Below, piece after piece: positions 1 to 41,274 of a stretch of 41,274 nucleotides of DNA (the first letter of the stretch is position 1; the number at the start of each line of letters is the position of its first letter). Source of the DNA: Dehalococcoidales bacterium. Its GTDB lineage: Bacteria > Chloroflexota > Dehalococcoidia > Dehalococcoidales > CSSed11-197. The stretch is taken from positions 1 to 41,274 of the forward strand of contig JAQUNW010000010.1 in the NCBI GenBank assembly GCA_028717385.1, read 5' to 3'. Under the pieces are notes generated by a model. It was given only the letters and a program-made list of their open reading frames with translations, ran no database searches and was not told the DNA's origin. Made by a program: the position numbers and the translations under genes.

Positions 1-20
1 CCAAACGGTTTTTAGCTTTG

Positions 21-96
21 TGGTGGAGCCGGCGGGATTCGAACCCGCTACCTTTTGACTGCCAGTCAAACGTTCTCCCAAGTGAACTACGGCCCC
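21..96 (-). tRNA. tRNA-Ala (anticodon GGC)
   Basis: Read on the minus strand, the 76-nt sequence folds as a full cloverleaf. It has a 7-bp acceptor stem (GGGGCCG with CGGCTCC), a 4-bp D stem GTTC/GAAC, a 5-bp anticodon stem TTTGA/TCAAA with loop CTGGCAG (anticodon GGC, alanine), and a T stem GCGGG/CCCGC with loop TTCGAAT. The 3' CCA is encoded in the genome. It lies 60 nt downstream of the YbjQ-like gene on the same strand, so it could be read through from that operon. I saw no convincing promoter of its own. Confidence 0.96.
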
Positions 97-156
97 TCAA
101 GAACAAAAACCGGTTATAACTTTAACAAAAACAGATCGATATAGCAAACCGCGTGG

Positions 157-678
157 CTATTCCAGAACAACACCGGTGCCGTATGCAAGTACTTCCGCTG
201 CATTCTGCATTACCATGGCAGTACCAAATCGAAGCCCGATGATTGCGTTGGCGCCTATCAACGTGGCATCTTCTATCATTCGCTTCAGAGCTTCTTCTCT
301 GGCATCTGCCATCATTTCAGTGTACTCAGTAATCTCTCCGCCTACAATGCCCCTGAGACCGGCAATGATGTCTTTGCCCAGGTGTTTAGCACGGATGGCT
401 GATCCTCTTACTATGCCTACACTGCTCGCAATGGTCTTTCCGGGTATAAATTCAGTAGTTAACCATTTTGGTTTTTCCTCACCTTTTTCTTCTTTCGATT
501 TGATGAAACGATCTCTGATGAGGGCTGCCAGGAGAATGACAAAACCAGATCCAATAGCACCAACTCCAATCCTGATTAACAGTGGTATCTGTGGATCGCC
601 GAAAAAGCCTTTTAATGCCCAACCCCCCAGGAGCAAAGCTCCGGCCAGAATGAGCCCAAGGCTAAACTTCTGCAGCAT
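157..678 (-). CDS. YbjQ/UPF0145-family protein with N-terminal membrane anchor
   Basis: This protein has 173 residues. Two hydrophobic segments (about residues 8-24 and 32-53) are followed by a basic and acidic linker. The C-terminal domain (about 72-173) resembles the YbjQ/UPF0145 (DUF74, proposed heavy-metal-binding) family, with the typical TTEFIPGK start, the central RGIVGGEITEYTEMM stretch and the GANAIIGLRF motif. Classical YbjQ is a soluble protein of about 105 residues, so the membrane anchor is an addition. The family's biochemical role is not established. The ATG at 678 has a G-rich Shine-Dalgarno (GGGGG) just upstream. It follows cysS by 17 nt on the same strand and probably ends that operon. 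Confidence 0.8.
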   Translation of the reverse strand: MLQKFSLGLILAGALLLGGWALKGFFGDPQIPLLIRIGVGAIGSGFVILLAALIRDRFIKSKEEKGEEKPKWLTTEFIPGKTIASSVGIVRGSAIRAKHLGKDIIAGLRGIVGGEITEYTEMMADAREEALKRMIEDATLIGANAIIGLRFGTAMVMQNAAEVLAYGTGVVLE

Positions 679-695
679 ATCAACCCCCTACTGTG

Positions 696-2063
696 CTACT
701 TAAAATTCCAGGTGGTGCCCTCAGGTTTGTCCTCTATAACAACTCCAAGATCGTCGAGCTTGTTGCGTATTTCATCCGCCAGAGCATATTGCTTTTCCTG
801 GCGTAATCTTTTACGGATAAAAACAAGAAGGTCAACAAACGGTTTGACTTCAGCGGGTTCTTCTCTTTGTTGATTGAGTGTCAGCCCCAATACGCCAGCA
901 AGTTTGATAAGCATCTGCTGTGATTTTGCAATATCAGAACCCGCGTCTCTGCTGGTATTTATCTGGCGCGCCAGATCGAATAAGACCGATACTGCTTTTG
1001 GTGTATCAAAATCATCGTCCATCGCCTGGATGAAAGCGTCTTCAAAGGTTTTTAAATTCAGCTCACATGATAAGGAGCCTTGATTTTCCAGATGGGCTGC
1101 CTTGGCAAGGCGCTCGGCACCCTTTTGCGATGCTTCAAGTGCCTGCAATGAATAGGTCAGCGGATTACGGTAATATGAGCTTATCACGAAAAGACGAATA
1201 CCATCAGCAGAAAAAGTCTTCAGAGCCTCCTTGATAGTTACCAGGTTCCCGAGGGATTTGCTCATTTTTTCTTCACCCAACTTCAGGAGCCCGTTATGCA
1301 GCCAGTAGCGTACAAAAGGTTTTACGCCAGTGGCACATTCTGATTGGGCTATTTCGTTTTCGTGATGAGGGAATATCAGATCCTGGCCTCCCCCGTGAAT
1401 ATCTACACTTTCGCCCAAGTATTTTAAAGCCATGGCGCTGCATTCCATGTGCCACCCAGGCCTGCCGGGTCCCCATGGGCTAGGCCAGGACGGCTCTCCC
1501 GGTTTGGAGGCTTTCCACATGACGAAATCCATGGGGTGCTCTTTTTCATCGCCGATTTCAATCCGGGCACCAGCCATCATATCTTCCAGTTTGCGACCTG
1601 ACAATTTTCCGTAATCCGGCATCGAGGTCACCCTGAAATATACACTTCCGCTGCTGGCTTTGTATGCATGCCCCTTGTCTATGAGATTCTGTATCATTTC
1701 AATCATTTCAGGTATTTCACGGGTAGCTTGCGGAAAATCGTCCGCCGGCCGGATGTTTAATGCTGACATGTCTTCCACGAAGCTGGAAAAGAATTTTCCT
1801 GCCAGCTGTTCCGTGGATGTGTTCTGCCCTAAGGCGCGATCAATAATTTTATCGTCAATATCCGTTACGTTTTGAATATAACGGACGCGATAACCCTTGT
1901 ATTCAAGATATCTGCGGATAACATCAAAGGTAATGTAGCTCATGGCATGGCCGACATGAGCATCCATATATGGAGTTACCCCGCAAACATACATGTTTAC
2001 TTCCCCTTCTTTATGAGGGATAAAATCTTCTTTTTTGCGGGTAAGAGTAGAATATATTTTCAT
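696..2063 (-). CDS. cysS: cysteinyl-tRNA synthetase
   Basis: This 455-residue class I aminoacyl-tRNA synthetase charges tRNA-Cys in the cytoplasm. It shows the HIGH-type motif HVGH (36-39) and KMSKS near residue 265. The zinc ligands typical of CysRS are visible: Cys27 in YVCGVTPY, the Cys of HMECSAMA, and the HHENE motif with its His and Glu. The length matches the family. It starts 3 nt after ispF ends, so it is co-transcribed with radA-ispD-ispF. The C-terminal anticodon-binding region ends normally, and nothing suggests damage. Confidence 0.97.
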
Positions 2064-2066
2064 GCG

Positions 2067-2540
2067 TTATTCACCAGTCAGTGTAGATATCGCCAGGGCA
2101 GCTATACCTTCTTCCCTACCGACAAATCCCAACAGGTTGGCGGTACTGGCTTTTACGCTTACGCGTCCTGCTTCTATTCCAATGGCTTTGGCAAGATTGG
2201 CGCGCATTTGGTCAATGTAATCGCGCAAACGTGGCTGTTCAGCTACTACTGTAGAATCAACGTTATGAATACGGAATCCTCTTGAGCCAAGCTTGGCTAC
2301 TACATCTTCCAGCAATTTAAGGCTGGATATATCTTTATATACCGGATCCCCGGGAGGAAAGTGCATTCCAATATCGCCCATGGCAGCGGCGCCCAGAAGG
2401 GAATCGATTACGGCGTGGGTTAGTGTATCGGCATCACTCCAGCCGATAAGGCCTTTGTCAAACGGCACATGTACTCCGCCGAGGATCAGCTTGCGGTCAG
2501 GTGCAAGCCTATGGCAGTCGTAACCAATACCTGTTCTCAT
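2067..2540 (-). CDS. ispF: 2-C-methyl-D-erythritol 2,4-cyclodiphosphate synthase
   Basis: This 157-residue enzyme carries out the fifth step of the non-mevalonate (MEP) isoprenoid pathway. It cyclises CDP-ME 2-phosphate to MEcPP with release of CMP. The metal-binding motif GYDCHRL (Asp8, His10) and the later LTHAVID histidine are present, as is the conserved SDADTLTHA segment and the family's C-terminal KASTA/GREEGIAA motif. Its ATG (2538-2540) overlaps the ispD stop by 4 nt (ATGA), which indicates translational coupling. The length is standard for IspF. Confidence 0.97.
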   Translation of the reverse strand: MRTGIGYDCHRLAPDRKLILGGVHVPFDKGLIGWSDADTLTHAVIDSLLGAAAMGDIGMHFPPGDPVYKDISSLKLLEDVVAKLGSRGFRIHNVDSTVVAEQPRLRDYIDQMRANLAKAIGIEAGRVSVKASTANLLGFVGREEGIAALAISTLTGE

Positions 2541-3223
2541 TTTACGCCTCCTCGCTTTCTGATTAGAATTTGGATAAGCTCCAGGTCGCTTGGAGTGGTG
2601 ACCTTAATATTATCATAAGAACCTTCAGTCAGGCTAACCTTACCGCCTGCTATTTCTATAATCTGAGCATCGTCAGTAACATCACCGGTTACCCTCTGAT
2701 AAGCCATTCGTATTAAGCTGGTTTGAAAAGCTTGCGGCGTCTGAACTGCCCGCAAGTCTTCTCTTGGAAGGGTCTTATTAACAAAACCGTTATTTTCAGT
2801 TTTTATAGTATCAGTAACTTGAACCACCGGGATGCAGGCACCAGTTTTCTCGGTACCTGCTGCTACTCGTTCAATTAGTGTAGTGGTGATGTTAGGCCTG
2901 GCTCCATCGTGGATAAGGACGATCTCTCCAGTGACTTGTTTGAGTCCTTCCTGAACTGAGTCCTGGCGTCTGTCTCCACCGTGAATTATTGCCGTTACTC
3001 GGGAAAAACCTTCTTTTTCTACTAATTTTCTGCCTATTGGGAGGTTGGACTGGTTTAATACGATGATAATCTCATCAATCGGTGGGCTCTGCTCGAAAGC
3101 CAGCAGTGACCAGTAAAGGAGGGGTTTGCCGCACAAGTCCGCGAATAACTTGTCAGTTCCGCCCATCCTGCGGCTGATTCCAGCCCCTAGTACGATAGCA
3201 GAGATCTTTTTATTGCCAAGCAA
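2537..3223 (-). CDS. ispD: 2-C-methyl-D-erythritol 4-phosphate cytidylyltransferase
   Basis: This 228-residue enzyme transfers CMP from CTP to MEP, the third step of the MEP pathway. The nucleotide-binding signature AGISRRMGGTDKLF at the N-terminus (a variant of GxGxRxG...K), the central VLIHDGARP motif and the C-terminal TDDAQIIE are all visible. The start lies 1 nt from the end of radA. It is separate from ispF here, whereas some bacteria fuse the two, but the 4-nt overlap keeps them linked. Confidence 0.97.
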   Translation of the reverse strand: MLGNKKISAIVLGAGISRRMGGTDKLFADLCGKPLLYWSLLAFEQSPPIDEIIIVLNQSNLPIGRKLVEKEGFSRVTAIIHGGDRRQDSVQEGLKQVTGEIVLIHDGARPNITTTLIERVAAGTEKTGACIPVVQVTDTIKTENNGFVNKTLPREDLRAVQTPQAFQTSLIRMAYQRVTGDVTDDAQIIEIAGGKVSLTEGSYDNIKVTTPSDLELIQILIRKRGGVK

Positions 3224-3224
3224 A

Positions 3225-4592
3225 CTATCCAGCCTTTCCTGAGAGCCCCAGGCGAATGGCTTCTCTTAAGGTTGATACTGTAATTAGTTGAATACCTGCG
3301 GTCTTGGCGTTTTTTGCACCCTTTTCTGGTACTATACATTTTTTAAAGCCAAGCCGGGCTGCTTCTGACAGGCGGCGATCTAGTCGGGGTACTGCTCGTA
3401 TTTCTCCGGAAAGTCCGACCTCTCCTATTGCAGTTAAGTCCGGTAATACCGGACAATCCCGATAACTTGAGGCAATTGCCAGGGCAATAGCCAGGTCCGC
3501 TGCAGGTTCGGTAATTCGTATTCCGCCGGTGGCATTGGCAATAACATCTTCTTTACCCAGCTTCAATCCACAGCGCCGCCCTAGTACAGCGGTCAGCATG
3601 AGCAGGCGCCCATAGTCTATTCCATTGGCAACTCTTCTTGGTTGTCCGAATATCGAAGGGTTTGTGAGCGCCTGTACTTCTACAAGAAGGGGACGACTTC
3701 CTTCAAGGGTAGGCACAACTGCCGAACCAACGGTATCTGCCAGACGTTCAGAGAGAAAAATTGCTGAAGGATTTGGTATTTCTGCCAAGCCTTCAGTGAG
3801 CATTTCGAATATTCCTACTTCATTAGTCGAGCCGAAGCGATTTTTTACTGAGCGCAGAATTCGGTATGCCTGAAAAGGCTCACCTTCAAGGTAGAGGACT
3901 GCATCTACCATATGCTCTAGTACTCGGGGGCCGGCTATAGTGCCGTCTTTGGTTACATGGCCTGTGATAAACACCGGGCAATTACTCGTTTTAGCCCATG
4001 CCATCAGCTTTTGGGTGGATAGCCGGAGCTGGTTAAGGCTGCCAGGCAGCGTTTCGGCTTCCGGACAGTATACTGATTGTATTGAATCAACCACTAGCAA
4101 TACTGGCTTCAGGATTTCCGCTTGACCGAGTATCAATTCCAATTCGGTTTCTGCAGCAAGAAACAACTCATCCCCCTTGATTCCAAGGCGATGCGCTCTC
4201 AGCTTTACCTGGCGTGGTGTTTCTTCGCCACTAATGTAAATCACCCTGCCTTTGGTTTGGCTAACATTGGAAGCAGCCTGGAGAAGTAAGGTTGACTTAC
4301 CTATTCCCGGCTCACCGCCAATAAGCACTAGAGAGCCGGGGACTATCCCTCCCCCCAGAACCCGGTCGAGCTCATCTATTGATGTAGTGAATCGTTCTTC
4401 TTCTCCAGTCTTGATCGAAGGCAGGGTTAAAGGAGAGGGCACTTCGGAGGGGAGAATACTTGAAAGCCTGGATCTCTCTAAAGGTTTTTCCAGAAAACTG
4501 TTCCATGCTTCACAGGCAGGGCATTTTCCCAGCCAATTCGGGCTTTGGCGCCCGCACTCCTGGCAGATAAATATACTTTTGGATTTAGCCAT
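3225..4592 (-). CDS. radA: DNA repair protein RadA (Sms)
   Basis: This 455-residue RecA-like ATPase and branch-migration helicase processes recombination intermediates. It contains an N-terminal C4 zinc finger (Cys10, Cys13, Cys24, Cys27), Walker A GEPGIGKST at 93-101, a Walker B VVDSIQ, the RadA-specific KNRFG motif, and a C-terminal Lon-protease-like domain (about 290-455). It is the first gene of the operon radA-ispD-ispF-cysS. A promoter with its -10 box 6 nt before the ATG suggests a leaderless message, listed separately. The length is normal. Confidence 0.97.
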   Translation of the reverse strand: MAKSKSIFICQECGRQSPNWLGKCPACEAWNSFLEKPLERSRLSSILPSEVPSPLTLPSIKTGEEERFTTSIDELDRVLGGGIVPGSLVLIGGEPGIGKSTLLLQAASNVSQTKGRVIYISGEETPRQVKLRAHRLGIKGDELFLAAETELELILGQAEILKPVLLVVDSIQSVYCPEAETLPGSLNQLRLSTQKLMAWAKTSNCPVFITGHVTKDGTIAGPRVLEHMVDAVLYLEGEPFQAYRILRSVKNRFGSTNEVGIFEMLTEGLAEIPNPSAIFLSERLADTVGSAVVPTLEGSRPLLVEVQALTNPSIFGQPRRVANGIDYGRLLMLTAVLGRRCGLKLGKEDVIANATGGIRITEPAADLAIALAIASSYRDCPVLPDLTAIGEVGLSGEIRAVPRLDRRLSEAARLGFKKCIVPEKGAKNAKTAGIQLITVSTLREAIRLGLSGKAG

Positions 4593-4598
4593 GAAATG

Positions 4599-4627
4599 AC
4601 TTTATCTTAAAAACGGTCGTAACGCAA
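4599..4627 (-). promoter_or_regulatory. radA operon promoter, leaderless layout
   Basis: On the minus strand, TTGCGT (4622-4627) and TAAAGT (4599-4604) are separated by 17 bp. Only 6 nt separate the -10 box from the radA ATG at 4592, so transcription would begin at or next to the start codon. No Shine-Dalgarno sequence lies upstream of the ATG, in agreement with a leaderless mRNA. Confidence 0.6.
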
Positions 4628-4719
4628 GTAATCTGGTTTGTTGCGCACAAATTGTGGTTTTTTAAGCGGTAAAGCCAGGGAAATAGCTGTTGTTATCTCT
4701 TAATTGCGGGTCATGATGG

Positions 4720-4748
4720 TTGTAAATGTAATTGGAGGTGTCTATAAT
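4720..4748 (+). promoter_or_regulatory. uspA-trkA promoter, leaderless layout
   Basis: TTGTAA (4720-4725), a 17-bp spacer and a perfect TATAAT (4743-4748). The ATG at 4757 begins 8 nt after the -10 box, so the transcript would start within a few bases of the start codon. The GGAGG-like bases at 4734-4738 lie upstream of the -10 and would not be in the mRNA. It is divergent from the radA promoter, with about 90 bp between the two -35 boxes. Confidence 0.65.
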
Positions 4749-4756
4749 AGATCCTT

Positions 4757-5215
4757 ATGACTTCAACAGCTATGGAATTTAACCGTATACTCGTTCCCGT
4801 TGCTGGAACAAAAGCCGATGAAGCAGCTATGGAGCTTGCCTGTTGTCTCAGCCGTGGGAAAAAACAGGCCGAGATCTTTGCAGTTCATGTCATTCCGGTA
4901 GATCGCTCCCTTCCGCTGGATGCTGAGATAAGCAACGCTATTGACCGCGCTGAAGATTTGCTGGAGCATGTTACCAGTGAAGCTGAAACCAAAGGTTATG
5001 ATGTAGATTCCGATATCCTCCAGGCTCGGGAGGTAGGGCCAGCTGTGATAGAAGAGGCGATTTCTAAGAAGGCTGACCTTATTTTAATTGGAGTGTATTA
5101 TAAACGGCATTATGGGGAATTTTGTCTGGGTGACGTTGTTCCATACGTTTTAAAGAATGCTCCTTGTCCGGTACTGGTGTACCATCAGCCCCAGGAGGAT
5201 CAGTCCGAAGCGTGA
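4757..5215 (+). CDS. UspA-family universal stress protein
   Basis: This 152-residue protein has the Usp fold. The N-terminal beta strand NRILVPVAGTKADEAAMELA and the C-terminal NAPCPVLVYH segment are typical. The nucleotide-binding signature G-x2-G-x9-G(S/T) is altered: the first glycine is followed by VYYKRHYG rather than a close second glycine, and the final GS is GD. ATP binding therefore cannot be assumed. Its stop overlaps the GTG of the next gene (GTGA, 5212-5215), coupling it to two TrkA proteins. Usp proteins often accompany ion transporters, so a role in potassium or stress regulation is an inference. Met6 at 4772 is an alternative start. Confidence 0.85.
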   Translation: MTSTAMEFNRILVPVAGTKADEAAMELACCLSRGKKQAEIFAVHVIPVDRSLPLDAEISNAIDRAEDLLEHVTSEAETKGYDVDSDILQAREVGPAVIEEAISKKADLILIGVYYKRHYGEFCLGDVVPYVLKNAPCPVLVYHQPQEDQSEA

Positions 5216-5610
5216 AAGCGGTTATTATGGGATGTAGCCGAGTAGGCGCCCGGCTGGCAGAAATGCTTTCCGAAGACCAGTGCCAGGTTACTGTTCTGGA
5301 TATAGATCCTTCCAGCTTTAAGCGGCTTCCTCAAAATTTCCAGGGAACTGCTCTTTTAGGCAACGGTCTGGATGAAGCCACCCTTATCAAGGCAGGAATT
5401 GAGATGGCAGATGCTTTTGTTGCGGTAACCCAGGGGGATAACCGCAACATCATGGCCAGTCAGATTGCCCGTCATATATTTAAAGTGCCCAGAGTGGTTT
5501 GCCGTGTATACGATCCATTGAGAAGAGATCTTTACAGCGAACTCGGACTGGTTACCATCAGCTCAACAACAATTGTAGCTCATATGGTGAAGGAAAAGTT
5601 GTTTGGTTAA
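5212..5610 (+). CDS. TrkA-N (RCK) domain protein, single domain
   Basis: This 132-residue protein is a Rossmann-type RCK/TrkA-N domain that binds NAD(H) or other nucleotides and gates potassium uptake systems. The start is the GTG at 5212, which overlaps the uspA stop and follows AGGAGG (5193-5198). The glycine-rich loop is GCSRVGARLA, followed by the acidic residue of VTVLDID and the GNGLDEATL motif. It has no TrkA-C domain. It is followed 9 nt later by a second, fuller TrkA protein. The partner membrane subunit (TrkH/KtrB) is not in this window. Confidence 0.9.
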   Translation: MKAVIMGCSRVGARLAEMLSEDQCQVTVLDIDPSSFKRLPQNFQGTALLGNGLDEATLIKAGIEMADAFVAVTQGDNRNIMASQIARHIFKVPRVVCRVYDPLRRDLYSELGLVTISSTTIVAHMVKEKLFG

Positions 5611-5619
5611 GGGAGTCAT

Positions 5620-6282
5620 GTGTATATAATTATTGTGGGTGGCGGGCGTCTGGGTTTCAAACTGGCGCAATCGTTGCTCGGCGAATCACACGAGGTCTTG
5701 GTGATTGATAAACGTCAGGAACTGGTTGACAGGATAGTTGCCGAGATGGGCAGTGTAGCGATAGTTGGTGACGGGTGTGAGGGCAAGACTCTGGAAACTG
5801 CTGGTGCCAGCCGGGCAGATATGTTCATTTCTCTCACCAGTGAGGATGAAGATAATCTGGTTGCCTGCCAGATTGCCAAGCACAAATATAAAATCCCTCG
5901 AACAATCGCTAGAGTTATGGACGAGAGAAATGAGCCGCTTTTTAAAGTTTTAGGTATAGATATTATTATCAACAGTACCAATATTATTTTGGAATACGTA
6001 ATGCATGAACTCCCGTCCCCGCCGGTAATGCACCTTCTTCAGGAGCGTGGTCGGGGCTATGAAGTTGTTGATATAACCATTCCGCCTTCATCGGGGGCAA
6101 TCGGAAAGACTATTAAAGATATCGCATTGCCGAAAGGTGCAATAGTTGCCTTGATCATTCGTAAAGATGCCTCTCCGGTGCTTCCACAGGAGGAAAGCCG
6201 GTTTGAGGAGGGTGACCAGGTAATCGTAGCAACCAGCCCCGAAAATGAACCGCTTCTTCGCGCTGTACTCACAGGAAAGTAG
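5620..6282 (+). CDS. trkA: TrkA-family potassium uptake regulator (TrkA-N plus TrkA-C)
   Basis: This 220-residue protein carries an N-terminal RCK domain (about 1-125) with GGGRLGFKLA and the GDGCEGKTLETAG motif, then a TrkA-C domain (about 140-220) with the ligand-binding region ending EEGDQVIVATS. It probably pairs with the preceding one-domain TrkA to form the cytoplasmic gating ring of a Trk/Ktr potassium transporter. The GTG at 5620 is chosen because the ATG at 5618 runs straight into a stop. Canonical E. coli TrkA (458 residues) holds two N+C units in one chain. Here the unit is divided unequally over two genes. Confidence 0.92.
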   Translation: MYIIIVGGGRLGFKLAQSLLGESHEVLVIDKRQELVDRIVAEMGSVAIVGDGCEGKTLETAGASRADMFISLTSEDEDNLVACQIAKHKYKIPRTIARVMDERNEPLFKVLGIDIIINSTNIILEYVMHELPSPPVMHLLQERGRGYEVVDITIPPSSGAIGKTIKDIALPKGAIVALIIRKDASPVLPQEESRFEEGDQVIVATSPENEPLLRAVLTGK

Positions 6283-6302
6283 CCCAACCTTGACTTTGGT
6301 TT

Positions 6303-6333
6303 TACTAATAATATAGCCTTTATATTATTAGTA
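6303..6333. repeat. 13-bp perfect inverted repeat, AT-rich, 5-nt loop
   Basis: TACTAATAATATA (6303-6315) is followed by loop GCCTT (6316-6320) and the exact reverse complement (6321-6333). It lies 20 nt after the trkA stop and 40 nt before the comEA start. There is no following T-run, so a classical rho-independent terminator is doubtful. An operator or mRNA-end hairpin is equally possible. Confidence 0.6.
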
Positions 6334-6373
6334 GTCCTGTAATATAACCTTCTTGTTTCTGGGGGGTCTTTCA

Positions 6374-6868
6374 ATGCGCAAATCTGCTTCATTTTTCCTT
6401 TTATTATCTATCGTTATGTTCTGTCTTCTCGGTGCCTGCAGTCAAGCCGAACTGATTGAAATCCGTTTTGACGAGCAATTACCACCCGCGTTAATGGGAG
6501 AAGTATACATTGATGGGGAAGTGAATGTTCCCGGTCTCTATCCTCTAAAAAAACAGGACACGCTTGAAGATTTGCTTGAATCGGCTGGAGGTATGCAAAG
6601 GGGTGGAGATGGTATACACTGCCGGATTTATTTTGAATCCGATCAAATGACTGCGAGTGAGCAAAAAGTAGATCTGAACCGGGCCTCTGAATGGCTGCTG
6701 GAAGCTTTGCCCGGGATAGGTCCTGGTACTGCTCAAAAAATTGTTTCTTACCGCTCTCAATATGGTCCTTTCCGCCATGTGAAAGAACTGATGAATGTGA
6801 CTGGTATTGGGGAAGCAACTTACATCAAGCTCTCCGATAAAATAACAGTCCTCGATATCTCGGAGTAA
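6374..6868 (+). CDS. comEA: ComEA-like DNA-binding lipoprotein (SLBB plus helix-hairpin-helix)
   Basis: The 164-residue product is the predicted surface DNA receptor of natural transformation. The signal peptide ends in a lipobox, CLLGAC, with the acylated cysteine at residue 22. An SLBB domain (YIDGEVNVPGLYPL onward, about 45-80) follows. The C-terminal helix-hairpin-helix unit (VDLNRASEWLLEALPGIGPGTA and NVTGIGEATYIKL) binds duplex DNA without sequence specificity. Most ComEA proteins are held by a transmembrane helix, so the lipid anchor is a variation. The ATG at 6374 is preferred over the in-frame 6353 because it places the positive residues and lipobox correctly. The next gene, comEC, starts 5 nt downstream. 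Confidence 0.88.
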   Translation: MRKSASFFLLLSIVMFCLLGACSQAELIEIRFDEQLPPALMGEVYIDGEVNVPGLYPLKKQDTLEDLLESAGGMQRGGDGIHCRIYFESDQMTASEQKVDLNRASEWLLEALPGIGPGTAQKIVSYRSQYGPFRHVKELMNVTGIGEATYIKLSDKITVLDISE

Positions 6869-6872
6869 ACGG

Positions 6873-8429
6873 GTGAAGCTTCTATGGCTATACTCCTTGT
6901 ACTTGGCTGGAATTATTGCCGGGAGCAATTTTGAAATCTCCTGGCTGGTGTTGCCAGCCAGCTTGCTGCCGTTGCCTCTGGTTTGCTTCAAGCGCGCCAG
7001 GAAAGTGGCTCTGTGGGGAAGTTTAAGCTTGTTACTGTTAATCGCTGGGCTGGCTTCATCATCGCCTCATGCCATAGGAGCAGGGCTTGAGGTTCTTGCT
7101 TGGTATAATAATTCAGGAATAGTGACCATCAATGCAACTATCGACCGAGACATAGAAATTCGTGATTCCTCGCAGCATTTGCACCTGGATTGTAGCCAGG
7201 TCAGCAGTCAAGGGGTAAATCGCAGCACCACCGGGCATCTACTGGTTTACACTTCACGTTACCCTGAATACAAATATGGGGATGAACTGCTGATCACGGG
7301 AAAGCTGGAAAAACCTCCGGTGTTTAAAAATGAAATTACCGGAGAGGTAGAGTTTGATTACGCTTCTTATTTGGCGAACCAGGGGATTCTTTCGATAATG
7401 GTCTATCCAGAAATTCAAGTAATATCGGCTAATAATAGCAATTTCTTTTTGTCTGGCTTGTATGATATCAAACAAAAACTGGCATTTTCTATTGAACGTG
7501 CTCTACCGGAACCCAGTTCGTCCCTTGTGTGCGGAATTTTGCTCGGTCAAAGGTATAAAATACACCAGGATATACAGGATGACTTCAGCCGTACAGGAGC
7601 TTTTCATCTTTTAGCAATCTCTGGCCTCCATTTGGGGATCATTGCAACGATGACCCTAAGTTTGGGGCGTGCTGTCTTGGGCAGGCAAGGCTACATCTAT
7701 ATTTTTCTGGCACTGACTGCCATCTGGTTGTACGCTATCGTTTCCGGATCGGGCGCACCGGTAATACGAGCAGCAGTAATGGCAAGCATTTTTCTTTTAG
7801 CCGAATTGGCAGGCAGGCAAAAAAGTGCATTACCTGCACTGGCACTTGCAGCATCTATCATGGTTGCTATCGATCCCAAAATAATAAATACGACTTCATT
7901 CCAGATGAGTTTTTCTGCAATGGCAGGAATTATGCTGTTTTATTCTAGTATCAGGTCATGGGGACAAAAAATTCTTTCAAGGCTGTTTGGAGAGAAGCGC
8001 AAGCTGCCGGCTTTGGCAGGCTTAATCATAGATAGTTTATCGGCAAGCTTGGCAGCTACAATTTTTGTATTACCGTTAACGTTGCATTATTTCGGAATAT
8101 TTTCTCCGCTAGGTCCGCTAGTTACGCTTTTACTTATGCCAGCCCTGATCCCGATAATTGCCATCTCAATGCCAGTTGCGGTGCTGGGGCTATTCTGGCC
8201 GACGGGAGCTATGGCGTTGGGGTGGTTGTGCTGGGTGTTTTCTAAATATACGCTTGTTGTCACCGAGTGGTTTTCTGGTTGGGATTCATCATACGCAGAA
8301 AACATCACCTTCTCCGGTTTTTTGGTGATAGTCTATTATAGTGGAATGCTGGCAGCCTATTTGGTCGCTATGATATGGAAGAGAACAAAAAAACACCCGG
8401 TTGCCAACCATCAGATGGAAACCGGGTGA
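6873..8429 (+). CDS. comEC: ComEC/Rec2 DNA-uptake channel, membrane part only
   Basis: This 518-residue polytopic membrane protein has N-terminal membrane helices, an OB-fold-like DUF4131 region (about 85-185), and then the Competence domain with the family motif LLAISGLHLGI and many helices to about residue 505. It forms the channel that brings single-stranded DNA through the membrane. Full-length ComEC also carries a C-terminal metallo-beta-lactamase domain. Here the chain stops after the membrane part, and the MBL domain is encoded by the next gene. The start is the GTG at 6873. Nothing indicates a decayed junction, since the next gene has its own lipoprotein signal. Confidence 0.9.
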   Translation: MKLLWLYSLYLAGIIAGSNFEISWLVLPASLLPLPLVCFKRARKVALWGSLSLLLLIAGLASSSPHAIGAGLEVLAWYNNSGIVTINATIDRDIEIRDSSQHLHLDCSQVSSQGVNRSTTGHLLVYTSRYPEYKYGDELLITGKLEKPPVFKNEITGEVEFDYASYLANQGILSIMVYPEIQVISANNSNFFLSGLYDIKQKLAFSIERALPEPSSSLVCGILLGQRYKIHQDIQDDFSRTGAFHLLAISGLHLGIIATMTLSLGRAVLGRQGYIYIFLALTAIWLYAIVSGSGAPVIRAAVMASIFLLAELAGRQKSALPALALAASIMVAIDPKIINTTSFQMSFSAMAGIMLFYSSIRSWGQKILSRLFGEKRKLPALAGLIIDSLSASLAATIFVLPLTLHYFGIFSPLGPLVTLLLMPALIPIIAISMPVAVLGLFWPTGAMALGWLCWVFSKYTLVVTEWFSGWDSSYAENITFSGFLVIVYYSGMLAAYLVAMIWKRTKKHPVANHQMETG

Positions 8430-9322
8430 CACAATCAGGGTACATCAATACCAAATTGGCAAAGCGTTTATTGCTGCTGCTTCTGTGCTTGCTGGTATTG
8501 ATTCTGTCTGCTGGTTGCCGTCGGAGCGAACATCTGGAAATCAGTTTTCTGGATGTAGGACAGGGAGATGCAGTGCTTATTTCGCAAGGTAATACACAGA
8601 TTCTGATAGACGGTGGGCCGAGCCCCGGAGTATTACTGCGCCAGCTTGCTGGCAAAATGTCTTTTTTTGACAGGAATATTGAATTGGTTGTGCTTACGCA
8701 CCCGCATGCTGATCACATCAATGGTCTACTTGGAGTCCTGCGTCGTTATGATGTATCACAGGTGATTTTTCCGGCAACAGGTGATGTACTGGAAGGTTAC
8801 GATGGTTTGGCTTATGAGGAATGGCTAAAGCTGATTCAAGAAAAGAAGATTCCTTCGACCATTGCCTGTGAAGGAATGAGTTTTTGTTTGGGTGAGGCAA
8901 ATTTTATGATTCTTAATCCTCAGAAAAACTTGCACACAGGAACAATTTCTGATGTAGACAACAATAGCATTGTTCTTGAACTAAGCGCAGGGGATTATAA
9001 TTTCCTACTGACGGGTGATCTGATGTGGCAGGGAGAACTTGAACTTGTATTAGAGCGTAAAATCAGGCCTGTTAATATCCTTAAAGTTGCCCATCATGGC
9101 TCAAACACTTCTTCAAGCTTAGAGTTTCTTTCGGTTGCCAAGCCAGATATGGGAATAATTTGTGTTGGAGAAAATGATTTTGGCCATCCGGATAACACAA
9201 TTATAGAACGAATTTCTTTCCATACCAGAGGTGGAGCTGTAATAAGAACGGATAAATGCGAAGGCATTACTTTCATAACCGATGGGCGGTCACTATGGGC
9301 TGAAGCAGACCTTTGCCGCTGA
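8426..9322 (+). CDS. ComEC-type metallo-beta-lactamase domain as a separate lipoprotein
   Basis: The predicted product has 298 residues from the GTG at 8426, which overlaps the comEC stop (GTGA). An in-frame ATG at 8375 would add 17 residues. The start at 8426 gives a clean lipoprotein signal: KLAKR, a leucine-rich core and lipobox LSAGC with Cys31. The rest is the MBL domain found at the C-terminus of ComEC, with ISFLDVGQGDAVLI, the zinc motif HPHADH, LTGD and VAHHGS. In ComEC this domain is proposed to degrade or process one strand of incoming DNA. As a lipoprotein it would sit on the outer face of the membrane beside the channel. The gene ends convergent with the nitroreductase, 21 nt apart. 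Confidence 0.88.
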   Translation: MTQSGYINTKLAKRLLLLLLCLLVLILSAGCRRSEHLEISFLDVGQGDAVLISQGNTQILIDGGPSPGVLLRQLAGKMSFFDRNIELVVLTHPHADHINGLLGVLRRYDVSQVIFPATGDVLEGYDGLAYEEWLKLIQEKKIPSTIACEGMSFCLGEANFMILNPQKNLHTGTISDVDNNSIVLELSAGDYNFLLTGDLMWQGELELVLERKIRPVNILKVAHHGSNTSSSLEFLSVAKPDMGIICVGENDFGHPDNTIIERISFHTRGGAVIRTDKCEGITFITDGRSLWAEADLCR

Positions 9323-9343
9323 GCAGCAGGAATTATTAAGTAG

Positions 9344-9895
9344 TCATTCTCTGCTCCAACTGTTCCACAAACATATTTCATCCAGAGGCTTTCTCTGCTG
9401 TGGACTAACTGAGGAGTCTTTGGCAGGGTATCCCAGGGCAAGTAATATTTCAACCTTTTTACTTCCGGTAATACCGAGCACGTTCTTGGCTTTTACTTCA
9501 TCAAACCACCCAATCCAGCAAGTGCCAAGACCGAGCTCAGCTGCCTTCAGAACGAAATGTTCCCCGGCGATACCGATATCTATCAGATGAAAGTCAGTTT
9601 TTCTGATAGCGCCACCGGCTCTGGGGAGCCATTGAGGATCAGATATTATCGCAACCAGAACCGGTGCTTTAGCGGCAAACATCGTCCCGCGGTAAATTCC
9701 GCTGAATGCTTCTTTGGCAAACTTTTCCTTTACAGCTTCATCATCGATAATTATGAATTTCCACGGTTGCGCATTGCAGGCAGATGGTGCGAGTCTGACA
9801 GCTTCGAGGCATTGTTTTATTATTTCCCGCTCAACCGGCTGCGGTGAGTACTTGCGAACACTTCTTCTGGTTGTTAATATTTCAGAAAATTCCAT
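9344..9895 (-). CDS. nitroreductase-family FMN protein
   Basis: This 183-residue protein belongs to the NfsA/BluB-like nitroreductase superfamily. FMN-contacting features include the N-terminal TTRRSVRKYSPQPV, SACNAQPWKFIII, and the C-terminal GLGTCWIGWFD and LALGYPA motifs. The natural substrate cannot be deduced. It is the last gene of the minus-strand group mocA to dtd and begins 2 nt after dtd ends. The length is typical for a short single-domain member. Confidence 0.92.
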   Translation of the reverse strand: MEFSEILTTRRSVRKYSPQPVEREIIKQCLEAVRLAPSACNAQPWKFIIIDDEAVKEKFAKEAFSGIYRGTMFAAKAPVLVAIISDPQWLPRAGGAIRKTDFHLIDIGIAGEHFVLKAAELGLGTCWIGWFDEVKAKNVLGITGSKKVEILLALGYPAKDSSVSPQQRKPLDEICLWNSWSRE

Positions 9896-9897
9896 TT

Positions 9898-10344
9898 CTA
9901 TCTATCCTTACTGTCCAGCATTATTGTAACCGGGCCTTCGTTGACAAGGTGTACCTGCATCATAGCCTGAAAGCGCCCGGTTTCAGTTTTAAGGCCACTT
10001 ACGCGGCATTTATCTACAAAGACATTGAATAATGTTTCAGCCTGTTCGGGAGGTGCTGCCTGGGTAAAGCACGGCCGGCGGCCTTTTCTGGTGTCAGCCA
10101 TCAGTGTAAATTGGCTGACAAGCAGCAGTTCACCCTGGATATCCGTAACAGAGAAGTTGAACTTGCCGCTGGCATCCGCAAAAATGCGCAGGTTTAGTAA
10201 CTTGTTGGCCAGATAGTCAGCATCTTCTTCAGTGTCCCCCTCAGCAACGCCGACCAATATACATAAACCGTTAACGATGCTGCCCGTAGCTTCGTCTTCT
10301 ACAACAACCCTGGCTGAGCTTACCCTCTGTATAAGAGCCTTCAA
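9898..10344 (-). CDS. dtd: D-aminoacyl-tRNA deacylase
   Basis: This 148-residue enzyme hydrolyses D-aminoacyl-tRNA (and Gly-tRNA-Ala) as a proofreading step. Diagnostic motifs are present: MKALIQRVSSARV at the N-terminus, LLVSQFTLMADTRKGRRP in the middle, and the cross-subunit Gly-Pro motif NEGPVTI near the C-terminus. The length is normal. Its ATG overlaps the stop of the upstream TIGR04076-like gene by 4 nt (10341-10344), which implies coupled translation. Confidence 0.96.
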   Translation of the reverse strand: MKALIQRVSSARVVVEDEATGSIVNGLCILVGVAEGDTEEDADYLANKLLNLRIFADASGKFNFSVTDIQGELLLVSQFTLMADTRKGRRPCFTQAAPPEQAETLFNVFVDKCRVSGLKTETGRFQAMMQVHLVNEGPVTIMLDSKDR

Positions 10345-10592
10345 TCTACCTTCTCCAGTTTAAAAACCACCGGATTAGCTGGATCGGGGCAGGCTACTAC
10401 TGCCGTCCCTGGCTCTTTCTCCCAGGGGAAATTGCCTCCAAAGGCCAAAGCCTGGGCGAAAGGGAAAAGGGTATAGTGTGCCCATGCACACATTCCTGCC
10501 GGCGTTGCCTGTCCGATAATAAATACATTCCCTTCTTTATGTCCGGCTTCGCAACAGCCTTTTTGAGAGATTATTGTGGCTCTGATATCCAC
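10341..10592 (-). CDS. TIGR04076-family small protein
   Basis: This 83-residue protein resembles the TIGR04076 family of anaerobes and archaea. It has an early cysteine pair (QKGCCEAGH), a second conserved cysteine region (PAGMCAWAHYTLFP) and a final VVACPDPANPVVFKL. Function is unknown. The conserved cysteines hint at metal binding or redox chemistry, which is an inference. It overlaps dtd by 4 nt and lies 39 nt downstream of the molybdopterin-binding gene. Confidence 0.78.
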   Translation of the reverse strand: MDIRATIISQKGCCEAGHKEGNVFIIGQATPAGMCAWAHYTLFPFAQALAFGGNFPWEKEPGTAVVACPDPANPVVFKLEKVD

Positions 10593-10631
10593 TCTTCCCG
10601 CACCTCCGTTCTAAAACTACAAGTGAATCAA

Positions 10632-11654
10632 TTAATGGCCAAACGGACATACCGGATATTGGCATTTGGCACAATTCAGGCACAGCCCTCCATATCCGTG
10701 ATCGATTATCTCTTCCCGGGTGATTATTTCTCCCGCGATAAGTCTTGGTAAAACTACATCAATGCCATTGATATTGAACAGCCCTCCAGCAGGGGCTCCC
10801 AGTATTGGAGTTCCGCCCAATACAGCCAATAAGCCCATAGCACCCGGCATGATTGGCATACCATATTTTATAATAGTGGCACCGGAGCGTTTTATGCCTT
10901 CCATGGTTACATCGTCTGGGTCTACGGAAAGTCCGCCGCAGGTAGCAATCAGCTCAGCTCCGTGGTTTTTCATATCTATTATTGCATTGGCGATTTCCTC
11001 TTCAATATCCGGAACTATCTTGGAGCAGCAGATATCTGCACCTAAAGGCAAGAGTTTTGCGTGCATAATGTCAATGAATTTGTCCTGAATAAGTCCATTA
11101 TATACCTCGTTGCCAGTAACTACTATACCTACTTTTTTAATAACATAAGGTTTGACGTAGGCTACTTTACCACTGGAATTGGCAAGCTCTTCTATCTGCT
11201 GGATTTTTTCTTCTTCGATATAGAGAGGAATGGCTTTTGCCCCGGCTATAACTTGCCCGCTGCTGACTGGAGTGTTATCGTGCAGGGTAGCCACAGTGAT
11301 ATTCTCAATGCTGTTGATTTTGGCAAGTAGTCCGCGGTTTACTTTTAGCAAACCCTTTATAGAAGCTTTTATGTTAAGCCTTCCTTCTTTAACCTGGGCA
11401 GGCATGGTGTTTTCGCCCGCAATCGCTGCCGCCAATCTTGTTGCGGCTTCCTCTTCATGCAAAGTTTTTTCATGCCCACCATCGTCAACATAGATATGCT
11501 CTTTTCCCATGCTGAGAAGTTCTGGAATATCGGCTTCGGTTATGATGTGTCCGCGTTTGAACCGAGCCCCTTTGTATTCTCCAGGGATTATTTTAGTCAT
11601 GTCGTGGGCAATAATCAGTCCTATCGCATCCCGTGTCCTGACCTTTTTAAGCAC
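10632..11654 (-). CDS. molybdopterin-binding (MoeA/MogA-like) protein with C-terminal cysteine cluster
   Basis: This 340-residue protein contains a MoCF_biosynth (molybdopterin-binding) domain in its C-terminal half: VGIVVTGNEVYNG, the substrate-loop region ATCGGLSVDPDDVT and the GAPAG motif. It belongs to the group of molybdopterin-binding proteins seen in anaerobes rather than to full MoeA. The last 16 residues form a cysteine-rich tail (Cys325, 328, 331 and 336) that could bind iron-sulfur or zinc. The GTG start at 11654 follows a strong AAGGAGG. Its start overlaps the end of the mocA-like gene by 8 nt, consistent with a joint role in molybdenum or related cofactor maturation. Confidence 0.8.
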   Translation of the reverse strand: MLKKVRTRDAIGLIIAHDMTKIIPGEYKGARFKRGHIITEADIPELLSMGKEHIYVDDGGHEKTLHEEEAATRLAAAIAGENTMPAQVKEGRLNIKASIKGLLKVNRGLLAKINSIENITVATLHDNTPVSSGQVIAGAKAIPLYIEEEKIQQIEELANSSGKVAYVKPYVIKKVGIVVTGNEVYNGLIQDKFIDIMHAKLLPLGADICCSKIVPDIEEEIANAIIDMKNHGAELIATCGGLSVDPDDVTMEGIKRSGATIIKYGMPIMPGAMGLLAVLGGTPILGAPAGGLFNINGIDVVLPRLIAGEIITREEIIDHGYGGLCLNCAKCQYPVCPFGH

Positions 11655-12279
11655 TCTGACAGCCTCCTTGTGTGAACTGTGATTTTATTTTCTCATAGTC
11701 TGTTAAAGTATTAATGTTGGTTATTACACCCGGGTCATCAACTTCTACCTGAAGAATGTCATCCGGGTGGCGCAAAAGCAATTCTCTGCCACCAACATCA
11801 CCCTCAAGGGATAACAACTCGGGCAGGTGTGTCTGCCGGAATACAATCGGATTGCCTTTTTGGCCACGGTGTACTGGTACGGTTATCCCTTTTTGCGAAA
11901 CTTCGGCTTTTTTTAAAAGCAAGTTGTATGTTTCAGTTTTGGCAAGTGGTTGATCTGCCAGTGCAATCATAAAAAACTGACAATCCGGATTCAGTTGCTC
12001 AATCCCTTTGCGTAGAGAAGTTGACATACCAAGTTTATAATCCGGATTATATGCAATTACCGCTTTTGTCTGTTCGGCAATTTTTATGGTAGCTTTAGCC
12101 ATCGCCCCAACGACTACAATTACCTGATTGGCATCGGATGCCAAAATATTATCCAGCGTTATGCCCATTATGGTACTTTTGCCTAATGGAAGCAGCTGTT
12201 TCGGGGTTCCCATACGCTTTGCCATTCCAGCAGCGAGCAGTATAATGGCAGTAGAGTTTGAATTTTGTGTTTTCGACAT
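11647..12279 (-). CDS. mocA: MocA/MobA-like molybdenum cofactor nucleotidyltransferase
   Basis: This 210-residue protein is an NTP transferase. The N-terminal signature LLAAGMAKRMGTPKQLLPLG is that of MocA (CTP:molybdopterin cytidylyltransferase) and relatives such as MobA and GntP-type proteins. The ALADQPL motif carries the metal-binding aspartate, and GQKGNPIVF follows. It would attach CMP (or GMP) to the molybdenum cofactor. The MocA-versus-MobA choice rests on overall resemblance. It heads the minus-strand operon and is transcribed divergently from phoB. Confidence 0.85.
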   Translation of the reverse strand: MSKTQNSNSTAIILLAAGMAKRMGTPKQLLPLGKSTIMGITLDNILASDANQVIVVVGAMAKATIKIAEQTKAVIAYNPDYKLGMSTSLRKGIEQLNPDCQFFMIALADQPLAKTETYNLLLKKAEVSQKGITVPVHRGQKGNPIVFRQTHLPELLSLEGDVGGRELLLRHPDDILQVEVDDPGVITNINTLTDYEKIKSQFTQGGCQSA

Positions 12280-12293
12280 GGTTCTACTGGTTT

Positions 12294-12323
12294 AGTATGG
12301 CATTTAGCTTGTTTTTACGTCAA
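12294..12323 (-). promoter_or_regulatory. mocA operon promoter
   Basis: On the minus strand, TTGACG (12318-12323) and CATACT (12294-12299) are separated by 18 bp. The mocA ATG is about 14 nt past the -10 box. The -35 lies 11 bp from the divergent phoB -35, so the two polymerases would compete for one 70-bp region. Confidence 0.55.
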
Positions 12324-12334
12324 ACATTTTATTC

Positions 12335-12363
12335 TTGCGAGATCGCTTTTTTAAACCTATACT
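12335..12363 (+). promoter_or_regulatory. phoB promoter, leaderless layout
   Basis: TTGCGA (12335-12340), a 17-bp spacer and TATACT (12358-12363). The phoB ATG (12370) begins 6 nt after the -10 box, which is where the transcript itself would start. No Pho-box repeat is visible here, so phoBR does not look strongly self-activated. Confidence 0.6.
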
Positions 12364-12369
12364 TAAAAT

Positions 12370-13089
12370 ATGCCAGGAGAAACAATACTTCTTGTAGAAG
12401 ACGATCCTTCGTTAGCTGAAGTCATCAGGTATAACCTGGTAAAAAACGGTTATCAGGTGACAGCTGTGGCTGATGGGTTTTCCGCCCTGGAAGAAGCACG
12501 TTCTGTTAAGCCTGATATTGTGCTGTTGGATGTGATGCTTCCGGGTTTGGATGGCTTCGAGGTTTGCCGTCGTTTGTCTAAGGACAATAACGCTGGAGTG
12601 ATTATGCTTACTGCGCGAAGTGAGGAAATGGATAAAGTGTTGGGGCTTGAATTAGGGGCGGACGATTACATAACCAAACCATTCAGCATGCGAGAGCTAT
12701 TATCCCGCATTAAGGCGGTATTGAGAAGGCGCCAGCCGATGGTTGATTTAGATAAAAATGCCGAAATGCCGGAAGCAAGAATTATAAAAAGAGACGGCAT
12801 TGAAATTGATACCTCTCGCCATACAGTGACCGCGGATGGCAATCTGGTGGAGCTGGGGCCGAAAGAATTTGAGCTATTGGTTATGCTTGCCAGTAATCTT
12901 GGCCGGGTATTTGACCGCCAGTATCTCCTTGAACGGATTTGGGGATATGAGTATGCCGGCAGCACGCGAACTGTTGACGTACATGTTCGCTGGCTGAGGG
13001 AGAAGATCGAAAAAGACCCGGCGAATCCAAAAAGGATTATAACAGTACGCGGTTTTGGTTATAAGTATGAGGCGGATGAGGTTGTTTAG
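12370..13089 (+). CDS. phoB: phosphate-type response regulator PhoB/PhoP (OmpR family)
   Basis: This 239-residue protein carries an N-terminal receiver domain with the acidic pair EDD, the phospho-acceptor aspartate in DIVLLDVMLPGLDG, and the lysine of DDYITKPFS. A winged-helix DNA-binding domain (about 140-235) follows, with the ELGPKEFELLVMLA and TVDVHVRWLREKIE motifs. It is the likely activator of the Pho box at 14473-14511. phoR overlaps its 3' end. The identity as the phosphate regulator comes from its neighbours (pst-phoU) as well as the sequence. Confidence 0.93.
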   Translation: MPGETILLVEDDPSLAEVIRYNLVKNGYQVTAVADGFSALEEARSVKPDIVLLDVMLPGLDGFEVCRRLSKDNNAGVIMLTARSEEMDKVLGLELGADDYITKPFSMRELLSRIKAVLRRRQPMVDLDKNAEMPEARIIKRDGIEIDTSRHTVTADGNLVELGPKEFELLVMLASNLGRVFDRQYLLERIWGYEYAGSTRTVDVHVRWLREKIEKDPANPKRIITVRGFGYKYEADEVV

Positions 13090-14452
13090 TTCTATTCGGA
13101 AAAGTTTGCTTACGATTGTTGTTTTACTAGTGCTTTTTAATGCCCTTCTTTACATTCTTTATATTTTACTGGCGATTGAACCGGGAGCGTTCACCGGGAC
13201 CGTCTTCTTGCACTTATCTCTGATTGCAGTAGGCAGCCTCGCTGTTTCAAGCCTGTCGATTGTGTTTTTTACACGTTCTATGACCACTTCGCTAAAAAGT
13301 ATTGCCGGTTTTATTCAGGATTTGGTACCAGGCCAACCATTTAATAAACTCGTTAGTACCCGGGAAGACGAGATTGGCGAGCTTGCCCATGAAACAAATC
13401 AACTAGCGGAGCGAACTAATGAAAAATTTCACCAGCTTTCCAGCGAAAGGAACCGTCTGGATCTGGTGCTCTCGCGAATAGAGGACGGAATATTTTTGCT
13501 TGATGGTGAAGGGATTATCCGGAATATCAACCCATCTGCAGAAACCATCTTCGGGATAAATAAAACTACAAGTGTTGGTATGAGTTTCATTGAAGCTGTT
13601 CGGGATTATGAGTTGGATAAACCGGTGCGCAAATGTCTGAGAACAAAAAAGCCGCAACAGGAATATCTTGATTTGCGACACCGGGGATTATATCTGGGTA
13701 TGATAGCAACTCCTTTGGCTACTGAGCCCGGTTGCCTGGTTTTGATCCAGGATCTAAGCCGCTTAAATAAGCTGGAAATGATCCGGAAAGACTTTATTGC
13801 CAATGTTTCCCACGAGCTTCGCACGCCGGTTTCTTCAATCAAGTTGTTATCTGAAACACTTGAAGAGGGGGCTTTGGAAGACCCGGGAGTATCAAAAAAA
13901 TTCTTAGGCCAGATGATTCAAGAAGTGGACAAGCTTGAAGGTATTGTAGAGGGGATGACTACGCTGGCCAAAATAGAAAGTGGAGAAGTCCGCCTGAAAA
14001 AGAAGCCAGTAGATATTGTAAGGCTCGTTGAGCAAGTTACCAAGCGTTTACAGGGAATGGCTGCCGAAAAAGAGCAAGCATTAACAGTTGTCATACCGGC
14101 TGAAGAAGTATTGGTTATGGCCGATGCACTTCAGCTGGAGCAGGTGATTTTTAACATCACTCATAATGCAATTAAATTTACTCCACCAGGTGGCACAGTG
14201 ACTATTCGTGTTACATTTGATGAACAGCAGGTTGTGGTAAGCACCAGCGATACCGGCTTCGGGATTGATCCCGCAGACCTTGCGCGGATATTTGAGCGTT
14301 TTTTTAAGTCAGATAAATCACACAGCAGCCAGGGCAGTGGGCTCGGCCTGGCGATATCACGCCACATCATAGAAGCTCACAGCGGCCGAATCTGGGCGGA
14401 GCCAGCTCCCGGTGGTAAAGGCTCTCGCATATCATTTTCCCTACCTGTATAA
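13076..14452 (+). CDS. phoR: PhoR-type sensor histidine kinase
   Basis: The protein has about 458 residues. Two membrane helices (about 10-32 and 42-66) flank a very short external loop, followed by a HAMP-like linker, a PAS domain (about 125-225, beginning RIEDGIFLLDGEG), a HisKA domain with the phospho-acceptor motif VSHELRTPVSSIK, and an HATPase domain with N (ITHNAIKFTPPGG), G1 (DTGFGID) and G2 (GSGLGLAI) boxes. The minimal sensor loop matches PhoR, which senses through PstSCAB-PhoU rather than an external ligand. ATG 13076 or 13067 are both possible starts, inside the end of phoB. Confidence 0.92.
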   Translation: MRLFSSIRKSLLTIVVLLVLFNALLYILYILLAIEPGAFTGTVFLHLSLIAVGSLAVSSLSIVFFTRSMTTSLKSIAGFIQDLVPGQPFNKLVSTREDEIGELAHETNQLAERTNEKFHQLSSERNRLDLVLSRIEDGIFLLDGEGIIRNINPSAETIFGINKTTSVGMSFIEAVRDYELDKPVRKCLRTKKPQQEYLDLRHRGLYLGMIATPLATEPGCLVLIQDLSRLNKLEMIRKDFIANVSHELRTPVSSIKLLSETLEEGALEDPGVSKKFLGQMIQEVDKLEGIVEGMTTLAKIESGEVRLKKKPVDIVRLVEQVTKRLQGMAAEKEQALTVVIPAEEVLVMADALQLEQVIFNITHNAIKFTPPGGTVTIRVTFDEQQVVVSTSDTGFGIDPADLARIFERFFKSDKSHSSQGSGLGLAISRHIIEAHSGRIWAEPAPGGKGSRISFSLPV

Positions 14453-14472
14453 TCCATAATCCGGAAAAAAAT

Positions 14473-14511
14473 TTAACCTCATTTTAACCTTTCTTTAAAC
14501 CCTTTTTAACA
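14473..14511 (+). promoter_or_regulatory. Pho box: four direct repeats at exact 11-bp spacing
   Basis: TTAACC (14473), TTAACC (14484), TTAAAC (14495) and TTAACA (14506) recur every 11 bp. This is the layout recognised by PhoB/PhoP-type regulators, two dimers on one helix face. A -10-like TATCAT sits at 14521-14526, so the array covers the -35 region, as expected for a PhoB-activated promoter. It lies 20 bp after phoR and 103 bp before mgsA. Confidence 0.85.
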
Positions 14512-14520
14512 TATCGCTGT

Positions 14521-14526
14521 TATCAT
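14521..14526 (+). promoter_or_regulatory. -10 element of the Pho-controlled mgsA-pst promoter
   Basis: TATCAT lies 10 nt after the last Pho-box repeat. No good -35 hexamer exists at the proper distance because that position is occupied by the repeats, which fits an activator-dependent promoter. The 5' leader would be about 43 nt. Confidence 0.55.
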
Positions 14527-14575
14527 TAGATTAATGAAATATGAAAGCAATAAAGGATTTTAAGGAGGTTTTCAA

Positions 14576-14962
14576 TTGGACAAGATTACTATAGCTCTTA
14601 TAGCGCACGATACCAAAAAACAAGAGATGGTCGAGTTTGCTAAAAAACATACTGGCATATTGCAAAAGTTTGATCTGGTGGCGACCCGTTCTACCGGGGA
14701 GATGATAATAACAGGAACCGGTCTGGATGTTACACTGCTCTTAAGCGGGCCGCAGGGAGGAGATCAACAAGTTGGAGCGATGGTTGCCAGCGAAAGATGC
14801 AAGGCGGTTATCTTTTTACGAGACCCGTTGACCGCTCAACCTCATGAACCGGATATAACTGCTCTGCTCAGAGTGTGTGATGTACATAATGTGCCACTGG
14901 CAACCAACCGGGTAACTGCTGAGGCGGTAATAAACTATATATCCTTGGGGGGAAAAGCCTGA
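14576..14962 (+). CDS. mgsA: methylglyoxal synthase
   Basis: This 128-residue enzyme converts dihydroxyacetone phosphate to methylglyoxal and inorganic phosphate. Motifs are ALIAHD (His11), KHTGIL, the ATRSTGEMI phosphate-binding segment, SGPQGGDQQVGA with the catalytic aspartate, FLRDPLTAQPHEPDI, and CDVHNVPLATN. The TTG at 14576 is the start, placed 7 nt after a perfect AAGGAGG (14562-14568). It is the first gene after the Pho box and is followed 68 nt later by pstS. MgsA enzymes are known to be inhibited by phosphate, so placing the gene under phosphate-starvation control is biochemically logical. Confidence 0.95.
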   Translation: MDKITIALIAHDTKKQEMVEFAKKHTGILQKFDLVATRSTGEMIITGTGLDVTLLLSGPQGGDQQVGAMVASERCKAVIFLRDPLTAQPHEPDITALLRVCDVHNVPLATNRVTAEAVINYISLGGKA

Positions 14963-15030
14963 ATATCACGCCTGCCTGGTTTAAAGGCGGACTTTATATA
15001 AAATTGTAACAGGAGATAAAACAGTAACAA

Positions 15031-15924
15031 ATGAAGAAAAATAGAATAGTTTTACTGCCACTTCTTATTGGTATAATGGTATTGTCTGTTGCCGGATGTA
15101 ATGGTTCCAGCTCAACTGAGGATGGTTTGTCCGGGTTTATAGATATCACCGGATCCAACACTGTAACCCCAATTTCAACCCTCTACGCAGAGGAATTTAT
15201 GAGCGCCAACCCGCAGGTGAACGTAGCAGTGTCCGGGCCTGGTTCCGGAGCGGGCATCGCAGCGCTAATCAACGGTACAACTGATATCTGCCAGTCATCA
15301 AGGCCTATCAAGCAGTCTGAAATAGATCAGGCTTTATCCAACGGTATAAATGTAACAGAAACCAGGATTGCTACAGATGCTATTGCTGTTATCGTACATC
15401 CGTCAAATCCAGTAAGCGAACTTACTGTAGAGCAACTCTCAGGGATATACACCGGAGCTATCACCAACTGGAAACAGTTAGGCGGTCTGGACGCTTCCAT
15501 TGTTGCGCTTGCTCGCGATACCAACTCCGGCACCCATGTTTACTTCAAAGAGGCAATCGTGCAGATGGATGGCCTTCCCGGAAAGGATACCAGCCTGGAA
15601 TATGGAGGGGCGGTACAACTTTTGCCCTCCACTTCTACAGGGGTGACTCAGGTGAGCCAGAATCAGAACGCCATCTTTTACATCGGGTTGGGTTATATGG
15701 ATGATACGGTAAAAGCACTGGGGATCAAGAAAACTTCCAGCAGTTCGGCTGTCCTTCCAAGTTTGCAGACCGCTCTGGATAACACCTACCCGATATCTCG
15801 GGGCCTTTACTACTACACTGACGGTGAGCCAGGGGGATTGATCAAGGCTTTTGTTGATTATGCCCTGTCAGACAAGGGTCAAGAGTTAGTTGAGTCAGCC
15901 GGATTTGTTCCGGTTGCAAAATAG
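15031..15924 (+). CDS. pstS: phosphate ABC transporter substrate-binding lipoprotein
   Basis: This 297-residue extracellular phosphate-binding protein has a lipoprotein signal ending LSVAGC with Cys23. The phosphate-binding loops are DITGSNTVTPIS, SGPGSGAGIAAL, DICQSSRPI and the DTNSGTHVYFKE loop. It delivers phosphate to PstC-PstA. SD AGGAG lies about 13 nt upstream. It is followed by a 111-nt gap holding a strong hairpin, and then pstC. The length is close to that of other PstS proteins in anaerobes. Confidence 0.95.
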   Translation: MKKNRIVLLPLLIGIMVLSVAGCNGSSSTEDGLSGFIDITGSNTVTPISTLYAEEFMSANPQVNVAVSGPGSGAGIAALINGTTDICQSSRPIKQSEIDQALSNGINVTETRIATDAIAVIVHPSNPVSELTVEQLSGIYTGAITNWKQLGGLDASIVALARDTNSGTHVYFKEAIVQMDGLPGKDTSLEYGGAVQLLPSTSTGVTQVSQNQNAIFYIGLGYMDDTVKALGIKKTSSSSAVLPSLQTALDNTYPISRGLYYYTDGEPGGLIKAFVDYALSDKGQELVESAGFVPVAK

Positions 15925-15935
15925 GGAACAATCTG

Positions 15936-15970
15936 CATCGAGCGGGGCGCAAAGAGAGCCCTACTCGATG
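15936..15970 (+). promoter_or_regulatory. pstS-pstC intercistronic hairpin
   Basis: CATCGAG (15936-15942) pairs with CTCGATG (15964-15970), and inside it GGGC (15945-15948) pairs with GCCC (15958-15961), with one mismatch and a 9-nt loop. No T-run follows, so it is less likely a terminator than an mRNA-stabilising or attenuating hairpin. Such an element would keep pstS expression above that of pstCAB. Confidence 0.6.
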
Positions 15971-16035
15971 TTGGCAAACGCAAAGCTTGAATGTATTATA
16001 TAGCCAGTAACATAAATAAGGATAGTTTTTAACAT

Positions 16036-16971
16036 ATGTTTTCGAGTATCAGATCAAACGGGCTACCGCCCAGCCGCTTGTTAACTTCACGCCCGAGATG
16101 GGGCGAGCGTATTATTGAAAAACTGATACTTCTCAACGGAATCCTGGCCATAGTGGTTCTGCTGGGTGTATTTTTTATTTTACTCAGGCAGGGAATCCCG
16201 GCTTTGATCGAAACTCCTGTTCATGAATTTCTGTTCGGTACTCACTGGTACCCGGTATCAGATCCTCCAACCTTCGGGATACTCCCGTTTTTCGTGGCTA
16301 CAATGTGGGTCACTGTAATCTCAACCGTTCTGGCAGTTCCCATCGGTGTTGGAGCTGCCATCTTTTTAGCCGAAGTTGCTCCCAGAAAGGTTGCCGATGC
16401 AGTCAAGCCTGTTGTAGAGCTTCTATCTGGTTTCCCTTCGGTAGTGATGGGTTTTATCGGTCTGGTACTTCTTTCGCCATGGGTGCAGAACACGTTAGGC
16501 CTCAATACCGGATTAACTGGCTTAACCGCTGGTATCATGCTGGCTATGATGAGCCTTCCTATTATCGTTAGTGTTTCTGAGGATGCACTTCGCGCAGTAC
16601 CGGATGAATTTCGCCAGGCTGCTTATGGACTTGGATCAACCAAGTGGGAGGTAATATGGCACGTATGTGTACCTTCTGCCCTCTCTGGAATCTCGGCAGC
16701 TATAATGTTGGGTGTTGGCCGCGCTATTGGTGAGACTATGACAGTGCTTATGGTTGCTGGTGGGGCACTGGCGCTACCGGAGCTCCCTACCGATCCGATG
16801 ATGCCGATGACTGCCGCCATTGCATCCGGGATTAGCAATGCAGTACAGGGCGGACCTCAATATCATGCATTGTTTGCTATCGGTCTTATTCTCTTTTTTC
16901 TTACACTTTTTGTAAATCTGATCGCTGCGCGTGTTCTGGATAGACAAAAGCGCAAGTTTGCGGCTGGATAG
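16036..16971 (+). CDS. pstC: phosphate ABC transporter permease PstC
   Basis: This 311-residue inner-membrane permease has six predicted membrane helices and a BPD_transp_1 domain. The cytoplasmic EAA loop is seen in EFRQAAYGLGSTKWEVIWHVCVPSALSGI, split by its usual glycine. The PstC signature VELLSGFPSVVMGF is present. It pairs with PstA (2 nt downstream) and the ATPase PstB to import phosphate. The N-terminal cytoplasmic tail before the first helix is about 30 residues. Confidence 0.95.
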   Translation: MFSSIRSNGLPPSRLLTSRPRWGERIIEKLILLNGILAIVVLLGVFFILLRQGIPALIETPVHEFLFGTHWYPVSDPPTFGILPFFVATMWVTVISTVLAVPIGVGAAIFLAEVAPRKVADAVKPVVELLSGFPSVVMGFIGLVLLSPWVQNTLGLNTGLTGLTAGIMLAMMSLPIIVSVSEDALRAVPDEFRQAAYGLGSTKWEVIWHVCVPSALSGISAAIMLGVGRAIGETMTVLMVAGGALALPELPTDPMMPMTAAIASGISNAVQGGPQYHALFAIGLILFFLTLFVNLIAARVLDRQKRKFAAG

Positions 16972-16973
16972 TC

Positions 16974-17828
16974 ATGAAAGTTTCTAATGTTAAAAGCAGA
17001 TATCTGACCCAGCGGGCAGCCATATCTGTCCTGGCTGTTTCATTGGCGCTGGTAGTGATACCGGTAATAGGGATAATCATCTACATGATAGCCAACGGCT
17101 ACAGCTCTCTGAGCTGGGAGTTCCTAACAGCCTCGCCTGCCCAGGCGGGTAAAGCCGGTGGGATTTTCCCAGCTATACTGGGTACGGTATATCTGATGCT
17201 GGGTACTATCCTGTTTGCCTTGCCGGTTGGAGTGATGGCCGGTATTTATCTTAGTGAATATACCCGGGCGAACTGGGTAACCCGTCTGATCAATATGGCT
17301 ATCATCAATCTGGCCGGGGTTCCCAGCATAGTATTCGGTTTATTCGGGCTGGCAGTTTTTGTGCTCGGTCTTAACCTCGGCATGTCCTTGCTTGCAGCCA
17401 GCCTGACTCTGGCTGCCCAAGCATTGGCTATGACCATTACTACCTCTCGGGAGGCTATTATGGCTGTCCCCAAAGAGTATCGGGAGGGGTCATTGGCTAT
17501 AGGAGTTTCGCGGTGGCAAACTATTCGCCATGTTGTATTGCCTCAGGCTTTCCCCGGGATTCTGACTGGAGCAATACTTGCCATGAGCAGAGCAGCCGGG
17601 GAAACGGCGCCCATAATAGTGGTAGGGGCGGCTTTTCTGGTTGGCGGTTTGCCGGGTTCTCCCTTCGATCGTTTCATGGCCTTGCCGTATCACCTGTATA
17701 CGGTTTCTGCTCATATCCCGGGTATGCCCGGAGAAATAAAGTGGGGTGTTGCTCTGGTTCTTATTGCAATGGTTCTCTTCTTTAACATCCTGGCCGGTAT
17801 AGTACGCATAAAAGCCCGCAAGAGGTAG
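16974..17828 (+). CDS. pstA: phosphate ABC transporter permease PstA
   Basis: This 284-residue second permease subunit of the Pst importer has six membrane segments, the family motif AGVPSIVFGLFGLAVFV, and the EAA loop EYREGSLAIGVSRWQTIRHVVLPQA. It starts 2 nt after pstC ends. The following pstB begins 5 nt downstream. The length is typical, and no irregularity is seen. Confidence 0.95.
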   Translation: MKVSNVKSRYLTQRAAISVLAVSLALVVIPVIGIIIYMIANGYSSLSWEFLTASPAQAGKAGGIFPAILGTVYLMLGTILFALPVGVMAGIYLSEYTRANWVTRLINMAIINLAGVPSIVFGLFGLAVFVLGLNLGMSLLAASLTLAAQALAMTITTSREAIMAVPKEYREGSLAIGVSRWQTIRHVVLPQAFPGILTGAILAMSRAAGETAPIIVVGAAFLVGGLPGSPFDRFMALPYHLYTVSAHIPGMPGEIKWGVALVLIAMVLFFNILAGIVRIKARKR

Positions 17829-17833
17829 TGTGA

Positions 17834-18664
17834 ATGAATATACAAAATTCTATTGTTGTCAACAATCCTTCTGCCGATGTGCGGTCAGCAGGGAGCGATG
17901 TTCGGCTTCGCATGGAAAAGGTCAATTTGTATTATGGTGATTTCCACGCAGTTAAAGATATCTCTCTGGATATCGGTGACCGTTCTATTACTGCTATCAT
18001 CGGACCTTCGGGTTGCGGGAAATCATCCATGCTGCGGCTTTTCAACCGCATGAATGATCTTATACCATCAGCACGAGTTGAAGGACTGGTGGAATTCGAT
18101 GGCGTGGATGTCTACCAGGCTGGGATCGATGTAGTAGAACTGCGCAAACGAGTGGGTATGGTGTTCCAAAAACCTAATCCTTTCCCAATGTCGATATACG
18201 ACAATGTTTGTTTCGGACCAAAGCGACACGGTATTCGTAATAAACGCGCACTGGACGAGATTGTTGAAAAAAGCCTCATCCAGGCTGCTCTATGGGATGA
18301 GGTTAAAGATAAGCTTGATCAGTCTGGCTTATCTATTTCGGGCGGGCAGCAGCAGCGGTTGTGTATTGCCAGGGTACTGGCAGTTGAACCTGAAGTAATT
18401 CTAATGGACGAACCATGTTCCGCACTGGATCCGATCGCTACTTTAAAAATAGAAGACTTGATGAGAACTCTTTCGGCCAACTATACTATCGTCATTGTTA
18501 CTCACAATATGCAACAGGCGGCGAGGGTGTCGGATATGACCGCATTTTTGATGGTAGGGGAAGACCGAGCTGGAATGCTAGTGGAATATGGGCTAACCAG
18601 TGAAATTTTTACCAATCCCAAGAATAGAAAAACAGAAGATTACATAACCGGCCGTTTCGGTTAA
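17834..18664 (+). CDS. pstB: phosphate ABC transporter ATPase PstB
   Basis: This 276-residue ATPase drives phosphate import. It contains Walker [11 protein letters not shown]-loop [18 protein letters not shown] signature [14 protein letters not shown], Walker [14 protein letters not shown] and the switch histidine in IVTHNM. An N-terminal extension of about 25 residues precedes the ABC domain and is poorly conserved. It sits in the operon between pstA and phoU, with spacing of 5 and 15 nt. Confidence 0.97.
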
Positions 18665-18679
18665 AAGAGGAGGGGGATA

Positions 18680-19342
18680 ATGAGGAAGAATTATGAACGT
18701 GCCCTGAAAGCCCTGCAGGATGAAGTACTGGTGATGGCCAGCATGGTGGAAAAATCTATCATGCGGTCGATTGAAGCCCTCAAGAACCGGGACCTGGAAC
18801 TTGCCCGCCAGATCATCGCTGATGATGAAGCCATCAATAACAAACGCTTCGATATAGAAGAGCAGTGTGTAGAGTTGATCGCTACCCAGCAGCCCATGGC
18901 TGTGGACCTGCGTATCATAATCGCGATACTCAACATGCTGGTTGACCTGGAGCGTATCGGAGACCATTCCGAGGGGATCGCCAAGATCACTATAATGGTA
19001 GGGGATGAACCTCCGATCAAACCCCTGATAGACCTTCCACGGATGGCGGAGAAAGCCTGCCAGATGCTTCGAGAGGCGATGGATGCTTTTATCGGCCGGG
19101 ATGTGGCTCTGGCAAAAAAAATATGCGATGATGACGAAGAAGTAGATGCTCTCTATGAGCAGGTTTTCAGAGAACTGCTCATCATAATGGCAGAAAACCC
19201 CAAGACTATAAAAAGGGCAACCAGGCTTATCTGGGTAGCCCATAACCTCGAGCGGAGTGCGGATCGCATAACCAATATATGCGAACGAGTGGTATTTATC
19301 GCGACCGGTCACATGGAAGATATCGGCGCTTCCAAATACTAG
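18680..19342 (+). CDS. phoU: phosphate transport regulator PhoU
   Basis: This 220-residue protein is made of two PhoU three-helix repeats (about 1-110 and 115-220). The metal-binding motifs appear as the acidic DLERIGDHSEGIAK in repeat one and NLERSADRITNICE in repeat two. PhoU relays Pst transport state to PhoR and represses the regulon when phosphate is plentiful. A strong GAGGAGGGGG ribosome site lies just upstream. It is the last gene of the mgsA-pst operon. Confidence 0.96.
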   Translation: MRKNYERALKALQDEVLVMASMVEKSIMRSIEALKNRDLELARQIIADDEAINNKRFDIEEQCVELIATQQPMAVDLRIIIAILNMLVDLERIGDHSEGIAKITIMVGDEPPIKPLIDLPRMAEKACQMLREAMDAFIGRDVALAKKICDDDEEVDALYEQVFRELLIIMAENPKTIKRATRLIWVAHNLERSADRITNICERVVFIATGHMEDIGASKY

Positions 19343-19387
19343 TTCGTATAAAGAATTCTACACCCTTATTAGAGTAATAATTTCTTT

Positions 19388-19417
19388 TTGACGGCTCTGT
19401 ATACCCTGTGATATTAT
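19388..19417 (+). promoter_or_regulatory. hisH-glt-hisF operon promoter
   Basis: TTGACG (19388-19393) and TATTAT (19412-19417) are separated by 18 bp. The predicted start of transcription (about 19424) falls inside the adjacent 34-bp palindrome, so the operator would begin at the -10 box. The hisH ATG is 47 nt from the predicted start. Confidence 0.6.
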
Positions 19418-19449
19418 AAAAATACGGTAAACGTTTACCGTATTTTTAT
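19416..19449. promoter_or_regulatory. 34-bp perfect palindrome with LacI/GalR-like core (candidate operator)
   Basis: Both 17-nt arms match without a mismatch (19416-19432 and 19433-19449). The centre GTAAACGTTTAC has the AA-CG-TT core typical of LacI/GalR/CcpA-family operators. The arms end in A- and T-runs, so in RNA this could also fold as a hairpin with U-rich tail and act as a terminator for phoU in either direction. The good promoter immediately to its left makes an operator over the hisH start site the better reading. Confidence 0.65.
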
Positions 19450-19470
19450 GTTTTAAGTCTGGTGAAAAGC

Positions 19471-20088
19471 ATGATCGCAGTAATCGATTATGGGGCTGGC
19501 AATATCAAAAGCGTGCTAAACGCTATCAAGCACGTGGGCTTGGAGCCTTTGGTTACCAATAATCCTCAAGAAGTATTAACGGCAGAAAAAGTCGTTTTTC
19601 CCGGCGTTGGCGCTGCAGCCAGTACTATGGCAAGTTTGAGAGTATTAAAGCTGGACAAGGCGATTTATGAATATGTCTCATCCGGAAAGCCTTTCTTGGG
19701 AATATGTATTGGTATGCAGGTTCTATTTGATTACACGGAAGAAAACGGCGGTTGTAATTGTCTGGGTATTATCCCGGGCAGAGTGAAAAAGCTTCCCGCT
19801 GGCCAAAAGATACCGCATATAGGCTGGAATCAGGTCCATCAGGTAAAACCTCACCAGCTGTTTTCCGGCATAGAAGATAACGATAATTTCTATTTCGTTC
19901 ATAGTTATTATGCGCATCCTGGTGATGATTCGCTGGTGCTCGCCAGTACTTTTTATGGTATTGATTTTTGTTCAGCCATTGTCTATGGAAAGCTGGTAGC
20001 GACACAATTCCATCCGGAAAAAAGTGGAAAAAACGGCTTGAAAATATATGAAAATTTTTTGTTTGGTAGCGGAGGAATGAAATACTAG
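19471..20088 (+). CDS. hisH: imidazole glycerol phosphate synthase, glutaminase subunit
   Basis: This 205-residue class I glutamine amidotransferase makes ammonia from glutamine for HisF in histidine synthesis. The catalytic cysteine is in LGICIGMQ (Cys79), and the His and Glu of the triad are in FHPEKSG near residue 185. The N-terminus MIAVIDYGAGN is the standard HisH start, so ATG 19471 is chosen over the in-frame GTG 19462. Its partner hisF lies 5.7 kb downstream in the same apparent operon, separated by glutamate-synthase-like genes. Confidence 0.95.
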   Translation: MIAVIDYGAGNIKSVLNAIKHVGLEPLVTNNPQEVLTAEKVVFPGVGAAASTMASLRVLKLDKAIYEYVSSGKPFLGICIGMQVLFDYTEENGGCNCLGIIPGRVKKLPAGQKIPHIGWNQVHQVKPHQLFSGIEDNDNFYFVHSYYAHPGDDSLVLASTFYGIDFCSAIVYGKLVATQFHPEKSGKNGLKIYENFLFGSGGMKY

Positions 20089-20090
20089 CC

Positions 20091-20204
20091 GTGCCGATAC
20101 AAAATGATAACTCCCGGATTACTGTTGAAAACGAGCAAACAGTCGGCATCAAGGTTAAAGCAGTAGGATTAACACCGAAGCCGAAACCATCTGCAGGGGA
20201 GTAA
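20091..20204 (+). CDS. small 37-residue ORF between hisH and the glt genes
   Basis: A GTG-started ORF fills the gap exactly: 2 nt after the hisH stop and 2 nt before the next ATG. The 37-residue product begins VPIQNDNSRITVENEQ and ends in a proline-lysine run, TPKPKPSAGE. There are no cysteines and no membrane segment. GGAGGA at 20071-20076 lies 14 nt upstream of the GTG, farther than ideal. No family is recognised. The tight packing favours a real gene or a decayed domain, but chance cannot be excluded. Confidence 0.4.
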   Translation: MPIQNDNSRITVENEQTVGIKVKAVGLTPKPKPSAGE

Positions 20205-20206
20205 CT

Positions 20207-21619
20207 ATGCCTGAAAAGTATCATATAAATATAAACGAAACACCAGCCCGGTTTCCGCTGGTAAGCAAATACGCTATCGTAGAAACCAGGGAAAAATGCA
20301 CTGGTTCCTGTCGCAAATGCGTCAGAAAAAACTGCGCATTTGGGGTATTTAAACTCAATTCCCATAATATGCAAAAGGCGAAAGAGCGGCAATACCTGTA
20401 TGGCTGCGAGGGTTGTTTCAGGTGTGTACAGGAATGCCCTGGTGGTGTTTTTTCCCGTGTGAAAAATCCGGATTGGGATAATCTGGGTGGTGGTTACTGG
20501 ACTCCGGATATAATTCACCAGACTTGGAAGCAGGCTGAAAATGGCAGGGTTCCTGTTTCTGGAGCGGGGTATCGCGGTAAATTTGCTGCCTGTGGATTCG
20601 ATTCTATTTGGACTGATATGAGTGAAATTGTTCGTCCGACGCGGGACGGAATTCACGGCAGAGAGTACATAAACACCTCGGTTGATATTAACCGCAGGCC
20701 TCACCACTTGTCGTTTTCTCAGGATGGCAAGCTGGACAGGAGCTATACCACTGTGGTTGAAATTCCTATCCCTCTGTTATTTGAAGTTCCAAAATTTGGA
20801 ATTATCAATCGCAGAGTTCTAAATGCTATGGTTTCTGCAGCTTCTGAGTTGGAAACACTTATGTTTCTACGTCCGGAGGAATATAGTGATGACCTTGAGC
20901 CTTTAGCATCCAGTATTGTTCCACGCCTGAAGGCAAGCAATCAGGTTCAGTTTAACAACTTAATAAAAAAATGTCGGATAGTAGAAATTGACTACTGCGA
21001 AAATATTTTACAAATCATAATAGCGGCGAAAACCATCAATCCAGATGTGTTAATAAGTGTCGGCATTGAGCTTGATGGTAAAGCGGTTGAGCGTGCTATT
21101 GAAACGTCGGAGCTTGATGAAGTGGACTTGCTTCACTTCTATGCTGACGCTAACGGTAATGGGCTTGGCTCCAATCAGCCGCGGTTTTTGAGCTCCTTGA
21201 TTCAGGAAATGCATTCGGCGCTCGTCGAAAGAGGATTGCGTTTTCGTACCAACCTGGTTTTTTCCGGGGGAATTGCACTGGCGGAGCACCTTGCCAAGGC
21301 GATTATTTATGGAGCTGATGCGTTAGCGATTTCTACTCCGTTGTTGTTGGCACTTGAATGCCACATGTGCTATCGATGTCTCTCCGGAGAATCTTGCCCG
21401 GTATCCATGGAAGAAATCCCGGAAAACTGGGGCCGTCAGCGGATACTAAACCTGGCGGGGGCATGGCGTGACCAGCTTATAGAGGTGATGGGGGCAATGG
21501 GGATAAGAGAAGCGCGGCGTTTAAGGGGGGATATAGGGCGCTCAATGTGTTTTGAGAACCTTGAAAAAGAGTGTTTTGGGCCAATTTTTGGCAAGAGTGT
21601 GGCGAAAGGTTCGGTTTAA
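20207..21619 (+). CDS. divergent glutamate synthase domain 2 (GltB2-like) paralogue with ferredoxin-type N-terminus
   Basis: This 470-residue protein has an N-terminal cysteine-rich region, CTGSCRKCVRKNC and CEGCFRCVQECP (about 31-81), likely [4Fe-4S]-binding. A glutamate-synthase FMN-type barrel follows. The barrel is degenerate. The SFG motif, the KQGAKPG loop and the GGTGA motif of active GltS are missing. The last is replaced by ADANGNGLGSNQPR. The C-terminal cluster CHMCYRCLSGESCP is kept and has four cysteines rather than the usual three. It probably partners the intact paralogue next door as a structural or electron-carrying subunit, which is an inference. An independent enzymatic role is possible. 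Confidence 0.75.
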   Translation: MPEKYHININETPARFPLVSKYAIVETREKCTGSCRKCVRKNCAFGVFKLNSHNMQKAKERQYLYGCEGCFRCVQECPGGVFSRVKNPDWDNLGGGYWTPDIIHQTWKQAENGRVPVSGAGYRGKFAACGFDSIWTDMSEIVRPTRDGIHGREYINTSVDINRRPHHLSFSQDGKLDRSYTTVVEIPIPLLFEVPKFGIINRRVLNAMVSAASELETLMFLRPEEYSDDLEPLASSIVPRLKASNQVQFNNLIKKCRIVEIDYCENILQIIIAAKTINPDVLISVGIELDGKAVERAIETSELDEVDLLHFYADANGNGLGSNQPRFLSSLIQEMHSALVERGLRFRTNLVFSGGIALAEHLAKAIIYGADALAISTPLLLALECHMCYRCLSGESCPVSMEEIPENWGRQRILNLAGAWRDQLIEVMGAMGIREARRLRGDIGRSMCFENLEKECFGPIFGKSVAKGSV

Positions 21620-21620
21620 A

Positions 21621-23156
21621 ATGGAAACGAGAAAAGAAGTGGTAGAGTTTCCCCTGGCTAAACTGGCGCCTTCTCGTTACCATAATACAATCAGTCAATA
21701 CATTATCAAACGGAGCGCAAGCTGTAATGAATGTGGATTATGTGCAAGGCTTTGCCCTCAAGGTGTTCACTCTTCCGGCAATGTGTATTCTGGCGCCCTG
21801 AAACCGTATATGGATCGTTGTACAGGATTTGAATGTGCCGCAAATGAATACTATTGCATTGATCGTTGCCCGCAGAAGGCATTGTCAATACAGCTAAATC
21901 CATTGCTCGAAACACTGGGCGACTACCGCTGGACAGCAGAGATGCTGTTGGGGCACTGGGTTATGGCAGAAACTGGAGACTTGCCGGTCACAAAGCTTGA
22001 ATACAGCACGGGTAAATCCAATGGGGGATTTGACCGCATACGTTTTAAGACACCCAGGCAAAATGATTATCTGCACATTCCCGATAAAGAGATAGATACC
22101 AGCGTAAAGCTGAATCGCAGAAATGATGGGCGCCTGCCACTTTCGATAAACATTCCGGTTTACGGGGGTGGTATGTCATTTGGTTCAACGGCTCTTCCGG
22201 TGTTAATAGGGCGTGCGCGAGCTGCCAAAAAGCTGGGTACTCTTACCTGCACCGGTGAAGGGGGCTACCATGATAAAATTCTGCCCTATGCCGGTAATGT
22301 AATTACCCAGGTGGCTACCGGACTCTTCGGTGTCAGAGAAGAAACAATCAGACGTGCTCCAATGGTTGAGTTTAAATATGCCCAAGGAGCCAAGCCCGGT
22401 CTTGGCGGGCACTTATTAGGCGACAAGGTTACCGCTGAAGTGGCTGCAATACGTCAAACGGTAATCGGCAATGCACTCTTCTCTCCCTTTCCGTTCCATA
22501 GCGTTTATTCAGTAGAAGATCACAAGAAACAGGTGGACTGGGTAAAACAAGTAAATATTGAAGGACTGATATCCGTGAAAGTATCCACCCCTGTTGACTG
22601 CGATATGGTTGCAGTTGGCATCTATCATGCCGGAGCCCACGTGATTCATTTCGATGGCAGCTACGGTGGTACTGGCGCTGCACCGGATATAGCTAAAAAG
22701 AATATTGCCATGCCGATCGAATACGCCATTCCCAGGGTGCACCGATTTCTTGTATCCGAGGGCATTCGGGATCAGATAACTCTGATCGCGAGCGGGGGAA
22801 TACGCTCTGCCATGGATGTCGCTAAGGCGATTGCACTTGGCGCCGATGGTGTGGTTATCGGTACTGCGGAATTGGTTGCCGTGGAATGCGTGCGTTGCGG
22901 CCATTGCGAGAGTGGGCGGGGGTGCCCCAGAGGTATCGCCACTACCGATTCGGAACTTGGGCAGGTAATTAGCGAGGAATGGGCAGAGCGGCGCATCGTT
23001 AACATGTATTTAGCCTGGCGCAAGCAATGGTGTGAACTTTTACGACAATACCGAATGCGCAGCATAAAGGAGTTGGTCGGCCGCAGCGATCTGCTGGTGC
23101 ACCTGGATTATCTGGAAGAACAAGAAAGAAATAATTATCTATCTTACGGTGGCTAA
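21621..23156 (+). CDS. glutamate synthase domain 2 (FMN/Fe-S catalytic subunit, archaeal type)
   Basis: This protein has 511 residues from ATG 21621. An in-frame TTG at 21552 would overlap the previous gene. The N-terminus has ferredoxin-type motifs CNECGLCARLCP and later CIDRCP. The FMN barrel carries GGGMSFGSTALPV, QGAKPGLGG, FPFHSVYSVED, SYGGTGAAPDI and ASGGIRSAMDVAKAIALGAD. The cluster motif CVRCGHCESGRGCP has four cysteines, whereas the canonical GltS 3Fe-4S site has three. It catalyses reductive transfer of ammonia to 2-oxoglutarate, with the glutaminase in the next gene. No GltD-like NADPH subunit is nearby, so ferredoxin is the likely donor. Confidence 0.88.
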   Translation: METRKEVVEFPLAKLAPSRYHNTISQYIIKRSASCNECGLCARLCPQGVHSSGNVYSGALKPYMDRCTGFECAANEYYCIDRCPQKALSIQLNPLLETLGDYRWTAEMLLGHWVMAETGDLPVTKLEYSTGKSNGGFDRIRFKTPRQNDYLHIPDKEIDTSVKLNRRNDGRLPLSINIPVYGGGMSFGSTALPVLIGRARAAKKLGTLTCTGEGGYHDKILPYAGNVITQVATGLFGVREETIRRAPMVEFKYAQGAKPGLGGHLLGDKVTAEVAAIRQTVIGNALFSPFPFHSVYSVEDHKKQVDWVKQVNIEGLISVKVSTPVDCDMVAVGIYHAGAHVIHFDGSYGGTGAAPDIAKKNIAMPIEYAIPRVHRFLVSEGIRDQITLIASGGIRSAMDVAKAIALGADGVVIGTAELVAVECVRCGHCESGRGCPRGIATTDSELGQVISEEWAERRIVNMYLAWRKQWCELLRQYRMRSIKELVGRSDLLVHLDYLEEQERNNYLSYGG

Positions 23157-23158
23157 CT

Positions 23159-25807
23159 GTGAATCGAAAAGAATTGGTATATAGAATAATTGGATCACGC
23201 AGGAATCTTCCCAGCCCTGGCGGTTCAACATGCAAAGCTGCCGAAGAGGGTGGTTGTGGTGTAACCGGGTTCATTTCATCAGTACCAGTAAGGGGAAAAC
23301 ATATCATTACTCCGTCTGTGCAGATGCATAACCGGGGGAACGGCAAGGGTGGTGGCATTGCAGCTATCGGTCTTTCAGCCGAGGACATTGGTGTTTCTCA
23401 GTATACGCTTGAGACTTGCTACCTTTTGCAGATAGCCCTTCTTGATGAGAGTATCAGGGAGGAAGTCGAAAAAAAGTTTATTGATCCCTTTTTAGATATT
23501 TTCAGAGCTGAGCGTATTCCTACGCTGAAAGACTTCCGTGAAATTCCTGGCCTCAAATGCCGTCCGCCAGATGTATGGCGCTACCTTGTAAGAGTAAAAC
23601 CAGGAGCGCTGGAGCACTTTATAGTGCAAAACCAACTTCAAGCACTGGAAACCGGTAAAGCTGAAGATGAGTTTGTGTACCAGAATTCTTATCGTATCAA
23701 CCACTGTTTTTATTCTTCTGGCGGCCAGCAGCGTGCCTTTGTACTTTCTCATGGTCACAATCTGATGGTGCTAAAAGTAGTCGGATATGCTGAGCAGGTA
23801 GCTCAGTATTATTGTCTGAATGACTTTCGGGCTTATGGTTGGATAGCCCATCAGCGCTATCCAACCAGGGGGAAGATATGGCATCCGGGCGGAGCACATC
23901 CGTTTACCGGTTTGGATGAGGCGCTGGTGCATAACGGGGATTTTGCTAACTATTATTCAGTCAGTGAATATTTACATCAGCATAATATTTACCCCCAGTT
24001 TTTCACCGATACCGAAGTATCGGCTCTAATGTTTGATTTGCTGAACCGCACTTTCGAATACCCGCTTGAGTACATAATCGAAGCTATAGCCCCAACGGGT
24101 GAATATGACTTTAATCTTCTCCCGGTTGAAAAACAGGGCATATATCGGCAGATACAATCAGCCCATATTCATTCCAGCCCGGATGGTCCCTGGTTTTTTA
24201 TTATCGCCAGGAATGATACCCGGCAAAAAAAGTTGCAGCTTGTTGGGATTACTGATACGTCCATGCTGCGCCCACAGGTTTTTGCCTTGCAGGAAGGCGA
24301 CGTGCAGATTGGTCTTATAGGCTCTGAAAAACAGGCGATTGATGCAACTCTGGAGAGTATTGCAGCCGAAGATAAACGTTTTTGCCCGGTTGCAGATGAG
24401 TACTGGAACTGCCGGGGTGGTAGTGCAAGTGATGGCGGAGCGTTCATCTTTTCAATAGAAGATGACAGCACCGGGGGTAAAAGGCTTGTTTGTTCCAATA
24501 AATTTGGAGAAGCAGTAAAAACAGCTCCGGATCAATATCATTATCAAGGTAATATGGGCGGCACCAGCCTCCATGATGAAGAAGTTATTAACGAAGTTGA
24601 GAAATGCTTCATGGGTGGAGAGCGTGAGCAGCTCAAACTGTATTATCGTGAGCATCTGCCAGGCTGGAACTATGCATCTCTGATCGCTTTTTGCTCCAGC
24701 ATAGTTGAATGCTCAAAAAACGGTGATAGGCAAAAACAGTTAGCTATAGAAATCCTTAGCTGGCTAAATGATAAACCTTTAAGTACCGGCAACAAGAAGA
24801 GAAGCTCGGTTCTCCAGATAGTCAGAAATTATTTGGTAGCCGTATTTAATAATACACTGTTGGTTGGTAATCAGGGAAAGAGTCGCTACCGGTTGATAAA
24901 CTATGCCAAGCGCCAGACTCTTGCCAAGCCCAGCAATGAAAACCAGGTCTTGCTTCTGGATGCACAAGGTTTTCCTCCCGAAGGGGAAGAATGTGATGCT
25001 CGGCTATTGGCTGAAGCCAGTAGATTAGGCTGGAAAAACTTTATCTGCTTTAATTATTCCGGCCAAAGGTTTTGCGGTTGTGGTATATCAAATGGTTTGG
25101 TAAAGGCTAGAATCGATGTTTATGGCAGCCCGGGTGATTATCTTGCTTCTGGGATAAATGGAGTGCAAATATACGTACATAATGATGGCCAGGATCAAAT
25201 CGGGCAGATAATGATGAGTGGAAAACTGGTAGTGTATGGAGACGTAGGACAGACTTTTATGTATGGTGCCAAAGGCGGGGAGGCGTATGTAATGGGCAAT
25301 GCCGCCGGCAGGCCTCTGATTAATGCGGTCGGAAACCCCAGGGTGGTAATCAACGGCACCTGCCTTGATTACCTGGCAGAATCATTTATGGCTGGAAATC
25401 CACTTAAAGGAGGCGGTTTTGTAATTGTGAACGGAGTAGAATACAATGCCGATGGTCAGGTTCAAAGCCAGACCTCTCCGTATCCTGGCTCTAATCTTTT
25501 TTCGTTGGCTTCCGGTGGTGCTATATATATCAGGGATCCGCATCGAAAAGTTGTACCCGAACAGTTAAATGGGGGAGAGCTTGTGGAGCTTTCTTCTGAT
25601 GATTGGGAACTTATAAAACCTTATCTTGAGGAAAATGAAAAGCTGTTTGGTATTTCCGTTGAAAATGACCTGCTTTCTGTGAATGGCGAGAGACGTCAAT
25701 ATTACCAGGTATACCGCAAGGTTAAGGCCATTGAATTGGGCGTTCTTCACCGGGTTGAAATGGATCGGGAAGATAGTTATCAAGAAGAGATAAAACAATC
25801 ATGCTAA
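23159..25807 (+). CDS. glutamate synthase glutaminase (class II) fused to GXGXG domain
   Basis: The product has 882 residues. The N-terminal half is a class II glutamine amidotransferase. Cys33 in [10 protein letters not shown] would be the catalytic N-terminal nucleophile after propeptide cleavage. [19 protein letters not shown] and [10 protein letters not shown] match GltB domain 1. After a linker of about 250 residues comes the GXGXG beta-helix (about 650-790), with repeated glycines in [31 protein letters not shown] and [14 protein letters not shown], the equivalent of GltB domain 3. Together with the preceding gene it makes up the standard three GltB domains, but in the order 2 then 1+3. 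GTG start; its stop overlaps the hisF start. Confidence 0.88.
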
Positions 25808-26562
25808 GCAGGAGAATAATACCCTGTCTGGACGTGCAGGCTGGACGTGTTGTAAAAGGTACTAGTTTTTTAGGGTTGAGAGAAGCTGGAGATCCGGTAG
25901 AACTGGCCACCCGGTATTATCGGGAAGGCGCGGATGAGCTGGTTTTTCTGGACATTTCAGCAACTTCGGAAGGCCGTGATACCATGGAAGATGTAGTTGA
26001 AATGGTGGCCGAGAAAGTTTTTATACCGCTCACTGTTGGTGGAGGTATACGAAATATTTCCGATATTCGGCGTATGTTGGGTGCAGGAGCAGACAAAGTC
26101 TCGGTTAATTCGGCTGCAGTCAAACACCCCGAACTTATCAGCGAAGGAGCCGACAAGTTTGGAAGCCAGTGTATTGTGATTGCCATTGATGCACAGCGCC
26201 GGGAAGGTAAGGGTGGCTGGGAAGTGTATATAAACAGTGGTAGTGAACCCACTGGTATTGATGCGTTGGAATGGGCAGTCAAAGCTACTGAGCTGGGCGC
26301 CGGAGAAGTATTGCTTACCAGTATGGATACTGATGGCCATCGCACTGGATATGATATTGAGCTCACCCGGGCTGTTTCAGAAAGTGTAAGCGTTCCGGTC
26401 ATTGCCAGCGGGGGTGCCGGTTCCCCGGAAGACCTCTTTATGGCATTGAAAGAAGGGAAAGCAGATGCGGTATTGGCGGCCAGCATTTTCCATTATCGCC
26501 AGTTTTCGATTGCTGATGTAAAAGCTTACCTTTTTCATAAAGGTATACCGGTTAGGTTATAA
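25801..26562 (+). CDS. hisF: imidazole glycerol phosphate synthase, cyclase subunit
   Basis: This 253-residue TIM-barrel cyclase uses ammonia from HisH to make IGP and AICAR from PRFAR. Catalytic Asp11 (IIPCLDV) and Asp130 (VIAIDAQR) are both present, as are the phosphate-binding GGGI and ASGGAG loops. The sequence is canonical. Its ATG at 25801 lies within the end of the glutaminase gene (7-nt overlap), which joins it firmly to the glt operon. Confidence 0.97.
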
Positions 26563-26618
26563 TCAAAGCGGCAAATCGTTCGCCGGTATCGTCATTAGTG
26601 CGTATAGTCAGGTAAATA

Positions 26619-27281
26619 ATGGCTAAAATATTAATAGTTTCCGATAAAACTGAAGCCGGGGAACTTTACCGTTTTCTCAATGGGAGGGGTCTATCCTCCC
26701 ATGTTTTACCTGGAGATGAAGATATCCTGCAGGGTGTCAGTGATAATGGCGGCAGTCTGGTATTAATCCTCCTATCGAATTATACCCTTGCCAATAATAT
26801 CGCCCGCATTATTAAACAGGAGAAGCGACTTCCCGTGCTCATGTTGCTCCAGCCGGACAAGATCGGCCAGGCAATACTGCCGATGGAAGCAGATGATTTT
26901 GTGTTGTACCCAGGGCAGGAAGATGAGCTCTGCCTGCGTATCGAACGTCTGTTGCCAGGCAACGGGACTAAAATGGCGGAAGAATGTATCCGCTGCGGGG
27001 ATCTGGTTATCGATCTTGCCAGTTGTGAAGTTTCGCTCAAAGGGGAGGTTCTCGACCTGACTTTCCGGGAATATGAGCTGCTTAAATTTCTGGCGTTGAA
27101 CCGAGGGAGGACTTTCACTCGGGAAGCACTTCTTAACCGCGTATGGGGTTATGATTATTTTGGAGGGGACAGAACTGTTGACGTGCATATCCGCCGCCTG
27201 AGAACCAAAACCGGAGATCTTGATAATCCCTACATAGAAACGGTAAGAAATATCGGTTACCGCTTTCGTAAAAAAGACTAG
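26619..27281 (+). CDS. atypical OmpR-family transcriptional regulator (receiver lacks phospho-site)
   Basis: This 220-residue protein has a C-terminal winged-helix domain (about 125-218) that is a clear OmpR/PhoB type: LDLTFREYELLKFLALNRGR, WGYDYFGGDRTVDVHIRRLR and GYRFRKKD. The N-terminal receiver-like domain has lost the acceptor aspartate, where LVLILLSNYTL stands in for the usual DLVLLD-type strand. It has also lost the conserved lysine, with DDFVLYPG in place of DDYxxKPF. It therefore probably senses something other than phosphorylation, in the manner of actinobacterial GlnR-type orphans. No kinase is adjacent. It lies 56 nt after hisF, and the target is unknown. Confidence 0.85.
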   Translation: MAKILIVSDKTEAGELYRFLNGRGLSSHVLPGDEDILQGVSDNGGSLVLILLSNYTLANNIARIIKQEKRLPVLMLLQPDKIGQAILPMEADDFVLYPGQEDELCLRIERLLPGNGTKMAEECIRCGDLVIDLASCEVSLKGEVLDLTFREYELLKFLALNRGRTFTREALLNRVWGYDYFGGDRTVDVHIRRLRTKTGDLDNPYIETVRNIGYRFRKKD

Positions 27282-27395
27282 CCGCCCCTCCCGGTGGGTA
27301 GACTTCAGGCGGAGCTATATGCGTTACAGCTGAAGCGTAGAGATCCTGATTGCATTAAACAGCTTTCAAATGTAGAATCAAACCGGGAGAAAGTT

Positions 27396-28160
27396 ATGCA
27401 ACCCGAAACGTCACTTAAATGGTATAAGGAACTGGCATCCAGGGATGGCCGCATCGATACCGGGATGTTTCTGGTGGAAGGTATACGCCACATTCGCCAG
27501 ATCGCAGATTTACGGCCGGATGCTATCAGTGAATTGATAGCAGTAGAAGGAGCTAGCCTTCCGGAGGGTTACCCGGTAAGGCGAGTTACAGAAAAACAGT
27601 TTAAGCAAATATCATCTGCTAAAACTCCACAGGGCATAATGGCAGTGGTTAAAATCCCCCGGCATGCTTATTCGGACCACTTGCCTGCATCTGCCGGTAG
27701 GCGAGTACTCTTACTGGAGGATATCCAGGACCCGGGCAATCTCGGCACACTCATAAGAACTGCCTCTGCGTTCCAGTTTTCCGGTATTATCATGAGCGAT
27801 AAATGCGCTGATCCTTTCTCACCAAAATGTGTACAGTCTGCAGCTGGTTCGGTGCTGGCGCCATGGCTCAGGCGCACTTCTAGATATCTGGAAGCCGCAG
27901 CTTGTCTTAAATCAGATGGCTATTGCTTGATAGCTGGCAGTCTGGAAGGGGAAAGCGAAGCCGGGACATTTAACCGTGAAAACCTGCTCCTTGCACTTGG
28001 CAATGAAGGAACAGGTTTGTCCAGCCAGCTGAGAGAACTGGCTGATTATCTTTTTACTATACCGGTCGACCGGAGAAAAGCAGAGTCCTTGAACGTGGCT
28101 GTCAGCGGCGGTATTATGATGTATCTTTCCGGCTGTTTTCCTACCAGGCGTCCTGAGTAA
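27396..28160 (+). CDS. TrmH/SpoU-family RNA 2'-O-methyltransferase
   Basis: The predicted product has 254 residues. An N-terminal substrate-binding domain with GMFLVEGIRHIRQ is followed by the knotted SPOUT domain. That domain shows motif 1 LLEDIQDPGNLGTLIRTA, motif 2 LALGNEGTGLS and motif 3 IPVDRRKAESLNVAVSGGIMMY. It methylates the ribose of 23S rRNA or tRNA, and the exact target cannot be read from sequence. ATG 27396 with GGGAGA 7 nt upstream is preferred. The frame stays open back to a GTG at 27294, which would add 34 residues that do not look like the family. The 3' end overlaps the convergent TAXI gene by 20 bp. Confidence 0.88.
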   Translation: MQPETSLKWYKELASRDGRIDTGMFLVEGIRHIRQIADLRPDAISELIAVEGASLPEGYPVRRVTEKQFKQISSAKTPQGIMAVVKIPRHAYSDHLPASAGRRVLLLEDIQDPGNLGTLIRTASAFQFSGIIMSDKCADPFSPKCVQSAAGSVLAPWLRRTSRYLEAAACLKSDGYCLIAGSLEGESEAGTFNRENLLLALGNEGTGLSSQLRELADYLFTIPVDRRKAESLNVAVSGGIMMYLSGCFPTRRPE

Positions 28161-29385
28161 GACTGGCGTGCATTTTAATACCAGGCAGCCCCTCAGTGCG
28201 CTTATAATCTTCCCAGAAATTTATCCACTCGGGATTTGACGACTTTATTTCTATTCCTTTATTTGTGGCTTCAGCCATGGCTGACTGGTAGGCAGAACAG
28301 TAATCTTCAAACAGGGTTGTATTTGCCTGGTTGCGCTCTTCATACTCTTCGTTCCAGATACCTTTTTCCTTGAGGTATTTAACCAGGCCGGGGTGTGCTG
28401 GTATATAGATGGTCTGCAATGCGTTAACCAGGTCTGCCAGTGTCATATTAGCATTACTGGCATAACGATCCCTATAAAGTTCGTAGTTCTCACCTAACCA
28501 TTTAGCCATGTTATAGATAACATCTGTATCAGTGTTCATATTAGTACCCAGGTACTTATAGCTCATAATAGACCAGGTTCCGATTACTTCTTCCGGACCT
28601 GCATTAATGGGCCCAAAATCATATAACGTGCTTATTTCAAGGAAGGCGGCTGCTCCATTTGGATTGTCACTTGGATTCAGGGAAATATAGCGTATACCGC
28701 GCGGGCTAGCCGAAGCTTCACGAACCGCCGGCGTTACCGGCGCTGCCATGCAGATATCGGCGCGCCCTTCAGCAACGGCTCTCACGCATGCATCATATTC
28801 CCCAGTGTTCACCCAAATTATCTCATCCTGGTCAATGCCTGCCCAGGCCAGGAGGGATAGAAATGGTGACATGGTAGCAGCCTTGTCATTCCAGATTGCA
28901 ATGCGTGTACCTGGTTGTATATCTTCTGGTACAGCAATGTTTGAATCACCGCGTACCATAAAACCGGTCGAGGCTAGTGAATCTACCCATACCAGCCCAG
29001 CCATCCACGGCCCGCCATCAGGAGAGGCATATTCGCTGATCGCTTCAATTGAATCTCTCAGGGTTGATTTATCTATCTGAGAAAGAACCATTTTTTCAGC
29101 TGCCATGTCCTTGTAGCAATTAGTCCACGCAGCCTGGTTGACCACTCTTACTATTGTGCCGTCAAGCTTGGTTTCCAGAACAGATGCCCAGCTGACGGTT
29201 TTAGCTTCACCAGAAGACCCGGTGGCTCCGATGTGCATGGTTGACGGCCACTGGAATGGCGCTGTTGTGGCAGGTTGAGACTGAGAGGGTTCTGCGTTCT
29301 GGCCAGAGCAGGCCGCCAATGACATCAGCATTATTGCAGCCAGACTCAGGGCAAAGAACCTGTGTATTGTTTTAAATCCGTTCAT
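28141..29385 (-). CDS. TAXI-family TRAP transporter substrate-binding lipoprotein
   Basis: The product has 414 residues. The signal peptide ends MSLAAC with Cys26. The mature part is a TAXI (TRAP-associated extracytoplasmic immunogenic) binding protein: MHIGATGSSG near the start, a TNCYKDMAAEKM segment, GTRIAIWND and the C-terminal LKEKGIWNEEYEERN. It would capture a small organic acid or amino acid outside the cell and deliver it to the permease encoded just upstream. The ligand is unknown. It lies 55 nt after the permease on the same strand. Confidence 0.88.
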   Translation of the reverse strand: MNGFKTIHRFFALSLAAIMLMSLAACSGQNAEPSQSQPATTAPFQWPSTMHIGATGSSGEAKTVSWASVLETKLDGTIVRVVNQAAWTNCYKDMAAEKMVLSQIDKSTLRDSIEAISEYASPDGGPWMAGLVWVDSLASTGFMVRGDSNIAVPEDIQPGTRIAIWNDKAATMSPFLSLLAWAGIDQDEIIWVNTGEYDACVRAVAEGRADICMAAPVTPAVREASASPRGIRYISLNPSDNPNGAAAFLEISTLYDFGPINAGPEEVIGTWSIMSYKYLGTNMNTDTDVIYNMAKWLGENYELYRDRYASNANMTLADLVNALQTIYIPAHPGLVKYLKEKGIWNEEYEERNQANTTLFEDYCSAYQSAMAEATNKGIEIKSSNPEWINFWEDYKRTEGLPGIKMHASLTQDAW

Positions 29386-29440
29386 TTGTGTTCCTTTATT
29401 AATTTTTTGTATATATGATTAGGCTATTTTCGCTGATAGC

Positions 29441-31549
29441 TTAAACCAGAATGTTTTTACCGGTTTTGTCTGCCCGTTTTCTGCGCCAGCCACTTGCGAT
29501 TGCAATACAGCACAGCGCTATTCCTATCCCTAATACGATCGGCTGCGGAAAGGCTATGATAAAACCTCCTGCAAACAGCAAGACTCTTTCGATCCTGCTC
29601 AGAACCCCGATTCCGGTCAGGTACCCTTCCAGGCCGGAAGAAAGGAGCCAGACTCCAATAGCAGCCTGTGCCAGGTTGAAGAGCGTAACATACCAAGGCG
29701 CGTAAATTAACAGAAGAGAGGGTTCCATTACAAAAAAGAATGGAATAAAAAACAAAACTGCTCCCAATCGGCAGGAAATGCGAGTAGTTTTAACCGGATC
29801 TGCATCGGCAATACTGGCAGCTACCACACAGTGAAGTGCTACTGGGGGAGTGATACCGCCAAGAGTTGAATAGAATAGAAAAAATAGATTAAGGCCAAGT
29901 AAAGGAATGCCTCCATAAGCGGCAAACTCAGGCAGGGTTGCAGAAATACCCACCAGGGCTGGTACAGCTATGATAGCCAGTAGTATATAGGCTGTTCTCT
30001 GGAGACCTCCCATTCCCATCACTACAGAAAACACAAAGCAGGTAAAAAGAATAAGATAAAGATTTTCTCCGCCGGCATTGACCATCCAGTTTGTAACGCC
30101 CATTGCTACGCCAGTCTTAAGCAGCCCTACGAGTATAAAGCCCATCCCGAGAAAGATTGCGGCAGCATAGTTAATGAGACTTGCCGTTTGAACCAGGCCA
30201 GCTTCAGCTTGCTGGAGAACGTTTGTTAATAGTGTTCCAAGAGAAGGTCTCTGCTGTACCGGACCAATGGCAAAAATTTTAACTACTCCTTGGAGGGTCT
30301 TAAGAAATAACACCAGTCCCGCCGCATATATTGGAGTAATAGCTCCCCAGCGCATATACACCATGCCAAATACAAGTAATGCCAGCCCTGCAATGTAATA
30401 CCAGCCTTCCCCAAGAACCTGCTGCCAATTTGGAATGTTTTCAGGGGGAATTGGTTTAAGTTTATGGCGGGCAGCATAACCATCCACCTGAACAAGTAAT
30501 CCAAGATAAAACAATGAAGAGGGGATAAGTGTGGCCAGAATCACGTCAGCGTAATCTATACCGAACATGACCACCATTAAAAATACCAGGCCGCCTAATA
30601 CAGGTGGTACGGTATCACAGCCTGAAGAGGCGCAGGCTTCTACAGCAGCTGCATATTCGGGCTCATACCCAGCCTCTTTCATGGTTGGAATGGTGAATGA
30701 ACCGGTGCCTGCAATGTTGGCCACAGGGCTGCCAGTAATAGTGCCGAATAATGCGCTGGCAACTACGGCGGCTTTTGCCTGGCCCCCCCTCACCTTTCCC
30801 ATCAAAGAGGTAGCGAGGCGCATGAAAAAGTTGCCCCCGCCCATGCCCATCACCAGGCCGGCAAATAGGAAAAATCCCAAGATTGTATCACCGAGCAGGC
30901 GCCCGGGCGTACCCAGCATTCCGTCTGACCCGAAAGCAAAAGAGCCGATCACTTCTTTGAAAGGAATCGCAACCCCATAGAAAACTCCTCCCAGGTTATT
31001 AGCTAACCAGGGGTGTGAAGCTACCAGCGGGTAGATTATTCCTACCAGCAGCAGGGCAGCATATCCCCACCCGCCGACTCTTCTTCCGGCTTCTATGGCA
31101 AGTAAACCCAGGATTATTGCTGAACCAAGTACCCACCCATTTGGAGGTACGTCCCAGTCGTGGTAATCAATTTCCCTGGCGTTTGCAATAAACATGATGA
31201 TTATCCCAAACAGGATGATCGCCATGGCGTAGTCATACCATGGAGTTGCTTTCCGGCCTTGTTTACGGGTTGCGCCAAGTCCTATAAAAATGTTCAGCCC
31301 CAGCAGGGCATATATCAGGTAATAATAAACTATGCCGGATAGCACATGGCCAAAAACCGGTATCGAGAACCAGTGAAGTATAAAAAGTATAATTGTTAAA
31401 ATGGGCACTGTCAGGTAAACGAATTTAACTGGGGCAGGGAGCAGGTTGTATCGGGATAGTCTGGAACGAGGAGAAGCCCCTTCCCGGTTTGAAGCAGAGG
31501 AACCTTCAGTTGGTGGTGCTGGGTATTTTGGGCTAACGCTGGGATTCAT
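29441..31549 (-). CDS. TRAP transporter fused permease (4TM/12TM)
   Basis: This 702-residue polytopic membrane protein combines the small (DctQ-like) and large (DctM-like) TRAP permease subunits in one chain, as is usual for TAXI systems. The large-subunit core includes GLVMGMGGGNFFMRLATSL, the conserved GSPVANIAGTGSFTIPTMK and CASSGCDTVPPVLGG stretches, and VVMGMGGLQRTAYILLA. It is an ion-driven secondary importer working with the TAXI lipoprotein encoded next. The N-terminal 45 residues are polar and cytoplasmic. Its gene starts 22 nt after the radical SAM gene. Confidence 0.92.
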   Translation of the reverse strand: MNPSVSPKYPAPPTEGSSASNREGASPRSRLSRYNLLPAPVKFVYLTVPILTIILFILHWFSIPVFGHVLSGIVYYYLIYALLGLNIFIGLGATRKQGRKATPWYDYAMAIILFGIIIMFIANAREIDYHDWDVPPNGWVLGSAIILGLLAIEAGRRVGGWGYAALLLVGIIYPLVASHPWLANNLGGVFYGVAIPFKEVIGSFAFGSDGMLGTPGRLLGDTILGFFLFAGLVMGMGGGNFFMRLATSLMGKVRGGQAKAAVVASALFGTITGSPVANIAGTGSFTIPTMKEAGYEPEYAAAVEACASSGCDTVPPVLGGLVFLMVVMFGIDYADVILATLIPSSLFYLGLLVQVDGYAARHKLKPIPPENIPNWQQVLGEGWYYIAGLALLVFGMVYMRWGAITPIYAAGLVLFLKTLQGVVKIFAIGPVQQRPSLGTLLTNVLQQAEAGLVQTASLINYAAAIFLGMGFILVGLLKTGVAMGVTNWMVNAGGENLYLILFTCFVFSVVMGMGGLQRTAYILLAIIAVPALVGISATLPEFAAYGGIPLLGLNLFFLFYSTLGGITPPVALHCVVAASIADADPVKTTRISCRLGAVLFFIPFFFVMEPSLLLIYAPWYVTLFNLAQAAIGVWLLSSGLEGYLTGIGVLSRIERVLLFAGGFIIAFPQPIVLGIGIALCCIAIASGWRRKRADKTGKNILV

Positions 31550-31571
31550 TTTTGCGGTGCGCTTTATATAT

Positions 31572-32693
31572 TTATCCGACCGATTTTTTTAAGCTGCCTG
31601 GCTGATAGATGCAATAAGGTTCAGCTTCGAGGTAATCTCCGGTTGCTTCATAGGCGCGGGCACGACAACCTCCACACAATCTCTTAAACTCACAGATGCC
31701 GCATTTTCCCTTGAGATTTTCGATGTTTCGCAGCTCGTTAAACAAAGGCGAATCGTTCCATACCTTGGCGAAGTTTTGCTCACGTATGTTGCCCGCGGAT
31801 ACATCAAAGTAGCCGCAGCCTTGTACTTGTCCAACATGAGAAATAAAACAAAAACCTGTTCCGGCCATGCATCCCCGGGTGTTGCTATTAAACCCCCTTT
31901 GTGATGAGGGAAATCCTCTCGGGTGGCTGTGCGCACTGGTCGAACAAATTCCGCATTCGCGCATTATTCGCTGGTAATGAGGTGCATCGGTCGGTTTAAA
32001 AAACAGCCGGTTCCCCAACTCCTTTTGTTTTTTACAGATCCAGCGCAGGACATCTTCGTATTCTGCCGGAGCGAGTTCCTGCTCGGCAAGCCCTTTGCCG
32101 CGCCCGGTAGGGACCAACAGGAAGGGGTGGAAAGCAGCAACTTTAAGCTCAAGAGCCATATCAACCAGTTGGGGTAGGTATTTGGAATTAAGGCGTGTAA
32201 TCGTACTATTTATCTGCACTTCTATACCTGCGTTGTGGGCGTTTTGAATCCCTTCCAGGGCTTCATCAAAAGAACCTTTTTTGCCACGAAACTCGTCCTG
32301 CAAATCTGCAGTAGGGAAATCAATACTTATACTTATGCGAGAAACTGGTATCTCTTTTATGCACTGCGCGGTCTTGACGTTTATCAGGGTTCCGTTGGTT
32401 CCAACGACCACCCGGAATCCCTTTGAATTGGCGTACCTGCCGATATCATAGATATCTTCCCTCATCAGAGGTTCGCCGCCGGTGAGAATCAGTATGGGTT
32501 TTGCAACTTCAGATATTTGGTCAACAAGCCTGAAACATTCCTGGGTTGATAATTCACCAGTGTATTCTTCATCCATGGCTGCAGCCCGGCAATGAGCACA
32601 GAATAGGTTGCAGCGGCGTGTTATCTCCCAGGCTACCAGCTTCAAATCAGGCGCAACCAGGCCTGTGGCTTTGCGTTTTGCCGTGTCTTCCAA
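31572..32693 (-). CDS. radical SAM/SPASM protein, AhbC/AhbD/NirJ-like
   Basis: This 373-residue radical SAM enzyme has the cluster motif CNLFCAHC (Cys28, 32, 35), the GGEP motif, and a SPASM-type C-terminus with several cysteines (CGICEFKRLCGGCRARA). Overall resemblance is to the Ahb/NirJ group, which trims or oxidises tetrapyrrole side chains in alternative haem and haem d1 synthesis. No other haem gene is in the window, so the substrate could also be a peptide. It is the first gene of an apparent operon with the TRAP permease. A promoter 120 bp upstream has phased repeats (separate entries). Confidence 0.8.
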   Translation of the reverse strand: MEDTAKRKATGLVAPDLKLVAWEITRRCNLFCAHCRAAAMDEEYTGELSTQECFRLVDQISEVAKPILILTGGEPLMREDIYDIGRYANSKGFRVVVGTNGTLINVKTAQCIKEIPVSRISISIDFPTADLQDEFRGKKGSFDEALEGIQNAHNAGIEVQINSTITRLNSKYLPQLVDMALELKVAAFHPFLLVPTGRGKGLAEQELAPAEYEDVLRWICKKQKELGNRLFFKPTDAPHYQRIMRECGICSTSAHSHPRGFPSSQRGFNSNTRGCMAGTGFCFISHVGQVQGCGYFDVSAGNIREQNFAKVWNDSPLFNELRNIENLKGKCGICEFKRLCGGCRARAYEATGDYLEAEPYCIYQPGSLKKSVG

Positions 32694-32816
32694 GCTTTAC
32701 TCCATCTAAACCGGTTGTATATCTTGGCTTACCAAGCTGATACATAGACGTAAAGCTATTAAAACAGGCTTATCGGCAAGGCAGGAAATAGACGCCGGTT
32801 GGTAAAAATCTTAAAG

Positions 32817-32846
32817 AATATAACAGAATAATAATAAATCTGTCAA
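32817..32846 (-). promoter_or_regulatory. promoter of the radical SAM-TRAP operon
   Basis: On the minus strand, a perfect TTGACA (32841-32846) and TATATT (32817-32822) are separated by 18 bp. The predicted start is about 32810, giving a 5' leader of about 115 nt. The leader contains a short hairpin CTTGG-TAAG-CCAAG near its end, but I recognise no known riboswitch. Confidence 0.65.
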
Positions 32847-32861
32847 AATCTAATAAAATCT
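32836..32861. repeat. three AAATCT direct repeats at 10-bp spacing over a -35 box
   Basis: AAATCT begins at 32836, 32846 and 32856, exactly one helical turn apart, overlapping and upstream of the minus-strand TTGACA. The phasing suggests cooperative binding of a regulator to one face of the DNA. Local AT richness lowers the weight of this. Confidence 0.5.
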
Positions 32862-32903
32862 AAAATAAATTGAAGCAATTTGGGCTAATGGGTGAAGCTT
32901 GTA

Positions 32904-33551
32904 TTATGCTTTTGTGTGATTCTGATGAGCTTCCACCATCGCTACCATAGTACGGTCCATGATATCATCGATCAAGGGTAATGCAGCAAGAATTTCTTCT
33001 GCAATTATTTCCTTCTGTTTCATCATGGCCATAACGCCTTCGACAGTCGGCTTACGGTGGCAGATAAATGCTTCAATTGATTCAGTGAGTGTAAGCCCGG
33101 CTTCAGACATTGTTATGCCGAAATCCTTACCAATTTCTTGAGCTTGTTGTACGGTTATTTTACGGTCGACTGGTGAGGAAACATACTGGATTATTAGTTC
33201 CAGAATGCTTTTGCCCAGGCTGGCAAGGTGGCTTCTTAGCCGTTGATTCAGACGGATGCCATCGCTAAGTGATGCGGTTATATTTACAGCCACTTCCCGG
33301 TGGGGCTCAGCGGTTTCCTCAAGTTTTGCTACCAAATCCTGAATACCCAACGTTTTTCGGCGCGAGACCATAAATTCATCAAGCTGGCTTCTTTGATATC
33401 GGCGGTGACCACCGGGTGTAATGAAAACCTTTATCTGCCCATCATCGGTCCATTGCCTGAGGGTGGCTTCACTGACACCCAATATACGGCATGCCTCGCC
33501 GATGCTCAGCCATGAATCTTGTATTGGTTCTAAGTTCATTTCCATAGTCAT
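32904..33551 (-). CDS. MerR/excisionase-like HTH regulator with C-terminal helical sensor-like domain
   Basis: This 215-residue protein has an N-terminal HTH (about 13-60: WLSIGEACRILGVSEATLRQW, GGHRRYQRSQLDEF) typical of the MerR-like/BldC/excisionase helix-turn-helix class. The C-terminal part (about 85-205) is helical, and the stretch EIGKDFGITMSEAGLTLTESIEAFICHRK resembles the RsbRD-type N-terminal sensor fold. This is a tentative match. It is transcribed divergently from amtB-glnB-glnA with 177 bp between them, so control of those nitrogen genes is a reasonable guess. ATG 33551 or the nearby in-frame ATGs at 33545 and 33539 are possible starts. Confidence 0.72.
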   Translation of the reverse strand: MTMEMNLEPIQDSWLSIGEACRILGVSEATLRQWTDDGQIKVFITPGGHRRYQRSQLDEFMVSRRKTLGIQDLVAKLEETAEPHREVAVNITASLSDGIRLNQRLRSHLASLGKSILELIIQYVSSPVDRKITVQQAQEIGKDFGITMSEAGLTLTESIEAFICHRKPTVEGVMAMMKQKEIIAEEILAALPLIDDIMDRTMVAMVEAHQNHTKA

Positions 33552-33671
33552 TGTTTTTATTCCTCTTATAATAACACGAAAGCAAGGCTGAACATAGCAA
33601 TTGGATTTTATCCTGATACGGCAAATACCAGATTGCAGTTTAATTTTAACTTAACATGGTCGTAATAATCT

Positions 33672-33693
33672 GGAAACATTTTCCCGTTATACT
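33672..33693 (+). promoter_or_regulatory. amtB promoter -10 with adjoining inverted repeat
   Basis: TATACT (33688-33693) lies 36 bp before the amtB ATG. The inverted repeat GGAAA-CAT-TTTCC (33672-33684) occupies the spacer region just upstream, and no good -35 hexamer is seen. This arrangement fits regulation through the spacer, possibly by the divergent MerR-like protein. A strong AAGGAGG (33710-33716) serves amtB translation. Confidence 0.45.
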
Positions 33694-33728
33694 GTTTACA
33701 GTTTTAAAAAAGGAGGCAAAAGAGTGTA

Positions 33729-34319
33729 ATGATAAACGCGGGTGATACAGCCTGGGTACTTATTTCAGCTGCTATGGTAATGTTTATGACCCCGGGCCTT
33801 GCTCTGTTTTATGGTGGTATGGTCAGGAGGAAAAATTTGCTCTCAACCATCATGATGAGCTTTGCATGCATTGGTCTTGTCACCGTACTATGGATGACGT
33901 ATGGTTACTCCATAGGATTTGCTCCCGGTATAGCCGGAGGTCTTGTCGGGAACCTGGAATACCTTGGGCTCAAGGGTGTAGGCCAGGAGCCTTTGGCAGT
34001 TTATGCTGCAACTGTTCCACACCTTGCCTTTATGACATTCCAGGGCATGTTTGCAGTAATAGCACTGGCTACCGGCATTTTTGCCAGCGCAGCGATAAAC
34101 CCGACTGGAGCAGACGGGCTAGTAAATGGCGGGGGGATGCAGGTAGTTATCCAGATGATCAGCGTTGTTGCCGTAGCTGCGTTTGCTTTCATTGGAAGTA
34201 TTGTGATTGGAAAAGTAGTTAATGCTACAGTTGGCTTAAGGGTAAAACCGGTAGAGGAGACTATAGGACTTGACCTTTCCCAGCATGCCGAAAGTGTTTA
34301 TGGAGGTAGCATGCGATGA
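33729..34319 (+). CDS. internally deleted AmtB-like ammonium transporter (196 residues)
   Basis: Full AmtB proteins have about 400 residues and 11 helices. This one keeps the N-terminal part through TFQGMFAVI (residues 1-111: helices 1, 2 and the start of 3). It then jumps directly to ALATGIFASAAINPTGADGL (112 onward), which matches the end of helix 10. Helix 11 and the C-terminal PII-binding tail (GLDLSQHAESVYGG) follow. Roughly 200 residues are missing, including both pore histidines. The frame is intact, the SD is strong and the stop overlaps glnB (ATGA). It is either a functional mini-protein, a recent in-frame deletion, or an assembly collapse. Ammonium transport by the canonical mechanism is not expected. 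Confidence 0.8.
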   Translation: MINAGDTAWVLISAAMVMFMTPGLALFYGGMVRRKNLLSTIMMSFACIGLVTVLWMTYGYSIGFAPGIAGGLVGNLEYLGLKGVGQEPLAVYAATVPHLAFMTFQGMFAVIALATGIFASAAINPTGADGLVNGGGMQVVIQMISVVAVAAFAFIGSIVIGKVVNATVGLRVKPVEETIGLDLSQHAESVYGGSMR

Positions 34320-34654
34320 AAAAGGTAGAAGCGATTATTCGTGAAGAAAGGTTAAAAGCGGTGATCGAAGGCCTGGAGGAAAACGGTTATTTTGGGCTTA
34401 CAGTAACAGAAGTTAGCGGCCGGGGACGCCAGAAAGGGCTGACCTTGCAGGGAAGATCTGCCCAGTACCAGGTTGACTTGATACCCAAGATTAAAATTGA
34501 GGTGGTAGTTATGGATGGAGATGTTCCCTTGATAGTCAATACGATATCCCGGATTGCTCGTACAGGAGACATCGGAGACGGTAAAATATTTATAATCCCA
34601 GTAGAAGATGCGATAAGGATCCGTACCGGAGAAGTTGGCGAAGACACACTTTAA
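34316..34654 (+). CDS. glnB: nitrogen regulatory protein PII
   Basis: This 112-residue PII protein binds ATP/ADP and 2-oxoglutarate and regulates AmtB and nitrogen enzymes. It has the GRGRQKG start of the T-loop, Tyr51 (the uridylylation position) retained, Gly46 where Tyr is common, and the C-terminal signatures RTGDIGDGKIFIIPVEDAIRIRTGE. Linkage to amtB and glnA is the GlnK arrangement. The ATG overlaps the amtB stop by 4 nt, so the two are translationally coupled even though amtB is shortened. Confidence 0.95.
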   Translation: MKKVEAIIREERLKAVIEGLEENGYFGLTVTEVSGRGRQKGLTLQGRSAQYQVDLIPKIKIEVVVMDGDVPLIVNTISRIARTGDIGDGKIFIIPVEDAIRIRTGEVGEDTL

Positions 34655-34674
34655 ATAAAATTAGGAGGAAAAAA

Positions 34675-36012
34675 TTGGCCGACAAAAGAGAAAGCAAAGA
34701 GTATGTATTAAAAATGGCAAAGGAGCATGATGTTAAGTTTATCAGGCTCTGGTTTACTGATGTACTTGGAATGTTGAAAAGTTTTGCCATAACGGTTGAA
34801 GAGCTTGAGACAGCGCTTGAGGAGGGGATGGGGTTTGATGGTTCGTCTATCGAAGGATTTGCCAGGATTGACGAAAGCGATATGATAGCCCTCCCGGACC
34901 CCGATACGTTCCGGATGCTGCCATGGCGGCCACGAGAGCATCAAGCAGTAGCGCGTATATTTTGTGATATCGTAAGACCGGAGGGAACACCTTTTGAAGG
35001 TGATCCCAGGTATGTACTAAAAAGGATCTTGAAACGAGCTGCTGATATGGGATACACGTTCTATGTAGGTCCTGAATTGGAGTATTTTTACTTCAAGGAT
35101 AATAAAAGTACCGAGGTTCTGGATGCTGGTGGTTACTTCGATATGATACCGCTGGATATGGCTACCGATCTTAGGCGGGAATCAGTCCTATCTCTTGAGA
35201 AAATGGGGATAGCAGTAGAATATTCTCACCATGAAGTGGCGCCTTCACAGCATGAAATTGACGTGCGTTATACCGATGCCCTTACTATGGCAGATAACGT
35301 AATGACCTATCGTTTGGTAGTAAAGCAGATTGCCCTGAACGCGGGTGTTTATGCAACTTTTATGCCTAAACCGCTTTTTGGGGAAAATGGTAGCGGTATG
35401 CATGTTCACCAGTCTCTGTTTAAAGGTGATAGTAACGCGTTTTTTGACAGAAGTGACAGCTATAACCTTTCGCAGACTGCAAAATACTATATTGCCGGGC
35501 TTTTAAAACATGCACCCGAGTTTACCTCAATAACCAACCAGTGGATTAATTCATATAAAAGACTGGTACCAGGTTATGAGGCGCCTGTATATCTTTCTTG
35601 GGCAAGGCGCAACCGTTCGGATATGATTCGAGTACCGGAATACAAGCCTGGCAGAGAAAAAGCCACACGGGCGGAACTGCGCAGTCCTGACGCGGCATGT
35701 AACCCTTACCTTGCATTTGCAGTCATGCTGGCTGCGGGGTTGGAGGGGATTGAAAAGAAATATGAACTACCGGCACCAATCGAAAGTAATGTTTTTGATA
35801 TGACTGATGCAGAAAGAACAGAAAGGGGCATCGGCACTTTACCTTCCAGCCTCAGCGAAGCTGTTAAGTTAACTGAAAAAAGCCAACTCGTGCGTGATAC
35901 TCTGGGTGAACATTGCTTTAATGCATTTTTAGAGAATAAAAAACTTGAGTGGGATAAGTACCGCATACAGGTTACCGAATATGAGCTAAAGCGTTACCTT
36001 CCTATACTATAA
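34675..36012 (+). CDS. glnA: glutamine synthetase type I (alpha class)
   Basis: This 445-residue ATP-dependent enzyme makes glutamine from glutamate and ammonia. Visible motifs are GFDGSSIEGFA (Asp-50 loop), GPELEYFYF, NGSGMHVHQS, and NRSDMIRVPEY/KATRAELRSPDAACNPYLAF. The C-terminal region reads KYELPAPIESNVFDMTDAER like the Bacillus GSI-alpha class. It lacks the NLYDLPPE adenylylation tyrosine, so control by adenylylation is not expected. The TTG start at 34675 follows TAGGAGG. It is coupled with glnB (20 nt). Confidence 0.97.
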   Translation: MADKRESKEYVLKMAKEHDVKFIRLWFTDVLGMLKSFAITVEELETALEEGMGFDGSSIEGFARIDESDMIALPDPDTFRMLPWRPREHQAVARIFCDIVRPEGTPFEGDPRYVLKRILKRAADMGYTFYVGPELEYFYFKDNKSTEVLDAGGYFDMIPLDMATDLRRESVLSLEKMGIAVEYSHHEVAPSQHEIDVRYTDALTMADNVMTYRLVVKQIALNAGVYATFMPKPLFGENGSGMHVHQSLFKGDSNAFFDRSDSYNLSQTAKYYIAGLLKHAPEFTSITNQWINSYKRLVPGYEAPVYLSWARRNRSDMIRVPEYKPGREKATRAELRSPDAACNPYLAFAVMLAAGLEGIEKKYELPAPIESNVFDMTDAERTERGIGTLPSSLSEAVKLTEKSQLVRDTLGEHCFNAFLENKKLEWDKYRIQVTEYELKRYLPIL

Positions 36013-36035
36013 ATAATTATTTACAACAGTTTAAT

Positions 36036-36120
36036 AAATCGCCCACGGTAATGGTATTATATAGGGCATGACTAAATTGAGATTGGGCATGTCGCAAATC
36101 AACGCCACCGTGGGCGATTT
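36036..36120. repeat. 14-bp perfect inverted repeat bracketing the nadE start
   Basis: AAATCGCCCACGGT (36036-36049) reappears as its exact reverse complement at 36107-36120, inside codons 14-18 of nadE. The arms are 57 bp apart, and the ATG (36068) is between them. In an RNA beginning upstream of 36036 the start codon would be in a large loop. As DNA it could be a two-site operator. Confidence 0.7.
36055..36060 (+). promoter_or_regulatory. possible nadE -10 box, near-leaderless
   Basis: TATTAT lies 7 nt before the nadE ATG, without a Shine-Dalgarno in between. The -35 match is poor (TTTAAT at 36030, 19 bp away), so this is weaker than the radA, uspA and phoB cases. Confidence 0.35.
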
Positions 36121-37807
36121 TGGCGGCAACCGGGAAAAAATCATTAACGAGATTGCCAGGGCAAGGGAAATGGATTGTGACATAGTGGTTTTCCCGGAAC
36201 TGGTGGTTACAGGCTACCCTCCGGAAGATCTCCTTTTTAAACCTCAATTCATTCGCGAAAATCGACAGTCTCTAGATGCCATTATTGATGCCTCCAGAGG
36301 AATCACAGCTGTAGTTGGTTTTGTAGATAGCGAAGGGGGATGCCTTTATAATGCAGCCGCAATAATACACGAAAGAGAGCTTAAAACTGTCTATCGTAAA
36401 ATTATCCTGCCCAACTATGGTGTATTTGACGAGCAGAGATATTTTAAATCCGGAAGAGAATGTCCGGTTGTAATAGTTAAAGGAGCAGGGGTGGGGGTGA
36501 ACATCTGTGAGGATATCTGGTTTGAAAATGGACCAGCGGCGATACAGGCATATAATGGCGCAGAACTTATAATTAATATCAGCTCTTCCCCATATCACTC
36601 TGGTAAATGGAGAGAACGCGAGGACATGCTTGGCAGGCGAGCCAGGGATTATAAAGTAGCTGTGGCTTATATTAATCATGTGGGTGGTCAGGACGAACTG
36701 GTATTTGATGGGGGTTCGGTTGTCATTGACAAGAATGGATGCCCGCTTGCAAGAGCGCCTCAGTTTGATGAAGCATTTGTAGCCGCTGACGTCGATCTTG
36801 GTCAACTTGATTGTAGGCTGGAAGTAATCGAGAATAAAGACGACAAACCAAAAAAACTGGATGCTTCCAACTGGAAAAGCACTCAATGCTTAATCTCCAA
36901 GCCTGTCGCTTTGGAACAAAAAACCCCTATTGAAACTAGTCTCATCGAGCCATTAGAACCGATCGCTGAAATTTACAAAGCCCTGGTTATTGGCACACGC
37001 GATTATGTATTTAAAAATGGATTCGAGCATGTTGTTATCGGTTTATCCGGCGGTATGGATTCAAGCCTGGTAGCAGCAATAGCAGTAGATGCTCTGGGTA
37101 ATGAGCGTGTTACCGGGGTAGCTATGCCATCGTGTTTTTCATCTGGAGAAAGTCTTCCTGATGCCCAAGAGCTGTGTGTTAACCTTGATATAAAACTGAT
37201 TACTATACCGATTGAAAAAATATACAACAGTTATCTCCAAACATTAGAAGAGGTCTTTTCGAGCGTTCCTCGTGATACAACTGAGGAGAATATACAAGCT
37301 CGTATCCGTGGCAACCTGCTAATGGCGCTTTCCAATAAATTTGGATGGCTGGTACTTACCACTGGTAATAAAAGCGAGATGGCGACTGGTTACACTACTC
37401 TTTACGGTGATATGGCAGGTGGTTTTGCAGTGATCAAGGATGTGCCAAAGACTCTGGTATATAAACTGGGGCTTTATCGTAATCGCGGCAATGGAGCAAA
37501 GCCAATACCTGAACGTGTTATGGCGAAAGCTCCCTCCGCAGAGCTTAGACCCAACCAGAAAGATAGTGACTCACTTCCTTTGTACGAAGTTCTTGACCCA
37601 ATCCTTACCAGCTATGTTGAACAGGACAAAGAAGTAGCAGAAATTATTGCTCAGGGGTTTGATGCAGAGGTGGTAAAGCGGACTGCCCGTTTGGTGGATA
37701 TGAGTGAATACAAGCGCAGACAAGCGCCTCCTGGTGTAAAAATCACATCGCGGGCATTTGGCAGAGACCGGCGCCTCCCGATCACGAACCGCTTTCGTGG
37801 CGTATAA
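36068..37807 (+). CDS. nadE: glutamine-dependent NAD+ synthetase
   Basis: This 579-residue two-domain enzyme amidates nicotinic acid adenine dinucleotide to NAD+, the last step of NAD synthesis. The N-terminal nitrilase-type glutaminase has the Glu44-Lys111-Cys147 triad (FPELVV, YRKIILPN, NICEDIW). The C-terminal synthetase has the P-loop GLSGGMDSS near residue 325 and the later TTGNKSEMATGY and KAPSAELRPNQKDSDSLPLYE motifs. It therefore uses glutamine rather than free ammonia, in keeping with the neighbouring glnA. It starts 55 nt after glnA, with its own weak promoter signal. Confidence 0.97.
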   Translation: MTKLRLGMSQINATVGDFGGNREKIINEIARAREMDCDIVVFPELVVTGYPPEDLLFKPQFIRENRQSLDAIIDASRGITAVVGFVDSEGGCLYNAAAIIHERELKTVYRKIILPNYGVFDEQRYFKSGRECPVVIVKGAGVGVNICEDIWFENGPAAIQAYNGAELIINISSSPYHSGKWREREDMLGRRARDYKVAVAYINHVGGQDELVFDGGSVVIDKNGCPLARAPQFDEAFVAADVDLGQLDCRLEVIENKDDKPKKLDASNWKSTQCLISKPVALEQKTPIETSLIEPLEPIAEIYKALVIGTRDYVFKNGFEHVVIGLSGGMDSSLVAAIAVDALGNERVTGVAMPSCFSSGESLPDAQELCVNLDIKLITIPIEKIYNSYLQTLEEVFSSVPRDTTEENIQARIRGNLLMALSNKFGWLVLTTGNKSEMATGYTTLYGDMAGGFAVIKDVPKTLVYKLGLYRNRGNGAKPIPERVMAKAPSAELRPNQKDSDSLPLYEVLDPILTSYVEQDKEVAEIIAQGFDAEVVKRTARLVDMSEYKRRQAPPGVKITSRAFGRDRRLPITNRFRGV

Positions 37808-37870
37808 GCTGCAAGTTAGTTCAAGTGTATTTGTTCTTACGCCTGTTATTAATAAGGAGCCTGTTATTAA

Positions 37871-38467
37871 GTGAAAATTGGCGTTCTTGCCCTCCAGGGT
37901 ACTTTTTTTGAGCATATACATTCAGTCAGGAAACTAGGAGCGGAGGCAATTGAAATCCGCAAACCCCAAGAATTGGAAGGTGTTTCGGGGATTATCATTC
38001 CTGGTGGCGAAAGTACCGTTATCACCAGGTTAATACATGATTACAATCTATTTGATCCGTTGCGAAAGCTGGCGGAAAATTCCGTCCCATTTATGGGTAC
38101 TTGTGCAGGCATGATTTGTCTGGCTAGCGATATAGGCAGTACGGTTGAACTGGAGACTCTTCATCTTATGGATATACGGGTAAACCGCAATGCATTTGGG
38201 CGTCAACTATCCAGCTTTGAAACAGAATTATATATTCCGATACTCGGAGAAAAACCCTTCCCGGGATTATTTATACGAGCACCAGAGGTGGAATCAGCTG
38301 GCGAAAGAGTGGGAATAATTGCCAGACTCGGTGATGGCAGAATTGTAGCTGTGCGCCAGGGCGGAATTCTGGCAACTGCCTTTCATCCAGAACTGATAGA
38401 TGACCTCAGGCTGCACGAATACTTTCTGCAACTAGCGCGACAGTTTGCCTGCAAAGAAGCTGCATAA
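37871..38467 (+). CDS. pdxT: pyridoxal 5'-phosphate synthase glutaminase subunit
   Basis: This 198-residue class I glutaminase feeds ammonia to PdxS for vitamin B6 synthesis. The oxyanion-loop motif PGGESTVITR, nucleophile Cys78 in GTCAGM, and the C-terminal His and Glu in AFHPEL are present. The GTG at 37871 is used, with AAGGAG about 12 nt upstream. The partner pdxS is not in this window, whereas in many genomes it lies immediately upstream. A 63-nt gap separates it from nadE. Confidence 0.96.
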   Translation: MKIGVLALQGTFFEHIHSVRKLGAEAIEIRKPQELEGVSGIIIPGGESTVITRLIHDYNLFDPLRKLAENSVPFMGTCAGMICLASDIGSTVELETLHLMDIRVNRNAFGRQLSSFETELYIPILGEKPFPGLFIRAPEVESAGERVGIIARLGDGRIVAVRQGGILATAFHPELIDDLRLHEYFLQLARQFACKEAA

Positions 38468-38562
38468 CAACTAAAACAAAAAGTTTAGTATATTGGATTA
38501 TGCAGCCAATACCCGGAGAATTGTAATTAAAAGATTACGGTAAAGAATTAGATGGAAGGGGA

Positions 38563-38994
38563 TTATTGGCACTCTTCATAATTATATCTGTAATCACTAA
38601 TGGCAACCCTTAATGTGTTACTTGCCAATTCGGCGCAATGCTCATCTTCGGGCAGTCCGCCAAGAGCACCTAAAATAGTGTTAGCGTCAATTTCCATGGC
38701 TTCATCCAGTGTTTTGCCTCTTGCAAGTATTACTGCCATACCACCTGCCGCGATGGAGTTTTTACAACCATCAGTATTGAAAGAGGCATCTAATATGACA
38801 CCATTGTCAACCTTTATCCACATCATCATAGAATCTCCACAAAAACCATCAATCATGCCGAAAGCATTGTGATAGTCGCAAATGCGCATGTCTTTGGGAT
38901 CCAATATCAGGTCAATTGCGGTATCCGAATAACCGTGCTCAATCATAACTTGCCTTACAAGTTGTTTTGCCTTTTCTTCCATCTCATCTATCAT
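38563..38994 (-). CDS. IscU/NifU-N-type iron-sulfur scaffold protein
   Basis: The product has 143 residues. The IscU-like fold is indicated by Cys52-Gly-Asp54 (GFCGDSMMMWIKVDNG), Cys77 (DGCKNSIAAGGMAV) and Cys120 (EHCAELASNTLRVAI), the three cluster-holding cysteines and conserved aspartate. About 40 extra residues precede the domain, as in a group of NifU-like proteins from anaerobes. No IscS/NifS or ferredoxin is adjacent. It is downstream of an MBL hydrolase and a DUF134 regulator on the same strand. ATG 38994 has GGAG 8 nt upstream. Confidence 0.85.
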   Translation of the reverse strand: MIDEMEEKAKQLVRQVMIEHGYSDTAIDLILDPKDMRICDYHNAFGMIDGFCGDSMMMWIKVDNGVILDASFNTDGCKNSIAAGGMAVILARGKTLDEAMEIDANTILGALGGLPEDEHCAELASNTLRVAISDYRYNYEECQ

Positions 38995-39045
38995 AGTGTT
39001 CTCCGAATTGGTATTAGAGTATTTTAAACCTCATTGATTTTGAGT

Positions 39046-39882
39046 TCAAGAAAGCCTGATGTGTTTTCCTGTGCTAAGCAGGGAAAAAGATGTCCCTAGC
39101 ATGCTTTTCAAGCTGCAACAAGCTCCGAATCCGGTACAGTGTCCTGCTGCTACCAGATCTATTCCCAGTTGTTTGAAAGTTACTGCTGTGAGATTTATCT
39201 GTTCCTCGCTTGCGTTATATAAGTGAAAGCCGCCGATAACAGCGCGGATTTTACTTTCCTTGGTTATTGATTGGGCTTGTTTAATTGCATTGATAATACC
39301 TCGGTGGCTACAGACAGCTATAACTACCAGCCCCGAGCCGCTATTTATCACCAGTGCAAGATCATCAAGGAAGGGGTCGGGGAATGTATTGCCGCTTTTT
39401 GCCTCAAGCAAGTTCTTGTCCGGACATTCAAAACTGCTCTTTAACGGAATTTCACCAGTGGTGGAAGTTGAATTGGAAATCCTATATGGAAGTTCGGTTA
39501 AAATCAGTTTAGCATTATGAGCTTCTATATCTTGCAAGGTAAATGGAACCCCAATATAATCCGGATTTGAATTGCCAGCGCGAATAGCATATTTGGGATT
39601 AAAAGCTGATGGGTGGGCAATTAGCCTGGTTCCCTCTCCGGCTTGTTTCAAAACGTTTATCAATCCGCCAGTGTGGTCGTAATGGCCGTGGCTCAGAACT
39701 ACAGCCTTGAGATTATTAAAATCCTTGCCAGCCAGCCGTGCATTATGCAGGGCGGTAAAACTCCTGCCAGTATCAAAGAGGATTTTCTCGTCATCTATTT
39801 CTACCAGCAAGCTTAAGCCCCACTCTGCCAGGTAACAAGACGCTGCTATATTATCGGCAAGAACGGTGATATCAATCTTCAT
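39046..39882 (-). CDS. MBL-fold metallohydrolase, dihydropterin-phosphate-synthase-like group
   Basis: This 278-residue protein has the zinc motif HGHYDHTGG, an early FDTGRS and a C-terminal signature GHCTGFGACCSL...GTSFSLLSTGK. These place it in the group annotated as 7,8-dihydropterin-6-methyl-4-(beta-D-ribofuranosyl)aminobenzene-5'-phosphate synthase-like, common in archaea and anaerobic bacteria. True activity in bacteria is uncertain. The 5' end overlaps the DUF134 gene by 11 nt, so the two are co-transcribed. Confidence 0.85.
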   Translation of the reverse strand: MKIDITVLADNIAASCYLAEWGLSLLVEIDDEKILFDTGRSFTALHNARLAGKDFNNLKAVVLSHGHYDHTGGLINVLKQAGEGTRLIAHPSAFNPKYAIRAGNSNPDYIGVPFTLQDIEAHNAKLILTELPYRISNSTSTTGEIPLKSSFECPDKNLLEAKSGNTFPDPFLDDLALVINSGSGLVVIAVCSHRGIINAIKQAQSITKESKIRAVIGGFHLYNASEEQINLTAVTFKQLGIDLVAAGHCTGFGACCSLKSMLGTSFSLLSTGKHIRLS

Positions 39883-40234
39883 CGCCAGTGCCCAATCTTA
39901 TGGAATCGACGTATTTTTCTGTGTTGGGAGAGAATTCGGGCCCGGTTATTTTATAGCTGCCACCCTCGATTTTTATGGCTTTTGCACTAAGAAGGGCTGT
40001 CGCTATTTTATTACGAGCCGAAGCAAGTATCCGTTGGAATGTCGGTCGTGATATTTTCATTTGACTGGCGGCTTCTTTCTGTTCCAGCCCTTCTAAATCT
40101 TTTAGTCTTATCGCTTCGATTTCTTCGAATGAAAGAGAAATCTCTTCAAGGAAGCGCATTGGTACTCCTCGGGGTTTAAAATACCTGACATTCGGTAAAA
40201 AACTGATGTGGCGGCATTTACGCGGCCTTGCCAT
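39872..40234 (-). CDS. DUF134-family HTH protein
   Basis: This 120-residue protein from ATG 40234 (AGAGG 7 nt upstream) matches the DUF134 family. It begins MARPRKCRHISFLPN and carries a sigma-70-region-4-like helix-turn-helix, FEEIEAIRLKDLEGLEQKEAASQMKISRPTFQRILASARNKIA. DUF134 genes are often found near NifX-like, Mrp or MBL genes in anaerobes. Here the MBL and IscU-like genes lie downstream in the same direction, so it is the likely local regulator. An upstream in-frame start at 40282 would add 16 residues outside the family pattern. Confidence 0.88.
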   Translation of the reverse strand: MARPRKCRHISFLPNVRYFKPRGVPMRFLEEISLSFEEIEAIRLKDLEGLEQKEAASQMKISRPTFQRILASARNKIATALLSAKAIKIEGGSYKITGPEFSPNTEKYVDSIRLGTGDED

Positions 40235-40355
40235 ATAACAACCTCTGGTAAAGATATACGTCCATTGTAGGTTAAGCATCACCCTTTTTCAATCGGTTGA
40301 TGGTTGCATTACCATAATAATACGGTGGGTGACCACAATTAATGGAGGGGCAGGG

Positions 40356-40598
40356 ATGAAAACGCACATACAAAAATGGGGGAACAGTCTTGCTTTACGA
40401 ATACCCAAATCCTTCGCTATCGATGCAGGTCTCCAAAAAAATACATCCGTCGAACTCTCTCTGTCAGATGGGAGGCTTATTATTGCTCCGGTAAAGAAGC
40501 CGGAGATAAAACTTGAGCAACTTCTGGCAAATATAACTGAAGATAATCTGTACTGTGAGACTTATACCCGCATAACTGAAGGGAAAGAAACGTGGTAG
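40356..40598 (+). CDS. mazE: MazE/AbrB-type antitoxin
   Basis: This 80-residue protein begins MKTHIQKWGNSLALRIPKSFA, the swapped-hairpin AbrB fold of MazE that binds the promoter and neutralises MazF. It continues with the usual SVELSLSDGRLIIAPVKKP. The C-terminal tail (LEQLLANITEDNLYCETYT) is the acidic toxin-binding segment. The ATG at 40356 with GGAGGGG before it is chosen over the in-frame 40329. The toxin gene overlaps it by 7 nt but is frameshifted. Confidence 0.92.
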   Translation: MKTHIQKWGNSLALRIPKSFAIDAGLQKNTSVELSLSDGRLIIAPVKKPEIKLEQLLANITEDNLYCETYTRITEGKETW

Positions 40599-40937
40599 GC
40601 ACCACAGCTTACATACCCGAACGTGGTGACGTGGTTTGGATTACCCTGGATCCGCCAAGCAGGCCATGAACAAGCTTGCAGGCGGCCAGCTGTGGTGCTC
40701 TCGCCACGTGCCTACAATAGTAAAGTGGGGCTGGCAATCCTTTGCCCGGTTACCAGCCAGGTCAAGGACTACCCCTTTGAGGTCAATATTCCGATGGGGC
40801 TGCCGGTGGTTGGAGCCATACTGTCTGATCAGGTGAAAAGCCTTGAATGGCGTACCCGAAACGCCGAATTGATATACACGTTACCGGTAGAAATTATCGC
40901 CGAGGTTCTCGAGAAACTGAATACACTATTAGTCTAA
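40592..40937 (+). pseudogene. mazF: MazF/PemK-type endoribonuclease toxin, frameshifted
   Basis: The GTG at 40592 starts VVGTTAYIPERGDVVWITLDPPS, the correct MazF N-terminus, but the frame ends at the TGA at 40667-40669. The rest, GHEQACRRPAVVLSPRAYN through QVKSLEWRTRNAEL to the stop at 40937, is in the +1 frame. Omitting one base near 40661 gives an uninterrupted ChpB/MazF-like protein of normal length (about 114 residues). It is either a true pseudogene or a sequencing error. An EQAC in place of the usual EQAG hints at relaxed selection. If real, the antitoxin is left without a working toxin. Confidence 0.85.
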
Positions 40938-41032
40938 AGAATGGTTATTCGGCTAATAGATAATTGGCGGTTGCCGGGTATAAAGCAGGATTCCCATATC
41001 GATGCTAAAATACGATTGCGCCCTACATTTAA

Positions 41033-41062
41033 TTGATAGCTCTCTTGAGCTGGTGTTATAAT
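41033..41062 (+). promoter_or_regulatory. tRNA-Val promoter
   Basis: TTGATA (41033-41038), an 18-bp spacer, and a perfect TATAAT (41057-41062). The predicted start is about 41069, leaving a 48-nt leader before the mature tRNA. The region from 40938 to 41030 shows nothing else I can identify. Confidence 0.65.
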
Positions 41063-41116
41063 TGCATTCGTTAGTGCTAGAGGTGTCCATCTCTTCCGGC
41101 AATTGTATCATCTTAT

Positions 41117-41192
41117 GGGCGGTTAGCTCAGTGGTTAGAGCACCTGCTTCACACGCAGGGGGTCACTGGTTCAAATCCAGTATCGCCCACCA
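41117..41192 (+). tRNA. tRNA-Val (anticodon CAC)
   Basis: A 76-nt cloverleaf. Acceptor stem GGGCGGT/ATCGCCC contains one G-T pair. The D arm is GCTC/GAGC, the anticodon stem CCTGC/GCAGG with loop TTCACAC (CAC, reads GTG valine), and the T stem CTGGT/ATCCAG type with loop TTCAAAT. The 3' CCA is encoded. It follows the mazEF locus by 180 nt and has its own promoter. Confidence 0.96.
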
Positions 41193-41274
41193 CTTTTCAA
41201 AGCTAAAATAACCCTTGTGATTCATTTTTGGATATACAAGTTGCCAGTTACCATGCTTAGGTTGTCTAAAGCAC

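Follow-up and report, generated by a model that had tools for sequence, protein, structure and literature searches.

A perfect palindrome at the hisH promoter of a Dehalococcoidales bacterium as a predicted operator of the nitrogen repressor NrpR

What is the role of a 34-bp perfect palindrome that stands between a promoter and hisH in a bacterium of the order Dehalococcoidales? The palindrome lies in a contig of 41,274 nt, analyzed at full length and referred to here as the window, from a genome of 1.37 Mb in 71 contigs that is 96% complete (G000). The hisH of the window has its nearest named relatives among Dehalococcoidales MAGs of the Chloroflexota. Its two 17-nt arms (19416–19432 and 19433–19449) are 100% complementary and have no spacer, and no other perfect inverted repeat with a loop of 0–10 nt in the 41 kb is as long; the runner-up (6303–6333) has 13-nt arms and a 5-nt loop. 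Across 40 shuffles of the window that preserved dinucleotides, the longest arm without a spacer measured 6–10 nt, compared with the 17 nt observed. A chance origin was ruled out by these shuffles and by conservation of the palindrome in the genus. The original prediction had described this mismatch-free repeat, a TTGACG-18-TATTAT promoter running into it, and hisH, glutamate-synthase-like genes and hisF behind it, all of which are borne out by the scans and by family matches (Table 1). The promoter was recovered by pattern scan with 10/12 matches; the scan alone is weak (six promoter-like sites in the window versus 3.4, sd 1.9, expected from shuffles), but promoter and palindrome are conserved together in three further genomes of the genus. 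The -10 box shares its end with the first two bases of the palindrome, and thus the transcription start expected from promoter spacing (~19424) would fall inside the palindrome. The palindrome ends 22 nt ahead of hisH.

Table 1. Positions of the promoter, palindrome, predicted operator and associated genes (window coordinates unless a locus is named).
Feature	Location	Strand	Basis or remark
-35 box TTGACG, hisH promoter	19388..19393	+	Pattern scan; conserved in G001, G003, G004
-10 box TATTAT	19412..19417	+	Pattern scan; conserved in genus
34-bp perfect palindrome	19416..19449	.	17+17; shuffles reach arms of at most 10
20-bp conserved operator (predicted), TACGGTAAACGTTTACCGTA	19423..19442	.	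Recurs before genes at other promoters, in genus and order
Operator core GGTA-N6-TACC	GGTA 19426–19429, TACC 19436–19439		Equals GGTA-N6-TACC of M. mazei NrpRI
hisH, first gene behind operator	19471..20088	+	TIGR01855 HisH, 234.3 bits vs cut-off 105.4
Ferredoxin/glutamate-synthase-like protein	20207..21619	+	PF01645, partial match
Glutamate synthase FMN domain protein	21552..23156	+	PF01645, E 2.7e-89
GXGXG-domain and amidotransferase-like protein, glutamate synthase type	23159..25807	+	PF01493 above cut-off; PF13522 below
hisF	25801..26562	+	PF00977, E 3.5e-85; HisF name from original prediction and position
OmpR-type regulator, rival candidate for operator	26619..27281	+	PF00486 only
~880-aa PPDK_N protein	L202:3443–6079; L203:1936–4566; L190:8509–11163; L194:1836–4487		

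The arrangement is kept within the genus. In all six genus genomes examined, the site precedes hisH or a ferredoxin gene followed by hisH: G001, G003 and G004 carry phoU, then the TTTTGACG promoter, the palindrome and hisH, and G002 and G005 carry a similar promoter and palindrome ahead of the ferredoxin gene and then hisH. An Rfam scan of the window returned two tRNAs only, with no known RNA family at the palindrome. A reading as an RNA element was prompted by the G002 and G004 copies, in whose 3' arm A has changed to G in a way that would preserve a U·G pair; it was set aside because the sites at L146, L152 and L275 read GGCA...TACC, in which the pair is broken.

The original prediction had also allowed that the palindrome could be a terminator acting in both directions, which would end the transcripts of phoU. 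This copy does form a strong hairpin (15 pairs, -15.8 kcal/mol) with a U-rich stretch behind it. It is also the only plus-strand match of a terminator scan in the interval from phoU to hisH; the scan itself returns four sites versus 1.9 (sd 1.5) expected. However, the conserved 20-mer stands at gene starts behind promoters and not at gene ends, and its sequence is kept across the genus, whereas the stem of a terminator may vary. The 20-bp core also recurs at other promoters, where most copies lack the long A/T tails of the genus hisH site, and the short distance to hisH leaves no room for a promoter behind the palindrome. The portion expected in the hisH transcript folds at only -7.4 kcal/mol, compared with the value above for the full palindrome. 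An intrinsic terminator is thus a very improbable explanation of the site, and a terminator role of this one copy in addition to that of an operator is somewhat less improbable but still doubtful.

A role as an operator on the hisH promoter, as the original prediction had it, is supported by the sequence comparisons that follow; the family to which it had been assigned is not. The core GTAAACGTTTAC is present, and it presumably resembles operators of the LacI/GalR family, which are likewise even palindromes with a central CG. Such a regulator is nevertheless absent from the genome assembly: a profile search with PF00356 had no match there and, over 21 genomes, a single one (G012) that fell below the family cut-off, whereas the same search was positive in 9 of 14 control genomes. 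The earlier remark that no LacI-type regulator is encoded nearby is correct and extends to the whole genome as assembled. We therefore give almost no credence to a LacI/GalR-family operator; NrpR, a nitrogen repressor first described in methanogenic archaea, fits instead.

The distribution of the site across the order points to nitrogen. In the genome that contains the window, the 14-bp core has a single exact occurrence. Across 156 genomes of the order, TACGGTAAACGTTTACCGTA with at most two mismatches was found 12 times, in 9 genomes, against none for the reversed control. All 12 copies stand before genes. Six head hisH or ferredoxin-hisH operons, and one heads gdhA in the window's own genome (G000:C11:16046–16065). 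Others head an operon of an OmpR-type gene, amtB, amtB, glnK and glnA (G094), a PPDK_N gene with a glutamine synthetase gene behind it (G004), and an operon of a PPDK_N-type gene, glutamate synthase, nrpR and gdhA, the first two of which are named by likeness to Pfam-matched relatives (G140). The remaining two, both in G003, head genes without an obvious role in nitrogen metabolism (metF and a lone PPDK_N-type gene). With a relaxed pattern (below), a third site was found in the window's own genome (G000:C27:3906–3925); it is preceded by a TTGACG promoter and lies 428 bp upstream of a glutamine-synthetase-family gene. The same pattern found a site at asnB in G002. The putative targets include the nitrogen-assimilation genes gdhA, glutamine synthetase, amtB-glnK-glnA, glutamate synthase and asnB, with metF and the lone PPDK_N gene as exceptions. 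Operons behind the operator repeatedly begin with the gene of an ~880-aa protein that has a PPDK_N (PEP-synthase-like) domain and an N-terminal half outside any assigned domain (Table 1).

The core of the site has a counterpart in archaea. One study gives the potential NrpRI operator of Methanosarcina mazei as GGTA-N6-TACC (PMC3177094), and the window operator reads GGTA-AACGTT-TACC. The same genome encodes NrpR (G000:C13:1348–2061, PF01995, E 1.4e-82); the gene (L185:1075–2091) specifies a protein with HTH_12 and NRD1_2 domains that matches the solved MJ0159 domain 3nek (phmmer, E 1.8e-20). It lies 38 nt downstream of a second HisA/HisF-type gene (PF00977, L185:263–1036), and no good operator of its own was found. 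NrpR (PF01995) is present in 125 of the 156 genomes of the order, this one included. Because the same site recurs before nitrogen-assimilation genes in many relatives, NrpR is its most likely ligand, and the palindrome is probably an NrpR operator.

The co-occurrence of site and regulator was assessed over the same 156 genomes. A strict pattern (ACGGTA-N6-TACCGT) matched in 16 genomes, compared with 24 for its reversed control, and was too strict and noisy; a weight matrix and a relaxed pattern were substituted for it. Outside the genus, the strict pattern matched in 11 genomes, of which all but G006, G078 and G088 were assessed; seven of the matches fall at nitrogen loci (G094, G106, G110, G111, G113, G140 and G150) and one, in G026, within a gene. 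The relaxed pattern (TACGGYAA-N4-TTRCCGTA, one mismatch allowed) matched at 71 places in 50 genomes, versus 17 places in 17 genomes for the reversed control. It was found in 48 of 125 NrpR-positive and 2 of 31 NrpR-negative genomes (Fisher p 4e-4) and, outside the genus, in 43 of 120 and 1 of 30, respectively (p 2e-4); these p-values are too small, as the genomes are related and not independent, and the reversed control was also commoner in NrpR-positive genomes (16/125 versus 1/31). A relaxed-pattern match was absent from 77 of the 125 NrpR-positive genomes. For 24 new relaxed-pattern loci (L355–L378), 22 lie upstream of genes and two inside genes. Behind the 22 stand ferredoxin-hisH, glutamate synthase, nrpR, gdhA, a PPDK_N-type gene, flpD-metF, or an unnamed gene family that in G009 precedes glutamate synthase; these genes were mostly named by eye from likeness. 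Matches within open reading frames (five in G029, one in G133, L371 in G078 and L372 in G083) were treated as chance.

The weight matrix, built from 11 genus sites, was applied outside the genus. Upstream of nrpR, 70 regions (30 loci and 40 stretches) were reduced to 66 by a gene-call filter (three) and by length (one too short); 18 of the 66 scored at least 8, compared with 0.58% of shuffles (0.4 expected), and eight scored at least 12, compared with 0.08% of shuffles. All 18 sites end 3–50 nt ahead of the start codon. The other 48 regions scored below 8. Several of them have a close variant of the operator, for example ATAGGAAAACGGTTGCCTAT, in the same position behind TTGACA, a pattern suggestive of operator drift from one family to another. 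At the hisH loci, 10 of 22 upstream regions scored at least 8 (null 1.6%, 0.35 expected) and seven at least 12 (null 0.2%); among the ten, the site at L011 (9.7) is doubtful and has no clear promoter. This test took 22 of 30 loci, with the genus itself and two weak matches that are not HisH (L029 and L030) set aside, and covered 900 nt upstream only; at the hisH loci of G036 and G037 a site lies just past that limit. In 20 further regions (257 kb), five matches of at least 10 were found versus 2.05 expected from mononucleotide shuffles, which is weak by itself. Two of the five are inside genes, and the rest stand before ferredoxin-hisH (G013, G028) and amtB-glnK (G105), sites that the amtB and hisH scans had also returned and that are not independent finds. 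As a general target, amtB was rejected, since only G094 and G105 score above 20 among 30 amtB loci; a weaker site (11.4) lies far upstream of amtB at L228. The window also carries a shortened amtB, a P-II gene and glnA (33729–36012), with no good operator site upstream of this amtB. The gene (33729–34319) forms a single frame of 196 aa, in which only positions 1–99 and the final 80 of the 399-position ammonium transporter family are matched; either much of the interior has been deleted in frame or the assembly is at fault.

Could the site belong to another nitrogen regulator? The foremost candidate is the orphan OmpR-type regulator encoded directly behind the hisF operon (Table 1), for which Pfam gave a winged-helix domain match and no receiver-domain match. 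GlnR is an OmpR-type nitrogen regulator of actinomycetes, and we presume that the protein could act in a similar way: an OmpR-type gene of this kind is found beside amtB as well as behind the hisH operon, matches of E 1e-25 or better occur in 20 of 26 genomes searched, many of them beside amtB, and the G094 site heads an operon that begins with such a gene. However, G150 (96% complete) and G102, G106, G005 and G024 (only 68–80% complete) carry NrpR and the site with no OmpR-type match. The site is also found upstream of nrpR itself, in the 18 regions counted above, and its core equals the known NrpR operator, both of which argue against the OmpR-type regulator; to our knowledge, known GlnR sites are unlike the palindrome. 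Control of the site by the OmpR-type protein is thus unlikely. It may be a second nitrogen regulator, as several genomes of the order have its relatives next to amtB.

The position of the site relative to the promoter is consistent with repression by NrpR. Among 32 sites (33 entered, G150 dropped), the distance from the first base of the best -35 box to the operator is 28–43 nt, with a median of 35 nt and 22 sites at 34–37 nt. Boxes with 4/6 matches were accepted, and distance to the -35 box played no part in the choice of sites; the consensus of the 32 is partly circular because the sites were picked by sequence. No good -35 box was found at that distance for nrpR of G013, G054 and G055. With this spacing, the operator would cover the expected transcription start and the bases directly downstream of it, a position from which a repressor would block initiation. 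Binding, repression and release by 2-oxoglutarate are modeled on the archaeal protein (PMC11957540) and on this geometry. When nitrogen is ample, an NrpR dimer would sit on GGTA-N6-TACC over the transcription start and stop RNA polymerase from starting the hisH-glutamate synthase-hisF transcript. Conversely, when nitrogen is short, 2-oxoglutarate would rise, NrpR would be released and the operon would be expressed. In the same genome, this switch would also act on gdhA and probably on the glutamine-synthetase-family gene.

Site and regulator do not coincide in every genome. NrpR is absent from G021 (95% complete, one contig) by family and protein search, and was not found in G001 (84% complete) and G037 (61%), in both of which the site is present. 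A fair site (score 16.6) nevertheless precedes hisF-gdhA in G021 (L252, about 2837–2856). In G085, which has no intact match, a broken piece of nrpR with in-frame stops (L306, G085:C38) lies on the same contig as gdhA. Over the phylum, NrpR was found in 31 of 400 sampled genomes; ten of these belong to other orders of the same class, and four lie outside the class. According to a 2007 report, NrpR homologues were known from three Dehalococcoides and from no other bacteria at that time (PMC1852104). A literature search that covered few subscription papers found no bacterial NrpR operator, regulon or binding study. We consider it reasonably likely that an archaeal-type repressor released by 2-oxoglutarate is the main nitrogen switch of the whole order Dehalococcoidales, Dehalococcoides included, and that it has been rewired onto sigma-70-type promoters, its operator covering the transcription start and, in many lineages, its own gene under its control. 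If true, this would show the fitting of an archaeal repressor to bacterial promoters. With a 20-bp operator, a regulator and a list of targets, nitrogen control in these slow, hard-to-manipulate bacteria becomes testable in vitro.

Among known systems, the potential M. mazei NrpRI operator has the same half sites, the same spacing and the same kind of regulator as predicted here. The two differ in that the promoter here is of the bacterial sigma-70 type, whereas the one in M. mazei is archaeal, in that an outer TAC/GTA is also conserved here, and in their targets, which here are hisH, a split glutamate synthase, gdhA and nrpR. The NrpR operator of Methanococcus maripaludis, GGAAN6TTCC (PMC2723118), follows the same palindrome plan. 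Some nrpR sites of the order read GGAA...TTCC in the same way (for instance, L148), although most sites here have T/C and not A as the central letters of the half-site.

Follow-up and report, generated by a model that had tools for sequence, protein, structure and literature searches.

The window, by which is meant the whole 41,274-nt stretch of DNA that was analysed, comes from a Dehalococcoidales bacterium (CSSed11-197; assembly GCA_028717385.1, contig JAQUNW010000010.1), the genome being a MAG. Between hisH and hisF it carries two tandem paralogues of the glutamate synthase protein GltB2, followed by a gene for a fused glutaminase/GXGXG protein. The product of 20207-21619, which has diverged from the catalytic GltB2 next to it, its paralogue, is here named GltB2p. 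The features of the locus are as follows:

19462-20088, + strand: hisH, left border of the operon (TIGR01855, 234 bits)
20118-20204, + strand: metF scar, about 29 C-terminal codons (ITVENEQTVGIKVKAVGLTPKPKPSAGE and stop), found by local match to the MetF C-terminus of congener L022
20207-21619, + strand: GltB2p, putative non-catalytic GltB2 paralogue, 470 aa (Pfam, homologue alignment, AlphaFold2 model)
20297-20437, + strand: ferredoxin-like domain of GltB2p with two CX2-3CX2CX3-4C sets (C31-C43, C67-C77), invariant in 57 homologues
20552-20671, + strand: family-specific block of GltB2p, residues 116-155 (PVSGAGYRG..GF..WTDMSEIVRPTRDGIHGREYI; homologue alignment)
21359-21397, + strand: C-terminal cluster motif of GltB2p, CX2CX2CX5C (C385-C397; homologue alignment)
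21621-23156, + strand: catalytic GltB2, 511 aa, with ferredoxin domain, FMN/2-oxoglutarate barrel and C-terminal cluster (PF01645, 300 bits)
22170-22703, + strand: FMN/2-oxoglutarate site residues of GltB2 (GMSFGS, TGEGG, QGAKPG, K320, GGTGA, KKNIAMP), absent from GltB2p
23159-25807, + strand: fused class-II glutaminase (Cys33 after a propeptide-like stretch) and GXGXG protein, 882 aa (PF01493, PF13522)
25801-26562, + strand: hisF, right border, overlapping the preceding stop by 7 nt (TIGR00735, 380 bits)
33729-36012, + strand: amt (internally deleted), P-II and glutamine synthetase, nitrogen-assimilation genes about 7 kb downstream of the operon

Both paralogue ORFs lie at the coordinates given in the original prediction. 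The GltB2 start is placed at the ATG at 21621; the start given by the ORF finder is a TTG further upstream, at 21552. The three genes from 20207 to 25807 and hisF nearly touch or overlap each other, and they therefore look like one transcription unit.

GltB2p and GltB2 of the window are paralogues that share 27% identity over 506 columns (E 2e-35). The synthase domain PF01645 is recognized in GltB2p with only 43 bits over 70 C-terminal residues, as against 300 bits over 314 residues (E 2e-89) in GltB2, which also matches solved GltS chains at E 1e-49 to 1e-45, with 311 residues aligned to 2vdc. The motifs GGMSFGS, KYAQGAKPG and DGSYGGTGAAP are present in the window's GltB2 and missing from its GltB2p. 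The original prediction, which had the SFG, KQGAKPG and GGTGA motifs gone from the first paralogue and kept in the second, was thus accurate apart from the spelling of the second motif, and the loss extends across the family. When 57 GltB2p homologues were compared with 38 paired GltB2 proteins, GltB2 positions 258-301, a catalytic stretch of about 45 residues, were deleted in 100% of the GltB2p set, and GMSFGS, TGEGG, K320, GGTGAAP and the KKNIAMP loop were lost throughout. At the FMN-phosphate strand-end IGT, after strand 8, the glycine is replaced by Asp in 82% of the 57, and the window reads IST. Only the SGG and GAD turns, K364, H336 and R345 are kept from the GltB2 site.

Twelve cysteines (31/35/38/43, 67/70/73/77 and 385/388/391/397) are invariant in the same 57 proteins, which bears out the claim that the first paralogue keeps both its ferredoxin-like and its C-terminal cysteines. 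Most of the private block PVSGAGYRG..GF..WTDMSEIVRPTRDGIHGREYI, seen only in GltB2p, is likewise invariant. Catalytic GltB2 keeps a two-cluster ferredoxin domain of its own with both cysteine sets. Two Dehalococcoidia GltB2p proteins outside the 57-protein set (L029:9117-10514 and L030:5895-7289) are without the C-terminal cluster cysteines and have a GlcD-like FAD/Fe-S dehydrogenase gene upstream, not MvhD.

The AlphaFold2 model of GltB2p adopts a GltS-type barrel with core pLDDT above 90, and its best solved match is the glutamate synthase chain 7mfm_G (Z 25.0, rmsd 3.6 A, 319 residues). Residues 117-150 of the private block are disordered in the isolated model (pLDDT below 50), and the block stays below 50 in the model of a natural GltB2p-GltB2 fusion, which is too weak (mean pLDDT 72.4, pTM 0.59) to position the two halves.

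A profile built from ten relatives and searched against GTDB species genomes recovered at least 558 GltB2p-encoding loci. Linkage was counted in the best 80 of these, taking the loci with enough flanking room; because these 80 are the most similar to the window, the counts are valid for the window-like part of the family. The best 80 are mostly from Desulfobacterota, together with Phycisphaerae, one Nitrospiria, Poribacteria, Latescibacterota and a few Dehalococcoidia, and GltB2p is rare in Chloroflexota (9/400 genomes). One carrier available in culture is Desulfospira joergensenii DSM 10085 (L066). GltB2 lies directly 3′ of GltB2p in every locus with room (74/74 among the best 80), and the GATase/GXGXG protein comes next in 56 of 60. 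Single-chain GltB2p-GltB2 fusions occur at three of the best 80 loci (L101, L115 and L117) and in another Chloroflexota genome (L140), and many of the separate pairs share a reading frame, with just a stop and a few nucleotides between them; in alignment rows of such pairs the in-frame stop was read as Gln. Phylogeny, proposed as a check on the original prediction, resolved GltB2p, paired GltB2 and solo GltB2 as monophyletic groups split by strongly supported branches, so that one old GltB2 duplication is the simplest origin of the pair. Both the pairing of GltB2p with GltB2 and its presumed non-catalytic status are well supported by these comparisons. A 337-aa truncated GltB2p (L141:5908-6921, genome G369) leads straight into a GATase/GXGXG gene, with GltB2 missing between them; in its sibling genome (L138) the three genes are all present.

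The usual operon order is MvhD-MetV-MetF-GltB2p-GltB2-GATase/GXGXG. Among the best 80 of the at least 558 loci, a protein of the MvhD (FlpD) family is encoded within 3 kb upstream in 59/59 loci with room, and MetF and MetV are found upstream in 48 and 47 of the 59, respectively. Solved relatives of these MvhD proteins are MvhD subunits of hydrogenase complexes. Two more distant Chloroflexota loci (L138 and L140) carry neither MvhD nor MetVF, and in three Dehalococcoidia loci (L029, L030 and L143) a GlcD-like FAD/Fe-S gene takes the place of MvhD. The GltB2p-GltB2 pair is kept in the absence of MetF in the window and at L106, L108, L110, L120, L138 and L140. Three Desulfobacterota loci (L104, L105 and L107) read MvhD-MetV-GltB2p-GltB2, without MetF; the first two, which have room, also lack a nearby GATase/GXGXG protein, and in the L104 genome MetF is present at another place.

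Genes around GltB2p loci include those for glutamine synthetase, carbamoyl-phosphate synthase, NrpR, NAD synthase, CTP synthase and hisF, all of which either serve nitrogen assimilation or use glutamine. In 46 fused GATase/GXGXG proteins, that of the window among them, the glutaminase residues C33, R233, HNGD and TDTE are invariant, and the GXGXG domain of the window's protein scores 47.9 bits against PF01493. Because of these neighbours and the intact glutaminase/GXGXG protein, the three-gene unit is taken to be a glutamate synthase. It is the sole glutamate synthase found in the window genome, which also has one gene of the glutamate dehydrogenase family and a glutamine synthetase. A GltD gene was not adjacent in the window or among the neighbour genes of the sampled GltB2p loci. 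The original proposal that GltB2p acts in place of GltD lacks specificity, since split archaeal-type enzymes of sister lineages are, in the regions seen, likewise without an adjacent GltD-like pair and have a different pyridine-nucleotide oxidoreductase instead.

The NADPH-dependent GltBD of Azospirillum brasilense (1ea0, 2vdc, 6s6s) has the same glutaminase, FMN/2-oxoglutarate barrel, Fe-S and GXGXG domains, and in the NADPH enzyme electrons pass from FAD to FMN by two [4Fe-4S] clusters and one [3Fe-4S] cluster (PMC8097209). The window-type enzyme differs in being split over three polypeptides, in that no GltD was seen next to it, in having an extra, apparently non-catalytic GltB2 paralogue and in its four-cysteine C-terminal cluster motif, which has three cysteines in GltBD. 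The split archaeal-type enzyme of sister Dehalococcoidales (hisH-PyrRedox-GATase-hisF-GltB2-GXGXG) shares the hisH/hisF locus and a ferredoxin-domain GltB2, but it has a single catalytic GltB2 (about 34% identical), separate GATase and GXGXG proteins and no GltB2p. A swapped electron input has been proposed for the F420-dependent glutamate synthase FGltS of methanogens (PMC3448663), where the input subunit is a homologue of FrhB/FdhB and not a GltB2 paralogue. Acetogens have four types of MetVF reductase, one of which works with HdrABC and MvhD, and there MvhD pulled down HdrA, HdrB and MetF (PMC9430772). Most GltB2p carriers likewise have MvhD, MetV and MetF together, but GltB2p-GltB2-GATase/GXGXG stands where HdrABC would be, and the window lacks MvhD-MetVF; HdrABC was absent among the sampled GltB2p-locus neighbours scanned with Pfam. 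A search of mainly open-access literature found no glutamate synthase with a pseudo-GltB2 and no linkage of one to MvhD-MetVF.

In the congeners G001, G003 and G004, MetF, MetV-MetF or MvhD-MetV-MetF lies between hisH and GltB2p. Here the window has just 118 nt, whose in-frame translation matches the MetF end (ITVENEQTVGIKVKAVGLTP vs MAIENEQAVGRLVEAAGLMP) and stops 2 nt before the GltB2p start. The scar has a local score of 55 against the MetF C-terminus of L022, a value reached by 0 of 2000 shuffles (maximum 44). Neither an FlpD protein nor a stand-alone MetV occurs in the window genome, which also lacks a second metF of the operon type; its sole MetF-type protein is an unrelated 541-aa MetF/MetV-C fusion. 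Judged from these sequences, the window lineage is one that deleted MvhD-MetV-MetF and yet holds GltB2p under purifying selection (dN/dS about 0.10 against a congener, with dS saturated). An assembly error behind the missing genes is less likely, because no such genes occur elsewhere in the genome and the scar has diverged, but it stays a candidate since the MAG also shows a deleted amt. Compared with congener L031 (8430-9659), that gene (33729-34319) lacks about 212 internal residues, in frame; the absent segment was not found anywhere else in the window genome, and either the amt gene is truly broken or the gap arose in assembly. Changes at conserved positions of the window's GltB2p are concentrated in the ferredoxin domain (13/45, against 15/126 elsewhere; Fisher p 0.017 in a test chosen post hoc), and the same test in congeners gives p above 0.39. 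These changes, seen after the loss of MvhD, suggest, within the limits of a post hoc test, that MvhD may dock on the ferredoxin domain of GltB2p.

The reading that we favour, with moderate confidence and on the strength of comparative sequence evidence, is that a heteromeric glutamate synthase includes GltB2p as an obligate Fe-S subunit, which is itself non-catalytic and most likely brings in electrons. Glutamine would be hydrolysed at Cys33 of the fused glutaminase, the FMN/2-oxoglutarate barrel of GltB2 would receive the ammonia, and electrons would reach the FMN of GltB2 via Fe-S clusters. GltB2p would have arisen by one old duplication of GltB2, losing the FMN and 2-oxoglutarate sites and keeping three four-cysteine cluster sites. 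It would most likely take electrons from a donor that varies and hand them to GltB2; most bacteria would use MvhD, a few Dehalococcoidia a GlcD-type FAD/Fe-S dehydrogenase, and the window species probably free ferredoxin. The original prediction, in which a heteromeric glutamate synthase includes a pseudo-enzyme, is well supported by the constant adjacency (74/74), the four fusions, monophyly, the dead site, the retained cysteines and the nitrogen context, from which we infer a physical GltB2p-GltB2 complex. The further proposal that the first paralogue is the point of electron entry fits the 12 invariant cysteines and the 59/59 linkage to MvhD, and it is weakened by the ferredoxin domain of GltB2 itself and by the MvhD-less window, L138 and L140; the direction of electron flow and the identity of the donors are likewise inferred. 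The same MvhD-less loci indicate that GltB2p is not just an adapter for MvhD.

It is possible, if unlikely, that the main role of GltB2p is that of a structural or regulatory scaffold, which stands in for one member of a former GltB2 dimer and has clusters that are structural, while electrons enter through the ferredoxin domain of GltB2. The retention of both ferredoxin cysteine sets in GltB2, the L029 and L030 proteins that do without the C-terminal cysteines and the persistence of GltB2p where MvhD is absent (the window, L138 and L140) would all suit such a role. Yet 12 cysteines are invariant in 57 widely divergent GltB2p proteins although the flavin site is gone, and MvhD is a constant neighbour in 59/59 loci among the best 80 of at least 558, both of which speak against it. 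The nearly unchanged block 116-155, rich in charged residues, and the partly retained phosphate-binding loops could instead mean that GltB2p is a neofunctionalised enzyme in which the block, with SGG, K364 and GAD, forms a new active or ligand site. We consider this improbable: the flavin-ring and substrate-side motifs of GltB2 are all gone, the glycine after strand 8 is mostly Asp, the isolated model shows the block as disordered, which would also fit a partner interface, and within the best 80 of at least 558 loci all GltB2p copies with room are tied to GltB2.

Given the frequency of MetF and MetV directly upstream (48/59 and 47/59 within the best 80 of at least 558), the core unit might be a methylene-THF reductase, with GltB2p serving MvhD-MetVF and not glutamate synthase. 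This is very hard to reconcile with the seven loci named above that keep GltB2p-GltB2 without MetF, with the window's GltB2p having outlived the loss of MvhD-MetVF at a dN/dS of about 0.1, or with the finding that no GltB2p-MetF fusion was seen; GltB2p as a part of the MetVF enzyme itself is rejected because it persists without MetVF. The loss of catalytic motifs could also mark a functionless, decaying duplicate, a reading of negligible probability given at least 558 encoding loci over several phyla, low dN/dS, the invariant block and cysteines, and the fusions; local decay is rejected because GltB2p is conserved family-wide. The favoured Fe-S subunit of glutamate synthase might, in most carriers, be joined with MvhD and MetVF in one supramolecular complex coupling methylene-/methyl-tetrahydrofolate redox to glutamate synthesis by way of a pseudo-enzyme Fe-S hub, a proposal that we put forward only tentatively and regard as doubtful.

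Glutamate synthase is a central point at which nitrogen enters biomass; in many strict anaerobes its electron donor is unclear. The operon described here, widespread in sulfate reducers and their relatives, combines a dead paralogue with intact Fe-S wiring and a tie to MvhD and often to MetVF, and it points to a way of powering nitrogen assimilation that appears undescribed. It yields testable predictions on how anaerobes power glutamate synthesis and on whether this is coupled to one-carbon metabolism. The supramolecular complex, if true, would add a MetVF reductase type to the four of acetogens and would tie one-carbon metabolism directly to nitrogen metabolism. The window lineage, which apparently dropped MvhD-MetVF and retained the dead twin, provides a natural experiment.

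In most Dehalococcoidales the place between hisH and hisF holds a split archaeal-type glutamate synthase with a solo GltB2. This also holds for G002, which belongs to the window's own genus. The window operon therefore seems to have displaced the resident enzyme, probably through transfer. One genus thus has two types of glutamate synthase at the same hisH-hisF place, one at L038 (G002) and the other at 19462-26562 of the window.
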